From Candidatus Jettenia sp. AMX2 (GTDB lineage Bacteria; Planctomycetota; Brocadiia; Brocadiales; Brocadiaceae): a DNA stretch of 64,000 nucleotides. Positions 1-64,000 of the stretch are shown piece by piece. The first letter of the stretch is position 1; each line of letters begins with the position of its first letter. A program made the position numbers and the translations under genes. The stretch lies in contig CP129469.1 in NCBI GenBank assembly GCA_030583665.1, positions 1,975,043 to 2,039,042 of the forward strand, given 5' to 3'. The notes beneath the pieces are model-generated. The model had not been told where the DNA came from. It saw nothing but the letters and a program-made list of their open reading frames with translations, and searched no databases.

Positions 1-147
1 TTCGATCTGCTGGGAAGTAATCCACCCAGGTTCTAACGACTGCATACCAAATTCTCCAAAAACCACAGTATTGCAACGCGTTGCGTTTCCTTTAATTTTC
101 CCTCTTTGCGATTTCCTGAACTTCACTCTCTTTGGCATCAGTCGCAT
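1..147 (-). CDS. rplP: 50S ribosomal protein L16, N-terminal part (cut by window edge)
   Basis: Reading the minus strand from the ATG at 147-145 gives [20 protein letters not shown] followed by a run that includes [19 protein letters not shown]. This is the conserved N-terminus of L16, the large-subunit protein near the peptidyl-transferase centre and the A-site tRNA. The start is supported by an AAGGAG seven bases upstream (about 155-160). A second ATG at 138 is possible. The gene begins inside rpsC and overlaps its last 56 bases in another frame. It follows rpsC as in the S10 operon of most bacteria. The remainder lies outside the window. Confidence 0.93.
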
Positions 148-790
148 ATTTTTTCTCCTTCTCGGAAATTACTAATCCTCTATAAATCCAAACTTTGACT
201 CCAATAACGCCATATGTTGTTTTAGCCTCAGCAAAACCGTAATCAACATCAGCCCGCAATGTATGCAGTGGTATGCTTCCCGAAGTCATCTTTTCAGTCC
301 GTGCTATTTCCGCCCCCCCTAATCTACCTGCAACCTGTATCTTCACACCCTTTGCACCGGCATCCAATGAGGTATCCATTGCCTTTTTCATAGCCCTTCT
401 GAAAGCTGCACGTTTAACAAGTTGCTCAGCTATATTTTCTGCAACAATCTGCGCATAAAGTTCCGGCTTGGTAATTTCTTTAATTTTAATAACAACATCG
501 CGTTTTATCAGCTTTTGAATCTCGTCCCTCAGCTTATCAACTTCTGCCCCTTTCCTTCCGATTATTAATCCCGGGCGGGCCGCATGCAGAGTTATCCTCG
601 CATCCTGCCTGGTTCTTTCTATTTCTATAATCGGTAGCCCTGCAAAGCCGTAGCTCTTCTTAATCACTCTCCGTATCTTTTGATCCTCAACAAGCAATGA
701 CCCAAAAGATTTTTTGTCAGCATACCAAAAAGATCTCCACTCTTGCGTTATTCCCAACCTTAAGCCAATTGGACAAACCTTTTGACCCAT
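92..790 (-). CDS. rpsC: 30S ribosomal protein S3
   Basis: S3 binds the head of the 16S rRNA and forms part of the mRNA entry channel. The N-terminus [13 protein letters not shown], the KH-type segment [15 protein letters not shown] (about residues 75-90) and the C-terminal motif [12 protein letters not shown] identify it. At 232 residues it is of normal length. The last codons, a Lys/Glu-rich tail ending KREN, double as the ribosome binding site and start of rplP. The start is one base after the rplV stop codon, so the two are probably translationally coupled. Confidence 0.97.
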
Positions 791-791
791 T

Positions 792-1160
792 TTATCTCCT
801 TACCTGCTTTTTATTATGAACACCCTTTGTCTTTTCCGTTAATGTAACCGTTATATGACTTGTCCTTTTTAAAATTCTGGCAGACATTCCACGTGGTCTT
901 GGGCGCTGCCATTTTCTGCTTGGTCCTGTATCTACCGTGGCCCGTGCTATATATAAAGATTCCACGTCTACTTCCATATCCTCATTTGCTGCGGACATGG
1001 CAGCCCGTATTACCTTATCAACCATATAGGATGCACGTTTATGGGTTAACCGCAACAACCTTAATGCATCACTGACTGACTTCCCCCGTACAAGATCCAT
1101 AACATACCGCGCTTTTCTCGGCGATATCCTGGCATATTTGTGAGAAGATTTAAATTCCAT
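792..1160 (-). CDS. rplV: 50S ribosomal protein L22
   Basis: L22 binds 23S rRNA and its long hairpin lines the nascent-peptide exit tunnel. The 122-residue product has the family pattern: [20 protein letters not shown] near the N-terminus and [25 protein letters not shown] in the hairpin region (about residues 78-104). Its stop codon is one base from the rpsC start. It sits between rpsS and rpsC in the standard S10 order. Confidence 0.97.
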
Positions 1161-1205
1161 TTGAATAACTGCCTTTCAATGTAAAAATGACAATAGTATC
1201 ATCTG

Positions 1206-1490
1206 CTAACCGCGTGGTGATTCTTTCTTTTTTACACCCCCGTGTGATCTGAACATCCTTGTTGGTGCAAATTCACCTAATTTATGCCCTACCATATCAT
1301 CGGTAACAAAAAGTTTCTGAAATCCTTTTCCATTATGAATCATAAAGGTATGAGTTACGAACTCTGGCAGAACTGTACTGCTTCTGCTCCACGTTCGTAT
1401 CGGTTCATTACTTTTGGTTTCTTTCTGTTTCAATACTTTTTTTAATAATTTGCTATCAATAAATGGCCCTTTTTTAACTGAACGGCTCAT
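1206..1490 (-). CDS. rpsS: 30S ribosomal protein S19
   Basis: S19 binds the head of the small subunit with S13 and contacts the bridge region. The 94-residue product begins [12 protein letters not shown] and contains the conserved blocks [39 protein letters not shown] (shown here as two neighbouring motifs) and a basic C-terminus. The length is standard. It lies between rplB and rplV with short gaps. Confidence 0.97.
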
Positions 1491-1516
1491 ATCATCTCCT
1501 GATAGTAATATCTTAC

Positions 1517-2362
1517 TTATAAATTACCACGGGCACCTATACTTCTTCTGCGAAGAATAAATTTATTGCTTAGTGCCCTCTTTCTCCTGGTTTTGCCACC
1601 TTTTGCCAGCAGACCGGTTCTTGAGCAAGGATGCCTTCCTCCTCCGCTTCTTCCTTCGCCACCGCCCATAGGATGTGATACAGGGTTTTGAGCCACACCT
1701 CTTACGTGTGGTCTTCTGCCCATCCAGCGGTTTCTTCCGGCTTTTCCCAATCTGACATTCATATGGTCTGTATTACCGAGCGCCCCTATGGTAGCCCTGC
1801 AACCTTCAAATATCTTCCTTACTTCGCCGGATGGGAGAGTAATATTAGCATAGTTTCCCTCTTTTGCAAGCAGTTTGGCGCTGCTACCGGCCGAGCGGGC
1901 CAATTGTCCACCTTGTCCTGCACGTAACTCTATATTATGAATCTCCATACCCAATGGAATATTCCGCAATGGCATACAATTTCCAATCTCAGGTTCCACT
2001 TTTTCGCCTGAGGTTACTGTTTGTCCAACCTGCAATCTGTTCGGAGCGAGGATATACCTTTTTTCACCATCCGCATAATGCAGTAATGCGATACGCGCAG
2101 ACCGGTTAGGGTCATACTCTATACTGGCAACTTTTGCCGGAACAATGTCTTTATTTCTTTTAAAATCGATAATTCTGTAGTGCCTTCTGCTCCCCCCGCC
2201 AATATGCTGTGCCGTTATCTTTCCTTCTCTGTTTCTGCCCCCTTTTTTCTTTAGTGGCTCCAGCAAAGATTTTTCCGGATGATCTTTTGTTATTTCAGAA
2301 AAATCTGAAACGCTCGCATACCGCCTTCCCTGAGTAACCGGTTTGTAATGTTTAATACCCAT
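1517..2362 (-). CDS. rplB: 50S ribosomal protein L2
   Basis: L2 is a primary 23S rRNA-binding protein required for subunit joining and peptidyl transferase activity. The 281-residue product has the typical RNA-binding core ([20 protein letters not shown]) and the strongly conserved C-terminal segment [19 protein letters not shown], which holds the functionally important His near residue 230. The length is normal. It follows rplW and precedes rpsS. Confidence 0.98.
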
Positions 2363-2404
2363 TATATTTTCTACCTCTCAAGTTTACCTTTACGCAGATG
2401 AATA

Positions 2405-2686
2405 TTAATACCCTAAATCTATCGTGCTTCCCTCTTTCAACGTGACCACGGCTTTTTTCCAATCCTTGGTCCTGCCCAGCCTGAATTTCACCCTTTTCTT
2501 TTTACCTTTCCTGATTAAGGTTCTCACATCATCAACTGTTACGTTAAAAAACTTCTCAACTGCTTCCTTAATCTGGATCTTATTCGCCCTTAAATCAACT
2601 TCAAAGTGATAGGAATTTCTTTTTTGCCCGTCATCAACACTTTTTTCAGTTCGTAAAGGTCTTTTTATTATATGATAATTATTCAT
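2405..2686 (-). CDS. rplW: 50S ribosomal protein L23
   Basis: L23 sits at the tunnel exit, where trigger factor and SRP dock. The 93-residue product shows the family signature around IIKRPLRTEKS at the N-terminus, the NKIQIKEAVEKFFNVTVDDV segment (about residues 34-53) and the basic KGKKKRVKFRLGRTKDWKKA loop. It lies between rplD and rplB. Confidence 0.97.
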   Translation of the reverse strand: MNNYHIIKRPLRTEKSVDDGQKRNSYHFEVDLRANKIQIKEAVEKFFNVTVDDVRTLIRKGKKKRVKFRLGRTKDWKKAVVTLKEGSTIDLGY

Positions 2687-2699
2687 AAAATATTAATAC

Positions 2700-3311
2700 C
2701 TATCCTATTGTATTTAAAGCTTCCCTTGTTAAAATAACCTTGCTCGGTTTCAGTATATCGTATGCATTTAATTCGGTACTCGTCTTAACCTTAATGGAAG
2801 GAATGTTCCGCGCAGATTTCCATACTACGCTATCCGGCTTCTGGATCACCAGCAAACAACTGTTACGCCCGATCCCAAGCGCTTCCAGGATTCCAACCAT
2901 CTCTTTCGTCTTTGGAGTACTTATTTCCAGTGTATCCAACACAATCATCTCATTATCACGCACCCTTGCTGCCAAAGCCGAAAAGAGAGCCAATCTCCTT
3001 GCTTTTTTAGGAATTGTAAATGAATAGTCCCGAGGTTTGGGACCGAATACAACGCCACCACCTTTCCAAAGCGGAGAACGGATGCTACCGGCTCTGGCTC
3101 TGCCAGTGTGTTTTTGCACCCAAGGTTTTTTCCCTCCCCCGGCAACTTCACTTCTTGTTTTTGTTGATGCAGTTCCTTGCCGTTTATTTGCTTCATACAT
3201 TACTACAACATCTCGCAGCAACCGTTTACGAACAGGGCCACCGAACTTTTCCTTATCAAGCTCCATGGTATCGATCTTCTCACCCTGTTTATTGTATACA
3301 AGTATTTCCAT
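2700..3311 (-). CDS. rplD: 50S ribosomal protein L4
   Basis: L4 lines the exit tunnel opposite L22; in some bacteria it also represses the S10 operon. The 203-residue product has the extended-loop motif RQGTASTKTRSEVAGGGKKPW followed by QKHTGRARAGSIRSPLWKGG (about residues 44-84) and PRDYSFTIPKKARRLA. Order and spacing between rplC and rplW are standard. No regulatory hairpin was identified. Confidence 0.97.
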   Translation of the reverse strand: MEILVYNKQGEKIDTMELDKEKFGGPVRKRLLRDVVVMYEANKRQGTASTKTRSEVAGGGKKPWVQKHTGRARAGSIRSPLWKGGGVVFGPKPRDYSFTIPKKARRLALFSALAARVRDNEMIVLDTLEISTPKTKEMVGILEALGIGRNSCLLVIQKPDSVVWKSARNIPSIKVKTSTELNAYDILKPSKVILTREALNTIG

Positions 3312-3323
3312 ATCTCAATATAC

Positions 3324-3959
3324 CTATCTTTTTTTTATCATGCTCTTATTTAATATCAGATAACTTCCTTTATGCCCTGGAACAGCACCTTTTACAAACA
3401 GCAAATTTTTTCCTGTATCTATTTTAACTACATCCAGATTTTTCACGGTAATCTGCTCGGCGCCCAACCGCCCGGCCATCTTCTTACCGCGAAATACCCT
3501 TCCGGGATATGTGTTCGAACCTATCGAACCCGGTGGTCTGTGTCTCGTTGAACCATGCGTATTATTCCCACCTTTAAAATTCCACCGCTTCATTACCCCT
3601 GCAAATCCTTTCCCCTTCGTTAGGCCGGTTACCTGTAACATCTTTTCATTACGAAAAATATCAACGGTAACCGTTTGTCCGGGACTCACATTGCTCTCTT
3701 GTTCCGGACTGACTTCTTTTATGAACCGTTTCGGCCCGGAAGTTGCTTTTGCTGCATGGCCAACCTCCGGCTGTTTCGCATTTTTCTTTTTTTTATCATC
3801 AAACCCCAACTGAACCGCAGAATACCCGTCAACATCCAGGGTCTTTATCTGCAACACACTGCAGGGTCCGGCCTGTATTAACGTTACTGGTATGAGTACT
3901 CCATCCTCAGAATAAATCTGCGTCATACCTATTTTTTTCCCAAGAAGACCATTCAGCAT
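3324..3959 (-). CDS. rplC: 50S ribosomal protein L3
   Basis: L3 binds near the 3' end of 23S rRNA and reaches into the peptidyl-transferase centre. The start chosen at 3959 gives MLNGLLGKKIGMTQIYSEDG, the usual N-terminus; an in-frame ATG 15 bases upstream adds only MRKCR and lacks family support. The conserved block GFAGVMKRWNFKGG and THGSTRHRPPGSIGSNTYPG lies at about residues 125-160. It follows rpsJ in the operon. Confidence 0.96.
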   Translation of the reverse strand: MLNGLLGKKIGMTQIYSEDGVLIPVTLIQAGPCSVLQIKTLDVDGYSAVQLGFDDKKKKNAKQPEVGHAAKATSGPKRFIKEVSPEQESNVSPGQTVTVDIFRNEKMLQVTGLTKGKGFAGVMKRWNFKGGNNTHGSTRHRPPGSIGSNTYPGRVFRGKKMAGRLGAEQITVKNLDVVKIDTGKNLLFVKGAVPGHKGSYLILNKSMIKKR

Positions 3960-3998
3960 CCTACATTTCCTCAACTAATAATAATTTATATTTTTTCC

Positions 3999-4307
3999 CT
4001 ATGCTTTTATCTTTATTTCAATGCCAGCAGGCATATTTATCTTGTTCAGTGCATCCATAGTTTTTGCGGTAGGTTCAACGATATCAATCAATCTTTTATG
4101 TGTCCGTATTTCAAACTGCTCTCTTGATTTCTTATCCACGTGAGGAGAACGCAACACGGTATATCTTTCTATACGAGTAGGCAAGGGAACAGGACCAAAT
4201 ACCTTCGCACCGGTACGCTTTGCTGTCTCCACAACTTCCAACGCAGATTGGTCCAGGATTCTATGATCGTACGCCTCCATCCGAATTCTTATTTTTTGAT
4301 CCAGCAC
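3999..4307 (-). CDS. rpsJ: 30S ribosomal protein S10
   Basis: S10 is a 30S head protein and, as NusE, a partner of NusB in antitermination. The 102-residue product has the classic segments [20 protein letters not shown] and [20 protein letters not shown]. The start is a GTG at 4307 behind a GGAG (about 4314-4317). It is the first gene of the S10 segment, 91 bases after the first tuf, so transcription may continue from the str segment. Confidence 0.97.
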
Positions 4308-4398
4308 AATAGTACTCCATAAAAAACAAAACTACGATCTCTAATAACAAAAGGGTATATGTTATCAAAAATAACAGAAAAGTCAATAACAAAAAACC

Positions 4399-5601
4399 CT
4401 ATTCGATAATTTTTGTAACGACGCCAGCTCCGACAGTTTTCCCACCTTCCCTGATGGCGAACCGCAGCCCTTCATCCATCGCCACAGCCGTCAGCAACTC
4501 AACATTTACCCTTACATTGTCACCAGGCATTACCATCTCTGCTCCCCCCGTTAACGTCACCACCCCCGTTACATCCGTTGTCCGGAAATAAAATTGTGGC
4601 CTGTAACCACTAAAAAACGGAGTATGCCTGCCTCCTTCCTCCTTCGTCAATACATACGCCTCTGCCTCGTACTTCTTATGAGGGGTTATACTCCCGGGTT
4701 TTGCCAACACCTGGCCACGCTCAATATCATCCTTCTCTACACCCCTTAACAAAACACCAAGATTATCCCCAGCCTGACCCTCATCCAGCGTCTTATTGAA
4801 CATCTCCACCCCCGTCACCACCGTCTTCTTCACCTCAGGCTTTATCCCTACAATCTCCACTTCATCACCTACCTTAACCTTACCCCGCTCTACCCTGCCG
4901 GTTGCAACCGTTCCCCTCCCCTTTATACTAAATACATCCTCCACAGACATAAGAAACGGCTTGTCTATCTCCCTTACCGGATCAGGTATATATGTGTCTA
5001 CCGCATCCATCAACTTCAGGACCGGACCACAATTCGGACATGACTCACCACCACAACCACACTCACTCGCCTTCAGGGCTGAACCCCTTATTATCGGAAT
5101 CTCATCCCCGGGAAAATTATACTTGCTCAAGAGTTCCCGGACTTCCATCTCAACCAATTCCTGCAACTCCGCATCCTCCAGCATATCCACCTTGTTCATA
5201 AACACTACTATCCTCGGCACACCTACCTGCCTCGCCAATAGAATATGCTCCCTCGTCTGCGGCATCGGACCATCAGGCGCACTTACCACCAATATCGCAC
5301 CATCCATCTGCGCCGCACCCGTTATCATATTCTTCACGTAGTCAGCATGACCCGGACAATCCACATGCGCATAATGCCTTTTCTGCGTCTCATACTCCAC
5401 ATGCGATATCGCTATCGTTATACCTCGCTCCCTCTCCTCCGGCGCCTTATCTATCGTATCGTATGCCCGCTCCTTCGCTAACCCCTGCTTCGCCAATGTG
5501 TGTGTTATTACCGCCGTTAGTGTCGTCTTCCCATGATCTACATGCCCTATCGTACCCACATTCACATGTGGCTTCGTCCGCTTAAATACCTCTTTTGCCA
5601 T
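4399..5601 (-). CDS. tuf: Elongation factor Tu, copy 1
   Basis: EF-Tu is the GTPase that delivers aminoacyl-tRNA to the ribosome. The 400-residue product has the G1 motif GHVDHGKT (about 19-26), G3 DCPGH (81-85) and G4 NKVD (136-139), and ends in domains II and III. Residues 181, 183, 188 and 191 are cysteines in a CxCx4CxxC arrangement inside domain I, an insertion absent from E. coli EF-Tu. Codons are biased to ATA for Ile and to G-ending codons, unlike neighbouring genes. The protein equals that of the gene at 20238-21440 and the DNA appears identical across the coding region. It lies between fusA and rpsJ, as in the str operon. Confidence 0.98.
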
Positions 5602-5636
5602 TGCCGAAACCTCCGATTCTGAATGTTAAAATTAGA

Positions 5637-7697
5637 TTATGCAACACTACTCATTACCTTAGCAGGTGCCGGTCTGTATTCCAACGGTTCCATGGTGAAA
5701 GTACCTCTTCCTTGGGTAATAGACCGCAATGTTGTTGCATATCCGAACATCTCTGCCAGAGGTACATCACCTCTTATTATTCTCAGACTGCCTTTTGTAC
5801 CCATTTCAAGAATATTTGCCCTGCGACTATGGATTTCACTGATTACATCACCCATATACTGTTCCGGGACAACAATCTCAAAAGACATGATAGGCTCCAA
5901 TAAGATAGATTTTGCCGTCTCAACACCTTTTCTTAATGCAATGCTTGCAGCAGTATAAAAGGCAAGATCGGACGAATCAACCGGATGAGTCGAACCATCA
6001 AAAAGGGTAACTTTTATATCGATAAGCGGGAATCCGCCTGCTACTCCTGTATTAGCTGTCTCTCTTATCCCTTTCTCTACAGATCGTATATACTGCTTGG
6101 GGATTTTACCACCAACAATTGCATCTACAAATGTCACCGGCTCTTCACCTTTAAACGGCTCCAAGGTGATCCATACATGTCCGTATTGCCCGTGTCCGCC
6201 TGTCTGTTGTACAAATTTACCTTCGATTTCTACTTTTTTACCTATCGTCTCTCTGTATGATACCTTCGGTGCACCCACATTTGCATCTACCTTATATTCA
6301 CTCAACATCCTGTTTTTTATTACTTCCAAATGCAACTCACCCATACCAGAAATGATAAGCTGTCCGGTTTCCTTATCCACATGAGTCCTGAAAGTTGGAT
6401 CTTCCTTTGCTAATTTGGAAAGGACCAATCCGAGCTTTTCTTTTTCTGCATCTGATTTAGGTTCAATAGCCATCGATATAACTGCCTGCGGAAATTCCAT
6501 TTTTTCAAGAACGACGGGGTGATTCGGATCGCAGAGAGTATCCCCGGTCACAGTATATTTCAGACCTATTACGGCGCAGATATCCCCAGCACAAATCTCA
6601 TTCACTTGTTCTCTTGTATTTGCATGCATTTTATATATACGACTAATTAATTCCTTTTTGTCTTTTCCTGAATTAATAACCCTTAATCCTGCAGTTATTT
6701 TCCCTGAGTACGCCCGAATGAAGGTAAGGTCTCCATGTTTATCCGAAGCAATTTTGAAAGCCAAAGCGCTGAACGGTTCTTCTACTGCAGGTTTCCTGGA
6801 TATTTGTTCATCTGTTTCCGGATTTGTACCAATGATTGCATCTTTATCAGCAGGAGAGGGTAAATAATCGCACACTGCGTCAAGAAGAGGTTGCACTCCT
6901 TTTTTCTTAAATGCAGAACCGCATAAGGTTGGTACAAATTTTAAATTAATTGTTCCCTCACGAATTGCCTTTTTCAGCTCATTGTTTGTTATCGCTTCTC
7001 CATTCAGGAATTTTTCCGTCATCCAGTCAACATCTTCAGCCACCGCTTCAACTAATTTTTCACGATAAATTTGTGCATCTTTTCTATATTCTTCCGGAAT
7101 TTCTTCTACCGAAAAATTAATACCTAATTTATTAATATCATCTGAAAACACAAGGGCTTTCATAGTTATAAGATCGATAATACCTTTAAAATTTTGTTCT
7201 GCACCGAGGGGTAATTGTATGGGTATTGCCTTTGCCCCCAGTTTCTCATTAATTTCTTCAATAACCTTTAAGAAATCTGCACCTATTCTGTCCATCTTGT
7301 TTATGAAACAGATTCTTGGAACCCGATACTTATCAGCCTGACGCCAAACAGTTTCAGTTTGTGCTTCAACACCACCAACACCACAAAAAACACAAACAGC
7401 GCCGTCCAGTACGCGAAGTGAGCGTTCTACCTCGACCGTGAAATCCACGTGCCCGGGAGTATCTATAAGATTAATCTGGTAATCGTTCCATGAACACGTT
7501 GTTGCGGCAGCTGTAATGGTAATTCCACGCTTCTGTTCTTCCTCCATCCAGTCCATAACAGCTGTTCCCTCATGAACCTCACCCATTTTATACGATTTGC
7601 CTGTATAATAAAGTATCCGTTCAGAAGTAGTCGTTTTGCCGGCATCAATATGCGCTGCAATACCTATATTTCTCATCTTTTCCAGACTTGTACTCAT
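5637..7697 (-). CDS. fusA: Elongation factor G
   Basis: EF-G is the translocase GTPase of elongation and also acts in ribosome recycling. The 686-residue product carries the P-loop [13 protein letters not shown] (about residues 15-27), switch [11 protein letters not shown]4 NKMDR, and later domains ending in the usual [12 protein letters not shown]-type tail. Its length is normal. It lies after rpsG and 35 bases before the first tuf, the standard str-operon arrangement. Confidence 0.98.
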
Positions 7698-7744
7698 ATC
7701 ATTCAGCTTCCTACTATTAAATATTTTTCAACTAATGATTCTTA

Positions 7745-8227
7745 TTAAAATTTAGACCATGCGAAATGTGCAAATGCTTTATTGGCCTCAGCCATCTTAT
7801 GTGTATTTTCCCTTTGAGTTATTGCAGCACCCTGCTTCTTGTATGCGTCTAACAGCTCATCAGCCAGCCGGACATACATCGGACGTCCTCTCTTGCTCCT
7901 TGCTGCATTGATGATCCAGCGAAACGCCAGTGATTGTTGTCTTTGTCTCGGCACCTCTACCGGAACCTGATAGGTTGCCCCTCCTACACGCTTAGATCGA
8001 ACCTCTACCAGCGGCTTTACATTATTCACTGCATTTTCAAAAACTTCTAAAGGCGGAACGTCCTGTACCTTCTCCTCTATAACTTCCATTGCCTTATAAA
8101 AAACCCTCTCGGCAGTACTCTTTTTACCTTTCCGCATAAGGCAATTAACAATTTTAGAAACCAGCTTACTTTTGTATTTCACATCTGGTTGCAAAAATAC
8201 TTCTGTACTCCTATAAGCAAGCGCCAT
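7745..8227 (-). CDS. rpsG: 30S ribosomal protein S7
   Basis: S7 nucleates assembly of the 30S head and contacts E-site tRNA. The 160-residue product has the conserved KIVNCLMRKGKKSTAERVFY (about residues 25-44), PLVEVRSKRVGGATYQVPVEV and the C-terminal ANKAFAHFAWSKF. The length is normal. It follows rpsL by 26 bases and precedes fusA. Confidence 0.97.
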   Translation of the reverse strand: MALAYRSTEVFLQPDVKYKSKLVSKIVNCLMRKGKKSTAERVFYKAMEVIEEKVQDVPPLEVFENAVNNVKPLVEVRSKRVGGATYQVPVEVPRQRQQSLAFRWIINAARSKRGRPMYVRLADELLDAYKKQGAAITQRENTHKMAEANKAFAHFAWSKF

Positions 8228-8253
8228 ACGACATATTCTCCTTCATTAAAAAC

Positions 8254-8625
8254 TCATTTGGGAGTTTTTGTTCCATATTTAGAGCGAGAGCGCCTTCTTC
8301 CTTCAACACCCGCACAATCCAAAGTCCCGCGAACAATATGATACTTAATACCAGGGAGATCTCTTACCCGACCACCCCTTATCAACACAATTGAATGTTC
8401 CTGAAGATTGTGTCCTTCACCTGGGATATATGCTGTTATCTCCCTGCCATTGGACAATCTCACCCTTGCAACCTTTCTCAAAGCAGAGTTAGGTTTTTTT
8501 GGCGTTCTTGTCATAACCTGAAGGCAAACCCCTTTTTTCTGTGCAGACATTTCCAGGTCAGGACTCTTACTTCTTTTCTTTGTCTTTTCTCTGCCTTTTC
8601 TTATTAATTGATTAATCGTCGGCAT
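8254..8625 (-). CDS. rpsL: 30S ribosomal protein S12
   Basis: S12 takes part in decoding at the A site and is the classical streptomycin-resistance locus. The 123-residue product has the motif [20 protein letters not shown], including the Lys that is mutated in resistant strains (here the sensitive-type Lys is present), and [14 protein letters not shown]. It lies 15 bases downstream of rpoC and 26 upstream of rpsG. Confidence 0.98.
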
Positions 8626-8640
8626 ATCTCTTTCTCTCCT

Positions 8641-11600
8641 TTAACTTGATGTAACTAACTCCCTGTGGTACCCCTCGGCCTCTTTTGCGACAGCCTCTGA
8701 CGGCACAACAGATAGCGGTGTATAAATTTTATATCCTGTGCCGGCGGGAACAAGGTGGCCAAGAATAACATTTTCTTTCAGGCCAACCAAATTATCAACT
8801 TTACCCTCCAGCGCTGCCTTCGTTAAAACCTTTGTCGTCTCCTGAAATGATGCCGCAGATATAAAACTTTCCGAGTGTAGTGATGCCTTAGTTATCCCCA
8901 TCAGTAAAGACTTCGCCGTTGCAGGTTTTCCGCCTTTTTCAATTATTCTCTTATTTTCATGCTTAAATCTGAATTTATCAACAATCTGTCCCGGTAAAAA
9001 ACTCGTATCGCCAATATCATCTACCTTTACCTTCCTCAACATTTGCGCAATAATAATTTCAACATGTTTATCATCGATGGGAACATTTTGCGACCGGTAA
9101 ACATTTTGAACCTCTTTCAGCATGTAAATTTGCAACTCTTCTTCACCGTTTATTCTTAAAATGTCCTGTAAGATCAGAGGTCCTTCCACAAGAGGATTAC
9201 CTGCCCGAATGCGATCCCCTCTGTGTACCTTTAAATGCTTACCTCTCGGTACAAGATGCTCTATTTCCATTCCTGATTCGCTTCTTACAATAATAGTCCG
9301 TTTCCCGCGCCGTTTTTCACCAACTTCCACAATGCCATCGATTTCACTCATTACCGCGGGGTCTTTTGGTTTTCTTGCCTCAAATATTTCCGCAACCCGT
9401 GGTAAGCCCCCGGTAATATCTTCTGTCCTCGTAATTTCCCTCGGCGTTTTTGCAAGCAACGTCCCTGCAGTAACATACTGACCTTCTTCAACCTCAATGT
9501 GCGCTTTTTCCGGAATCGGGTAGAGACCTGATATTTTACCTTTCTCATCCTCTATAATGATTTGAGGATGCAAATCACCTTTATGTTCCATAATCACCTT
9601 ACGCTTAACCCCTGTCGAAACATCCGATTCTTCACGCAATGTTTTACCGAAAACTATATCCTCGAATCGTATTTTTCCCGACATCTCGGTCAGAATTGGA
9701 ACCATATGAGGATCCCACTTGGTAAGGGTTTGATTAGCAACAACAGCATCGTTCTCTTTTGCCAGCACCTCTGCTCCAAGTACTACGACATGTTTATCAA
9801 GCTGCCTTCCCTTGGAATCAACAAGTAATATTTCTCCATTTGCAGTAATAGCCACATCTTTTCCTTCGGGATTTTTCACCACATGTAAATTGTTATATTT
9901 TACAATTCCTGCACGCTTGGCTTTTGCCTCAAATTCTTCTACTGTACGGGTAGCAGTACCTCCAATATGAAACGTCTTCATGGTGAGCTGTGTGCCAGGT
10001 TCTCCAATCGATTGTGCAGCGATAATTCCTACTGCCATTCCCTCTTCAACGAACGTGTCCCTTGATAAATCCATTCCATAGCACTTTATGCAGAGTCCCA
10101 AAGACATTTCGCACGTCAAAGGAGACCTGACTTTGATTTTTTCATATCCCAGCGATTCTATTCTTTTTGCTTTTTCTTCGGTAATTAGCTCATTTTCCCT
10201 TACAATTACTTCATCTTTTACCAAATCAACGATATTATTCCTCGCCACTCGCCCTGTAATTACCTTGCTAAGAGGTACTTCAACTTTCTCTCCGCGGTAA
10301 ACGGCACTCTTTGTAATACCATTCGTAGTACCACAGTCCAGGCCTGTTATCACAACATTCTGTGCAACATCAGCCAGTTTCCTGGTTAGGTAGCCGGAGT
10401 CAGCTGTTTTCAGGGCAGTGTCCGCCAACCCTTTTCTGGCACCATGGGTAGAGCTGAAATATTCCAGCACACCTAAACCTTCTCTGAAGTTTGCTTTTAT
10501 TGGCGTTTCAATAATCTTGCCTGAAGGTTTTGCCATTAAACCGCGCATGCCTGCAAGCTGTCTTAACTGCTGAGAACTCCCTCTTGCACCAGACGCAGAC
10601 ATTAAATATACAGGGTTTAAATAAGCCCTGCCATCCCGTATATCATTCTTTAGCTCATTCAGCATTTCCTCTGCGACCTTTTCACTTGCATACGTCCACG
10701 TATCAATAATCTGATTATACCGTTCACCCTCGGTTATTATACCTTTCCTGTATAATTTCTGTATTTTTTCAATCTCTTCCTGGGTTTTTTCCAGAATATC
10801 CCATTTCTTTGCAGGCATCTTCAAATCAGTTATTGAAAGTGAAAGTCCTGCTTTCGTACATTCCTTGAAGCCAACCTCTTTTATACTGTCCAGCAAAATA
10901 ATTGTTTTTTCCCTGCCAAGAATTTTATAACAATCCTGTATTATCCTGCTCAACCCTTTTTGGTCCAAAGTATAATTATAAAATGGCATTCCTTCAGGTA
11001 ATATCGCGTTAAAAACAACCCTCCCAACAGTCGTTGTGCACAAACCGTTTTTCGGCTCTTCTCCCCCCGTCCGGTCCTTAATAATTTTTGTTTGTTTCAG
11101 CCGCATCTCAATTTTTGTGTGCAAACGTACTTTCCTGGTAGCCAATGCATAAAGAACCTCCTCTGTTCCTGAAAACTTCTCGTATTCCTCGTCCTCGCCC
11201 TTTTCATCCTGTACGCTCGCTGTAAGATAGTAACAACCTAATACAATATCCTGACTCGGAGTTATAATCGGATCACCCGAAGCCGGAGAAAATATATTGT
11301 TCGTAGACAACATCAGCGTAACCGCTTCTGCCTGTGCCTCAATTGAAAGCGGTAAATGAACCGCCATTTGATCACCATCAAAATCGGCATTAAAACCCCT
11401 GCAAACCAAAGGATGTAGTTTAATTGCATTTCCTTCTACCAATATCGGTTCAAAAGCCTGAATTCCCATTCTGTGCAAGGTCGGCGCCCTATTGAGCAAC
11501 ACAGGATGCCTCTTCACTACTTCCTCAAGAATATCCCATACTTCCTTGTCTTTACGGCCGAGCATCTTTTTCGCACTCTTAATAGTATCGGCAAGGCCAA

Positions 11601-12750
11601 GCTCCTTTAATCTGCGTATGATAAATGGCTGAAACAACTCCAGAGCAATCTTCTTTGGCAAACCGCACTGGTGTAGCTTTAACTCCGGTCCAACAACAAT
11701 TACAGAACGAGCCGAATAGTCTACCCGCTTCCCGAGTAAATTTTCCCGAAACCTTCCCTGCTTACCCTTAATCATATCAGTTAATGATTTTAAAGGCCGG
11801 TTATTACTCCCAAGGACAGGACGCTTGCTTCTTGTGTTGTCAAATAATGCATCAACCGCCTGCTGCAGCATCCTTTTTTCATTTCGTATAATTACTTCCG
11901 GTGCGTTTAAATCAATTAATTTCTTCAGACGGTTATTACGATTAATAATTCTTCTGTAAAGATCGTTAAGATCCGATGTGGCAAAATTACCACTCTCCAG
12001 CAAAACCAGCGGTCTTAAGTCAGGAGGAATAACCGGTACAACACTTAATACCATCCACTCAGGTTTATTCCCCGAATCTCTGAATGCCTCAACAATCTCT
12101 AATCTCTTAATGATTTCTTTTGCACGTTGCTTTGATTTTGTCTGGCCAAGCTCTTCCCGTAATTCATTTGATAAGGCAACAAGATCGAGTTTCTGTAGCA
12201 AGGTACGTATTGCTTCTGCCCCCATTCCTGCTTTAAAAGACTGATCTCCATACTTCTCCCTGTTTGATTTATATTCTTCTTCACTCAGGATCTGGTATTC
12301 TTTCAGCGGAATATCTCCGGTTTCAATCACAACATAATCCTGAAAATATATAATCCTTTCAAGTGAAGTTGTCTTCATTCCTAGAAGAGTTCCTAACCGT
12401 GAAGGCATTGCCTTGAAAAACCATATGTGCACAATTGGGGCAGCCAGGTTAATGTGTCCCATCCGCTTTCTGCGTACACGTGAGTGTGTTATCTTAACAC
12501 CGCAACGATCGCAAATAATTCCTTTATGCTTGATACCCTTATATTTTCCACAAAAACATTCCCAATTTCGTTCAGGGCCAAAAATACGTTCGCAGAATAA
12601 CCCATCTTTTTCAGCCCTGTAAGTACGATAATTAATCGTCTCCGGCTTTTTTACTTCACCGTAAGACCAACTCCTTATTTCATCCGGCGAAGCAAGCGAT
12701 ATTTTTACTGAACTAACTTCATTCACTTTATCGTACACAATATCTGTCAT
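8641..12750 (-). CDS. rpoC: DNA-directed RNA polymerase subunit beta'
   Basis: This is the largest RNA polymerase subunit, holding the catalytic Mg. The 1,369-residue product has the N-terminal zinc ribbon [20 protein letters not shown] (about 66-85), the catalytic [12 protein letters not shown] (near 460) and a second cysteine cluster ending CIKCYG (near 890), followed by the bridge-helix region [16 protein letters not shown]. The length fits single-chain bacterial beta'. The start lies 15 bases after the rpoB stop. Confidence 0.99.
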
Positions 12751-12765
12751 TTTAATAATCCTTTA

Positions 12766-15700
12766 CTACCCTTTTAAAACTTCCATTTTTCTTTTTTCTA
12801 ACTTTAAGCTTAAACCAAGCCCGGCAATTTCATTTGCGAGTACTTCAAAGGATGCAGGAGTACCAGCTTCGAGCGTATTTTCCCCCTTTACCATTGATTC
12901 GTAAATCTTTGTCCTCCCTTCCACATCATCACTTTTCACGGTAATCAATTCCTGCAAATTGTAAGCAGAACCGTATGCTTCAAGTGCCCAAACCTCCATT
13001 TCACCGAATCTTTGACCACCAAATCTTGCTTTTCCACCAAGCGGCTGCTGTGTTATGAGTGAATACGGTCCCGTTGCCCTCGCATGTACTTTCTCATCAA
13101 CCAGATGATGGAGTTTCAACATATACATATAGCCAACAGTTACTTTCTGTTCAAATGGTTCCCCGGTACGGCCGTCATATAATATGGTTTTACCGTCTTC
13201 TGGCAATTCTGCTTCCCTGAGACACCCTCTGATCTCTTCTTCGGTGGCCCCTTCAAAAATCGGCGTTATTGCACGAAAGTTTAATTTTTTAGCTGCCCAC
13301 CCTAAATGGGTCTCCAAAATTTGTCCAACGTTCATCCTTGAAGGTACGCCTAAGGGATTTAATAGCATCTCGACCCTGGTCCCGTCCGGTAAAAAAGGCA
13401 TATCTTCTTCTGGAAGAATCTTTGATATTACACCCTTATTACCATGTCTGCCGGCCATTTTATCACCTACGGATAGCTTTCTTTTTGTCGCAATGGAGAT
13501 TTTAGCCAACTCCAGCACTCCTGTAGGTAATTCATCCCCCCGTTTTAAATGATTAATTTTCCTGTCTCTTTCATCTTTCAGATATTCTATTCTTTCCAAA
13601 AAATCTTTACTAATTTCAATTGCTCTTTCCTTCTTTTTTTTCGTACCAAATTCAATGTTTTCAATATCAAAACGGTCTTCAAGTAAAAGAATAGATTTTG
13701 TGGACATGCCACGTTCAATGGTATATATTTGTCCGGTTTGAACATCGACCAGAGGTTCTTTAATTTCTTCATCGATTGCCCTGAGCATCTTGCTGAACTC
13801 TTTTGCGATATTCTCATCGTATTTTGTTTCTATATCATTAATTTCCTGTATAATTTTTTGTCTTTTTTCATCAGAAAGATATGACTTTCTCGAAAATACC
13901 TGAGTATTGATAACAATACCTTCCATGCCGGATGGCACTTCCAGCGATTCATTCTTGACATCTTCCCCGGCACGGCCAAAAATGGCATGTAATAATTTTT
14001 CTTCTGGTGACAATTCAGTTCTGCTTTTTGGAGCAACCTTTCCTACTAAAATATCGCCGGGTTTCACCTTTGTTCCTACCCGTATCACACCGTTTTCATC
14101 AAGGTTTCTTAACGCTTTTTCTGAAACATTAGGAATATCACGGGTAAACTCTTCCCTGCCTAATTTTGTTTCCCTGATTTCCACTTCAAACTCTTCTCTG
14201 TGAACCGATGTAAAACGATCATCCTTCAGCAATGCTTCGCTTATAACAATAGCATCTTCAAAGTTATATCCATCCCAAGTCATAAAAGCAACCAAGACAT
14301 TTTTACCCAGGCTTAATTCCCCCTGGTGTGTTGCCGCCCCGTCAGCAATAATTTCCCCTTTCTTTACTTTTTGGCCTTCAACAACTATTGGCGTTTGATT
14401 CAGGCAGGTACCTTCGTTCAATCCTACAAATTTCCTTAGTACATAAATATCCCGGTCATTTACAACGATCTCTTCTGCAGTCACTTTCGTTACTACCCCG
14501 GCATTTTCTGCCTGAACGGTCATACTTGAATTCCGTGCAACAACACTTTCCATTCCTGTGCTGACAATAGGCGGTTCTGTTATTAAAAGCGGCACAGCCT
14601 GACGTTGCATATTCGACCCCATAAGCGCCCTGTTGGCATCGCTATGTTCAAGAAAGGGGATCAAGCTTGCGGAAACACCTACCAATTGCTTTGGTGATAC
14701 ATCCATATAGTTAATATCTTTGATGTTTACCAGATGAAAGTCGCCATTATATCTGCATAATACATTCTCCAGCTTTTCTTTACGCTTTAACAGGATATCG
14801 GCAGGCGCTATCAGTTTATGTTCTTCTTCATCAGCCCTGAGATATGTGATTTTATCGCTTATTTTCCCTTTATCAACAATACGATATGGAGTAATCAGAA
14901 AACCGTATTCATCAGTTGTAGCATATATACTCAATGACGCTATTAAACCAATATTCGTACCTTCCGGTGTCTCAATAGGACAAACCCTTCCGTAATGGGA
15001 TACATGAACATCTCTTACCTCAAAACCAGCCCGTTTTCTATTTAACCCGCCTGGCCCCAGAGCGCTTAACCTCCTCTCATGTGTCAGTTGTGCTAACGGA
15101 TTTGTCTGATCAAGCACCTGTGATAATTCGCTTCTGCTAAAGAAATAATCAATTGCAGAAAAGATGGTCTTGGAGTTTACAAGAGTCCGCGGGGTTAATT
15201 GTTCCGAATCCTTAACACTCATTCTCTCCTGTACTGTTCTTCTTAATTTCAGAAAGCCCTTGCGCAATTCTTCTCCTGCCAGTTCATCAATGGTTCTCAG
15301 CCTTCGGTTTCCTAAATTATCAATATCGTCAACCGATACGCCGGACTGTCCTTTCCGTAGCTTCATTATGTATCGGATAGCTTCTACATAATCTTCCTTT
15401 TGCAGCGTCATCTCGGCTTCATTAATATTATGACCCAGCTTTCTGTTAAGCCTGAATCTCCCGACAGATCCCAACCGATATCTCTTTACATCAAAAAACT
15501 TATCATAGAATAATTGTCTCGCTTTTTCTAACTGCTGCGGATTTCCAGGACGAAAACGAGCATAAATTTTCATCAATGCATCTTCATGAGATTTTGTAAA
15601 ATCTGAATCCAGAGAATTCAACATCAAAGGGTCGTCCATCTTCTTGATGACTTCTATCTTTTTAATACCAAGATCGACAAGCGCTTTTGTTGTTGTATCG

Positions 15701-16452
15701 GAAATTTGACGACCAGCCTCTAAGACAATCTCTCCTGTTTCCGAATTAACAATTTTATCAGCCGTATACCTTCCTCTCAATTTTGTTACTGAGGCATAAT
15801 CGGCAATTTTAACTGTTTCTGTTTCATAAAATAACCTGATGATATCCTCATCGCTTGAATATTCCCCAGATAGTGCCCTCAGGAAACAGGTAGCCGGCAA
15901 TTTTCCACTTTGATCAATCCTAACTGTAAGGATGTCTTTTTTCCCCACCTCAAGCTCAATCCAACTTCCTCTTTCAGGGATAATACGGCATGAATGCAAT
16001 CTTTTTTCAGCGTGAAACTCTTCGATAAAATCGATTCCCGGAGAACGATGTAACTGGGTAACGATTACTCTTTCTGTACCGTTAATGATAAACTCACCAC
16101 CACCAATCATTATCGGTATCTCGCCTAAATAGACTTCTTCCTCAACAGGTTCAGCCTTGTTAAGCCTGAGCCATACCCGAAAAGGACGTCCATACGTAAG
16201 ACGCAACTGCCTGCACTCATCTTGTGTATATCTCGGCTTGCCGAGTTCATATTTAATATAATCAAGCAACATTGTCCCGTCGTAATTACTTATCGGGAAT
16301 ATTTCTCTCAATATTGCCTCGATTCCAAAATTTTTTCTCCTAGAAGCGGGGATGTCTGCCTGTAAAAAATCCTGGTAAGCCTTTGTCTGGACATATACAA
16401 GGTTTCGAATCTCTAGCACATTTTCAGTTTTTCCGAAATTACGGATTTCCAT
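12766..16452 (-). CDS. rpoB: DNA-directed RNA polymerase subunit beta
   Basis: Beta forms the other half of the RNA polymerase active cleft and the rifampicin pocket. The 1,228-residue product contains the rifampicin region [20 protein letters not shown], then [18 protein letters not shown], and the C-terminal block [20 protein letters not shown]. The His and Ser that are commonly mutated in resistance have sensitive-type residues. No large lineage insertion is obvious. It follows rplL and precedes rpoC. Confidence 0.99.
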
Positions 16453-16490
16453 AAATTTCCTACTATGCTTTCAGGTTTTAAAAAAAGTTA

Positions 16491-16904
16491 TCACTTTACT
16501 TCTACCGTTGCACCGGCTGCCTCAAGGGATTTTTTAATCTTTTCTGCTTCTTCTTTCGAAACACCTTCCTTTACTAGCTTTGGAGCTGCCTCAACAAGAT
16601 CTTTTGCTTCTTTTAATCCTAAATTTGTTTCGGCGCGGACAGCCTTAATTACTTGAATTTTATTTGCACCTGCGTCCTTCAAAATAACCTCGAATGCTGT
16701 TTTTTCTTCCACTGGAGCTGCCTGAGCTTCGGTAGCAGAAGCAACTGGCACTGCCGCTACTGCAGCTGCCGAAACACCAAATTTTTGTTCAAACGCCTTC
16801 ACGAGTTGCGATGCCTCAAGCATCGTCATTCCCGCAACCATGTCGAGTACCTGGTTTATTTTGTTTGAAGCCTCCACCGTTCTTTCCTCAGTTTCCTGAG
16901 CCAT
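16491..16904 (-). CDS. rplL: 50S ribosomal protein L7/L12
   Basis: L12 forms the multimeric stalk that recruits translational GTPases. The 137-residue product has an N-terminal dimerisation helix, an Ala/Val-rich hinge (about 45-68) and the C-terminal factor-binding domain with [20 protein letters not shown] and [20 protein letters not shown]. It is slightly longer than the usual 120-125 residues because of a longer N-terminus (starting [12 protein letters not shown]). It follows rplJ. Confidence 0.97.
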
Positions 16905-16940
16905 TTTAACCCTCCTACCTTTTCACAATAACCTCTAAAA

Positions 16941-17468
16941 TTATTCACCACTTTTTTCTTTTTTCTCTTTTACAGCCTGCAAAACAGTAACTAAACCTCT
17001 TAAAACTGAGTTGAAGGCATTTACCACACCAACAATCGGAGCATTCATGCCGGTAACAATCTGAGTGCGGAGCACCGGGAGATCCGGAAGAGTTGACAAT
17101 TCTTTTATCTCATCAGCAGACAACATCACCCCATCAACATACCCGCCCCGCAGAGCCATAGAAGGTATTTTTTTTGACCATTCAACCGTTTCTTTTGCGG
17201 TAACTACCGGATCTTTTTGCCCTGCTATTATAGCAGAAGGCCCTTTCAACAAATCTATTCCACCGGCGAGACCAATCTGTTTAAATGCAAGAATTGTTAG
17301 CGAATTTTTAACTATTTCCAAATGGACATTTTTTTTCCGCAAATCTCTTCTTATTTGGTCAAATTCTAATGCTTTTATTCCTTGATAGCCGACAACCAGA
17401 TAGTTACTCCTGCCCCCATACTTTAAAATTTGCTCTTTCACAATAAGATTTTTTAGTTCATTTGCCAT
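16941..17468 (-). CDS. rplJ: 50S ribosomal protein L10
   Basis: L10 anchors L7/L12 dimers to the ribosomal stalk. The 175-residue product fits in length, has the RNA-binding N-terminal domain (IKALEFDQIRRDLRKKNVHL, VKNSLTILAF) and a C-terminal helix (VVNAFNSVLRGLVTVLQAVK) that would bind L12. It lies between rplA and rplL as usual. Confidence 0.95.
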   Translation of the reverse strand: MANELKNLIVKEQILKYGGRSNYLVVGYQGIKALEFDQIRRDLRKKNVHLEIVKNSLTILAFKQIGLAGGIDLLKGPSAIIAGQKDPVVTAKETVEWSKKIPSMALRGGYVDGVMLSADEIKELSTLPDLPVLRTQIVTGMNAPIVGVVNAFNSVLRGLVTVLQAVKEKKEKSGE

Positions 17469-17502
17469 TTCTTTCTCTGCTTTCCTTCACAATCAGATTC
17501 AT

Positions 17503-18183
17503 TCATACGTGTAATGCAACCCCGGGACTCATCGTGGTAGAGACCGATATATTCTCCACAAATACCCCTTTCGCTGTCGGAGGACGAGAATTTACGATTT
17601 GTTTTATAAACGCTGCAATATTTTCTTCAAGATCTTTATCAGAAAACGAGGTTTTACCAACTAAAGTATGCACATTGCCCCCGGCATCAGTTCGGTATTC
17701 TATCCTCCCTGCTTTAAATTCCTTGACTGCCTTTTCAACATCATCTGTTACCGTACCTGATTTTGGTGAAGGCATTTTGCCCTGCGGGCCAAGAACCCTA
17801 CCAAGTTTTCCGACCAGTTTCATCATATCCGATGTGGCAATTGCTACATCAAAATCAGACCATCCTCCCTCCACTTTCTTTACCAGTTCCTCAGCCCCGA
17901 CCTCCTCAGCTCCTGCCTTTTTTGCTATTTCTGCCTTTTCACCACTTGCGAAAACAATTACTCTGAGGCTTTTCCCTATTCCATTAGGTAAAGAAACTGA
18001 GCCTCTTATAAGCTGGTCTGATTGTTTCGGATCAATGCCCAGCTTCATTGATATCTCAACACTTTCAGGAAACTTCGCCGGTTTAAATGATCTCAGCAAT
18101 TTTATAGCTTCTTTCAGCTCGTACTTTTTCTTCGGGTCAACAAGCTTAGCAGACTCTAAGTACCTCTTACCTTTTTTTGCCAT
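17503..18183 (-). CDS. rplA: 50S ribosomal protein L1
   Basis: L1 forms the mobile L1 stalk that moves deacylated tRNA out of the E site. The 226-residue product has KGKRYLESAKLVDPKKKYEL at the N-terminus and the signature GRVLGPQGKMPSPKSGTVTDD (about 126-146). The length is normal. It follows rplK by 46 bases. L1 represses rplKA translation in several bacteria; no target hairpin was worked out here. Confidence 0.97.
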   Translation of the reverse strand: MAKKGKRYLESAKLVDPKKKYELKEAIKLLRSFKPAKFPESVEISMKLGIDPKQSDQLIRGSVSLPNGIGKSLRVIVFASGEKAEIAKKAGAEEVGAEELVKKVEGGWSDFDVAIATSDMMKLVGKLGRVLGPQGKMPSPKSGTVTDDVEKAVKEFKAGRIEYRTDAGGNVHTLVGKTSFSDKDLEENIAAFIKQIVNSRPPTAKGVFVENISVSTTMSPGVALHV

Positions 18184-18229
18184 CTTAATACTTTCCTTTC
18201 AACTTCCGAACATTTATTTTTAATAGAAG

Positions 18230-18655
18230 CTAATCCACCACTCTAATTCCCATATTACGGGCAGTTCCTTCTATCATCCTGGCAGCAGCATCTAAGTCAT
18301 CAACATTCAAATCCGCCAGCTTCTTAGTTGCAATCTCTTTCAGTTGCTGGCGCGTCACCTGCCCAACCTTTTGCCTGTTTGGTTCCATAGACCCTTTTAC
18401 AACGCCAGCATACTGCTTTATTAAGATAGAAGCCGGCGGTGACTTCACAATAAAAGTAAATGTTTTGTCCTTAAAAATCGTAATTTCCACAGGTGTTAAG
18501 ACACCTTGCATTTCCTTGGTCCTGTCATTAAATTGTTTCACAAACTGTCCTATGTTGACTCCATGCTGGCCCAAAGCCGGCCCAACAGGTGGCGCGGGTG
18601 TGGCTTGTCCGGCCAGACACTGCAATTTAACTTTTGTCAAAACTTCTTTTGCCAT
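18230..18655 (-). CDS. rplK: 50S ribosomal protein L11
   Basis: L11 binds the GTPase-associated region of 23S rRNA and is needed for RelA activation. The product has [20 protein letters not shown] and [16 protein letters not shown] near the N-terminus and the C-terminal RNA-binding domain ending [12 protein letters not shown]. Two adjacent ATGs exist; the second, at 18655, lies at better spacing from GGGAG and gives [12 protein letters not shown]. It starts 15 bases after nusG. Confidence 0.96.
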
Positions 18656-18670
18656 CATATACTCCCACTG

Positions 18671-19219
18671 TCAAATTGGCTCAACCTGCCAATACTCTAA
18701 TTCAACGGGTGTTGCCCTGCCGAACACGGTAAGCATTACTTTAACCCGGCCACTTGCAGGTAACACCTCTTCTACAATTCCATCATAATTTTCAAACGGA
18801 CCTTCCTTAACCCTTATTTTTTCACCTTCACGGAATTCAATCTTCGCGCGTGGCTTCTCCTCTTTGTGTTCCAGATCCGATAACAATTTTTCGACCTCAT
18901 AGCTACTCATGGGTACGGGTTTGTTTTGCCCACCGATAAAGTCACCTGCCCCCGGCGTTTCACGTATTATAAACCAGACCTCTCTCGGTATTTGCCCATT
19001 TTCATCCACTTCTACCTCAGCCATGACATACCCGGGATATATCTTTCTTTCCATTACTTTTTTCTTACCACCCTTGATTTCCGAGACCTTTTCACTTGGT
19101 ACCAGTACTTTAGAAATTAAATGATCCAACCCACGAGCCTTGATACGCTCCAAAAGACTATTTTTCACTTTGTCTTCTTTATTGCTCTGGACCCTTAATA
19201 CAAACCACGTTTTCGGCAT
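18671..19219 (-). CDS. nusG: Transcription termination/antitermination protein NusG
   Basis: NusG binds RNA polymerase and links it to Rho or to ribosomal S10. The 182-residue product has the NGN domain (WFVLRVQSNKEDKVKNSLLE, then YPGYVMAEVEVDENG and VWFIIRETPGAGDFIGG) and a C-terminal KOW domain (GEKIRVKEGPFENYDGIVEE, VKVMLTVFGRATPVELEY). It lies between secE and rplK. A 200-base gap separates it from secE, in which no gene was seen. Confidence 0.97.
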   Translation of the reverse strand: MPKTWFVLRVQSNKEDKVKNSLLERIKARGLDHLISKVLVPSEKVSEIKGGKKKVMERKIYPGYVMAEVEVDENGQIPREVWFIIRETPGAGDFIGGQNKPVPMSSYEVEKLLSDLEHKEEKPRAKIEFREGEKIRVKEGPFENYDGIVEEVLPASGRVKVMLTVFGRATPVELEYWQVEPI

Positions 19220-19419
19220 TTAATTAAACCTGTTAAAAAAATCTCAAAGACCCGCAAACCAAACTCTCACGTCATTTCAATATCATTTCAACATTAAGAA
19301 TTAAACACTCGGAAGGAACTAGAAAGAATTGATAGTTCTGAGGAGTTTCTTTAATTCAATCGCCCTTATCCTTTGCTGGCCGATTCTTAAATTAACAAAA
19401 TAGCTGGATATGCCCTGCA

Positions 19420-19881
19420 CTATAGAACACCAACATATTCCATGATCCGTGATACAATCCAATCAACACCCAATATGTATACCCCTATGACAATTACTGA
19501 CACAATTACTACTGCCGTAGAACCAATGAGTTCGTATCTTGTAGGCCAGGAAACTTTCTGAAGTTCACTCTGTATGTCAATCAAAAAATCCACGGTTTTC
19601 TTCCCGCCAGCATCCAGCATGCGAATCCCGGTGTCAAATCCGGCGGCAAAAACACCGATAAAAAAACCTGAAACAACAAAAAGCACCGTTGCACTCACGA
19701 AACCCCAGGTTAAATCAATATCAATCAATGGAATTTTCGCATTACCTGCAATATTAGGCAGTCCAATTAAGGCATTGAATAAAGAAACAGAGACAAACAG
19801 GTTTAATATCCCCAAAACTGCACCAACCGTTACCCGGCTGTACACTCCCTGACCTTTTTTATAGACTTTCAATAATGGCAT
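19420..19881 (-). CDS. secE: Preprotein translocase subunit SecE, extended form
   Basis: SecE stabilises SecY in the translocon. The conserved amphipathic helix and final membrane segment are at the C-terminus (ELQKVSWPTRYELIGSTAVV, about residues 108-127, then a hydrophobic stretch). At 153 residues the protein is longer than the 60-70-residue single-span SecE. Two further hydrophobic segments precede the core (about 20-40 and 60-82). E. coli SecE also has two extra spans, while many bacteria have only one. The gene lies between tRNA-Trp and nusG, the canonical place. Confidence 0.9.
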   Translation of the reverse strand: MPLLKVYKKGQGVYSRVTVGAVLGILNLFVSVSLFNALIGLPNIAGNAKIPLIDIDLTWGFVSATVLFVVSGFFIGVFAAGFDTGIRMLDAGGKKTVDFLIDIQSELQKVSWPTRYELIGSTAVVIVSVIVIGVYILGVDWIVSRIMEYVGVL

Positions 19882-19924
19882 TTCATGATCTCTTATTAAA
19901 CAATCGTTATACGATAGATATATA

Positions 19925-20001
19925 TGGCAGGTCTGGAGGGATTCGAACCCCCAACACCCGGATTTGGAGTCCGGTGCTCTACCAATTAGAGCTACAGACC
20001 T
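19925..20001 (-). tRNA. tRNA-Trp (anticodon CCA), 3' CCA encoded
   Basis: The minus-strand sequence folds into a cloverleaf with acceptor AGGTCTG/CAGACCT, a D arm, the anticodon stem CCGGA/TCCGG around loop CTCCAAA (anticodon CCA) and the T arm GGGGGTTCGAATCCC. A G discriminator is followed by an encoded CCA (19925-19927). It sits between rpmG and secE, as in many bacteria. Confidence 0.97.
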
Positions 20002-20067
20002 TTATTATTTTTTAGTTTCCGTTGCTTAACCTGGCCCACATAAGAAAAAACTCCATTCTTATCATTG

Positions 20068-20217
20068 CTATTTCTTGTATTCTTTATGTGCAGTATGCTG
20101 CCTGCAAAACCTACAGTATTTCTTCAATTCCAGCTTTTGCGTTTGCTGTGTTTTTTTTGGTGTTCTATAATTTCTGTTAGAGCATTCTTTGCAAACTAAC
20201 GTTATATATTCGCGCAT
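20068..20217 (-). CDS. rpmG: 50S ribosomal protein L33
   Basis: This 49-residue zinc-ribbon ribosomal protein was read directly from the minus strand: MREYITLVCKECSNRNYRTP at the N-terminus and a C-terminal half with YCRFCRQHTAHKEYKK. The CxxC pairs (CKEC and CRFC) mark the zinc-binding form of L33. It lies 20 bases downstream of the second tuf and upstream of tRNA-Trp and secE, its usual place. Confidence 0.95.
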   Translation of the reverse strand: MREYITLVCKECSNRNYRTPKKTQQTQKLELKKYCRFCRQHTAHKEYKK

Positions 20218-20237
20218 AATAGTATTCTCAAAAAACC

Positions 20238-21440
20238 CTATTCGATAATTTTTGTAACGACGCCAGCTCCGACAGTTTTCCCACCTTCCCTGATGGCGAA
20301 CCGCAGCCCTTCATCCATCGCCACAGCCGTCAGCAACTCAACATTTACCCTTACATTGTCACCAGGCATTACCATCTCTGCTCCCCCCGTTAACGTCACC
20401 ACCCCCGTTACATCCGTTGTCCGGAAATAAAATTGTGGCCTGTAACCACTAAAAAACGGAGTATGCCTGCCTCCTTCCTCCTTCGTCAATACATACGCCT
20501 CTGCCTCGTACTTCTTATGAGGGGTTATACTCCCGGGTTTTGCCAACACCTGGCCACGCTCAATATCATCCTTCTCTACACCCCTTAACAAAACACCAAG
20601 ATTATCCCCAGCCTGACCCTCATCCAGCGTCTTATTGAACATCTCCACCCCCGTCACCACCGTCTTCTTCACCTCAGGCTTTATCCCTACAATCTCCACT
20701 TCATCACCTACCTTAACCTTACCCCGCTCTACCCTGCCGGTTGCAACCGTTCCCCTCCCCTTTATACTAAATACATCCTCCACAGACATAAGAAACGGCT
20801 TGTCTATCTCCCTTACCGGATCAGGTATATATGTGTCTACCGCATCCATCAACTTCAGGACCGGACCACAATTCGGACATGACTCACCACCACAACCACA
20901 CTCACTCGCCTTCAGGGCTGAACCCCTTATTATCGGAATCTCATCCCCGGGAAAATTATACTTGCTCAAGAGTTCCCGGACTTCCATCTCAACCAATTCC
21001 TGCAACTCCGCATCCTCCAGCATATCCACCTTGTTCATAAACACTACTATCCTCGGCACACCTACCTGCCTCGCCAATAGAATATGCTCCCTCGTCTGCG
21101 GCATCGGACCATCAGGCGCACTTACCACCAATATCGCACCATCCATCTGCGCCGCACCCGTTATCATATTCTTCACGTAGTCAGCATGACCCGGACAATC
21201 CACATGCGCATAATGCCTTTTCTGCGTCTCATACTCCACATGCGATATCGCTATCGTTATACCTCGCTCCCTCTCCTCCGGCGCCTTATCTATCGTATCG
21301 TATGCCCGCTCCTTCGCTAACCCCTGCTTCGCCAATGTGTGTGTTATTACCGCCGTTAGTGTCGTCTTCCCATGATCTACATGCCCTATCGTACCCACAT
21401 TCACATGTGGCTTCGTCCGCTTAAATACCTCTTTTGCCAT
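20238..21440 (-). CDS. tuf: Elongation factor Tu, copy 2
   Basis: This gene encodes the same 400 residues as the copy at 4399-5601, including the GHVDHGKT P-loop, NKVD motif and the four-cysteine insertion at residues 181-191. The DNA appears identical from the start codon to just past the stop. Upstream and downstream flanks are unrelated. It is preceded by four tRNA genes and followed by rpmG, the arrangement of E. coli tufB, while copy 1 occupies the tufA (str operon) position. Perfect identity at two sites 16 kb apart points to gene conversion. Confidence 0.98.
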
Positions 21441-21512
21441 TGATCTTTTGTTCTCCTCTATCTACAACCCAGACCTTAGTAAATTCTTTATCGCACTGTC
21501 ATAAATCTTCTG

Positions 21513-21584
21513 AGCTGCTGATGGGATTTGAACCCATGACCTCGTCCTTACCAAGGACGTGCTCCACCACTGAGCTACAGCAGC
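21513..21584 (-). tRNA. tRNA-Thr (anticodon GGT)
   Basis: The cloverleaf has acceptor GCTGCTG/CAGCAGC, an anticodon stem CGTCC/GGACG around TTGGTAA (anticodon GGT) and the T arm ATGGGTTCAAATCCCAT. CCA is not encoded. It is the last of four tRNAs before tuf copy 2. Confidence 0.97.
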
Positions 21585-21736
21585 TTAAAATGACACAACC
21601 GCTAGAATTATAGTAACTATATACATAGCGGCTGTAAATATTAACTTCTATCCGATAATATTGATTCACATATAATAACACACAAAATACAAATGTCAAA
21701 TATATTCCTTGTATTATTTAAATTATTTAAAAGGAA

Positions 21737-21807
21737 AGCGGGCGATGGGAATCGAACCCACGTGACTAGCTTGGAAGGCTAGGGCTCTACCATTGAGCTA
21801 CGCCCGC
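21737..21807 (-). tRNA. tRNA-Gly (anticodon TCC)
   Basis: The cloverleaf has acceptor GCGGGCG/CGCCCGC, an anticodon stem CTAGC/GCTAG around CTTCCAA (anticodon TCC) and the T arm GTGGGTTCGATTCCCAT. CCA is not encoded. It is the third gene of the tRNA cluster in transcription order. Confidence 0.97.
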
Positions 21808-21850
21808 ACATGGCTTTCAGGCGGATTATCTCTTATCAGCATTAATGTTA

Positions 21851-21936
21851 TGGTGGGTGGAGGAGGATTCGAACCTCCGAAGGCAAACGCCAACAGATTT
21901 ACAGTCTGTCCCCTTTGGCCACTCGGGAATCCACCC
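21851..21936 (-). tRNA. tRNA-Tyr (anticodon GTA), long variable arm, 3' CCA encoded
   Basis: The acceptor is GGGTGGA/TCCACCC, the anticodon stem CAGA/TCTG encloses CTGTAAA (anticodon GTA), and a long variable arm (GGCGTTTGCC) precedes the T arm GGAGGTTCGAATCCTCC. A discriminator A and CCA are encoded at 21851-21854. It is the second tRNA of the cluster. Confidence 0.97.
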
Positions 21937-21964
21937 GTTATATACTTAGATGACACCATTCTGA

Positions 21965-22037
21965 AGCTAGCGATGGGACTCGAACCCACAACCTGCGGTT
22001 TACAAAACCGCTGCTCTGCCAATTGAGCTACGCTAGC
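21965..22037 (-). tRNA. tRNA-Thr (anticodon TGT)
   Basis: The acceptor is GCTAGCG/CGCTAGC, the anticodon stem GCGGT/ACCGC encloses TTTGTAA (anticodon TGT) and the T arm is GTGGGTTCGAGTCCCAT. CCA is not encoded. It is the first tRNA of the cluster. A TATGAT at 22046-22051 just upstream could be a -10 element, but no convincing -35 was found. Confidence 0.96.
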
Positions 22038-22186
22038 GGCGTTTCATCATATCGCAAAATATCGCAAAAAGATAGACTTTTTAATTACATCACTTTCATT
22101 CAAACCCTGACTTTGCTCAGTTTTTCCCAAAACATCATAGTATAATTAAATTTTATAAATTATTCAAATAAAATCTCGTATATATC

Positions 22187-23323
22187 TTAAATATTTGAGA
22201 GATATCCTTCATAATTGCGTTTAACCTCATCCAGATTATCCCCTCCAAACTTCTCCAAAAAAGCCTTTGCTATTTCAAACGCAACCATAGATTCACAAAC
22301 TACCGAAGCAGCTGGAACCGCACATATGTCCGATCTTTCATATGTGGCTGCCACTGGCTCCTTTGTCAGCAAATCAACAGATTGTAAAGGTTTTTTCAAG
22401 GTTGGGATTGGTTTCATATATGCCTTCACCACAATTGGTTCACCATTTGTTATACCGCCCTCTATTCCTCCGGCATTATTTGTTTTTCTGATAAACCCTC
22501 TGGTTGATGAACTGGTTTTTCTGGATTGATCGTAAAAAATCTCGTCATGCACTTCTGAACCGTATTTATCAGATGCATTGCATCCGAGTCCTATCTCGAC
22601 GCCCTTAATTGCCTGTACTGACATAAGAGCATAAGCCAGTCGTGCATCCAACCTTAAATCCCATTGTGTATGACTGCCCAACCCTATTGGCAATCCGTAA
22701 GCTATCACTTCAATAATGCCCCCCAGAGAATCACCCTTCTCCGCCGTTGCTCTTATCTTCTCATTCATCTTCACTTCTATATCGGGGTCTACACAAGATA
22801 GCTGGCTCATTTCACGATTTTTCTTTGCAATATCTCTATCCTGAATTGCAATATCAGAGTTTATACCTCCGATTCCCTTTACATGCCCAAAAACCTCAAT
22901 CTCAAAATGAGAAAGGAATGCCTTCGCTACTGAACCAGCGGCAACTCTTGCGGCTGTTTCTCTGGCACTTGCCCGCTCCAATATATTTCGGACATCTGTC
23001 AAGCCATATTTTATAGCCCCGGCCAAGTCTGCATGGCCTGGGCGGGGCTTGGTAACATCGGGCAGTTCATCTATTTTGTAGTCTTTATTCTTAATAACGA
23101 GACAAATGGGACTACCAATGGTTACATTTTTTCTTATACCGGAAAGTATTTCTACCCGATCTTCTTCGATCAGCATTCTCCCGCCTCTCCCTGTTCCACC
23201 CTGCCTGCGCTTTAGCTCTTTGTTGATAAACACCTCATCGATAAGCATCCCTGCCGGAAACCCTTCAATTATTGCAATAAGACATTTACCGTGCGATTCG
23301 CCTGCTGTTTTGAAATGTAGCAT
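22187..23323 (-). CDS. aroC: Chorismate synthase
   Basis: This enzyme converts 5-enolpyruvylshikimate-3-phosphate to chorismate with reduced FMN, the last step of the shikimate pathway. The 378-residue product has [19 protein letters not shown] at the N-terminus, [14 protein letters not shown] and the signature [20 protein letters not shown] (about 120-140), and [13 protein letters not shown] near residue 290. The length is normal. It is co-directional with the tRNA-tuf cluster and divergent from the LolC/E-type gene. Confidence 0.97.
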
Positions 23324-23400
23324 AACGCCCCTGTCTCCAAACGAATAAGTTTCTTTTTATTTCATTGCCTGAAAGAATTTATTTATGTTAGAATCACTGA

Positions 23401-23429
23401 ATTATATAGTCAGGAAAATAAAATAACAA
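23401..23429 (-). promoter_or_regulatory. Probable sigma-70-type promoter for aroC
   Basis: On the minus strand TTGTTA (23424-23429) and TATAAT (23401-23406) are separated by 17 bases, about 75 bases upstream of the aroC ATG. The match to the -10 consensus is perfect. It lies in the divergent intergenic region shared with the gene starting at 23450. Confidence 0.55.
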
Positions 23430-23449
23430 TGTAAAACTTCCAATTGTTT

Positions 23450-24712
23450 ATGTACCAGCTTTTCATTAGTCTACGTTATTTACGAAGCAGAAAAATATCC
23501 TTTTTTGCTGTTGCGGGCGTCGGGGTCGGAGTAATGACTCTCATCGTTGTGTTATCCGTAATGAATGGATTTAACCGGGAACTTCGAAGTAAAATAAGAG
23601 GTACCCTTGCACATATAATTATTTTAAAAGGCGGCATGTACGGACTTGATAATTATCAGGAAGTTATCGAAAAAGTGAAAAGTTTTGAGCACGTTGCAGA
23701 ATGCGCACCCTATGTGGAAGGCCCTGCACTTATCAAAATACGGGGCAGGAAGGAATTTGTTTATTTCAAAGGAATCGATCCTTTTCTGGAAGCACGGGTA
23801 AGTGATTTTGAAACGTATATCGCGCCATTCGGAAATCAGCCCGGCGATTTGTTAAAGACTCATGGTGAAAGGTATACTGCCAGTGCTTTTGGCGGCACCG
23901 AATTGATAAGGACAGGACCCGGGGATCCGATGGATTCCCCTTACAGCTTCGTTCAAAAGGGCGAACAGGTTGTGCTGGTTACCCTGAAAGACTGGGATAA
24001 GATTAGTGTAAAGGCTTTTATCGTTGCCGGAAAGTTTAAGTCGGGAATGTATGATTTTGATAAAAATTATATTTACATCCCTCTTACCGTTGCTCAGGAA
24101 CTCGTCGGTGCAAAAGAAGACGATGCCGTTACCGGCATCAGTGTTAAACTGAATGATTACCGCTATGCAAATGAGGTCAGGGATACCTTACAAACGGCAT
24201 TAGGTTTTGAGTATTTTGTGCAAACCTGGGAAGATGCAAGGAAAACCTTTCTGGTTGCGGTAATGATGGAAAGACGTGTCATGGCGTTTATCCTGTTCTT
24301 CATTATCATCGTTGCCGGATTTAACATCCTGGCAATCCTGACGATGATTGTCCTTGAAAAATCCAAGGATATTGGCATTCTCAAAGCCCTGGGAGCAACC
24401 ACAAAGGGTGTTATGTCCATATTTCTTTTCCATGGATTACTCATCGGATGTATCGGCACCTGCATTGGGGTTGCAGCCGGATTGCTCGTTGTCTTCAGGA
24501 TTAATTGGCTGGAAAATTTTCTTTTCAACGTTTCAGGCTGGAGGCCTTTTCCACCTGAAATATACTATTTTGATAAAATACCTACAGAGGTCAATCACGT
24601 CGGCATCCTGATCATTGCAGGTATGGCCGTTGCGTGCAGCGTAGCATTCAGTTTTTATCCGGCTTTCAGAGCTGCACGGCTTGACCCTGTAGAAACATTG
24701 CGTTATGAATAA
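23450..24712 (+). CDS. LolC/LolE-type ABC transporter permease (lipoprotein release family)
   Basis: The product of about 420 residues has the architecture of LolC/E: an N-terminal membrane segment after YLRSRKISFFAVAGVGVGVM, a large periplasmic domain, and three C-terminal spans (about 270-300, 320-345 and 380-405) ending RAARLDPVETLRYE, the FtsX-family tail. LolC/E with LolD moves lipoproteins out of the inner membrane. No LolD ATPase lies beside it. An ATG at 23450 is preferred over the TTG at 23444; neither has a strong ribosome site. The exact substrate is an inference. Confidence 0.85.
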   Translation: MYQLFISLRYLRSRKISFFAVAGVGVGVMTLIVVLSVMNGFNRELRSKIRGTLAHIIILKGGMYGLDNYQEVIEKVKSFEHVAECAPYVEGPALIKIRGRKEFVYFKGIDPFLEARVSDFETYIAPFGNQPGDLLKTHGERYTASAFGGTELIRTGPGDPMDSPYSFVQKGEQVVLVTLKDWDKISVKAFIVAGKFKSGMYDFDKNYIYIPLTVAQELVGAKEDDAVTGISVKLNDYRYANEVRDTLQTALGFEYFVQTWEDARKTFLVAVMMERRVMAFILFFIIIVAGFNILAILTMIVLEKSKDIGILKALGATTKGVMSIFLFHGLLIGCIGTCIGVAAGLLVVFRINWLENFLFNVSGWRPFPPEIYYFDKIPTEVNHVGILIIAGMAVACSVAFSFYPAFRAARLDPVETLRYE

Positions 24713-24738
24713 TATTCCGTTGCGGTTGCATTATACTA

Positions 24739-24767
24739 TTGACAGGCGGTAAAATTACTGTTAGCAT
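24739..24767 (+). promoter_or_regulatory. Possible promoter upstream of the J-domain gene leader
   Basis: TTGACA (24739-24744) is followed after 17 bases by TAGCAT (24762-24767). A transcript from here would have a leader of roughly 220 bases containing the paired segments at 24821-24944 before the GTG at 24993. The -10 match is only fair. Confidence 0.35.
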
Positions 24768-24820
24768 TATCCCACACATAACATATAGCTTTTCGTTTTT
24801 TATTTTTTTAATAACCATGC

Positions 24821-24944
24821 TGTGAGATGCAACTCACAAAAGGTGTGTCGATGAAGAAGGTTCACCTGGAAGCACACTCTCTCAGGCACGTGATGGCCGG
24901 AAGAGATAATCCTGCCTGCAACGTCAAAGGCAAAACCGTGAGTT
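24821..24944 (+). other. Possible structured leader RNA (unassigned)
   Basis: The region offers competing helices. TGTGAG (24821-24826) pairs with CTCACA (24833-24838) as a local hairpin. AACTCAC (24831-24837) can instead pair with GTGAGTT (24938-24944), closing a domain of about 110 bases that is followed by more Ts. Inside it CAGGCA (24883-24888) pairs with TGCCTG (24913-24918), and AGG-TTCA-CCT makes a small hairpin. No known riboswitch consensus was recognised. An overlapping reading frame (ATG at 24827 or 24850, ending 25039) has no protein-family resemblance that I can see. Function is unknown. Confidence 0.3.
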
Positions 24945-24992
24945 TTTCTGTAGCAGAGAAATCATTTTTCATAACCTATAAGAACTTTTCCC

Positions 24993-25814
24993 GTGGTAAA
25001 TTATTACGATATTCTCGAAGTACATTATGGCGTAAGTAAGGAAGAGATCAGGCGCTCATTCAGGGCGCTTATCAAGAAATATCATCCCGATATTCACAAT
25101 AAAAACAGACGACTTTGGGCTGAATCAAAAACGAAGAGTATTATACAAGCCTACAAAACGCTCTCAAATTCAACCACACGCGAACAATACGACAGATTAT
25201 ATAAGTATCACTCCCAATCTAAAAATGCACAGAAAACCTGCAAAAAAGAAGAGGCCCCTCCGGCCAGCGATCTAAAGACACAAGCACGTATAATACTTGC
25301 AGACCTGCTGGAAAGACCTAAACAGCATGCCGTTAAAAAGTATGAGTGCTTTTTAAAAAATAATAAAAATAAAGATTTTCTCATGCACTTAAATCATCGT
25401 GATTATGTAGATTGTAAATTCTTACTGGGAGAAGCCTATGAAGAATTAGGCGAATATAATACCTCTCTTGAGTTTTATGAATACATTATTGAAAGAGAGA
25501 AGAACAGTCCTTATCGCCAACACTTACTTGCAGATATTAAAGAACGAATCAGAAACATCTATTGTCGTAAATTAGCAAAATCTGCTACGCCCGGAAAAGC
25601 ATTGAATTTTTACAAACGGGTACTTAACCTCGATTTATGCAAAAACCAGAATGCCTTTATTTACAAAAAAATGGCTGAATGCCATATGAAACTCTTTGAA
25701 TATGAAAACGCCTTAAAATGTCTTTCGCTGGCTTTATCACTGAAACCTAATCTTCAAGGTACAAACAAGCTCAGGGAACAACTAAAACGATATATCCCAA
25801 ATCTCATTATCTGA
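24993..25814 (+). CDS. J-domain protein with TPR-like C-terminal region
   Basis: The N-terminal 65 residues are a J domain: MVNYYDILEVHYGVSKEEIR, with the HPD triad at about residues 31-33 (KKYHPDIH). J domains stimulate Hsp70 ATPase. After a linker of about 30 residues, the rest (about 120-270) is helical with tetratricopeptide-like repeats, for example LGEAYEELGEYNTSLEFYEYI and KMAECHMKLFEYENALKCLS. It lacks the zinc-finger and substrate domains of classical DnaJ, so it is a type III J protein of unknown client. The start is a GTG. purC begins three bases after its stop. Confidence 0.85.
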   Translation: MVNYYDILEVHYGVSKEEIRRSFRALIKKYHPDIHNKNRRLWAESKTKSIIQAYKTLSNSTTREQYDRLYKYHSQSKNAQKTCKKEEAPPASDLKTQARIILADLLERPKQHAVKKYECFLKNNKNKDFLMHLNHRDYVDCKFLLGEAYEELGEYNTSLEFYEYIIEREKNSPYRQHLLADIKERIRNIYCRKLAKSATPGKALNFYKRVLNLDLCKNQNAFIYKKMAECHMKLFEYENALKCLSLALSLKPNLQGTNKLREQLKRYIPNLII

Positions 25815-25817
25815 CCA

Positions 25818-26723
25818 ATGCATGAAACGAACGACATCCTTCTTGAAACACATATTCCCGAACTTAAATTATACACTCGTGGCAAGGTACGGGATATTTA
25901 CGCAATCGACAATAATTTATTAATCGTTGCCACGGACCGTGTTTCTGCCTTTGATGTAGTTTTACCGAATGGCATTCCCTGTAAAGGAAAGGTTCTTACG
26001 GGAATTTCTGAATTCTGGTTCCACTACACCTCTGATATTACGGACAATCATCTCATTACCTCCAAAATAGAACTTATGGGGAATGATACCATTATCCGGT
26101 ATAAGAATATCTTACAAGGCCGCTCTGTCCTGGTAAGAAAGGTCAGGGTTTTTCCGGTAGAGTGTGTCGTACGGGGCTATTTAGCAGGTACAGGCTGGAA
26201 AGAATATCAAAAAACCAGGACAATTTGCGGGGTACCATTACCCCCCGGTCTCAGAGAATCTGACAGGCTTCCGGAGCCTGTATTTACTCCATCCACAAAG
26301 GCAAACAGCGGACATGATGAAAATATCACTTTTTCCAGGGTTGTAGATTTAATCGGTAAAAAACAGGCTGATGAACTGAAGGAAAAAAGCATCATACTCT
26401 ATCTTAAGGCCTCTGAATATGCAAAAGAAAAAGGTATTATTATATGTGATACCAAATTTGAATGGGGTATTACAGAGGATAATAAAATAATCCTGGCTGA
26501 TGAGGTGCTGACGCCGGATTCGTCACGTTTTTGGCCGCTTGAAGGCTATAAAGCCGGCAAACCGCAACCCTCTTATGATAAACAATTTATCCGTGATTAC
26601 CTTGAGAGTGTCCATTGGAACAAAAAACCACCTGCTCCAACACTTCCTCCGGAAATTATCCGGAAAACTTCTGAAAAATACCTTACAGTCTATCATATTA
26701 TTACCGGAAAAAGCCTATGGTAA
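25818..26723 (+). CDS. purC: Phosphoribosylaminoimidazole-succinocarboxamide synthase
   Basis: SAICAR synthetase joins aspartate to CAIR using ATP in purine synthesis. The 301-residue product is of the longer bacterial/yeast-like type. It shows YTRGKVRDIYAIDNNLLIVA, TDRVSAFDVVLPNGIPCKGK, SGHDENITF, and DTKFEWGITEDNKIILADEV near the C-terminal third. It starts three bases after the J-domain gene and probably shares its transcript. Confidence 0.96.
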   Translation: MHETNDILLETHIPELKLYTRGKVRDIYAIDNNLLIVATDRVSAFDVVLPNGIPCKGKVLTGISEFWFHYTSDITDNHLITSKIELMGNDTIIRYKNILQGRSVLVRKVRVFPVECVVRGYLAGTGWKEYQKTRTICGVPLPPGLRESDRLPEPVFTPSTKANSGHDENITFSRVVDLIGKKQADELKEKSIILYLKASEYAKEKGIIICDTKFEWGITEDNKIILADEVLTPDSSRFWPLEGYKAGKPQPSYDKQFIRDYLESVHWNKKPPAPTLPPEIIRKTSEKYLTVYHIITGKSLW

Positions 26724-26930
26724 CAAATTGCAGGTACCAGGCACTCGGTAACGCACAAACTTACGCCTCCTTGTCATCATCGCCGGAAAGCCTGAAAAAT
26801 CAGACATTTTTCAAAAATATTTTGCATATTCGCCAGCTTCTGTTTAGCATATTATGCTCATCATGTCTGAGTATCATAATCTGATAATTGGTAAATTTCT
26901 GTAAAAAAACTATCTTGTAAGAGACAGAGT

Positions 26931-27752
26931 ATGTCAGCAAAAACAAACGAGTTAGTCAAATACCTTGGTGTTGCCAGAGAAGCAGCTCTTTTCGCGGGTG
27001 TTATCTTAAAAGAACGCTTCGGAAAGTTATGTCCTTCCATGATTGACGAAAAAGCAAAAAATGATTTTGTTACCGATGTAGACAGGAAATCAGAAAAAAT
27101 TATCAAAGATGTTATAAGGTCACATTTTCATGACCATGACATACTTGCCGAAGAATCACTGCCAGAGAACCGTTCATCGCCTTTTCTGTGGATAATTGAC
27201 CCGCTCGACGGCACTTCCAATTATATACACAGTCTTCCACACTTTGCAATTTCCATTGGCCTTGAGATTGAGGGAGAACTGGCAGTGGGACTCATATATG
27301 AACCTCTGAGGGAAACTATCTACTCTGCAATTAAGGGTGGAGGTTCTTTCAAAAATGGCAGACATATCACTATCTCACACCCAAAAACGCTCAATACTTC
27401 TTTAATCGCAACGGGATTTCCTTTCCGGATAAAGAGTGTTATTGATGCCTATCTCCGGTCCTTCAGGGAAATATTTATGCACGCCTCCGGCATCAGAAGA
27501 TGCGGCTCTGCTTGCCTTGATCTGGCATTTACCGCAGAAGGCATTTTTGGCGGTTTCTATGAATGTGCTTTATCTCCCTGGGATATGGCAGCAGGTGCAC
27601 TGTTAGTCAAAGAAGCCGGCGGTATCGTTACAGACTTTACCGGCGGTAACCAATATTTAGAAGCCGGTACTATCATCGCCGCCAATAAAGGGGTACACCG
27701 GGAGATGCTGAAGATTATTCAGGAAACCCTATGGCAGGCCCATACGTTGTAA
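26931..27752 (+). CDS. Inositol monophosphatase family protein
   Basis: The 273-residue product has the Mg-dependent phosphatase motifs: DFVTDVDRKSE, ILAEES (metal-binding Glu), WIIDPLDGTSNYIH (motif A, about residues 83-96) and SPWDMAAGALLVKEAGG (motif B, near 215-232). The family includes SuhB, inositol-1-phosphatases, fructose-1,6-bisphosphatases and CysQ-like enzymes; the sequence alone does not decide the substrate. It is about 200 bases after purC, with no gene seen between. Confidence 0.9.
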   Translation: MSAKTNELVKYLGVAREAALFAGVILKERFGKLCPSMIDEKAKNDFVTDVDRKSEKIIKDVIRSHFHDHDILAEESLPENRSSPFLWIIDPLDGTSNYIHSLPHFAISIGLEIEGELAVGLIYEPLRETIYSAIKGGGSFKNGRHITISHPKTLNTSLIATGFPFRIKSVIDAYLRSFREIFMHASGIRRCGSACLDLAFTAEGIFGGFYECALSPWDMAAGALLVKEAGGIVTDFTGGNQYLEAGTIIAANKGVHREMLKIIQETLWQAHTL

Positions 27753-27895
27753 GGTATGAACATGGGCAGACAATACCGCAGCAGATGCCGGACAATTTAA
27801 AAACAGGGTTATATACCAGCAGGAAAAGGTTAGCTCCGGTAACACTATAACAATCCGGATACGGATAAATATACTTGCGTTTTAAGGGAGGTTTG

Positions 27896-29119
27896 GTGAT
27901 AAACAAGGACATTTCGAGGCTACGAATTGACAAATCCGGTATGAAATACTCCCGAAGCGCACGGAAAATTCCCTTTTTAACGGTAGCAATTCTCATCTGC
28001 ATTTTAACCGGAGGCGTTGTCTTACACAGGCTGGTCATTGATCCTGTTTTTAGCGTTGAAGTATCAACTGTTTCGCAGCTTTTCCCTTCACAACTGGTTA
28101 CTTTATTAAATGCCAGTGGCTATGTTGTTGCACAACGTAAAGCCTCAGTGGCTTCCAAGATTACCGGACAAATTGAATGGATCGGAGTTGAAGAAGGAAA
28201 TCATATAAAAGAGGGACAAATAATTGCCAGGCTCGAAGGCAAGGATGCAGCTGCTGCCCGTGACCAGGCGGCAGCAAACCTGAATAAAGCAAAATCCAGC
28301 CTGAAAGTGGCAGAGGTTGAAATGAAGAACGCTGAATTACATTTTAACCGCCAGAAAAGGCTTCTTTCCCATGGAATTATATCACAGTCCGAATTTGATG
28401 ATGCAGAGGCACGCTATCAAAAAGCAGTAGTAGATGTAGAAGCTGCAAAATCATCAGTAAACTCTTTCAAGGCTGCACTGCATTCAGCTATGGTTTCTTT
28501 GGATTATACTTATATCCGGGCACCTTTTGATGCCGTTGTATTAACCAAAGATGCCGATGTCGGCGATCTCATTACACCTCTGGGTGCAGCAGCCCAGGCG
28601 AAAGCGGCCGTTGTAACTATTGCAGATATGGATTCCCTGCTGGTAGAAGCCGATGTATCTGAATCACATATACAAAAAGTAACGACAGGCCAGCCATGCG
28701 AAATACAGTTAGATGCCTTTCCTGATGCCCGCTTCCGGGGCAGTGTGCATATGATTGTGCCAACAGCAGACCGCACAAAGGCAACGGTAATGATAAAGGT
28801 TGCATTCCTGGATAAAGATGAACGTATTCTCCCGGAAATGAGCGCCAGGGTCGCATTCCTTGAGAAACCCCTTACCAAAGAAGAACAGAGACCAATGACC
28901 GTAGTAAATGTTAATACTATTGTCAGACAGAACAACAAGACCTTTGTTTTCCTTATAGAGGGTAATCGGGTAAGAAAAACACCGTTTCTGGCAGGTACTC
29001 AGACCGGTGCTATGGTAGAGGTTCTGGAAGGAATCAGGGCAGGGTACAAGGTGGTGGCAAATCCCCCGAAAAGAATAAAAAGCGGATCAAGAATCAGGGA
29101 AAGAACAACAACTTTATAA
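27896..29119 (+). CDS. Periplasmic adaptor subunit (HlyD/MacA-type membrane fusion protein)
   Basis: An N-terminal anchor (about 20-45: FLTVAILICILTGGVVLHRL) is followed by a barrel-sandwich half (ASVASKITGQIEWIGVEEGNHIKEG), a coiled-coil hairpin (about 105-180, rich in Ala/Lys) and the second lipoyl half (YIRAPFDAVVLTKDADVGD), then beta-barrel and membrane-proximal domains. Such adaptors bridge an ABC or RND pump to an outer-membrane channel. The GTG at 27896, just behind GGGAGG, is preferred over the TTG at 27875. It is the first gene of a four-gene export operon. Confidence 0.88.
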   Translation: MINKDISRLRIDKSGMKYSRSARKIPFLTVAILICILTGGVVLHRLVIDPVFSVEVSTVSQLFPSQLVTLLNASGYVVAQRKASVASKITGQIEWIGVEEGNHIKEGQIIARLEGKDAAAARDQAAANLNKAKSSLKVAEVEMKNAELHFNRQKRLLSHGIISQSEFDDAEARYQKAVVDVEAAKSSVNSFKAALHSAMVSLDYTYIRAPFDAVVLTKDADVGDLITPLGAAAQAKAAVVTIADMDSLLVEADVSESHIQKVTTGQPCEIQLDAFPDARFRGSVHMIVPTADRTKATVMIKVAFLDKDERILPEMSARVAFLEKPLTKEEQRPMTVVNVNTIVRQNNKTFVFLIEGNRVRKTPFLAGTQTGAMVEVLEGIRAGYKVVANPPKRIKSGSRIRERTTTL

Positions 29120-29192
29120 GTATCTTCCCAAAATTACTTTGACATTATATTTCTCTTCCGGTTTGTTCGGGCTAGAAAACATCAGACAAGAT

Positions 29193-29876
29193 ATGGAACA
29201 ACCCATCGTTGAAATAAGAAATATTTCAAAATCCTACCAGCGCGGAGCCGAGACAATACCGGTTTTGGAGAATATAAATCTTGATATACCTGAGGGGGAA
29301 TTCCTCGCCCTGATGGGACCATCCGGCTCCGGCAAAAGCACACTGCTTAATCTCATTGCAGGTATAGATAGTGCAGATAGTGGCACGATAAAGGTCGGTG
29401 GAATAGAAATCACTGCATTAACCGAGACAGACCTTACCCGGTGGCGCGCCGTTAATGTCGGGTTTATCTTTCAATTCTATAATTTGATCCCCGTGCTTAC
29501 TGCCTTTGAAAATGTTGAACTCCCCCTGCTTTTAACCTGGCTTTCCCGGAAAGAAAGACGGGAACATGCGGAGGCAGCCCTTCAAATGGTTAATCTGGCT
29601 GACCGGATGTATCATTACCCCGGCCAGTTATCAGGGGGACAACAGCAGCGTGTCGCCATAGCCCGGGCCATTGTTACTGACCCGACAATACTGGTAGCAG
29701 ACGAACCGACCGGAGATCTCGACAGGATTTCAGCAGAGGACATATTAGGACTCATAACCCTTTTAAACCAGGAATTCAGAAAAACCGTTATCATGGTTAC
29801 CCACGATCCTCATGCCGCAGAAAAGGCACATACCATCATAAAACTTGAAAAAGGCGTTCTTGATGTACATACTTAA
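29193..29876 (+). CDS. ABC transporter ATP-binding protein (MacB/LolD type)
   Basis: The ATPase has Walker A GPSGSGKST, the Q-loop FIFQFYNLIPVLTAFENVEL, signature LSGGQQQRVAIARA and Walker B ILVADEPTGDLD, all in order, and is of normal length (227 residues from the ATG at 29193, MEQPIVEIRNISKSY). The form is typical of LolD/MacB-type exporters. It overlaps the next permease by 14 bases. With the adaptor and two FtsX-type permeases it should form one complex; the substrate is unknown. Confidence 0.92.
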   Translation: MEQPIVEIRNISKSYQRGAETIPVLENINLDIPEGEFLALMGPSGSGKSTLLNLIAGIDSADSGTIKVGGIEITALTETDLTRWRAVNVGFIFQFYNLIPVLTAFENVELPLLLTWLSRKERREHAEAALQMVNLADRMYHYPGQLSGGQQQRVAIARAIVTDPTILVADEPTGDLDRISAEDILGLITLLNQEFRKTVIMVTHDPHAAEKAHTIIKLEKGVLDVHT

Positions 29877-31020
29877 ACTTATTTTCCGAAATACTTTCCG
29901 CCATAAACTGCGAACCTTACTGACCATTTTGGGGGTAACCATTGCAATCCTCACCTTCACTATTTTAAGAACCCTGGTGAATGCCTGGTACGCGGGGGTA
30001 GAGGCCTCTTCACCTGCCCGCCTTATAACCAGAAACTCTATCTCTCTAACCTTTCACCTTCCTATTGCCTATAAAGAGAGAATCAGCAGGACTCCAGGAG
30101 TTAAGAGTGTATCGTATGCCACATGGTTCAGCGGTATTTATATTTCCGAAAAAAACTTCATACCCAATTTCGCCATTGATCCGGAAACATTTCTCGGTCT
30201 CTATCCTGAATATTTGCTGCCGGAAGATCAGAAAAATGCATTCCTTCGTGACCGGACCGCAGCCGTTGCCGGAAGAAAGGTTGCGGAGAGATTCAACTGG
30301 AAGGTCGGCGATACAGTACCATTAACAGGCACTATCTATCCCGGCACCTGGAACTTTATCTTGCGTGGTATTTACGACGGAGCGGAACTGGATACTGATG
30401 AAACACAATTATTTTTTCACTGGGAATACCTTAATGAGCAGCTGAAAAAAACAGCATCACACCGGGCAGATCATGTGGGTATCTATATCATAGGCATAAC
30501 AAACCCTGCGCTGGCATCAGAGGTTTCTGAGGCGATTGACAACATGTTTCAGAATTCCCTTGCCGAAACTATGACCGAAACGGAGAAATCGTTCCAGCTT
30601 GGTTTTATTGCTATGACTGAAGCTATTGTAGTAGTAATACAACTTATCTCTTTCATGGTAATTCTCATCATCATGGCTGTAGTAGCGAACACTATGGTTA
30701 TGACCGAACGGGAACGAATAGGAGAATATGCTATCATGAAGGCATTAGGGTTTGGCGGCCGGCATTTAGCAATCATTATATTTGGCGAGTCCCTTGTTAT
30801 TACCATGGCGGGATGCATCGCCGGCATTGCACTCGCATTCCCCGCAGCAGGAATATTTAGAGAACTCATAGGCATGTACTTCCCGGTATTCACTATATCA
30901 ACCCTTACAATCCTTGTTGATATAGCAACATCCATTATGGTTGCAATGATAGCGGCACTCTTCCCGGCAAGCCGTGCTATACAGATCAGGGTAGCCGAAG
31001 GGCTCAGGAGGATCGGATAG
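29863..31020 (+). CDS. FtsX-family ABC transporter permease 1
   Basis: The protein has an N-terminal span (about 17-37, LRTLLTILGVTIAILTF), an extracytoplasmic domain of about 220 residues and three C-terminal spans (about 255-285, 305-330, 345-370), the MacB/FtsX fold. The ATG at 29863 (MYILKLIFRNTFRHKLRTLL) lies within the end of the ATPase gene and overlaps it by 14 bases, suggesting translational coupling. It pairs with the next permease. Confidence 0.88.
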   Translation: MYILKLIFRNTFRHKLRTLLTILGVTIAILTFTILRTLVNAWYAGVEASSPARLITRNSISLTFHLPIAYKERISRTPGVKSVSYATWFSGIYISEKNFIPNFAIDPETFLGLYPEYLLPEDQKNAFLRDRTAAVAGRKVAERFNWKVGDTVPLTGTIYPGTWNFILRGIYDGAELDTDETQLFFHWEYLNEQLKKTASHRADHVGIYIIGITNPALASEVSEAIDNMFQNSLAETMTETEKSFQLGFIAMTEAIVVVIQLISFMVILIIMAVVANTMVMTERERIGEYAIMKALGFGGRHLAIIIFGESLVITMAGCIAGIALAFPAAGIFRELIGMYFPVFTISTLTILVDIATSIMVAMIAALFPASRAIQIRVAEGLRRIG

Positions 31021-32187
31021 GTGAGGATACCCTTAACGTACAGTTTTCGCAATCTTATTACGAGGCGCATTACCACCGGCCTGACAACCTCAGGAATGAC
31101 GCTGGTCGTTTTTGTCTTTGCAACAACCCTTATGCTTGCAGAAGGACTCCGGAAAACCCTGGTCAATACCGGTTCGTATGATAATGTACTCATCCTCAGA
31201 AGTGCTTCCAGTACAGAAATTCAGAGTAGTATAGACAGGTATCAGGCCTCTGTTGTTGAAACGCAGCCTGAAATAGCAATCGGGGAACAGGGAAGAAGAC
31301 TCATTGCGAAAGAGTTATCAGTCATTATTAACCTGCCCAAAAAAAGAACAGAAAAACCTTCCCATGTCACAATCAGAGGAATCCAGGAACAGTCAATTCT
31401 CCTGAGACCACAAGTAAGTTTAATTAATGGCCGTTTCCCTAAAATGGGTTCTTCGGAAATCATCGTGGGAGAAAGTATTGCCAGGAGATTTAAAGGGTGT
31501 AATATTGGTGAAAAACTCAGGTTCGCTATGAGGGACTGGTTGGTCGTTGGTATCTTTCATGCCGGTAATACGGCATTCAGTTCGGAAATATGGGGTGATG
31601 CCGACCAATTTATGCAGGCATTCCGGAGACCTGTGTATTCATCAGTCACATTGAGACTCCGTGACCCCCTGGAGTTTGATACCCTCAAAGAGCGAATTGA
31701 AAACGATCCGAGACTGACGCTTGCAGCTTGGCGTGAAACCGTATATTACGCTGAGCAATCGAGGGTCATGACCGCATTTCTCAGCATATTGGGCATGTCC
31801 CTGACCATAATGTTTTCGGTCGGTGCAACGATCGGGGCAATGATTACCATGTACGCTGCTGTAGCAAACCGTACCGGTGAGATCGGCACACTGCGGGCGC
31901 TTGGTTTTCAGCGTAAAAGTATCCTTGCTGCCTTTCTGGTGGAATCAGTGCTTATGAGTTCCATCGGTGGATTTCTCGGACTTGCTTTTTCCTCTTTTAT
32001 GCAGTTTTTCACTATTTCCACCGTTAACTGGCAGACTTTTTCCGAGCTTGCATTTTCGTTTACACTGACCGGAAAAATTATTTACAAATCCGTTATCTTT
32101 TCCCTGCTGATGGGGCTCATGGGAGGATGCCTTCCTGCATATCGGGCAGCCAGAATGAATATCGTAGATGCGCTGGTGACAAGATAA
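31021..32187 (+). CDS. FtsX-family ABC transporter permease 2
   Basis: This second permease of 388 residues starts with GTG directly after the stop of the first, with GGAGG a few bases upstream. It has the same layout: N-terminal span (about 20-40), periplasmic domain, and C-terminal spans (about 260-285, 305-330, 350-375), ending in PAYRAARMNIVDALVTR. Two different permeases imply a heterodimeric exporter. Confidence 0.88.
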   Translation: MRIPLTYSFRNLITRRITTGLTTSGMTLVVFVFATTLMLAEGLRKTLVNTGSYDNVLILRSASSTEIQSSIDRYQASVVETQPEIAIGEQGRRLIAKELSVIINLPKKRTEKPSHVTIRGIQEQSILLRPQVSLINGRFPKMGSSEIIVGESIARRFKGCNIGEKLRFAMRDWLVVGIFHAGNTAFSSEIWGDADQFMQAFRRPVYSSVTLRLRDPLEFDTLKERIENDPRLTLAAWRETVYYAEQSRVMTAFLSILGMSLTIMFSVGATIGAMITMYAAVANRTGEIGTLRALGFQRKSILAAFLVESVLMSSIGGFLGLAFSSFMQFFTISTVNWQTFSELAFSFTLTGKIIYKSVIFSLLMGLMGGCLPAYRAARMNIVDALVTR

Positions 32188-32242
32188 TCCCGCTCAATCA
32201 TCCTGTTTTAATCGTCCCTTTATAACTTTTTTCATACATAAA

Positions 32243-32271
32243 TTGACAAAAAGGGTAATTTATGATAGTAA
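32243..32271 (+). promoter_or_regulatory. Possible promoter for the PEBP-family gene
   Basis: TTGACA (32243-32248) and TAGTAA (32266-32271) are spaced by 17 bases, about 120 bases before the ATG at 32391. Between them and the gene lies a copy of the dispersed motif TTCGTGACCTTCGTGGTTAA (about 32340-32359), which recurs at 61980-61999 with one change. Confidence 0.4.
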
Positions 32272-32390
32272 TAATTTATCTTTTATCTTTCAGCTTTAAT
32301 GAACAAAGAATATCATCCACGTTCATAACAACGTTTTTCTTCGTGACCTTCGTGGTTAAAAGAAGAAGCATCTTCCGGAGGTTCTGAATT

Positions 32391-32948
32391 ATGTATAAAA
32401 GAATTTGTTATTTTCTCATTGCATTTACCGTATGCTGCTTTTTTCAAAACAAGAATCTACTATATGCCACAACAAAAGGAGAGCAAAAAATGAAACTCGA
32501 ACTAAAAAGCACTGCCTTTGAAGAAGGAGGTATGATACCCAAAAAATATACGTGTGATGGTCAGGATATTTCCCCACCGTTGTCATGGTCCCCAGTTCCG
32601 GATGGAACAAAGAGCATTGCCCTTATTTGTGACGATCCGGACGCTCCCATGGGAACATGGGTTCACTGGGTTATTTTTAACATACCGGCGGACATCCGGG
32701 AACTGCCGGAAAATGTACCACCTCAAAAGGTCCTCAAAACCGGTGCAAAACAGGGTACGAACGATTTTAAGAAAATCGGCTATGGAGGACCCTGTCCGCC
32801 AAGCGGTATACACAGGTATTATTTCAAACTGTATGCCTTAGATACAGAAATCAACCTCGATGCCGGAATTACAAAAAAAGACTTACTCAGAGCAATAGAA
32901 GGACATATCCTTGCGGAAAACCAATTAATGGGAAGATATAAGAGGTAA
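32391..32948 (+). CDS. YbhB/YbcL-type phosphatidylethanolamine-binding-like protein, secreted
   Basis: The product has an N-terminal signal-like segment (about 1-25, hydrophobic ICYFLIAFTVCCFF) and then a bacterial PEBP domain: STAFEEGGMIPKKYTCDGQD, CDDPDAPMGTWVHWVIFNIP and YGGPCPPSGIHRYYFKLYAL, containing the conserved anion-pocket residues. The family's biochemical role in bacteria is unclear. GGAGG lies about 15 bases before the ATG. It stands alone between the export operon and a repeat-rich gap. Confidence 0.88.
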   Translation: MYKRICYFLIAFTVCCFFQNKNLLYATTKGEQKMKLELKSTAFEEGGMIPKKYTCDGQDISPPLSWSPVPDGTKSIALICDDPDAPMGTWVHWVIFNIPADIRELPENVPPQKVLKTGAKQGTNDFKKIGYGGPCPPSGIHRYYFKLYALDTEINLDAGITKKDLLRAIEGHILAENQLMGRYKR

Positions 32949-33004
32949 TTGACATTCAAAAGGGTTCATCAAGTTTGGGGAGATAAAAATCAGGTAACCG
33001 TTGC

Positions 33005-33210
33005 GTGCGACAGCGAAGCAATCTCAAGGCTTTATGGAATAAGAGATTGCGGAGATTGTTCCGAGCCTGTTTAGAGATTGCGGAGCCTGCTGCGAGCGTT
33101 AGCGAAGCAGTCTCCGAGTTTGCTTCGTCGCTTTCGCTCCTCGCAATGACAGACGAAAAATCTCAGCGACCCTACAATGACAGGCGAGGAATCTCCACTC
33201 CTCGCAATGA
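33005..33210. repeat. Cluster of dispersed GCAATGAC-type repeats
   Basis: Short related units occur several times here: GAAGCAATCTC, AGAGATTGCGG, GCTCCTCGCAATGACA, TACAATGACAGGCGAGG and CTCCTCGCAATGACA, in both orientations. Related units lie at 37220-37285 and 59722-59757. Reading frames crossing them are unlikely to be genes. The rest of the gap from 32949 to 33385 shows nothing else recognisable. Confidence 0.7.
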
Positions 33211-33385
33211 CATTCGTTTTTGTATAGGTTTTTATGAAACGCTGTATTTGTCAATTTCATCCAAAAACAGAGTAATTTGCAGCAAAAATGGCCATCCACA
33301 GATACTACCCTTACAGCTTCACACCATTTTTCACTTTTCCTTCACTTAATTTTATGCTCATCTTGACTGAACAAATTAAAAAAGC

Positions 33386-33415
33386 TTGACATTTTCTTCA
33401 CTCTTGGTTTAATAT
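33386..33415 (+). promoter_or_regulatory. Probable promoter, paralogous to 35840-35869
   Basis: TTGACA (33386-33391) and TAATAT (33410-33415) are spaced by 18 bases. The segment around it (AAAAAAGCTTGACA, then TTCTTCAC, then TTGGTTTA) recurs at 35832-35870 before the ABC pseudogene. It may drive the transporter gene 240 bases downstream; the intervening stretch has no gene I can support. Confidence 0.45.
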
Positions 33416-33658
33416 TTCCATTTTGATTCAAGCTAAAAAACAATTTCCTATCATCTGAGCAGACCCTGAAGTGCAACCTATACCAGGCAACCGTGACGAG
33501 AATCCGAAATTGATGCAAAAACACATCCGGAGTCGATGCCAGACCGGCTTTGAAGTGCAGATTAATCACATGAAGGCTTACATAGTACTGACGTTAGCAC
33601 TCTGCACAAATGAAATGACTACACCAGCTTTTCTGTACTCAATTACCTTGAAGAGATA

Positions 33659-35554
33659 ATGGTCACCATGACTAATAATCAGATGCTCATCCTGGCAATT
33701 CTGTTTGCGACCGTGGCAATGTTTCTGTGGGGCCGCTGGCGGCATGACATGGTTGCAGTGGGTGCGTTGTTAGCCTGCGTGTTTACGGGGTTGGTGTCGC
33801 CACAGGACTCCTTTGTTGGCTTTGGCCATCCGGCGGTTATTACGGTCGCCTGCGTGCTTGTGCTGAGCCGAAGTTTGCAGACATCCGGTGCCATTGATGT
33901 GCTTGCACGCCACGTGTTACCTGAACATGCGGGGCTGACCCTGAGCATCGCTGCTCTTACCGGACTCGGGGCACTACTCTCGGCATTTATGAATAACGTA
34001 GGTGCGCTGGCACTGCTGATGCCACTGGCAATCAAAACCGCCCAACGACAGGACATTCCCCAGGGGCGGACCCTGATGCCGCTGGCTTTTGGATCAATTC
34101 TGGGCGGGATGACCACGTTGATCGGTACACCTCCCAACCTGATCGTTTCCAGTTTTCGAGGTCAGACCGAAAAGGGAATGTTTACCATGTTCGACTTCAC
34201 TCCGGTCGGAATCGCGGTGGCCACTACTGGTGTTGTGTTTGTCGCTCTAGCTGGCTGGAGGCTGGTGCCGGTACGCAAACATGCCGGCATCGAGAGTTTC
34301 GAGTTCGGGACATATATTACCGAAGCCCGGGTGCCAGAATCCAGCAAGGCGGTGGGTAAAACTCTCCGCGAGATCGACCAGATACTTGATGAAACCGGAA
34401 CCCGTGTCATCGGTTTGGTGCGAAACGAGGTCAGGCTAACCACACCAAGCCCACGGCTGGTAGTGTGCGCCGGTGATATCCTGGTTATCGAGGCCGAGGC
34501 GGAAGATCTCGCCAATGCCCTGTCCATCCTCGGCCTGCAATTGGAAGAAGCCAAGCAGGAAAAATCTGACAAAGACCAACAGATGAAAGGAAATATGCTT
34601 GGGAATAAAGTGACACGTGAAGTCATGGAGGTAGAGGAAAAAAAATATAAAGAGGAGGACACGGACACGAATGTAGGCGTAGAGACCACATCATTGGAAG
34701 AAATTGTGTTAATGGAACTGGTAATTCTACCCCAGTCAAGGCTTGTAGGTTATTCTGCGAGCGACATCCTGCTGCGTACACGTTACGGCATCAACCTTCT
34801 GGCGGTTTCACGCCAAGGAAGGCGCTCGATGGCTCGGTTGCGCTCTCTTACCCTCAAGCCGGGTGATCTGTTGCTGGTGCAGGGATCACCCGAGGCGCTG
34901 GCTGAATTCGCAACCAATTCCGGGTGTGTCCCGCTTGCCGAGCGGGAGTTGCACATTCCCGACAGACACAAGGCAATAATTGCCGGCCTTATTATGGCAA
35001 CGGCCGTCGGTTGTGCGGCAGTCGGTTTACTACCGGCGGCGATTTCATTTGCCGCCGGCGTACTGGCATCCATGGCACTGCGCACGATGGCACCGCGTGC
35101 GGTCTACGAGGCTATCGACTGGCCAGTGATCGTACTGCTGGCGGCACTGATCCCTGTAGCCGGAGCAATGGAAACCACCGGCACGGCGGATCTTGTTGCA
35201 CGTTTTCTGATTGAGAGCGTTGCCCATGGGCATGCAGTCTTAGTGTTGGTGCTTATCCTTGTTGTCACCATGACCTTGTCAGATTTAATAAACAACGCCG
35301 CCACAGCAGCCGTTATGTGTCCGATTGCCATCGGTACGGCCAATGCTCTGGGTATGAATGCAGACTCGTTTCTGATGGCAGTTGCGATCGGCGCATCATG
35401 TGCCTTTCTTACTCCAATCGGACATCAGAACAATACCCTGATCCTGGGACCGGGAGGATTCCGCTTTGGTGACTACTGGCCCCTCGGACTACCAATGGAA
35501 ATTCTGGTAGTGGCGGTAAGTATCCCAATGTTGCTCCTCATATGGCCGTTGTAA
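33659..35554 (+). CDS. SLC13-type permease with two RCK_C (TrkA-C) domains
   Basis: The 631-residue membrane protein has the SLC13/DASS arrangement. The first half of the transport domain holds FMNNVGALALLMPLAI (about 105-120) and LIGTPPNLIVSSF (about 155-167), the family hairpin motifs. Two TrkA-C domains follow (about 225-300 and 345-420), then the second transport half with NNAATAAVMCPIAIG and FLTPIGHQNNTLILGPGG. Substrates in the family are dicarboxylates, sulfate or other anions; this one is not assigned. Base composition is clearly richer in G+C than the neighbours, suggesting acquisition. A charged, lower-G+C linker of about 55 residues separates the RCK_C domains. Confidence 0.9.
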   Translation: MVTMTNNQMLILAILFATVAMFLWGRWRHDMVAVGALLACVFTGLVSPQDSFVGFGHPAVITVACVLVLSRSLQTSGAIDVLARHVLPEHAGLTLSIAALTGLGALLSAFMNNVGALALLMPLAIKTAQRQDIPQGRTLMPLAFGSILGGMTTLIGTPPNLIVSSFRGQTEKGMFTMFDFTPVGIAVATTGVVFVALAGWRLVPVRKHAGIESFEFGTYITEARVPESSKAVGKTLREIDQILDETGTRVIGLVRNEVRLTTPSPRLVVCAGDILVIEAEAEDLANALSILGLQLEEAKQEKSDKDQQMKGNMLGNKVTREVMEVEEKKYKEEDTDTNVGVETTSLEEIVLMELVILPQSRLVGYSASDILLRTRYGINLLAVSRQGRRSMARLRSLTLKPGDLLLVQGSPEALAEFATNSGCVPLAERELHIPDRHKAIIAGLIMATAVGCAAVGLLPAAISFAAGVLASMALRTMAPRAVYEAIDWPVIVLLAALIPVAGAMETTGTADLVARFLIESVAHGHAVLVLVLILVVTMTLSDLINNAATAAVMCPIAIGTANALGMNADSFLMAVAIGASCAFLTPIGHQNNTLILGPGGFRFGDYWPLGLPMEILVVAVSIPMLLLIWPL

Positions 35555-35839
35555 GCTAGACCCATTATAACTAAACTGCTACAGACAGAGAGACAAACAT
35601 TATCTGCTTTATCATTAACCAACAGGTAATACTCAAGATACTAAAACACACCAGCATGCAGACCCCTTCAAGATACCTTTTCGGCTTTCATTTTTCTATC
35701 AATTCTATCTGGAAAAACAGATTCAACACAAATTACCCAACTACAGATAATGCTCTTCCCATTCCATACCGTCCTTTCCATTTTCATTATTCCTTTGCTT
35801 ATTTTGATATTCATTTTAGCTGAAGGAATTTTAAAAAGC

Positions 35840-35869
35840 TTGACAGTTTCTTCACGTTTGGTTTATTAT
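35840..35869 (+). promoter_or_regulatory. Probable promoter, paralogous to 33386-33415
   Basis: TTGACA (35840-35845) and TATTAT (35864-35869) are spaced by 18 bases, 78 bases upstream of the GTG of the ABC pseudogene. It matches the segment at 33386-33415 closely, and AATTTCCTAT follows both. The remaining gap from 35555 to 35839 shows no gene. Confidence 0.45.
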
Positions 35870-35946
35870 TTGATGATATCACAAAATAACAGTAATTTCC
35901 TATAGCCCCCTATCATAAATGTTTTCAACGCAATGGAAATGAATCC

Positions 35947-37059
35947 GTGGCAAATGTTTTTGCAAATCCTGCATTAAAAAAATTTCTTTCCTATGTTAAG
36001 CCATACCGCAGGTTGATTTCAATAGCCACCCTTTGCGGGCTATTGAAATACAACATTCCTTTGATCTTTCCGTGGGTATTTAAAGACGTGATTGATCATT
36101 TGCTGACACCGTCTTCCTATAATATCGCAGAATTACACTACACGATGCTGGCGATGATTATGCTCTTTTTGTTTTGGTATGAATTGGCAACTGGCGCTGG
36201 TTTCTATTGCAATCCTTCCTTTTTATATTATGTTAAACAAGTATTTCAAATCCCAGCTCACGAAAACCAGCAAGTTAGCCCATCAAAAGATGGAAGAGAT
36301 ATCCGGAAACGTTCACGAAAAACTCTGTGGTATTTCCATCATACAATCTTATACACGGGAGAAGGCAGAAGAAAAACATTTTTTTTAGGATAACAGGGAA
36401 TACTTATCCCATCGATTGAAACATATACAAAATCATGCAAAGGCACAATCTGTAATTGGCTTTTTAACTTCAATTGCACAGGAAAGATTACCATTGATGG
36501 CTGGGATATACGGGATTTCAAGCTTAGCTTTTTACGAAGGTATATTGCTACCGTACCACAGGAACCCATCCTGTTTTCCGGTACGGTTTCTGAAAATATC
36601 CTGTTTGGCAGACCCCATGCTACGGAAAAAGATGTTCAGGCTGCTGCTATTTCTGCCAACGCTCATGATTTTATTTGCAAACTGCCAAAGAGTTATCAAA
36701 CGGAAATCGGTGAAGGCGGCCTGAAACTTTCCGGCGGACAGAGGCAGCGTATTGCCCTGGCACAGGCATTTTTAAAAAATGCACCTATTCTGATTTTAGA
36801 TGAAGCAACCTCTTCTCTGGATTCCAAATCAGAAAGTCTGATCCAGGAGGCATTAAAGAGATTAATGCAGGACCGAACGACCATAATCATTGCTCACCGG
36901 CTGTCCACGATTCAATCATCAGATATGATTGTTGTCTTTGACAACGGAGAGATCGTGGAGATGGGCAATCACCAGGAACTGTTGCAGCATTCGTACGGTC
37001 TTTACCGTCAGCTTTATGAGGAACAATTTCATAAGAAATTTGCTATGACTCCGGAATAA
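35947..37059 (+). pseudogene. MsbA-like ABC exporter (fused TMD-NBD), deleted and frameshifted
   Basis: Pieces of one half-transporter of about 580 residues lie in order across three frames. The N-terminal TMD (FLSYVKPYRRLISIATLCGL) reads to about 36170. Later TMD residues follow in another frame (MNWQLALVSIAILPFYIMLN to about 36388), then an HAKAQSVIGFLTSIA segment. The NBD C-terminal half is in a further frame: VPQEPILFSGTVSENILFG, LSGGQRQRIALAQA, ILILDEATSSLDSKSE and the H-loop IIIAHRLSTIQ. Two deletions removed the middle of the TMD and the end of the TMD through Walker A. It cannot be functional. Confidence 0.9.
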
Positions 37060-37100
37060 TTACTTTCCCTGGGTATAGGCAATTGTTTCCTAACCAGAAC

Positions 37101-37170
37101 GAGTCGGAAGAGATTTTTGTTTCAAGAATTGGTAGAAGTAATATACAATATTACTGTTTTCTTCCGACTC
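37101..37170. repeat. Nested inverted repeat
   Basis: GAGTCGGAAGA (37101-37111) pairs perfectly with TCTTCCGACTC (37160-37170). Inside, AGTAATAT (37137-37144) pairs with ATATTACT (37148-37155). It lies 40 bases after the ABC pseudogene and may be a remnant of a small palindromic element. The remaining gap to 37506 contains a GCAATGAC-type repeat (37220-37285) and no gene. Confidence 0.5.
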
Positions 37171-37219
37171 ATTCGGATTAGTCAAAAAGCAACGTATAAA
37201 CCTTTTTCTCTACCATAAA

Positions 37220-37285
37220 CCAGTGACGAAGCAATCTCATGGTTATGGGGGAGGGATTGCTTCAGGCTTCGCCTTCGCAATGACC
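37220..37285. repeat. GCAATGAC-type dispersed repeat
   Basis: The stretch contains GACGAAGCAATCTCATGG, GAGGGATTGCTTC and CTTCGCCTTCGCAATGACC, the same short units as at 33005-33210. Confidence 0.6.
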
Positions 37286-37506
37286 GGTTGGATAGTTTTC
37301 TCGTCGATTAAAGATATGTTCGGTTTGATACTTTGAGTACTATAAGAAGCGCAAAATTATGAATAAGGTGTAGTACGAATGGTAGCATTAAAGCACAGGA
37401 GTATTTTTTGGCAGAGGTAAGCATGTCAGTCGGAATCTTCATAGCTTGCCTGAGCGCATTGAGCGTATCCTGCTGTATTTGAAACGGCTTAAAGTGGAGA
37501 ACATAG

Positions 37507-39510
37507 ATGGGCAAACATCTTAGCGTATTGTTTGTTGATGATTCACCAAATGACGTTGAATTGATGGTACGCAAATTGAAGAAAAGTGGCTATGATCCAA
37601 TGTATGAAAGGGTTGAAACAGCTACTGCCATGAAAACAATGCTCGAAAAGCACAGATGGGATATTATCCTCGCCGATCACACCATGCCACTTTTCAACGC
37701 TATGGATGCACTCACTCAATTACAACTCAGCGGACTCGACCTGCCGTTTATTATCGTATCTGGCACTATTGGGGAGGATGTTGCTGTTGCTGCAATGAAA
37801 GCAGGCGCGCATGATTACGTTATGAAAGATAAACTGATACGGCTTATCCCTGCCATTGAGAGGGAATTGAAAGAAGCTGAGGAACGGAGGAAACGAAAGC
37901 AAGCAGAGGAAGCACTTCGGAAAAGCGAAGCAAGTCTTGCCAATGCACAACGAATCGCTCATTTAGGAAACTGGGAGAGGAATATCGCAGAAAACACGTT
38001 ATTTTGGTCTGATGAGATCTTTCGCATCTTTGGTTTGATTCCGCGATCATGTATTTCAACATATGAGGTATTTTTCGATTCTATCCATCCGGACGACAGG
38101 GAATACGTGAAACAATCTGTTCATAATGCCTTATCATCTGACGGCAAACCCTATTGCATTGACTATCGCATAATACTGCCGGACGGATCAGAACGTTTTG
38201 TTCATGAACAGGCCGAGGTTGTTTTCGACAAAAATGGCAGGGCAATTCATATGAGCGGAACAATTCAGGACATCACTGAGTGCAGAAAAATAAAAGAGGA
38301 ATTAAGAGCACTCAACGAATCATTAGAACAAAAGGTAGCAGAGCGAACCCTTGAACTTAAGAAGGCAAATGAAGAACTCCAGGCAGAAATTACTGAGCGC
38401 AAGCGGATGGAAGAAAAAATAAAACACCTGGCTTTTCACGATCCTCTCACTTCCCTGCCTAACCGGACATTGTTCGCCGATCGCCTGACGCTGGCGTTGG
38501 CTCATGCTCACCGAACCAAAGAGATTCTGGCAATACTCTTTCTTGATCTGGATAGATTTAAGGTAATTAACGATACGCTGGGACACAGTATAGGAGATCA
38601 GTTACTGCAGGGAGTTGCTGAGAGGCTAAAACACTGTGTGCGTGAAGACGACACCGTCGCTCGCCTTGGTGGTGACGAATTCATCCTGCTATTGACAGGA
38701 ATCAGCCGGACAGAAGATGTGGATACTATTGCACGTAAAATCCTCAATATCTTCAAAGAATCATGGGTGACCAGTGGGCATGAACTCCATATCACCGTCA
38801 GTATTGGAATTGCTCTCTATCCCAACGACGGTAAAGATGCCGAGACCTTGTTGAAGAATGCCGATACTGCCATGTATCGCGCCAAGGAATCGGGAAGAAA
38901 TAATTACCAGTTTTATACCCCTATCATGCACAATAGGTCTCTTGAAAGACTAGCAATGGAAACGGGGCTCCGCCGCGCTTTAGAACGCAAGGAATTCGTG
39001 GTGTACTACCAACCCCAAGTTAATCTTGACACAGGGAAGATGACAGGTATGGAAGCCCTGGTACGCTGGCAGCATCCTGACGAAGGAATAATCTTTCCGT
39101 CAGAGTTCCTCGCACTGGCTGAAGACACCAGGCAAATTATCTTTATCGATGAATTGGTATTACATGTCGTCTGTAAACAAATTAAAATCTGGCAAGATAT
39201 GGGTCTTATGCTTACCTGTGTTTCAGTAAATCTCTCTATGTACACATTTCAGCAGCAAAATTTTGTAGAAACTGTCGCTTCGGTGATAAAAAAAAATGGC
39301 CTTGACCCTCATCTTCTGGGAGTGGAAATAACCGAAAGCATTGCAATGTGTGATATAGACACTACAATTGACAAGTTAAACAAGTTGTCTGACTTGGGAA
39401 TTCAAATCACTATTGACGATTTTGGTACAGGTTTTTCTTCACTGGGCTATCTAAAGAAATTTCCCATTGACAAGCTCAAAATCAGTCAGCATTTTATCGA
39501 TGGGGCGTAA
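37507..39510 (+). CDS. Response regulator-PAS-GGDEF-EAL protein, C-terminus lost by frameshift
   Basis: Domains in order: a receiver (about 5-120; phosphoacceptor Asp in WDIILADHTMP), a PAS/PAC (about 145-265), a coiled coil (about 268-310), a GGDEF domain (about 315-475; intact GGDEF in VARLGGDEFILLL, so cyclase activity is possible) and an EAL domain (from about 490; GMEALVRWQHPDEG, later TIDDFGTGFSSLGYLKKFPI). These domains make or break cyclic di-GMP in response to a phosphorelay. A stop at 39508-39510 cuts the EAL domain; the missing tail continues in another frame to 39701. Confidence 0.9.
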   Translation: MGKHLSVLFVDDSPNDVELMVRKLKKSGYDPMYERVETATAMKTMLEKHRWDIILADHTMPLFNAMDALTQLQLSGLDLPFIIVSGTIGEDVAVAAMKAGAHDYVMKDKLIRLIPAIERELKEAEERRKRKQAEEALRKSEASLANAQRIAHLGNWERNIAENTLFWSDEIFRIFGLIPRSCISTYEVFFDSIHPDDREYVKQSVHNALSSDGKPYCIDYRIILPDGSERFVHEQAEVVFDKNGRAIHMSGTIQDITECRKIKEELRALNESLEQKVAERTLELKKANEELQAEITERKRMEEKIKHLAFHDPLTSLPNRTLFADRLTLALAHAHRTKEILAILFLDLDRFKVINDTLGHSIGDQLLQGVAERLKHCVREDDTVARLGGDEFILLLTGISRTEDVDTIARKILNIFKESWVTSGHELHITVSIGIALYPNDGKDAETLLKNADTAMYRAKESGRNNYQFYTPIMHNRSLERLAMETGLRRALERKEFVVYYQPQVNLDTGKMTGMEALVRWQHPDEGIIFPSEFLALAEDTRQIIFIDELVLHVVCKQIKIWQDMGLMLTCVSVNLSMYTFQQQNFVETVASVIKKNGLDPHLLGVEITESIAMCDIDTTIDKLNKLSDLGIQITIDDFGTGFSSLGYLKKFPIDKLKISQHFIDGA

Positions 39511-39701
39511 CCGACCAAAACGACAAAATGATTGTTGAATTGATTATTGACCTGGCACATGGCCTGAAATTAAAAGTAATTGCAGAAGGTGTCGAGACAA
39601 AAGCCCAGCTCTTCTTTCTCAAAAAGAGTCGTTGTGACGAGATGCAAGGACATTTATTTTGCAAAGCATTACCCGCCGAGGCATTTGTACAAATTTTATA
39701 A
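39505..39701 (+). pseudogene. Frameshifted C-terminal end of the EAL domain
   Basis: In the frame shifted relative to the gene ending at 39510, the sequence reads VTDQNDKMIVELIIDLAHGL, then LKVIAEGVETKAQLFFLKKS and CDEMQGHLFCKALPAEAFVQ, the expected end of an EAL domain including the Glu of AEGVE. The break is at the GGGG run near 39500-39505. One base lost, or two gained, explains it. Confidence 0.85.
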
Positions 39702-39758
39702 GATAGACATTTCCTTCATTTCTTTTACTATACACAATGTTATTAATCGGATACAAAT

Positions 39759-39831
39759 GTTTCATTCCTGCCGAAACGGGAATACCGGAAGAAACGCTGG
39801 ATTCCAGACAAGCCCGGAATGACAAACTGTT
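39759..39831. repeat. GGAATGAC-type dispersed inverted repeat
   Basis: TCATTCCTGCCGAAACGGGA at the left and ACAAGCCCGGAATGACAAAC at the right form an imperfect inverted repeat around CTGGATTCCAG. This kind of element is scattered in many bacterial genomes. No gene lies between 39702 and 39931. A short segment, TTTTTCAAAAAACTAA (from 39890), matches the end of the palindrome at 50935-50953. Confidence 0.55.
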
Positions 39832-39931
39832 ATAGACTCATATCGTTATGCATAAGATGTCATACAAATGGAATATGTTATTTTTCAAAAAACTAACGTG
39901 TTGCCACTAATCTTTTTAAAATATGAAAATA

Positions 39932-40927
39932 TTACCTAATAATCCTTATAAAACAATTGGCCCTCAACCGGTTGATGTATTGGTCCCTTAATCTGGTAAT
40001 CTCGTCCCGATACACCCGCTTATAAATATCGTCCTGGACATCTTCAAAATTTTGAATCTTTTCCGGTCTGACAAGTTCCATCTTAAAGATATGGTATCCA
40101 ACAGGAGACTCAACAATATCGCTACATTCATTATCCTGTAAACTGAAAACAACATCCCGAAGGTCTTTTCTTAATTCATTAATTTCTTCAATACTCCACA
40201 AACCACCATTCTGTGCCTGGGGCCCATCTGAATACCGCTCTGCCAAGGGTGCAAAATCTTCACCGTTTCTGATACGATTCATTACTTGCTGTGCCAGGGA
40301 AAATGCCTTTTCTCTGTTATTCCCATGAGCAGAAAATCTTATCATGATGTGCCGTATTTTCACTTCTTTTTCCTCACGATATTCATCAATATTATCACGA
40401 TAATAACGCCTCAATGCTTTCGGTTGTATTTTGATTCTGTCATATACATATTCTTTCATGATTCTGTCTATCATGATATCCTCTCTCAGTTCATTCCTTT
40501 TCTCGATGGGACTGATCCCCTGAGCTTCAGCAATTTCATAATATTTTGATAAAGAGCCAACCCTCTGAACAGCGCCCTTTAAAAATGAATCCAGGTCCTT
40601 TTCGACATCTCTCATGGCAGCTTCATTAATGCCAAACAGCCGCTGTGCTTCCCTGATCAGCACCTTCCTGTTTATCAATTCATCCAAAGTATCTTTCAAT
40701 ATCTCATCAACCTTATAAAAAAACTCATCGTCCTTGTATCGTCCTTGAGCTTCCCGGATAGCCACTGCTGCATGTCTGAGTACTTCGTCTTGTGTAATAA
40801 TCTTATCGTCAACAATGGCCCTGATAGAGTTAACATTGTTTGCATCCAGACTACTTACATTCCCGTAGGATAAGGCGGGCATAGCAAAGATAAGAAATAA
40901 AAAAGCTATCGCATATCTCATATACAT
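39932..40927 (-). CDS. SurA-like periplasmic peptidyl-prolyl isomerase/chaperone
   Basis: The 331-residue product has a signal peptide (AIAFLFLIFAMPALSYG), a SurA-N chaperone region (AIVDDKIITQDEVLRHAAVA to about residue 165) and one parvulin domain (about 190-295: VKIRHIMIRFSAHGNN, FAPLAERYSDGPQAQNGGLW, VESPVGYHIFKMELV). SurA assists outer-membrane protein folding. E. coli SurA has two parvulin domains; this has one. It is intact although its neighbours are decayed. The 258 bases upstream (40928-41185) hold only an AT run at 41091-41104. Confidence 0.9.
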   Translation of the reverse strand: MYMRYAIAFLFLIFAMPALSYGNVSSLDANNVNSIRAIVDDKIITQDEVLRHAAVAIREAQGRYKDDEFFYKVDEILKDTLDELINRKVLIREAQRLFGINEAAMRDVEKDLDSFLKGAVQRVGSLSKYYEIAEAQGISPIEKRNELREDIMIDRIMKEYVYDRIKIQPKALRRYYRDNIDEYREEKEVKIRHIMIRFSAHGNNREKAFSLAQQVMNRIRNGEDFAPLAERYSDGPQAQNGGLWSIEEINELRKDLRDVVFSLQDNECSDIVESPVGYHIFKMELVRPEKIQNFEDVQDDIYKRVYRDEITRLRDQYINRLRANCFIRIIR

Positions 40928-41185
40928 CTCTCGTTACCCTCAATAAAACTTTTAAAGTATCTACACCTTTTTTGAGACTTTGCTCGAAAAAGGAAGCGCT
41001 TAAAGTACAATCGTAAAAGTATCGAAATAAAGCATTACAAAATATCGACAGAATTTTGTCATTGTTGGGGCACTAAACACCTAAAATAAAATATATATAT
41101 ATATTTGTCATAAAATAGCCGGAGTTTCAAGTGTTTTTTTAAATATTAGTTTGGCTTTCAAAACTACTATGTTTTTTCGAGGTAC

Positions 41186-41674
41186 TTATTCTTTATTATC
41201 TATCTTGATTTTAACATTTTCGTCTGTATATGCTTTGATTTCATAACCCATGGGTATCTCACCTTCTTCTCCTTTTATTAAAAAACCAACAGGAGCTAAT
41301 GGAAGGCAAAACAAACCACCTATTGCACCCGCGGCAATTGCACCTCCGGCCCGTCCGCATCCCTCCCGGTTTGTGTAGCTGATAAAAATATTTCAGTATC
41401 GTCTACTGCTGTTGTCAAACTGACTACAACGGAAATTTCTCCCTTACCGCCCCAGCCTCTGGCTTTCTTTACATCAGCAACTTTTGCATTGGCAGGAGTA
41501 TTTGCTTCGATTACTATATATGCCATCAACTTTAACAGGTCTTATGACTTTCATTCCTATAATATCCCCAACGCTTGAATCTTTACCTGTTACTTTTTGA
41601 GTTGTTGCCAATAATATTGGTGTACTTGCTTTTAGCGTTACTTCTTTTGTTTCTGCAAAAAGAAAACGATACAT
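41186..41674 (-). pseudogene. Putative secreted protein with glycine-rich segment, two frameshifts
   Basis: Three frames read in order give one protein: KEVTLKASTPILLATTQKVT to VKVDG, then YIVIEANTPANAKVADVKKA through ISVVVSLTTAVDDTEIFLSA, then GCGRAGGAIAAGAIGGLFCL and IPMGYEIKAYTDENVKIKID. The breaks are near 41520 and 41365. The pattern of beta strands, a Gly-rich hydrophobic segment and a terminal YEIKAYTDENV resembles a family of secreted proteins of unknown function. The N-terminal signal region is not recognisable. It is probably inactive. Confidence 0.65.
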
Positions 41675-42002
41675 ACGTACTAAAACAACGAGAACATGTA
41701 CCTAAATTAGAATCCCATAACCAAAAACATCGCGAAGGTATCTGATGACAAAAGAAGCGTGAAAATTCATAATATATTGTGCAAAAACATTTCGGTGAAA
41801 TTCTAAACAGGGCGCAATCACTGCCAACATCGTTGTCGAAGTAGATATTACCCAGAGGGATAATACTAATATTATATCCCAAAGTTTTCATTTTTTTAAT
41901 AACCAAGGTAGGCATTGTAACAATTTAATTTATCAAAATCAATTGCTATCTGTTTCAATGCAATTCTTTAAACAAACATCTTTTTTCCGAACCGTTTGAT
42001 AA

Positions 42003-42131
42003 ACAATCATTCAAGATGCCAAACAATTAGCCAGTAAGAATGACATTACCATTGAATACCTCTGCACAAAGAACTTTCGTAAAGAAGATCGTAATGCTAT
42101 TGATAATCTGAATAGCATATCAGAAGAATAA
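42003..42131 (+). pseudogene. C-terminal remnant of an unidentified protein
   Basis: A short open stretch reads IIQDAKQLASKNDITIEYLC then TKNFRKEDRNAIDNLNS and a stop. The composition is protein-like but no start is present and a stop lies directly upstream. I do not recognise the family. The neighbouring sequence from 41675 to 42449 holds no other supported gene; a minus-strand frame at 42234-42431 has no clear family. Confidence 0.3.
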
Positions 42132-42449
42132 AGTGTGTTTGTATTGAAAACTTAGATTAGAACTAACCAGCATAACGCCCGGATTATCTCAAAACCTATT
42201 ATCCATGCAAGAAGGTTTATATACGGATACAGTTTAAGCAGTCAAATATATTTCCTTCCCGTATTTTATCTTCACTATCCTGATAGCTCCCATAATAATC
42301 AAAAATGCTTTCTTTTTCTTCTGTCTTGCCGCTAAATGAATAGAAATATAACTGTGTGCTCCTTTAACACAATATCTATAACTGCTGATTGCTTCTAACA
42401 TAGTCTGGGTTATCACCGGCAAGCAAAACAAACCTGCTGTTAAGCGTCT

Positions 42450-42990
42450 TTATTTTTTTTGTATATCACTATCAATTTCTATTTCCAAATTTTTTGCAAT
42501 GGCTTGCCCGCCACGACTAGAGATTGTTAGATGCGCCGAGCGGGTTTCGCCACCTTCGTACATGACGATATTCTTATGTTCAGGTAATCGCCACATTTTT
42601 ACTTGGCGAGTAGCAATGATAATAGCCTTATCTGCCATCGCTTTTCGAATTACTACATCTACAACGTAATTCCGCATTGCTTTTACTGAAGGAAGTTTGT
42701 TGAGCAAAGAACCAGTGCCAAACGATTTTGAATGATAAGGCATTAATTCCAGACAAACCAATCTCTTTGAAAGTGTGCTCATCGCCTTTTGGTAACTAAC
42801 TTTGGATTGTATGATGTAAATTTATATCTGAAACACCAAATTCTGGGCTGGCTACATATTCATCGAATGAGCGATAGGTTTTTGAATCTGAAAATCCTGA
42901 TAGATGTTTTTCGTCATCTGGGAACAAATAAGGCGGAGACTCTAAATTGCACTTGCGCCAACCTTCAATCAGATTGTGATGTTTGCTCAT
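42450..42990 (-). pseudogene. Unidentified protein, internally deleted and frameshifted
   Basis: The first part (from ATG at 42990) reads KHHNLIEGWRKCNLESPPYL and SFDEYVASPEFGVSDINLH, ending at a stop near 42796. The second part reads SYQKAMSTLSKRLVCLELMP, then YHSKSFGTGSLLNKLPSVKA and YEGGETRSAHLTISSRGGQA in another frame to 42450. The two look like the ends of one protein, with the middle lost. I do not know its function. It lies just downstream of the NERD-helicase gene in the same direction. Confidence 0.55.
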
Positions 42991-43032
42991 AATGGTTTAG
43001 ATAGATAAATAACAGGGGTTTGACCTTGTTTT

Positions 43033-44928
43033 TCATCCATTCTGTATCGGGCGAATACTTTTTATATATCTTATAAGAAATCCTAAGGGTGAGTCAGACG
43101 GTAAATTATTACAATAGTCTGCATTTCCTACAATATAAAGAGTATTTCTTGCTCTTGTAACTGCAACGTTTACCAGAAAAGGAACTTTTTCGTTAATCCA
43201 CCTGGCTTTAAAAGGTGGGCTATTATCGCTAACCACCAGACTAAGAATCACAATGTCTTTCTCATCTCCCTGGAATTTATGAACTGGGTCCGCTTTGAGT
43301 CTCATTGTTAGATCGACTGGTAATTTGGCCTGAATAACTCTGTTAATTTCCTTCGCCTGATCTGCAAATGGGGTTGTAATTCCGATTGATATTCCATTGT
43401 GTTGTATGGCAAGTTTACGAGCTAAATTAACTGCTTTTTGTATTTCTGTTAGATTTATGTTTTGTTGTGGGTGTTGATTTCCAACAGTATTAATCCAATA
43501 AATCCCTTTCGGTTCAATCTGATAAAAGTCAGTCGGTGTGCAGATGTCAAGTTCTTGCCCCATTATGGGCCCATAAAATATCTTGTTGGAATATGTAATA
43601 ATTTCCGGATGGCATCTGAAGTGTTCTTTCAGGTAAATACTCCGGCATTTTGATACAATCGATAAATTATAACAGTAATCAAACAGGGATTCATTTACGT
43701 AATCTAAACAAAGGTTGGTATCTATACCCAGTGTTCTGATGATATATTTTTCTTCATAAGATTGAACATTCGAAATGTGTTTTAATTGCATCGGGTCGCC
43801 GATTACTACAAGTTGTTTTGCTCTGAGAATTAAAGGCAAAGCCGATGCAATATCGCATTGTGATGCCTCATCAATTACCACTATGTCAAATAGTTTTTCA
43901 GTTAAAGGAAAGGCATTCTTAATGGAAAGGCTTGTAATTGCAGTTATGTTAAAAGTTTCAAGAAAATCCTTTGTCGTTTCAACAAAACCATGTATTTGTG
44001 ACATTTCTGGAATATAATCAGGTATGTAACCTTTAAACCTGTTTAATACTGCTGCATCTTCCTCACGAATTTTTTTATGGACTAACTCCTTGAGTAATGG
44101 AAGTCCACAATCTTTAAGGCTTTCTTCATTCGTAATTATTGTGTTTTTTAATCCATTTTCATTTGCCCTTATGTTCTCAATCTCATTTTGGTCTTCGGTA
44201 AATTGAGATCTTAATTCTTGAATTTCTTTCTCACAGTTAATCTTTTTTCCTATTAATTGTATTCCGAATTCAATAAATGTAAGAAGTTTTTCGTAAATAG
44301 ATAGTATAGTGCTGCCGTCTGTTAAATCAGTTGATTTGACTTCTATACCTAGTTCCCTTGCTAATTTTTTTAATTCATACGGCCATGATTCAAAGGTAGA
44401 AACCAGACTGGCAGCATATTTCTTCTTTTCTGTAAAGTTAAAATAGTATCTACCCAAACCATAACAACTATTATACTTCGAAGCTACTTCGTTTTTGCAT
44501 GAAATGATCCTATTTCTGATTTCGGACAGTTTTTCTCTTTGATTATTGAATACATTTACAGCTTCGCTATTTGAATCAATCCATCTTTGCAATCTTTGTT
44601 CCTTATCCTCAATTGTTGATTCCAGAACTGGCAATTCATTTTCAAGCTTCTTTTTCCTTTCCAGCATTTCATGTGAATTTACTATTATGCGCCTTCTGTT
44701 GCCAACTTCATCAAGAATTTGTGACAACCTTTCCGAATTATCTTCAATCAAATTGTTGTGAATTTTTGTTATATAGGAATTAATAATAGGTTTTGTTCTA
44801 TTTCGTATTTCCTCCCTCGAACCAAATCGCAAAAAGAATTTGTAAGAAATATGGTTAGGTTCATTTATTAAAGCAGCGAGCTTTTCCTTTACAGTATCTA
44901 TTGCTCTATTATTTTTGCTTGCTACCAA
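43033..44928 (-). CDS. UPF1-like SF1 helicase, C-terminal part of a split gene
   Basis: This 631-residue part begins where the gene at 44936-46435 stops. After VASKNNRAIDTVKEKLAALI (helicase motif Ia region) comes a long coiled-coil insertion (about 60-300). The helicase core follows: DIVVIDEASQCDIASALPLI (motif II, near 346), LVVIGDPMQLKHI (motif III, near 375), HKFQGDEKDIVILSL (near 553) and VNVAVTRARNTLYIVGN (motif VI, near 589). Walker A is in the upstream frame, so this part alone should not hydrolyse ATP. The only starts are weak (TTG at 44928). One extra base near 44934-44937 separates the two parts. Confidence 0.85.
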   Translation of the reverse strand: MVASKNNRAIDTVKEKLAALINEPNHISYKFFLRFGSREEIRNRTKPIINSYITKIHNNLIEDNSERLSQILDEVGNRRRIIVNSHEMLERKKKLENELPVLESTIEDKEQRLQRWIDSNSEAVNVFNNQREKLSEIRNRIISCKNEVASKYNSCYGLGRYYFNFTEKKKYAASLVSTFESWPYELKKLARELGIEVKSTDLTDGSTILSIYEKLLTFIEFGIQLIGKKINCEKEIQELRSQFTEDQNEIENIRANENGLKNTIITNEESLKDCGLPLLKELVHKKIREEDAAVLNRFKGYIPDYIPEMSQIHGFVETTKDFLETFNITAITSLSIKNAFPLTEKLFDIVVIDEASQCDIASALPLILRAKQLVVIGDPMQLKHISNVQSYEEKYIIRTLGIDTNLCLDYVNESLFDYCYNLSIVSKCRSIYLKEHFRCHPEIITYSNKIFYGPIMGQELDICTPTDFYQIEPKGIYWINTVGNQHPQQNINLTEIQKAVNLARKLAIQHNGISIGITTPFADQAKEINRVIQAKLPVDLTMRLKADPVHKFQGDEKDIVILSLVVSDNSPPFKARWINEKVPFLVNVAVTRARNTLYIVGNADYCNNLPSDSPLGFLIRYIKSIRPIQNG

Positions 44929-44935
44929 TACCTTC

Positions 44936-46435
44936 TTAATTATGGATAATTGCGTTAGCTAAAATGTTTAGAACAACCTGCGTCTTTCCAGTTCCTGGAG
45001 GGCCTGTTATAACAGTCAAAGGTTGATTGAATGAATATCTAACAGCATCCTTCTGGCAGGTGTTCAGAGGGGTAATCTGAATGAATTCAGATGCGTCAAT
45101 CTGCTGAATTTCATTATTGATAGCTTTCTTGAGGAGAAATTTTTCTAAAAAGCTATCTTCTAAAACGAGTCCGTTCCGATCGATTTTTTTAAGTTCAGAT
45201 AATAGTTGACTTGTAAACGGATTCTCTTCGATAAATGCCAAAGTGATATTACTAACCAGAATAACTGTATTGCCTAAATAATTTTCAAGGATATGAACCT
45301 TTTCTGTTAGCGTATTTTCCTGGTTTACTGCTGACGTAAGTTCCTCAATCAAGTCATCAGGGTAATTGCGGTCTTCCAGCGGTTTCGGATAAAGAGTGAA
45401 ATTCTTAATGGGTAATTCAATGGCAGTGTGATCTAAGATATCTCCGTGAGGAATAATCTTGTAAAGTAATGGAAATGTCTGTTCATTGAAACAAATATTT
45501 ATTCCTGCAAAAAGGTTTTTTGGGGATTGTCGATTCAAATTTTGCTGAAACCGTTGATGAAACGCTGGATTGTTTTCAAGGTTTATTGTGATTGGATCGG
45601 CAACAGCCTGCCAATTAATATGGAAAAGATGCATATCTTGAACGTCAGGTTCTTTTTGCCTTTCAAGATTTATAAGTGTTTGGTAATAAATAATTAGCTT
45701 TTTTATCTCATTGGTTTCATTAATTCCCGGGATATTTTCCAATATCCTTTTTACTAATTCTAATCTCTCTGCCGCATTTGGAATATTTTCTGTTGCCGGA
45801 ATTACCACAGGCTCTTGTGTTTCATCATAAATATTTTCTTCCCTGATACCAAAGACATTGAGAATATTCTGTATTTCTGTATCTGATAAATTCAGTGCAT
45901 TGCTGTATCTGTCATTAATTACTGACAGACAGTTAGTATTATCAGAAATATCAAAATACACACTGATCCTTTGAGGGATTTCATTCATGTCAAATGAAAC
46001 ACGCTGATGAAACAGAACTAATGCGCTCAAATGTCCCAATTTAAAATTCTCATGGTTTGGCTCTAACACATTAGAAAGTTTGCTGCCTAAGAAATTAATA
46101 AGCGAATACCGGTAAGCCTGTACCTGTTGGTACGGATTTCTGATCTTTCCGCCGCCCTGCACAAAAACAAAATCATTTCCCGTATGTATTTGCCAGGGAT
46201 TGTTTTCCGAAAATGTTAACTGACCACCATAGTTTTTAAAATCAATGACAATGATTCTCCCGCTCGAAATAAACAGGGCATCTATCTGATGTCCATTACA
46301 ACTCACATTTCCAACCAAAACATGGAGTCCTTCATTATTTTGAAATGTACTGCGAAGTCGTCCTGAAAACTCTCTGAAAAATGAATTTTCAAAAGTATGT
46401 TCATAATGTTTTATAAGGTAAGATTTATACGCCAT
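44936..46435 (-). CDS. NERD nuclease domain plus helicase Walker A, N-terminal part of a split gene
   Basis: The 499-residue part has an N-terminal NERD domain (about 20-130): GHQIDALFISSGRIIVIDFK, with the Asp and the D-x-K of a PD-(D/E)xK-like nuclease, and later GGKIRNPYQQVQAYRYSL. A middle region of unknown type leads to NTCQKDAVRYSFNQPLTVIT and the Walker A motif GPPGTGKT (about 478-485), then LANAIIHN and a stop. Removing one T after the AAT of the last Asn codon fuses it in frame to KKVLVASKNN of the next part. Joined, the protein would have about 1,130 residues. Such nuclease-helicase fusions occur in DNA repair and anti-phage defence. Confidence 0.85.
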   Translation of the reverse strand: MAYKSYLIKHYEHTFENSFFREFSGRLRSTFQNNEGLHVLVGNVSCNGHQIDALFISSGRIIVIDFKNYGGQLTFSENNPWQIHTGNDFVFVQGGGKIRNPYQQVQAYRYSLINFLGSKLSNVLEPNHENFKLGHLSALVLFHQRVSFDMNEIPQRISVYFDISDNTNCLSVINDRYSNALNLSDTEIQNILNVFGIREENIYDETQEPVVIPATENIPNAAERLELVKRILENIPGINETNEIKKLIIYYQTLINLERQKEPDVQDMHLFHINWQAVADPITINLENNPAFHQRFQQNLNRQSPKNLFAGINICFNEQTFPLLYKIIPHGDILDHTAIELPIKNFTLYPKPLEDRNYPDDLIEELTSAVNQENTLTEKVHILENYLGNTVILVSNITLAFIEENPFTSQLLSELKKIDRNGLVLEDSFLEKFLLKKAINNEIQQIDASEFIQITPLNTCQKDAVRYSFNQPLTVITGPPGTGKTQVVLNILANAIIHN

Positions 46436-46677
46436 AATATAATATTTTCAGTGTGTTTGGTAAAAGTAGAGGTTGTACAGTATATTGATCATACATTGCA
46501 ATTTAAGCAATATGTTGTATATATTAAAGGTGTAATTCCATTCTCTGACAGTCCGTTTATCGTTAACGAACTATGTCTATTAAATAGTTTAATCCTATTT
46601 TTTCACTAACTGCGTTTTCCCACTGGAGTATAATAAAATAGTCTTCCAATTAAGTATTGGTTAGTTTCATCCGCCTG

Positions 46678-47114
46678 TTATAGTTCTGTTGTACTAATAG
46701 CTGCTGCACGTTGTTCAAACTCCGCAGCATCTTTTCCCCGCTGAGTCGCCCGATACAATAGGGCCAAATTAGTAAGACAATTGGCAACATCAGGATGGTC
46801 CGGGCCGAGAGATTTTTCAAAGATCGCTAATGCACGCTTAAAGAGCGGTTCGGCCTGTGCATATTTATCTTGGGCCTTGTAGAGCGATGCAAGGTTGTTC
46901 AGGCTTGTGGCTACATCAGGATGTCCGGGCCGACTTTTTTTTCTGCTACCTCCAGCGCTCTCTTTGCCACCACTACTGCATGGTCGTACTGTCCCTTCTG
47001 AGAAAATTCCTCGCTGAGGGTATCCCACAAGATGCAAGCCCCTTGCTTAAATAACACAAACTTGGCCAGAAGTATAAAGACCACTACAACGGATAGGACT
47101 TTGATTACCTTCAT
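46678..47114 (-). pseudogene. TPR repeat protein with N-terminal anchor, one frameshift
   Basis: The first frame (ATG at 47114) reads MKVIKVLSVVVVFILLAKFV, a membrane anchor or signal, then YDHAVVVAKRALEVAEKKVG. The second frame continues HPDVATSLNNLASLYKAQDK, YAQAEPLFKRALAIFEKSLG and HPDVANCLTNLALLYRATQR, kinesin-light-chain-type TPRs. The break is near 46925, where one C appears lost from GGCCCGGA(C)CATCC. The gaps 46436-46677 and 47115-47336 hold no gene. Confidence 0.75.
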
Positions 47115-47336
47115 TGTGGTTCCCTTCCTTTCCTGTACGGCTAACAAGTTCTTTTATGGTATTTCATTTAACCGGCATTCTGCTTTAGTACCTATGGCCA
47201 TACTGTGGATGTCCGCACTTTAATTTCATCTAAAAAATATTCTCTATCAGAACAATTATCGGTTAGTGTTTAAATAAATTTAGACGTAAATTCTACAAAT
47301 GATTTTCGCATAGTGAAAATCGGCCTTTTATAATAC

Positions 47337-47358
47337 GAGGCGGCGGGAATTGAACCCG
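47337..47358 (+). other. Distal attachment-site copy (22-bp duplicate of tmRNA 3' end)
   Basis: These 22 bases are identical and in the same orientation as 51138-51159, the T-arm and acceptor end of ssrA. Integrases that use the 3' end of tmRNA rebuild the gene and leave such a fragment at the far end of the element. The repeat therefore marks the left boundary of a 3.8-kb island. Confidence 0.75.
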
Positions 47359-47715
47359 TCACACATTTTATTAAGTATTTAATTAATAATATCTTATAAC
47401 TTTCACCTCCCCTAAAAGACCGTCACCAAACCGTAACCAGAATCACTTTTCCATGGTGTAGAAATATTCGATAGAAACCTGCCCGAAACATTCCAGTTGA
47501 TTCATTATCGACGGTAACCATAATTTAGTTGCATCCTTTTCTTTCTTGTGTTATTTTAAGATGATGAGTAAAGCTGAAAAACTATTGAAACGTTTCTTGT
47601 CGAAACCAAAAGATTTTACCTACCTTGAGCTTAAGAAGCTCCTGGCCGGTTTTAGATATGAGAATATCAGCACAGGCAAAACAGCAGGATCAAGGGTTAC
47701 TTTTATGAATCCTAA

Positions 47716-49799
47716 CCTCACTTCGACAAATGTATTACAAAAAAGGTGAAAAACGGGTAAAAAGTGAGGGATGAAAAGTCATAAGTTGTTGATATGGTTA
47801 GCCTGAAGATTTTAGAGTGGCCAATGTAGTGCCTGAATATATATCTATCTGTTGTTTTTAAGATTTTTTCTGGTATAATGTATGGCATGTATGTCCGTAA
47901 AAAATCAAAAAAGACGTCAGGCAAAAAACGATATCTACAGCACCAACTCGTTGAGTCGGTTCGTACCCCTTCAGGGCCAAGGCAGCAAATAGTTTTGAAT
48001 CTTGGCCAGCTTGATCTGCCGGAAGAGAAGTGGAAGGTTCTTGCAGACCGCATCGAAGGGATTTTAACCAATCAAAAGACCTTATTTCCGTTAGATCCTG
48101 AAATCGAGGCAAAGGCAAGGCATTATGCCCGTCAGATAAGGCAAGAGAGATTGGGACGTGGGCAAGAATGTCTTACCGCTGAAGAAACAGCGCACTATGA
48201 GCAGGTAGATATTAGTTCCCTGGCAACAAATGATGCGAAGACCGTAGGGGCAGAACACGTAGTAATAAGCCAGATGGATGAATATGGGTTTGACACGATA
48301 GTAAAGGGACTTGGATTGAGCGAAGAGCAGGTGAAGTATTCCAGGATGGTTATTGTGGGAAGAATAGTACATCCTGGCAGCGAGCGGGAGACTGCCCGAT
48401 GGTTAACAGAGGCAAGCGGAGTGGGAGAACTCCTGGGTGGAGGGGTGAGGGTGTATGATAATGCGTTACATCGGGCGGCCATATTGTTATGGGAGCATCA
48501 TGAAGCGATAGAACGGGAGTTGTCAAGACGTGCCCGGGAGATATATTCTCTCAAGGAGACGGTGATCTTGTACGATTTAACCAACAGTTATTTTGAGGGG
48601 AGCAAGAGAGGGAGTAAAATAGCCAGGTATGGTAAATCAAAGGAGAAGCGTAATGACTGTCCGATAATTACGTTATCTCTTACGGTAGATGAAGAAGGAT
48701 TTCCTAAACAGAGCAAGGTATGGGAAGGCAACGTGTCTGAGCCTGATACGTTGAAAGATATTTTATCAGGTTTGAAAAAAGAAGGCGGTCTGTTTACGGA
48801 TGAGAAGACTATCGTAATAGATGCCGGAATTGCGACGGAAGACAATATCGCATTGATAAAAAAAAATGGATTTCGCTATGTGGCGGTCTCCCGTAAGAGA
48901 ACGTATGAAGACGCTTTTTGGTCAAAAGCAGAGGAGGAGAAGATCCCTTTATCGGACGGGAAGACAACGTTGAGCCTGAAATTCGTGCGAACAGAAGAAG
49001 AGGCATACCTTCTCTGCCACAGTGAAACAAAAGAGGCAAAAGAAAAAGCCATGCTTTTCCAGAAAGAACAAAGGTTTGAACAGGAACTGTTGTCAATACG
49101 GGAAGGGTTATCAAAGGCAAAAAGACAAAGAAAGTATGATAAGATCATTGAACGAATCGGGCGACTGAAAGAACGTTATAACGTAGGCAATCTGTATAAG
49201 ATCAAAGTGGAACAGTCTGAAGGCAATGCGACCTTGCTTCACTTTACAAAAAATGAGCAGGCGAAGGCGAAGGAAGATGCAGCCGGCACCTATGTGTTGA
49301 GGACAAATCGTCTGGATCTTGGTGGGGAAGAGATATCAAAGCTCCACAGATCGTTGACCACGATAGAGGCGAGCTTTGCAAGTATGAAAGGCAATCTGGG
49401 TTTACGGCCAAACTTTCACCATGCGGATACCCCCACCATTGCCCATGTACACGTAACGGTATTGGCCTATCATATACTTGCCGGGATAATAAAAAAGTTG
49501 CGGACAGCAGGGATTCATTACGATTGTGATACGATTCGTAATATCCTTGCAACACACGTAAGGGTGACAACCACGATGAATACAGAAGATGGTCATGTTA
49601 TTGACGTCAGAACCTGCACAACGCCAACGGAAAAGCAGCATATGATTTACCATAAACTCCAGATAAAGCACACGCCATTAGGGAGAAAATACATAAAAAC
49701 ACCTGTTAAAACGCAAAGATGTAGTGCCGAAAAATGAAGCGTCAAAATCTTAACATATTGTTGCTTCAGAAGATGTGATTTTCACTTGTCGAACTATGG
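47716..49799 (+). mobile_element. IS1634-family-like insertion sequence, 2,084 bp
   Basis: The ends are imperfect inverted repeats: CCTCACTTCGACAA on the left (47716-47729) and CCATAGTTCGACAA on the right when reversed (49786-49799), 11 of 14 positions alike. The element is flanked by CTAA at 47712-47715 and 49800-49803, a 4-base target duplication. It contains one transposase gene. The boundaries are confirmed because excision restores hicA. Confidence 0.88.
47887..49737 (+). CDS. IS1634/IS4-type DDE transposase
   Basis: The product of about 616 residues has the family's hallmarks: VILYDLTNSYFEG (first catalytic Asp), IVIDAGIATEDNIALI (second Asp) and the late LHRSLTTIEASFASMKGNLG with the Glu and the following Lys of the YREK-like motif, before an HHADTPTIAHVHVTVLAYHI region. 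A possible promoter (TTGTTT 47852-47857; extended TGGTATAAT 47871-47879) lies so close that the message may be nearly leaderless from the ATG at 47887. An ATG at 47878 overlaps the -10 box. The frame is intact, so the element may be active. Confidence 0.93.
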   Translation: MYVRKKSKKTSGKKRYLQHQLVESVRTPSGPRQQIVLNLGQLDLPEEKWKVLADRIEGILTNQKTLFPLDPEIEAKARHYARQIRQERLGRGQECLTAEETAHYEQVDISSLATNDAKTVGAEHVVISQMDEYGFDTIVKGLGLSEEQVKYSRMVIVGRIVHPGSERETARWLTEASGVGELLGGGVRVYDNALHRAAILLWEHHEAIERELSRRAREIYSLKETVILYDLTNSYFEGSKRGSKIARYGKSKEKRNDCPIITLSLTVDEEGFPKQSKVWEGNVSEPDTLKDILSGLKKEGGLFTDEKTIVIDAGIATEDNIALIKKNGFRYVAVSRKRTYEDAFWSKAEEEKIPLSDGKTTLSLKFVRTEEEAYLLCHSETKEAKEKAMLFQKEQRFEQELLSIREGLSKAKRQRKYDKIIERIGRLKERYNVGNLYKIKVEQSEGNATLLHFTKNEQAKAKEDAAGTYVLRTNRLDLGGEEISKLHRSLTTIEASFASMKGNLGLRPNFHHADTPTIAHVHVTVLAYHILAGIIKKLRTAGIHYDCDTIRNILATHVRVTTTMNTEDGHVIDVRTCTTPTEKQHMIYHKLQIKHTPLGRKYIKTPVKTQRCSAEK

Positions 49800-49908
49800 C
49801 TAAGACTAAACACATTATTAAACTTCATAAGCCACATCCAAAGCCTGAACTAAAGCGGTATCAGTTGGACTATATAGAGGAAACACTGCGAAATAATGAG
49901 GTGATACA

Positions 49909-50250
49909 ATGAAAGATATTTTGACTTATAAGGGTTTTATAGGATCAGTGCATTTTAGTGCGGATGATAAGGTCTTTCATGGAAAGATAGAAGGTATTGG
50001 CGACCTTGTAACCTTCGAGGGTTCTACAGTGGACGAACTTATAAAGGCATTTTATGATGAAGTAGACGATTATATGAAACTATGCAAGGAACATGATAAG
50101 GAACCTATGAAATCATACAAGGGTAGTTTTAATGTTCGCATATCCCCGGAATTGCATAGAAAGGCCGTGGTAACGGCTAAAAAAAAGGGAATTACTTTAA
50201 ATAAGTTTATCCAAAGAGCAATCGAAAAGGAATTAGTACAGAAAGAATAA
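49909..50250 (+). CDS. hicB: HicB-type antitoxin
   Basis: The 113-residue product has the degenerate RNase-H-like HicB fold (YKGFIGSVHFSADDKVFHGK, then GDLVTFEGSTVDELIKAFYD) and a C-terminal ribbon-helix-helix DNA-binding end (GSFNVRISPELHRKAVVTAK and GITLNKFIQRAIEKEL). HicB neutralises HicA and represses the operon. Its ATG overlaps the hicA stop as ATGA. It stays intact although hicA is interrupted; transcription would now need to come from within the IS. Confidence 0.92.
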   Translation: MKDILTYKGFIGSVHFSADDKVFHGKIEGIGDLVTFEGSTVDELIKAFYDEVDDYMKLCKEHDKEPMKSYKGSFNVRISPELHRKAVVTAKKKGITLNKFIQRAIEKELVQKE

Positions 50251-50312
50251 CCGAGGCCGGGCAATGAAAGAAAAGAGCTTGATTCTATTCTATAAGGGTA
50301 GAGGAAATTGCA

Positions 50313-50393
50313 ATGAACGATTTTAAAGTATTCTATGATAATGAAGAAGATATTCTCTTTCTTGCAAAGGCGGAATGTGTCAATGAAAATTAG
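50313..50393 (+). pseudogene. DUF2283-like fragment
   Basis: A 26-residue frame, MNDFKVFYDNEEDILFLAKA plus a short tail, resembles the N-terminus of DUF2283 proteins, small partners often found beside toxin genes. It stops early and is about half the expected length. GAGG lies ten bases upstream. The assignment rests on the pattern YDxExDxL only. Confidence 0.45.
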
Positions 50394-50526
50394 ACATTTT
50401 TTTAAAGAATTTAGACTCTCATCATAGTGTATTTTCCCGTTCCTGAAATATTTGGCTAAAACTCATTAAGACATGCAGGTCAAACAGGCGGGTAATGCGA
50501 GGAAGGAGAGGGTCGCATTTGAAAAA

Positions 50527-50702
50527 TTAACCAACTGTTTTTTTGTTTTGTAACTGATCAGTTGTTTCGAATATCCGGGTGACAAACAATGCCGCCCTAT
50601 CAATAGAATCTCTCGCTATATACTCAGCGATCGCATCTACATCATTCAATGCAGATCTGGTAATGCGTCAATTACTTGCTTGGCAATAACTTTTACAGCC
50701 AT
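50527..50702 (-). pseudogene. RelE/ParE-type toxin remnant
   Basis: From the ATG at 50702 (behind AGGAGGAG) the minus strand reads MAVKVIAKQVIDALPDLH and a stop. The next frame carries the rest of the pattern: ALNDVDAIAEYIARDSIDRA and ALFVTRIFETTDQLQN. This is the alpha-helical hairpin of ParE/RelE toxins, without the C-terminal beta sheet. The sequence just upstream encodes NIARLIHDEA and a stop, which could be the end of the antitoxin. Confidence 0.6.
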
Positions 50703-50814
50703 TTCACTCCTCCTTATTCATTTTATGCCTCATCATGAATGAGTCTTGCAATATTCTTAACAAATTTTCTTTAATTTGACAAATCGTACTTTTAACAACT
50801 TCAATTTTTGTAAT

Positions 50815-50953
50815 AATTTAGTTTTTTGAAAAAGTAGGGGCGGAGCATTTGCTATAGATTGGTATAATGCGTTTATATCCAAACCGGTAAATGCTTCGCC
50901 CCTATACTGTGCGGTAAACATCGCTATTATTGGCATTTTTCAAAAAACTAAAT
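50815..50953. mobile_element. MITE-like palindromic element
   Basis: AATTTAGTTTTTTGAAAAA (50815-50833) is an exact reverse complement of 50935-50953. Inside, GGGGCGGAGCATTTGC (from 50837) and AAATGCTTCGCCCC (to 50911) form a second inverted pair with one mismatch. There is no coding capacity. The right end resembles 39887-39912. The rest of the gap 50394-51135 shows only the toxin remnant. Confidence 0.55.
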
Positions 50954-51135
50954 TGTTGCCAATTTTTTTATTTGTTGCTGCTTAATTAGGTATGGCCACC
51001 TGAATATGGTATGCTGATGTGAGGTATTTTATCCCTTTATTTTTACAAAGTGTAAACGGCATTCCGGGAATACATTGAGGTCGGTTTTTTAGGGGGATTA
51101 ATACGCTAAGTATTTGATATGTTTTAAGTTATAAA

Positions 51136-51488
51136 TGGAGGCGGCGGGAATTGAACCCGCGTCCCAGGACATTTCAGCACAGGCTTCTACGTACATAGTC
51201 TATTTTTAAATCTCACTCGCAGGAACTCCAACAGACAGGATTTCCCGTAGCCAGCCCCGTTTAAAAGTTCGTTTAATTCCCACCGGGCGGAGGAATTATA
51301 CTAACCTGCTAGTCGTCATTTCATTAACCACGCAGGTAAGGTTAATAAAATGTGGCTGTTTAATTAAGCAGCCAATGCCATTGGTCTTTCGGCATTTAAA
51401 TTGTTTTGCCAGGTTTTTAATGAGGCCGCCTGACAACCTCAATACGCCACCTATACCTCAACTTGTCCGGTCGAATCCTTTCGCCCCC
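51136..51488 (-). ncRNA. ssrA: Transfer-messenger RNA (tmRNA)
   Basis: The 5' end GGGGGCGAAAGGATTCGACC and the 3' end with T arm GCGGGTTCAATTCCCGC and acceptor CGCCTCC-A pair as the tRNA-like domain. CCA is not encoded. The tag frame on the minus strand (51364-51405) ends GCA TTG GCT GCT TAA, giving NNLNAERPMALAA; the exact resume codon is uncertain. tmRNA rescues stalled ribosomes together with SmpB. The 3' end is duplicated at 47337-47358, marking it as an integration site. Confidence 0.97.
51138..51159 (+). other. Proximal attachment-site copy within ssrA
   Basis: This is the ssrA-embedded copy of the 22-bp direct repeat also present at 47337-47358. Together the two define an island of about 3.8 kb downstream of ssrA. 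Confidence 0.75.
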
Positions 51489-51502
51489 TATTTATGAATA
51501 GA

Positions 51503-51531
51503 ATTATAGCATACCCTTGGAGGAAATACAA
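51503..51531 (-). promoter_or_regulatory. Promoter of ssrA
   Basis: On the minus strand TTGTAT (51526-51531), a 17-base spacer and TGCTATAAT (extended -10; TATAAT at 51503-51508) precede the mature tmRNA 5' end at 51488 by about 15 bases. The match is strong and the position is right. Confidence 0.75.
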
Positions 51532-51600
51532 TCTAACAGATTATTCTGTTTCACAGAAAAAGGGATTTGCCTCTTTCTTCTTCTGATATGCGAAAAATAA

Positions 51601-51647
51601 GCAAGCTGGCTTTCGAAGAAAAGGAGGAAAGCGAAAAGCCAGCTTGC
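51601..51647 (+). other. Long stem-loop with GGAGG in the loop
   Basis: GCAAGCTGGCTTTCG (51601-51615) pairs with CGAAAAGCCAGCTTGC (51632-51647), 15 base pairs with one bulged A. The 16-base loop contains AAGGAGGAAA. It lies between ssrA and the lipoprotein gene. It is too far from the next start to act as a normal ribosome site, and no T-run follows, so it is not a standard terminator on the plus strand. Confidence 0.5.
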
Positions 51648-51721
51648 CCTGCTGAAAGGAGAACAATCACTTATAATAACAACGTTAATACAGATAAGGT
51701 TCCCATTCTAAAAAATTATCT

Positions 51722-51749
51722 TTGTGTTTATTTCCAATTACATTATAAT
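51722..51749 (+). promoter_or_regulatory. Probable promoter of the lipoprotein gene
   Basis: TTGTGT (51722-51727), a 16-base spacer and TATAAT (51744-51749) lie just ahead of the ATG at 51759. Transcription would start within a few bases of the ATG, so the message would be leaderless or nearly so. Confidence 0.5.
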
Positions 51750-51758
51750 TGTGCCATT

Positions 51759-52211
51759 ATGAGAAAACATATTATCATAAGTGTCTTGTTCATATCCTTT
51801 TCTCTGTTCGGATGTGCTGCAAATCCAAATAAGGCACGTACGGATATGGAACAAAAGGTAAATGAATCTTCAAGAATAAACCGTGCTCTGGAAAAAAGAA
51901 TTGATGATTTGTCAGTCTCTGTTTCATTACTGGTAAGCGATGGGAACAGGATACATAATAAGATAGATGACCTGGCTTCCCATATTATAAATTCTCAACA
52001 AAATCTCCAGAAATCGAGTGCTGCTATTCAAAATATTGATGAACGTTTGAACAAGCTTGAAACCGGTTATAAAACCCTGGAGGGAAATCTCAATAAACAG
52101 ATAATCGATATCCAACAAGCAAAGGTAGAATTATCCAATTTACAGAAAATGACGAAAGAAGGTATAAGAAACGCATTTGAAACACAGGAAGAATCCAATG
52201 ATGTCCGTTAA
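51759..52211 (+). CDS. Small coiled-coil lipoprotein of unknown function
   Basis: The ATG at 51759 gives MRKHIIISVLFISFSLFGCA, a lipoprotein signal with lipobox LFGC (Cys at about residue 19). The mature part is almost wholly helical with heptad-like repeats (about 30-145, for example NRALEKRIDDLSVSVSLLVS and SSAAIQNIDERLNKLETGYK), suggesting a trimeric or dimeric coiled coil in the periplasm. An upstream in-frame ATG at 51567 is rejected because it would bury the signal peptide. No ribosome binding site is seen. The family is not recognised. Confidence 0.75.
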   Translation: MRKHIIISVLFISFSLFGCAANPNKARTDMEQKVNESSRINRALEKRIDDLSVSVSLLVSDGNRIHNKIDDLASHIINSQQNLQKSSAAIQNIDERLNKLETGYKTLEGNLNKQIIDIQQAKVELSNLQKMTKEGIRNAFETQEESNDVR

Positions 52212-52272
52212 AAATTAAGAAACGTGCTGTATTTTGATTTTTAAACGTCACCCGGCATATTGAAAAATAAAA

Positions 52273-52491
52273 ATGAGAAATTTTTATAAAATTATCGGTA
52301 TTATAGCACTATGCCTGGTTTGTAGCTCGGTTACCTATTTTATGTTTGGTGCAGTAGCCCGCTCATACAGTTCACAAAACCCGCAGTTGGCAAAGAAAAT
52401 AGTCGTTTTAACCTTTCTGGTAAATATATCAATGGTTGTGGGCTGCGTATATCTTATTTATAAATTAAAAGACCCTGCAGAAAAAAAATGA
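52273..52491 (+). CDS. Small protein with two membrane segments
   Basis: The 72-residue product has hydrophobic stretches at about 7-28 and 43-64 (IIGIIALCLVCSSVTYFMFG; VVLTFLVNISMVVGCVYLIY) and a charged C-terminus, DPAEKK. Its last codons overlap the ATG of the HtrA gene (ATGA), so the two are probably coupled. I do not recognise the family. A role next to HtrA in the envelope is an inference from position. Confidence 0.65.
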   Translation: MRNFYKIIGIIALCLVCSSVTYFMFGAVARSYSSQNPQLAKKIVVLTFLVNISMVVGCVYLIYKLKDPAEKK

Positions 52492-54011
52492 AATGCAAAT
52501 ATCCGGTAAAAATTTTATTCCCCTCAATAGCATTAACCCTTTTACCTTTTTTATGCAGCAAACCAACCCTTGCAAATGACCCTGCCGACGTTGCAACATT
52601 AAGACAAGAACTCCTGGAACTTGAACAGTTTACGAAGCCTTTTCTCCAGACTTTCCGAAAAATATCACAACTGGTCAGTCCGTCTGTAGTCAGTTTAAGT
52701 ACAGAAAAAAAAGGAGATCCAAAAGAAACAGCAGATCCTCCCCCGCCATATCAACAATTTCCCCCTGGTCGTGATCCTCACATGGGCGACATGCCAAAAA
52801 AGGGGTTGGGATCCGGCATTATTGTAGATGAACAGGGACACATTTTAACAAACAACCATGTTATTGACGGTTTCTCTGAAGATGAAATTACCGTTATTAC
52901 CTATGATCAGGAGCAGCACACGAATATTAAAATTGTTGGTGTTGATCCCAACACAGACCTTGCGGTCATAAAAATAGAGCCGGATAATCTCCTGCCGGTA
53001 AAATTTGGCAATTCAGATGAGGTGCAGGTAGGCGATTGGGTTATTGCCATTGGCAGCCCTTTCGGATATCACCAGACGGTTTCCGCTGGCATCATCAGTG
53101 CAAAAGGAAGAACGCATGTCATACCATTCGTACTTCCTTTTATCTATGAAGACTTTTTCCAGACCGATGCAGCCATTAATCCGGGAAACAGCGGAGGCCC
53201 GCTTGTCAATCTCAGAGGCGAAGTAATCGGGATAAACACTGCTATTGCTACCCGTTCAGGAGGGTCACAGGGTATAGGATTTGCCATTTCTGCCACAATA
53301 GCAAAAGAAACGGCAGAAACTCTTATAACAACAGGAACGGCAATAAGGGGATATTTGGGGGTAGGGACACATGATATCAATGACGAATTAGCAATTCTCC
53401 TCGGCCTAAGAAATAAGAAAGAGATAATCAGCTACATGGGACTGCCAAAAGAAAAAGGGGCATTCGTTGTTGAGGTCTGGCAGGATACCCCTGCATCAAA
53501 GGCAGGAATACTTCCCGGTGATATCATTTTCGAATTGGGTGAAAAGAAGATCGAAACCACAACAGACCTTCAGCATGCTATCCGGCGTGCAAAAGTAGGT
53601 TCGGTAATAAGCTTGAAGGTTATCCGGAATGGCCTGGAAAACACACTAAATGTCACTGTTGAACAGCAACCCGGAAATCTTGCAGGCAAAACATATACTA
53701 CAATTCAAAAATTGGAAGAACCCTGCAAGCTCTCTTTTGGATTAATGGTAAACAATCTTAATCCCGAAATAGCAAAATCATTGGGCCTTGAAAACGAAAA
53801 AGGTATCCTGGTTGTTGAAGTCGAAGCAGGCAGCCAGGCAGAGCATGCAGGTATAAAGCCTGGTGATTTGATTACGAAAGTAGGAACAAAGGAAGTAAGC
53901 TCCGTTATGGAATTCATAGAACTCATCGAAGGTTTTTTGAAAGAGAAAGGAACGGTGAGTGTTTATATAAAAGGCAAAGGATTCATAACATTAATTTTCA
54001 TGAAGGAATGA
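52488..54011 (+). CDS. HtrA/DegP-type periplasmic serine protease with two PDZ domains
   Basis: An N-terminal signal segment (ILFPSIALTLLPFLCS) is followed by the trypsin-like domain with the catalytic triad in order: His in ILTNNHVIDG (near 124), Asp in NTDLAVIKI (near 157) and Ser in NPGNSGGPL (near 234). Two PDZ domains follow (about 285-390 and 415-505; GAFVVEVWQDTPASKAGILP and GILVVEVEAGSQAEHAGIKP). At 507 residues it is of DegP/MucD type. It degrades or refolds damaged envelope proteins. It overlaps the small membrane protein gene by four bases. Confidence 0.93.
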   Translation: MKCKYPVKILFPSIALTLLPFLCSKPTLANDPADVATLRQELLELEQFTKPFLQTFRKISQLVSPSVVSLSTEKKGDPKETADPPPPYQQFPPGRDPHMGDMPKKGLGSGIIVDEQGHILTNNHVIDGFSEDEITVITYDQEQHTNIKIVGVDPNTDLAVIKIEPDNLLPVKFGNSDEVQVGDWVIAIGSPFGYHQTVSAGIISAKGRTHVIPFVLPFIYEDFFQTDAAINPGNSGGPLVNLRGEVIGINTAIATRSGGSQGIGFAISATIAKETAETLITTGTAIRGYLGVGTHDINDELAILLGLRNKKEIISYMGLPKEKGAFVVEVWQDTPASKAGILPGDIIFELGEKKIETTTDLQHAIRRAKVGSVISLKVIRNGLENTLNVTVEQQPGNLAGKTYTTIQKLEEPCKLSFGLMVNNLNPEIAKSLGLENEKGILVVEVEAGSQAEHAGIKPGDLITKVGTKEVSSVMEFIELIEGFLKEKGTVSVYIKGKGFITLIFMKE

Positions 54012-54139
54012 CAAGAAATTGAATCGTAAGATTTGTTTAGCATTTTTCTTCGTTACCTCTCTTTCCTGTCAGTAAAAGACTGTTGGTTATGGTTACACCA
54101 TGTTATACAATCTGTGATTTGACAGTGCGGTAAAGGTAT

Positions 54140-56434
54140 TTATCCTTCTTTTGCTATATCAATACTATCAGGCAATTCCTTTGAGGTATAGTCACAGTCC
54201 GGGTACCTGCTGCATCCAAAAAAAACTCCCTTTTTCGATCTCCGCCGTATCAGCTCACCGCCACAACCTTCTACAGGACACTTTACACCGGTAGGAAGGG
54301 GTTTGATATTCCTGCATTTCGGGTAAGCCGAGCAGCCCATAAAACGGCCTTTTTTACTTATCCGGATAACCATGGGGCTATCACATTTTTCACACTTTAC
54401 ATCCGTTGGTTCCACTCTGTAAGTTTCACCATTAAGAGATTTTGTGTTTTTACACCCAGGATATGCAGAACACGCAAGAAATTTTCCATGCCGGCTGGTT
54501 TTAATCACCATAGCACTCCCGCATCTCTCGCATGTTTGATCGGTAACCTCAGCCTGAGCGGGCACACCCGTTTCATTCAGAGGAACTGTATTTTTACATT
54601 TGGGGAATGCGGAACAGCCTAAAAACTTACCATGCTTCCCCCAACGTACAACCATAGGCTCTCCACAGATGGTACACACGCTGCCGCTTTCTTCGGGTGT
54701 CCCCTTTACGCTTTTCATTTCCTCCATAGCTTTTTCTAAATCAGTCTTAAAAGGCTCATAAAATTCCTTAAGCACAACAAGCCAGTTAATTTTTTCATCT
54801 TCAATCTTGTCTAGTTCGTCCTCCATATAGGAAGTGAATTTTATATCCATTATCCTGGGAAAATGCTCAATAAGTTTTTCAGTAACCAATGTCCCCAACT
54901 CTGTAGCATAAAAGGCACGTTTCTCCTGCTTCACGTATCCCCTTTCCTGTATGGTAGAGATAATCGAGGCATAGGTACTCGGCCTCCCTATTCCCATTTT
55001 CTCCAGTGTCTTAACAAGAGAAGCCTCTGTAAAACGTGGCGGAGGCTGGGTAAAATGCTGGGTAGGTAACAGTTGAATCAATTCAAGCATTTGATCTTTC
55101 TCCAGTGCAGGAAGAATTTGTTCGTCCTTTTCTATCTCCTGGCCCGAAATAACGGTATGTCCGTCAAATAACAATTCCCGCCCCCGGACCCTGAACATAT
55201 AAGCCCCTGATGCAATATCAATATCAGTTACAGCATAGAGCGCCGGTTTCATCTGACTGGCAACAAACCGGTTCCAGATAAGTTCGTAAAGTTTATACTG
55301 GTCTTTCGTTAAAAAATCCTTCAGGGATTCAGGGGTATGCTCAACGATTGTAGGCCTGATTGCCTCATGGGCTCCCTGAGTCCCCTTCTTATTTGAAGCA
55401 TGAATATTCGGCTTGTCAGGCAGATAATTTTTACCATACTTATCAGCAATAAAGTCACGGCAGGCGGAAAGCGCCTGTTCCGAGATATGGAAAGAATCTG
55501 TTCTCATATAGGTAATGAGTCCAACCGTGCCCTCTGTGCCAATATCAATACCTTCGTAGAGCTGTTGAGCAATGAGCATTGTCTTTTTTGCACTGAATTG
55601 CAGCCGGGTAGATGCCTGCTGTTGTAAAAGGCTTGTTGTAAAAGGCGGAGGAGCATTATTGCGTTTTGTCTGCTTCTTTACACCGGAAACAACATACTCT
55701 CCCTTCTGAAGCTCATCAACGATATTTTTTGCCTGCTGCTCGTTCTTTATTTCAATATTTTCATTATGAAACTTTTGAAGGATCGCTTTAAAAATTTTAA
55801 GATCCTTAGTCTTATCATCATATTGAGCCGGTTTTAATTCAGCAGTAATCCTCCAGTATTCTTGTGGTTTAAAATCCTTAATTTCCTTCTCCCGCTCTAC
55901 AATAAGCCGGACTGCAACAGATTGAACACGCCCGGCACTTAATCGTTTTGTAATTTTTTTCCAAAGAAGAGGACTTATCTGATAACCGACAAGACGATCG
56001 AGTATTCGCCGTGCCTGCTGGGCATTGACTTTTGCCATGTTTACCGGGCCGGGATGTTGAAACGCCTCCAGAATGGCATCCTTTGTTATTTCGATAAAAG
56101 TAACCCTGCGTATTTTTTTCTCCGGTAATTGAAGGGCCTGGGTTAGATGCCAGGCAATCGCCTCACCCTCACGGTCAAGGTCGGATGCGAGATAAACGGT
56201 ATCTGCTTTTTTTGAATCCTCAAGCAATTCAGAAACGATCTTCTTCCGGCCTGGGATTATCTTATACTCGGGCATAAAATTATTTTCAGTGTCTACAGCC
56301 AGCTTCCGTTCAGGCAAATCCCGTACATGTCCCATGGATGACCGGACAAAAAAAGATGAATCAAGAAACTTGCTAATGGTTTTTGCCTTGGCCGGCGATT
56401 CAACAATTACCAGATTTTTTTTCGCTTTAATCAT
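54140..56434 (-). CDS. topA: DNA topoisomerase I
   Basis: The type IA enzyme relaxes negative supercoils. The 764-residue product has the Toprim domain (NLVIVESPAKAKTISKFL; SDLDREGEAIAWHL with the DxD-type acidic residues), the active-site Tyr in GLITYMRTDSF (near 310) and GIGRPSTYASIISTIQERGY. The C-terminus has four cysteine zinc ribbons (from about 595, for example CTICGEPMVV, CERCGSAMVI, CEKCDSPMVI and CPVEGCGGEL). Length and layout are typical. Confidence 0.97.
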   Translation of the reverse strand: MIKAKKNLVIVESPAKAKTISKFLDSSFFVRSSMGHVRDLPERKLAVDTENNFMPEYKIIPGRKKIVSELLEDSKKADTVYLASDLDREGEAIAWHLTQALQLPEKKIRRVTFIEITKDAILEAFQHPGPVNMAKVNAQQARRILDRLVGYQISPLLWKKITKRLSAGRVQSVAVRLIVEREKEIKDFKPQEYWRITAELKPAQYDDKTKDLKIFKAILQKFHNENIEIKNEQQAKNIVDELQKGEYVVSGVKKQTKRNNAPPPFTTSLLQQQASTRLQFSAKKTMLIAQQLYEGIDIGTEGTVGLITYMRTDSFHISEQALSACRDFIADKYGKNYLPDKPNIHASNKKGTQGAHEAIRPTIVEHTPESLKDFLTKDQYKLYELIWNRFVASQMKPALYAVTDIDIASGAYMFRVRGRELLFDGHTVISGQEIEKDEQILPALEKDQMLELIQLLPTQHFTQPPPRFTEASLVKTLEKMGIGRPSTYASIISTIQERGYVKQEKRAFYATELGTLVTEKLIEHFPRIMDIKFTSYMEDELDKIEDEKINWLVVLKEFYEPFKTDLEKAMEEMKSVKGTPEESGSVCTICGEPMVVRWGKHGKFLGCSAFPKCKNTVPLNETGVPAQAEVTDQTCERCGSAMVIKTSRHGKFLACSAYPGCKNTKSLNGETYRVEPTDVKCEKCDSPMVIRISKKGRFMGCSAYPKCRNIKPLPTGVKCPVEGCGGELIRRRSKKGVFFGCSRYPDCDYTSKELPDSIDIAKEG

Positions 56435-56468
56435 ACTTTCTATAATACCTCATATACCTTAAACCCCG

Positions 56469-56498
56469 AATTTAATCAAAGATTACCGGATGTGTCAA
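56469..56498 (-). promoter_or_regulatory. Probable topA promoter
   Basis: On the minus strand TTGACA (56493-56498) and TAAATT (56469-56474) are spaced by 18 bases, about 35 bases upstream of the topA ATG. Confidence 0.45.
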
Positions 56499-56627
56499 GC
56501 GTTTTTATCCTAAATAAAAAACTATTTGATAATTATAAGAATTACCGATAGAATGTTATTTTTGTTGTAATTTTTAATGATAATAACAGGACACATTCAA
56601 AACTTAATATTTAGGGAAATAAAGGGT

Positions 56628-58337
56628 ATGGTCTCCAGTTCTTGGTTCAGAAGGCACCAGAAAAAAGTTTATATCATTATGATCTTTTCTATGTTTGTGT
56701 GGGGTATTAGTTACTCCGTAATGGAACTCATACCCCAAAAACCTGTCGGGAAAGTCTATGGCAGGAAGGTCACGCAAAATGAATTTGCAGATATGCTGGG
56801 CCGGTGGCAAAGATTGTTTTTTTCTCAGGAAAGAGGATCAATTGTCCCTGTTATATGGACACAACTTATGCTTGTAGAAGAAGCCGGAAGGATGGGCATC
56901 ATTGTAACACCCCAGGAGGTCGACGAAGGCTTGCAAAGACTTGCATTTCAACTCTTTGGAACAGGATTGGATATGAATAAAAATTCTCTTATCCAGTTCC
57001 TTTGCGGTACCTTTAGGCTGAACCAGGAACAACTTATACGTACCCTGAGAGAAGCACTGCTTGTTGAAAAACTGGAATCATTTATCCGTTCTTCCATAAA
57101 AATGTCAACGGAAGAAGCCTGGCAAAAATATGCCATGGAAAATGAACAGGTAAAATTGAGAGTACTTGAACTGAGGGCAAAAAACTTTTCAGAATCAATA
57201 CCGGTAACAGAAGATGAGATTCGTTCTTTTTATGAAAAATACAAAAATGAAGAATACCATGAAGAATCGATGCAGCCAGGCTATACACTGCCGGAAAGGG
57301 TTAAAATTGAGTGTCTGATAGCGCGATACGATGATATGGAAAGACAGATATCACTTACCGAAGAGGAGATGAAGGACTATTACGAAAACAACAAAGATGC
57401 TCAATTTAAAATAAGCAAAGAACATGATATGACTTCCGGAGAAAATGAAGACGATGCAGAAAATATTGCCACTGTCTATAAGCCTTTTGATGAAGTCAAA
57501 GAGGACATCCGGAAGATCCTGACACGGCAAAAGGCAATAGAAAAGACTGCTGATGTGATGTATAGGCTTGATGAAGAACTTTATGAGGCTCTCGATAAGG
57601 CAGAACACCTTGATTTCAAATATCTGGCCGAAAAATATAAAATATCCTATGAAATCCCGAAAAGCAGAAGGTTTGGGAATGAGCTTCTTACGGAAAATGA
57701 CCTCATGGAACTATTCCCCGGATCAAACCAGATTATCCAGGCTGTTTTTGACCGGGAAAGGTACGAACCTTCGATGCCTTATGAATTTATAGAAGGCAGG
57801 GTCATCTTCCGGGTTATTGATAAAAAACTTCCGGCACCTGCGCCATTTGAAGAAATCAGGAATAAAGTAGTAAATGATCTCAGGCTGGAAAAAGGTCTGA
57901 TAAAAGCAAGGGAAATAGCCGAAAAATATACCGGAACTGCCCGGCCAGCCTCTTTTGATGAAATGGTAAATTTCATAAAGGCAGAATACGGTCAGATAGA
58001 TATTTCTGTTGTTGAGACTGATTATATAAACCGCCCGGTAAAGCTTTTCAATAAAGAGTCAAGATACATTGAGGCGCTGAAAGGAGACAGGCCCAATGTC
58101 GCAAAAAAGGCATTTGAACTGAAACCAGGTCAGCCAGGAATTGCAGTAGAAACCTCGGAGGAAAAGGCATGTTATATTCTCGAACTCATTGATAAAAAAA
58201 CAGCAGATAAAAATACCTTCGAAAAGGATAAGGAAAACATAATCAGGAGATATCTGTATGAAAAACAGGAATCCTTACTCACTGAATGGCAAAATGATAT
58301 GAGAAAAAACATGGAAATATATATAAAGTTTCAATAA
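56628..58337 (+). CDS. PpiD/SurA-N-like membrane-anchored chaperone, no clear parvulin domain
   Basis: From the ATG at 56628 (behind AAAGGG) the product has an N-terminal anchor (KKVYIIMIFSMFVWGISYSV), a SurA-N/PpiD-like start to the periplasmic domain (VGKVYGRKVTQNEFADMLGR) and about 500 further residues, largely helical and acidic. I see no parvulin signature (no HIL...GG.G pattern), so isomerase activity is doubtful and a holdase role is more likely. An upstream in-frame ATG at 56577 adds 17 residues and is less likely. It ends 23 bases before ribF. Confidence 0.75.
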   Translation: MVSSSWFRRHQKKVYIIMIFSMFVWGISYSVMELIPQKPVGKVYGRKVTQNEFADMLGRWQRLFFSQERGSIVPVIWTQLMLVEEAGRMGIIVTPQEVDEGLQRLAFQLFGTGLDMNKNSLIQFLCGTFRLNQEQLIRTLREALLVEKLESFIRSSIKMSTEEAWQKYAMENEQVKLRVLELRAKNFSESIPVTEDEIRSFYEKYKNEEYHEESMQPGYTLPERVKIECLIARYDDMERQISLTEEEMKDYYENNKDAQFKISKEHDMTSGENEDDAENIATVYKPFDEVKEDIRKILTRQKAIEKTADVMYRLDEELYEALDKAEHLDFKYLAEKYKISYEIPKSRRFGNELLTENDLMELFPGSNQIIQAVFDRERYEPSMPYEFIEGRVIFRVIDKKLPAPAPFEEIRNKVVNDLRLEKGLIKAREIAEKYTGTARPASFDEMVNFIKAEYGQIDISVVETDYINRPVKLFNKESRYIEALKGDRPNVAKKAFELKPGQPGIAVETSEEKACYILELIDKKTADKNTFEKDKENIIRRYLYEKQESLLTEWQNDMRKNMEIYIKFQ

Positions 58338-58360
58338 GTTAATATGTTTGGGTAAAAACA

Positions 58361-59323
58361 TTGGAAAAGATTTATGGCATAAAGGAATTAGCCAAAATAC
58401 CCGGTTACCCTGTAGTGACCCTTGGTATGTTTGACGGTGTGCACCGGGGCCATCAAAAAATTATCGAAACGGTACGTCATCACGCAGCAACTCAGGAAGG
58501 CAAATCCACCGTAATAACATTTGATAAACATCCCAAAACGGTTATTGCAGGCAAACCGCCCTCTTTCATTACTTCATTAGAACACCGGCTGGTTTTGTTT
58601 GAACGGTTGGGAATCGATTATGCTGTAGTTCTTCACTTTGATACGGAGCTGGCGCAAATGTCAGCCGAAGATTTTATCCGTAAGGTAGTGGTTGATTCGC
58701 TTGGAACAAAATGCATGATAATCGGGTTTAACTGCCGTTTTGGAAAAAATCGTGAAGGTAATGTTACCCTGCTTCGTAAACTCGGTAATAAATGCGGATT
58801 TGAAGTATATGAGTGCCCACCAGTATTCTATAAGGGACAGGCTATTAGCAGTACGGTTATCCGGCAAGCTATTTTAGACGGGGCATTGGAAGAGGCGGAA
58901 GAAATGCTCGGCAGGCATGTCTCCATTCTTGGCACGGTAGTTAAAAAAAACGGCAGGGGTAAAATATTGGGTTACCCAACGGCCAACCTGAACCTTCATC
59001 ATGAAGTCAGACCTCCAAGAGGCGTATACGGAACAAAAGTTCACCGCAACGGACAGGATTATCTTGCATTAACCAATATCGGCCTAAGGCCAACATTTAT
59101 AAAAGAATTCTTTACCAGTGACGATGAACCATTGGAAATTGAAGTGCATATCCTTGACTTTCAAGAACTTATTTATGGGCAGGACGTTGAGGTGCAATTC
59201 CTCTTTAAAATAAGAGATGAACGTACCTTCAAAACAACCGAAGAACTCAAGGCACAGATTGAAAAAGACAAGGAAATGCTCCTTAAACGGACATTAACCG
59301 ATACTGTAATACAGAGAAAATAG
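58361..59323 (+). CDS. ribF: Bifunctional riboflavin kinase/FAD synthetase
   Basis: RibF phosphorylates riboflavin to FMN and adenylylates FMN to FAD. The N-terminal adenylyltransferase domain has VVTLGMFDGVHRGHQKII (about 19-36) and later SSTVIRQAILDGALEEAEEM. The C-terminal flavokinase domain has GRGKILGYPTANLNLH and RPTFIKEFF with LEIEVHILDF. The length of 320 is normal. The start appears to be TTG at 58361. ribH lies about 4.5 kb downstream. Confidence 0.95.
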   Translation: MEKIYGIKELAKIPGYPVVTLGMFDGVHRGHQKIIETVRHHAATQEGKSTVITFDKHPKTVIAGKPPSFITSLEHRLVLFERLGIDYAVVLHFDTELAQMSAEDFIRKVVVDSLGTKCMIIGFNCRFGKNREGNVTLLRKLGNKCGFEVYECPPVFYKGQAISSTVIRQAILDGALEEAEEMLGRHVSILGTVVKKNGRGKILGYPTANLNLHHEVRPPRGVYGTKVHRNGQDYLALTNIGLRPTFIKEFFTSDDEPLEIEVHILDFQELIYGQDVEVQFLFKIRDERTFKTTEELKAQIEKDKEMLLKRTLTDTVIQRK

Positions 59324-59350
59324 ACTTCCGGCCTTTTCGAGGCATCCCCG

Positions 59351-59743
59351 GTGGAACAGCAGGCTAAGTTACTCCTGTGGATAATTGACAGCCAGCACTG
59401 GCCACGTGCGCTTTTCAGAGCAGAATTGATTGAGCGGGGCTTTGAGGCTACCGGTTACCTGGATATTGCACATGCTTTATGGGCATTCAGACAGCCGTAC
59501 CTTGAAAAGCCGGACATGATTATCCTTGAACTTTGCGGACTGGATTTGAAACGCAATGAATTGGAGGATTTGATAATGATTGGTGTTCCTGTTATTCTCC
59601 TTGGTGGAGCAGTAGAATTGAATGAAAAGCTGGTCAGGGAGTTTAAATGGGCAGCAGTAATGCAACGTCCTTTCACCATTGGTAACGTAGCTGATATCGC
59701 AGAGCAACTTTTAAAAGGCAGAGATGCTTCGTCGCTTCGCTAA
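59351..59743 (+). CDS. Degenerate response-regulator receiver-like protein
   Basis: The 130-residue product from a GTG start has the size and strand-helix rhythm of a receiver domain: LLLWIIDSQHWPRALFRAEL (acidic-pocket strand with one Asp), MIILELCGLDLKR (strand 3) and VPVILLGGAVELNEKLVREF. Where a phosphoacceptor Asp would be, Glu is present (IILEL). No output domain follows. The last residues (GRDASSLR) come from a GCAATGAC-type repeat at 59722-59757, which supplies the stop. Function is not assigned. Confidence 0.6.
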   Translation: MEQQAKLLLWIIDSQHWPRALFRAELIERGFEATGYLDIAHALWAFRQPYLEKPDMIILELCGLDLKRNELEDLIMIGVPVILLGGAVELNEKLVREFKWAAVMQRPFTIGNVADIAEQLLKGRDASSLR

Positions 59744-59757
59744 TCGCAATGACAGAA
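59722..59757. repeat. GCAATGAC-type dispersed repeat at the 3' end of a gene
   Basis: GATGCTTCGTCGCTTCGCTA followed by ATCGCAATGACAG matches units at 33120-33155 and 37260-37283. It overlaps the end of the receiver-like gene. Confidence 0.6.
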
Positions 59758-59766
59758 ACGGTCTTA

Positions 59767-59903
59767 TTTGGCGGGCAGTGCCCACCCTGCATTGGAATTA
59801 TAGTCAAATAAGATTTTCTAATATTTATTTGATACTCTATCTGTGCAATCTGTACTACTATCCATCAGCTTCTTGTTTTTTGTGCTCGTTTTTCAAAATA
59901 CAT
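59767..59903 (+). repeat. Composite direct repeat, copy A (flanks the methyltransferase gene)
   Basis: The stretch begins TTTGGCGGGCAGTGCCCACC and ends with CTGTACTACTATCCATCAGC, TTCTTGTTTTTTGTGC and TTTTTCAAAATACATAA. The same blocks recur in the same order at 61385-61512. The first block recurs again at 62047-62094. Confidence 0.65.
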
Positions 59904-60015
59904 AACCGTAAGGCAATGACCAGATAAGGCTTACGTAAAGTTTTTGGCATTGAGTTTTTCGTCATTTGAAATTGTTTCGAAATTCGAATTTGGTTGCGCC
60001 AAAGGCTGTGCCAAG

Positions 60016-60174
60016 CCCGAAGGGCTGACATGATTATAGTAAATGAACAACCAAAAAACCAACAACCCAGAAGGGGTGGCATGATGGTAAGATGATCATG
60101 GGTTTCCTATGTCACCCCTTCGGGGTTAGAAATCTTTTGTATGACTTTTGCTATAATCATGACATCCCTTCGGG
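60016..60174. repeat. Nested CCCGAAGGG-type palindrome
   Basis: The outer arms 60016-60039 and 60151-60174 match in 22 of 24 positions when one is reversed. The inner arms 60064-60082 and 60109-60127 match in 17 of 19. All four arms carry the core CCCNGAAGGG...GTNNCAT. Short segments on each side (GAATTTGGTTG with a following GCC-rich stretch at about 59985 and 60264) repeat as well. No gene lies between 59744 and 60312. Confidence 0.65.
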
Positions 60175-60312
60175 ATTAGAAAACAAAAAATAGATCGTAA
60201 TAGTTCATCGCAAAGGTGCAAAGAACGCATTTGAAACTGTTTCGAAATCCGCAATCCGAAATTCGAATTTGGTTGTGGCTTCGCCACGCTATGCAATCTG
60301 TGGTTCTCCTTT

Positions 60313-61380
60313 TCACTCCCCTACCAGGAGTACTTCCTCCGTCTCACGTTTACTCAAAACATATTGATAACACTTCCGTTTTATCTCATGTATCCTTCGT
60401 TTATACTTCCTTATTATTCCGGTAAGTTCCCGAATGGAAGGGGTCCCGTCCGAACGGTATGAAACAACGATAATACTGTCACGGAACCTCTCGAATAGCT
60501 GATCAAATGCAGCATGTATCTTGTTTTTATCCGTCCAGACCAATGGCCGGGTTCTTAATTTCTTGTGTTTTGACCTGTAATCGATCATATCAGGCCAGGT
60601 ACTGTAATGAACCAAGCCTTCAAGGAAGTGATAAAATCCGGGATAATCAATGCCTATCCCTCTCCCGGAAATATACGGAGTATCGATATATACCAGGTCG
60701 AAGTCTCCTTTTACGTCAAAACTGTCGAGGTTTAAAGCCCTGTTTCTCTGCTCATTGCAAAAAACGGCGCAGTTAGCCTCCTCTGCAAATCTTTTAAAAA
60801 GTACCTCAAAAGAGGCATCCCACATTGCCTTGTTTCCAAAGTCCCTCTTAATATCAGCAAATCGTAAATAAAGGTTCCTCCTGTGAAACAAATTAAATGG
60901 TCTTTTGGCAATACAGGCCTGAAACAAAGCAAAATATGCCATAGATTGCTTATAGCTGTCATCCAGCAATACAATATTGACCGCGACCATATCAATCCAT
61001 CTGTTTTCCTCATCCGTATAGTAGATGTCCTTAAAGGTCTCCGTTACAAAAGCGGGATAAACAATTCCCTTGTGCTTTGTAAGAAGGAAAAGTATGTCTT
61101 CTTTTGAAAGAACAGTAGTATCATTTTCAATCAGCGCCAGTCCTATATGATAGTTAAATTTCAAGATATCATTGTAGGTAACCGTTTTTCCTTTCTGCTT
61201 CAGCATATAGGCAATACTCCCCGTTCCGCCAAAAGCATCAAGGGCCGTTTGAAATTTCAGGTCCTTTATCCCTTCCCAAATCCAGTCTGCGATTTTAAAC
61301 TTGCTTCCCTGAAATCTGGTTGAAGGAAACTTTTCACGATTTTTAAGTAAAACTAATTGTTCACTATGGATATTTAGCAT
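60313..61380 (-). CDS. D12-class N6-adenine DNA methyltransferase
   Basis: The 355-residue product has the SAM-binding motif I TALDAFGGTGSIAYML (about 44-60) and a motif IV of the form YIDTPYIS (near 230) in place of the usual DPPY. The opening RFQGSKFKIADWIWEGI resembles the R/KYxGxK start of Dam-type enzymes. It would methylate adenine in a short DNA site. No restriction enzyme lies next to it, so it may be an orphan or defence remnant. The gene is flanked by direct repeats. Confidence 0.85.
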   Translation of the reverse strand: MLNIHSEQLVLLKNREKFPSTRFQGSKFKIADWIWEGIKDLKFQTALDAFGGTGSIAYMLKQKGKTVTYNDILKFNYHIGLALIENDTTVLSKEDILFLLTKHKGIVYPAFVTETFKDIYYTDEENRWIDMVAVNIVLLDDSYKQSMAYFALFQACIAKRPFNLFHRRNLYLRFADIKRDFGNKAMWDASFEVLFKRFAEEANCAVFCNEQRNRALNLDSFDVKGDFDLVYIDTPYISGRGIGIDYPGFYHFLEGLVHYSTWPDMIDYRSKHKKLRTRPLVWTDKNKIHAAFDQLFERFRDSIIVVSYRSDGTPSIRELTGIIRKYKRRIHEIKRKCYQYVLSKRETEEVLLVGE

Positions 61381-61384
61381 AGTC

Positions 61385-61512
61385 TTTTTTGGTGGGCAAT
61401 ACCTACCCTACATTAAAATATGTATCTATTCAGCGTAATTTATAACACGCCTTTTCGTTAAATCTGTACTACTATCCATCAACTTCTTGTTTTTTGCGCG
61501 TGTTTTTAAAAA
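61385..61512 (+). repeat. Composite direct repeat, copy B
   Basis: It carries the blocks of copy A: TTTTTTGGTGGGCAATACCT, CTGTACTACTATCCATCAAC, TTCTTGTTTTTTGCGC and TTTTTAAAAATGCATAA. It lies right after the start codon side of the methyltransferase gene (61380). Confidence 0.65.
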
Positions 61513-61534
61513 TGCATAAGTTTGATAAATCCCC

Positions 61535-61790
61535 CTCCCTCCAATGAGAGTAGGTAGCCAGCTACAAGAAAGCGGCTCGAATAACAAGGAATAAGCTTGA
61601 CAAATTCCCCTCCCTTCGGTGGGAGGGGTTAGGGGAGGGTGGGTCAATCAACGCTTTTCTTATGACTTTTTTTCTGCATCGGTGGGGCGTTTTCTGAGAA
61701 TTTTTGCTCTATGCCGTAGTTCTTTTTTCAATTCTTATTCACCCCCACCTGGCCTCCCCCATCAAGGGGGAGGGAATTTTGGTTTCACAA
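61535..61790. repeat. Dispersed CCCCTCCC/GGGGAGGG repeats
   Basis: CAAATTCCCCTCCCTTCGGT then GGGAGGGGTTAGGGGAGGG (about 61601-61640) and CACCCCCACCTGGCCTCCCC then CATCAAGGGGGAGGGAA (about 61741-61777) are copies of a common hairpin-forming intergenic repeat. The rest of 61513-62046 holds fragments such as TTCGTGCCCTTCGTGGTTAA (61980-61999) and no gene. Confidence 0.55.
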
Positions 61791-62046
61791 TCAACTTTGA
61801 TCCCAGAGGTCAGAGATCAGAAGTCAGAGGCAGAACCTGAAACATTCAATCCTCTAACTTTATCCGTGCTCATCCATGTCCATCCGCCTGCCTGTGCGCC
61901 GTGCCTGCGCCGCAGCGCGGCAAGCAGGTGTCCGCACGCAGACAGGTGGCAAATATAGCCTTTAAACCATAATCTCTTCTTCGTGCCCTTCGTGGTTAAC
62001 CTTTTTGGTTGTGGCTTTGCCACGCTGTGTAAATCTGTGGTTTCAG

Positions 62047-62094
62047 TTTTTTTTGGCGGGCAATGCCCACCCTACATTAAAATAGGTATCTATT
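62047..62094 (+). repeat. Partial third copy of the composite repeat
   Basis: TTTTTTTTGGCGGGCAATGC, CCACCCTACATTAAAATAGG and TATCTATT match the start of the copies at 59767 and 61385. It ends a few bases before the tatC stop codon. Confidence 0.6.
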
Positions 62095-62100
62095 TGGGGT

Positions 62101-63441
62101 TCACTTTTGTAAATCTTCTCTTTTTATTATCCCCTCGGACCAATTAATGGCCGTATCAATATCTGCAAGTTCTCCGCCTATAGACATCTTATACTGCCGC
62201 CCCTCCAATAACTTCTTCTCTTCGTATTCAATGAACAACGTCGCATCATCTTTCACAGCAGTTACGACAGTATGATAATCTGTTGCACGAATGTTTACTG
62301 TGCCATGCTTCATCCGTATTTGCCCGTTAACAGTATCAATTTCCAGTATCACATTTGAAACCTTGCTGGAAACGATGATTTGACCGGCCCTCAGCAGGAT
62401 TTTCCGGCTCCCTGCAACATGCATATCGGTATTCACATCCAGCCCCACATCAACCCCTTTTTTTATGGACACGGCCGCTTTCCCATCACCGCCTGTCTTC
62501 AAACAAACGTCATTCAGAAAATTCATGCGGCCCGATACCTTCTCCCACTCACCGCCGGGATACCTGTACTGAACATCCCCGGAGTGTTTCAAAAGAACAA
62601 TTTCTCCCTCCTTGTATGCCATCAGGAAATAAACACCGGCTAAAACAAGTATTCCTGCCCCTGCAACAGAGCCAAGGAAAATAAACCCTTTTTTTGTGGG
62701 CCGCGCGATCAGTATTCCCAATTCGTAAAGAATAAACATAGGCCCGGCTGTCATGGTTTGGGTAAACGGATCGGGTGGGGTAACAATCGCGGCAATGATA
62801 AATATCATCAAAATAGCATATTTTCTCCATGTCATAAATTTATCCGGAGAAACAAAACCGATCTTTGACAGGAGCAGCATCACAAGAGGCAATTGAAACA
62901 CCAATCCCAGAGCCACCGTCAGCATAAAAACAAATGATATATACTGCTGCATGGTAATAATTGGCTGTATACCCGGCCCAAGGATGCCGATCAGAAATTG
63001 CAGGCCAAACGGGATTAATAAAAAATACCCGAAAAACCCTCCAGCCACAAATGCCAGGTATGATACCGGAAGAAATCTGAGGATGTAGCTCTTCTCTTTT
63101 TGATAAAGCCCTGCACTGACAAACTGCCATATCTGGTAAACAATAAAGGGATATGTTGCAAGAATCGAGGTAATAAAGCATAATTTCATGTAGGCATAAA
63201 AACCCTCCTGGTAACTCAAAACCTGTAATTCTGTTGGAAGACCCGCTTTACTCATGGCAATTTTATGGGGTCTTTTGGCAACTTCCAGAATCTGTTCCTT
63301 GAAAAACCAGCACACGATAAAGAGCAGGACAAGAGCAATGATGGAATACAGAATCCTGCTTCGTAATTCCTCAAGGTGCGCACCCAACGTCATTTTTATT
63401 TTTTCAATTTCATTCCTGTCTTCTGCAGTCTTCTCTTCCAC
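62101..63441 (-). CDS. tatC: TatC fused to a FecR-like periplasmic domain
   Basis: Residues 1-250 are TatC, the receptor of the twin-arginine translocase: LGAHLEELRSRILYSIIALV, the conserved SYQEGFYAYMKLCFITS region, and six spans (about 31-48, 86-108, 123-148, 165-190, 208-221, 231-246). A seventh span (about 256-276) follows, then about 170 residues resembling a FecR domain (GDVQYRYPGGEWEKVSG, FLNDVCLKTGGDGKAAVSI, KILLRAGQIIVSS, GQIRMKHGTVNIRATDY). Ordinary TatC has about 250 residues. If the N-terminus is cytoplasmic, the added domain lies in the periplasm. No tatA or tatB is adjacent. Confidence 0.93.
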   Translation of the reverse strand: MEEKTAEDRNEIEKIKMTLGAHLEELRSRILYSIIALVLLFIVCWFFKEQILEVAKRPHKIAMSKAGLPTELQVLSYQEGFYAYMKLCFITSILATYPFIVYQIWQFVSAGLYQKEKSYILRFLPVSYLAFVAGGFFGYFLLIPFGLQFLIGILGPGIQPIITMQQYISFVFMLTVALGLVFQLPLVMLLLSKIGFVSPDKFMTWRKYAILMIFIIAAIVTPPDPFTQTMTAGPMFILYELGILIARPTKKGFIFLGSVAGAGILVLAGVYFLMAYKEGEIVLLKHSGDVQYRYPGGEWEKVSGRMNFLNDVCLKTGGDGKAAVSIKKGVDVGLDVNTDMHVAGSRKILLRAGQIIVSSKVSNVILEIDTVNGQIRMKHGTVNIRATDYHTVVTAVKDDATLFIEYEEKKLLEGRQYKMSIGGELADIDTAINWSEGIIKREDLQK

Positions 63442-63589
63442 AACCCGACCTCTGTATATTTATATTTTCCGGGAATTACCGGTCATCCCCATAAACCGGG
63501 CATGACAGAAAACCCCGTATTTTAAAAACCTGCTGTGTAATATACAACAAAAACACGTTAAAAGAGTCATTTTATCAGAAGGATATTCT

Positions 63590-63739
63590 GTGAAAACAGA
63601 TAAAACGGTAAAATTGGGATTGTATGATACAAACATACTCCGGAAATTACAAGGAAACATTTCATCCGGAGAACAGGAGAAAAGCCTTGAAAGATTTGTG
63701 AGTATATGCTACTATTTTTACATCTTAATTTCTGTTTAA
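63590..63739 (+). CDS. Possible small protein of 49 residues
   Basis: A GTG start at 63590 lies behind AGAAGGAT and opens MKTDKTVKLGLYDTNILRKL through SGEQEKSLERFV to a hydrophobic end (YYFYILISV). The ribosome site is good, and the gene points toward ribH, 48 bases away. No family is recognised, so it could be chance. The 148 bases between the tatC start and this frame hold nothing else. Confidence 0.3.
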   Translation: MKTDKTVKLGLYDTNILRKLQGNISSGEQEKSLERFVSICYYFYILISV

Positions 63740-63786
63740 CTTCAGGTGATATCGGCTATCGGGGAAAATAGGAGATCCGGAAATAT

Positions 63787-64000
63787 ATGGGTGCTGAATT
63801 CCAGGGAAGCCTGCTCGGCGCAGGAAAAAGTTTTGGAATTATTGTTAGCCGGTTTAATAATTTTATAACAAAGCGCTTATTAGAAGGGGCAATAGATTGC
63901 CTGGTAAGACACGGCGTAAAAGACGAGCATATTGATGTTTTCTGGGTACCGGGTTCTTACGAGATACCCTATGCAGCCCTTAAGGTTGCGCAGAATAATA
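63787..64000 (+). CDS. ribH: 6,7-dimethyl-8-ribityllumazine synthase, N-terminal part (cut by window edge)
   Basis: The ATG at 63787 opens [20 protein letters not shown], then [20 protein letters not shown] and [19 protein letters not shown]. These are the substrate-binding segments of lumazine synthase (the Phe/Asn of SRFN and the VPGSYEIP loop), the penultimate step of riboflavin synthesis. The reading frame is open to the window end. It complements ribF at 58361. Confidence 0.95.

What the first reader, a model, noticed from the sequence alone, without database searches (positions are those of the whole stretch)
43033..46435. NERD nuclease-UPF1-like helicase split by a single extra T: possible defence gene or recoding site
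Walker A ends the first frame and motifs Ia to VI fill the second, with a long coiled-coil insertion between. Removing one T at 44934-44937 (AATTAAGAAG) rejoins them. Nuclease-helicase fusions of this type occur in anti-phage systems. The neighbourhood also has toxin-antitoxin genes and, 14 kb away, a methyltransferase. The split could be an inactivating mutation, phase variation, an error or programmed frameshifting.
Basis: partly seen in the sequence, partly recalled or inferred. Interest (0 to 1): 0.6.

Follow-up and report, generated by a model that had tools for sequence, protein, structure and literature searches.

The report
Broken anti-phage nuclease-helicase gene
A nuclease-helicase gene of a kind that sits in bacterial virus-defence clusters, probably acquired from Bacteroidota, has been broken by a one-base frameshift in this anammox-like bacterium, among other decayed genes, so it is an ordinary case of defence-gene loss from a poorly described helicase family rather than a recoding site.

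Summary
On the minus strand an ORF of 499 aa (46435-44936: NERD nuclease plus Walker A) is followed, one frame over, by an ORF of about 633 codons (44934-43033: motif Ia to VI, with a ~340-residue helical insertion). All nine intact relatives that carry the NERD domain are single ORFs of 1101-1121 aa that run straight through the split. So the split is a frameshift in this genome, not the family's design. Programmed recoding and phase variation are not supported: no repeat tract, no conserved slip site. Sequencing error is unlikely: about 43 kb of the rest of the window shows no frameshift against a same-genus genome, whereas the 6 kb around this gene holds three other broken genes, including a Brig1/UDG-like glycosylase remnant directly downstream. 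The defence reading is supported by context: intact relatives sit next to Zorya II, an ABC-3C-like pair or a type II R-M system. The methyltransferase 14 kb away is syntenic in a relative, not part of the island. By profile the helicase is closest to Mokosh MkoA/MkoC, but the Mokosh kinase and PLD nuclease are absent. Best reading: a recently inactivated, horizontally acquired, unnamed Mokosh-like NERD-helicase defence gene.

The parts
44936..46435 (-). 5' part of the gene (ORF1, 499 aa): NERD nuclease domain (QID at 50, VIDFK at 63), linker region, helicase Walker A; ends at the frameshift stop
44930..44940 (-). single-nucleotide frameshift site (AATTAAGAAG); all relatives are in frame across it
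43033..44934 (-). 3' part of the gene (ORF2): motif Ia, ~340-residue helical insertion, Walker B, motifs III to VI of the UPF1-like SF1 helicase
42796..42990 (-). N-terminal remnant of a UDG/Brig1-like glycosylase-family gene directly downstream
   Evidence: weak match to a full-length Variovorax relative
42450..42782 (-). C-terminal remnant of the same UDG/Brig1-like gene; its middle, including the conserved core, is missing
41260..41674 (-). frameshifted remnant of a hypothetical gene whose continuation runs through all three frames
   Evidence: read by eye
46678..47147 (-). frameshifted TPR gene; its paralogue at G000:C1:1766444-1766962 is in one frame

Best explanation
This is a pseudogene, probably recent, of a single-gene NERD nuclease plus UPF1-like SF1 helicase defence factor that entered an anammox-like planctomycete horizontally, most likely from Bacteroidota. 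Inferred mechanism of the intact protein: the SF1B helicase, carrying a long helical insertion, engages and translocates on invader nucleic acid and so acts as the sensor; this releases or directs the N-terminal PD-(D/E)XK (NERD) nuclease to cut it, as in other sensor-helicase plus effector-nuclease systems such as Hachiman. In this genome the frameshift falls just after Walker A, so only a NERD fragment with a partial P-loop domain can be made, and the defence function is lost. Shown: domain make-up, frameshift, fused relatives, foreign composition, decay of neighbours, defence-gene context of relatives. Inferred: direction of transfer, biochemical activity, target, and that the T insertion is a real mutation.
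For: Sixteen relatives continuous through the site, and all nine NERD-bearing intact relatives are 1101-1121 aa. Top relatives are Bacteroidota at 63-54% identity over ORF2, with no orthologue in 58 Brocadiales relatives. GC is 32-37% against 40-46% for most of the window. Both catalytic motif sets are intact, with no stop in either half. Three other broken genes lie within 6 kb, against no frameshift in window ORFs over 43.4 kb compared with G001. The lesion is not in a homopolymer, although seven A6-A7 runs in the gene are intact. Seven of 164 otherwise invariant columns are violated, against 0-3 of ~157-160 in each intact close relative. Defence neighbours: ZorA/ZorB/ZorE and an Hhe/PDC-S37-like helicase-REase, HNH-CTD11 plus DUF2326, PDC-M68AB, type II REase and MTase. 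The family is rare and patchy: 2 of 396 and 2 of 395 genomes with full-length hits, counting the seed genomes.
Against: No reads were available, so an assembly error at this one base remains possible. The defence function of this exact family has not been tested. Neighbourhood evidence rests on few loci, several relatives sit on short contigs, and in L095 most visible neighbours are not defence genes. Donor direction is inferred from similarity and composition only; no tree was built.
Confidence: 0.75

Rival explanations
1. Assembly or sequencing error: the gene is intact in the living strain and works as a defence gene.
For: Only one lesion in 3.4 kb and all motifs kept; no reads seen.
Against: No frameshift in ~43 kb of other coding DNA compared with G001; the site is a 2-nt T run, not a homopolymer, while A6-A7 runs in the gene are intact; neighbouring genes are also broken, one by loss of its middle; slight excess of changes at invariant residues.
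Confidence: 0.15
2. Programmed +1 frameshifting: one full-length protein is made by recoding at AAT-TAA.
For: A stop codon directly at the shift and both frames open and conserved.
Against: All relatives encode the protein in one frame, so there is nothing ancestral to recode; no Shine-Dalgarno-like stimulator is visible in the 30 nt upstream; a P-site AAT to ATT slip is poor for the tRNA pairing (general knowledge).
Confidence: 0.03
3. Phase variation: reversible on/off switching at the site.
For: Defence genes elsewhere can be phase-variable (general knowledge).
Against: No repeat or homopolymer tract at the lesion; the A6-A7 runs are elsewhere in the gene and in frame; no repeat pair at the site was found, the gene's only reported repeat being a 16-nt chance-like match at 45556.
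Confidence: 0.02
4. A two-protein system: the halves are translated separately and act together.
For: Both halves open and conserved.
Against: The break cuts the first RecA-like domain between Walker A and motif Ia; ORF2 has no well-placed start (TTG with a 2-nt spacer from AAGAAGG; the first ATG is ~260 nt downstream); no NERD-bearing relative is split.
Confidence: 0.04

Closest known systems
Mokosh MkoA (type I) / MkoC (type II)
   Same: COG1112/UPF1-like SF1 helicase; profile matches at about 1e-50 to 1e-62 over the helicase part; one MkoA profile (PDLC03921, 1607 positions) contains a region matching a NERD domain; NERD is listed for Mokosh type I in PMC10952713
   Different: No kinase domain, no PLD nuclease partner or fusion found; about 1120 aa against 1607
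PADLOC candidate PDC-M16A
   Same: N-terminal ~190 residues (NERD region) match at 1e-46 to 1e-50
   Different: The remaining ~700 positions of the PDC-M16A profile do not match; the helicase part is of another kind
Hachiman HamAB / Nhi
   Same: Nuclease effector joined to a helicase sensor (works-like comparison; PMC12278908)
   Different: Different helicase family (HamB is Ski2-like SF2 per PMC12839542) and nuclease; no full-length homology found
Dna2 and IGHMBP2/UPF1 (eukaryotic)
   Same: SF1B UPF1-like helicase; Dna2 also couples a PD-(D/E)XK nuclease to it (general knowledge); profile hits to UPF1 at 5e-35 and Dna2 at 2e-20
   Different: Housekeeping enzymes; no NERD domain, no long helical insertion of this kind (general knowledge)
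Brig1 anti-phage DNA glycosylase (downstream remnant)
   Same: Weak profile match (E 0.0064 for the remnant, 0.00044 for its Rhizobium relative)
   Different: Far below the family cut-off (16-20 against 230 bits); the gene here lacks its middle

Membership tests
Mokosh type I | COG1112/UPF1-like SF1 helicase | tested here: met
   Pfam AAA_11/AAA_12 and MkoA/MkoC profile matches in L022-L033
Mokosh type I | serine/threonine kinase domain | tested here: not met
   no kinase family in the Pfam scan of L022; kinase as a defining feature is from PMC11672841
Mokosh type I | separate PLD nuclease gene (MkoB) next door | tested here: not met
   no such ORF in 41-47 kb of the window; scanned neighbours in L093, L094, L095 give no MkoB/PLD match
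Mokosh type II (MkoC) | PLD nuclease fused at the C-terminus | tested here: not met
   matches to MkoC end at ~964 of 1136; no PLD match in Pfam
PDC-M16A | match over the full profile | tested here: not met
   only positions 1-190 (up to ~243) of 892-917
NERD domain nuclease | Pfam NERD above the curated cut-off with the PD-(D/E)XK-like residues kept | tested here: met
   40.1 bits against 22.1; invariant D52, D65, K67 in the alignment
Anti-phage defence gene | recurrent position in defence islands | tested here: met
   three intact loci next to Zorya II, ABC-3C-like or R-M genes; small sample
Anti-phage defence gene | protection against phage | not testable with these tools
   needs plaque assays
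Programmed frameshift gene | split and slip site conserved in relatives | tested here: not met
   all relatives in one frame
Brig1 | score above the NF047634 cut-off | tested here: not met
   16 bits against 230

The most novel reading that the evidence does not exclude
The intact NERD-UPF1-like helicase (about 1120 aa, long helical insertion, no PLD or kinase) is a stand-alone one-gene anti-phage system not yet named, a compact relative of Mokosh; the window holds an inactivated copy once paired with a Brig1-like glycosylase.
Probability: 0.45. Interest if true: 0.5.

Novelty: new variant of a known kind. Interest (0 to 1): 0.3.

Why it matters
The window copy shows defence-gene loss in an anammox-like bacterium, a group whose phage defence is little studied. 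The intact relatives point to a compact Mokosh-like nuclease-helicase that could be tested as a one-gene defence system and would help separate the roles of nuclease and helicase in Mokosh-like immunity.

Tried and rejected
Programmed frameshifting, phase variation and a true two-gene system. Mokosh and PDC-M16 membership. Linkage to the D12 methyltransferase, which lies among topA, ribF and tatC genes and is conserved in place in a relative. tmRNA as the integration site of the NERD island: the att-like repeat brackets 47.33-51.13 kb, outside the gene, with no third copy in the genome at up to 2 mismatches. Viral contigs: no relative found. Phage and plasmid records: only distant helicase matches. 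Structure prediction of L022 was of middling quality (mean pLDDT 62.7, pTM 0.33) and the fold search gave only low-TM matches, mostly to UPF1/IGHMBP2/Aquarius-type helicases. Literature searches found no paper naming this exact NERD plus UPF1-like architecture as a system, within an incomplete library.

Full report
OBSERVATION. On the minus strand, 46435-44936 encodes 499 aa with a NERD domain and a helicase Walker A motif, and 44934-43033 continues in the next frame with motif Ia to VI. The break is at AATTAAGAAG, just after Walker A. Neither half has an internal stop.

FUSED RELATIVES. A search of prokaryote genomes with the second half returned 30 loci; the closest four are Bacteroidota MAGs, 63-54% identical. 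Sixteen relatives examined at the site, including archaeal and Lachnospiraceae cousins without NERD, are continuous in one ORF. The NERD-bearing group (L022-L025, L030, L031, L033, plus L094 and L095 found later) is uniform at 1101-1121 aa. So the ancestral form is a single protein and the split is specific to this genome.

NATURE OF THE SPLIT. The lesion is not in a homopolymer or a tandem repeat, while seven A6-A7 runs elsewhere in the gene are undisturbed. No recoding signal was seen and none is needed in relatives. To judge error, ORFs of the same-genus genome G001 were compared with the window in both directions: 62 window ORFs, 43.4 kb, no frameshift in the window ORFs; one flag in the opposite direction is a 181-aa G001 ORF on the plus strand over minus-strand genes, probably a spurious antisense ORF. 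These totals count overlapping ORFs, so the distinct sequence compared is somewhat less than 43 kb. By contrast the 6 kb around the gene contains a frameshifted TPR gene with an in-frame paralogue elsewhere, a multiply frameshifted hypothetical gene, and a glycosylase-family gene missing its middle. A local cluster of decay fits real pseudogenes better than random error. The window copy also breaks 7 of 164 columns invariant in the other relatives, against 0-3 for each close intact relative, which is weak support for relaxed constraint. All catalytic motifs remain, so the loss looks recent.

FOREIGN ORIGIN. GC in 41-47.5 kb is 32-39% (mostly 32-37%) against 40-46% for most of the window, and third-position GC is 0.28-0.32 against 0.36-0.41 in host genes. 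Transfer from Bacteroidota is the simplest reading; no tree was built.

FUNCTION OF THE FAMILY. The helicase half matches UPF1 (5e-35), SEN1, IGHMBP2 and Dna2 among solved structures, and MkoA/MkoC, PDC-S37 and Hhe among defence profiles. The first ~200 residues match PDC-M16A. Intact copies lie beside a Zorya II set (ZorA, ZorB, ZorE) with a helicase-REase protein (L094), beside an HNH-CTD11 plus DUF2326 pair (L093), and beside a type II REase and cytosine MTase (L023). A NERD-only cousin, L097, lies beside DISARM DrmA/DrmB. The family is rare and patchy: two full-length hits in each of two samples of about 395 genomes, seed genomes included. This pattern supports defence. The mechanism, helicase sensing followed by NERD cleavage, is inferred from domain order and from analogous systems (Hachiman, PMC12278908).

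THE DOWNSTREAM GENE. 42990-42450 holds the two ends of a protein whose full-length relatives are 244-260 aa. The N-terminal piece matches only weakly. The Rhizobium relative has a weak match to Brig1 (4.4e-4), an anti-phage DNA glycosylase of the uracil-DNA glycosylase superfamily (PMC11078745). If so, the island once carried two DNA-directed defence genes and both are now broken. The Brig1 link is suggestive only, since the scores are far below the family cut-off.

WHAT IS NOT PART OF IT. HicB (Pfam) and a HicA-like ORF (named by position and by eye; no Pfam hit) at 47.5-50.3 kb are split by an IS1634 element; the uninterrupted arrangement is seen in G001. A 25-31 bp repeat of the tmRNA 3' end at 47328 and 51129 also brackets a 9-kb element with a tyrosine-integrase-like gene in G020, so 47.33-51.13 kb is probably the remnant of a tmRNA-integrated element. 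The NERD gene lies outside it. The D12 methyltransferase is conserved in place in G012.

VERDICT. Observation confirmed; defence reading supported for the family, inactive here; recoding and phase variation not supported. New variant of a known kind (Mokosh-like NERD-helicase), interest modest because this copy is a pseudogene.

Noticed in passing
47328-47358 and 51129-51159: tmRNA 3'-end repeat bracketing 3.8 kb; in G020 (L070) the same repeat flanks a 9-kb element with a tyrosine-integrase-like gene next to tmRNA, so tmRNA looks like an integration site in this family.
   Followed up: partly
47708-49803: IS1634-family element inserted in a HicAB toxin-antitoxin pair; the uninterrupted arrangement is present in G001 (L064 ~10850).
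   Followed up: yes
50803-50974: About 156-bp MITE-like element with 27-bp inverted ends; several copies in this genome and many in related genomes.
   Followed up: no
41260-41674 (-): Hypothetical gene broken by several frameshifts, next to the core PPIase gene.
   Followed up: no
L094:3181-8055: A 1624-aa UPF1-like helicase with an MTES_1575 REase and a C-terminal GreA/GreB domain, encoded between ZorE and the NERD-helicase gene; the GreA/GreB domain on a defence helicase looks unusual.
   Followed up: no
L095:9560-9850, L028:8336-9001, L027:3037-3360: Small genes directly downstream of related helicases; L095 is a WYL-domain protein by Pfam and the other two look similar by eye, a possible recurrent partner.
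   Followed up: partly
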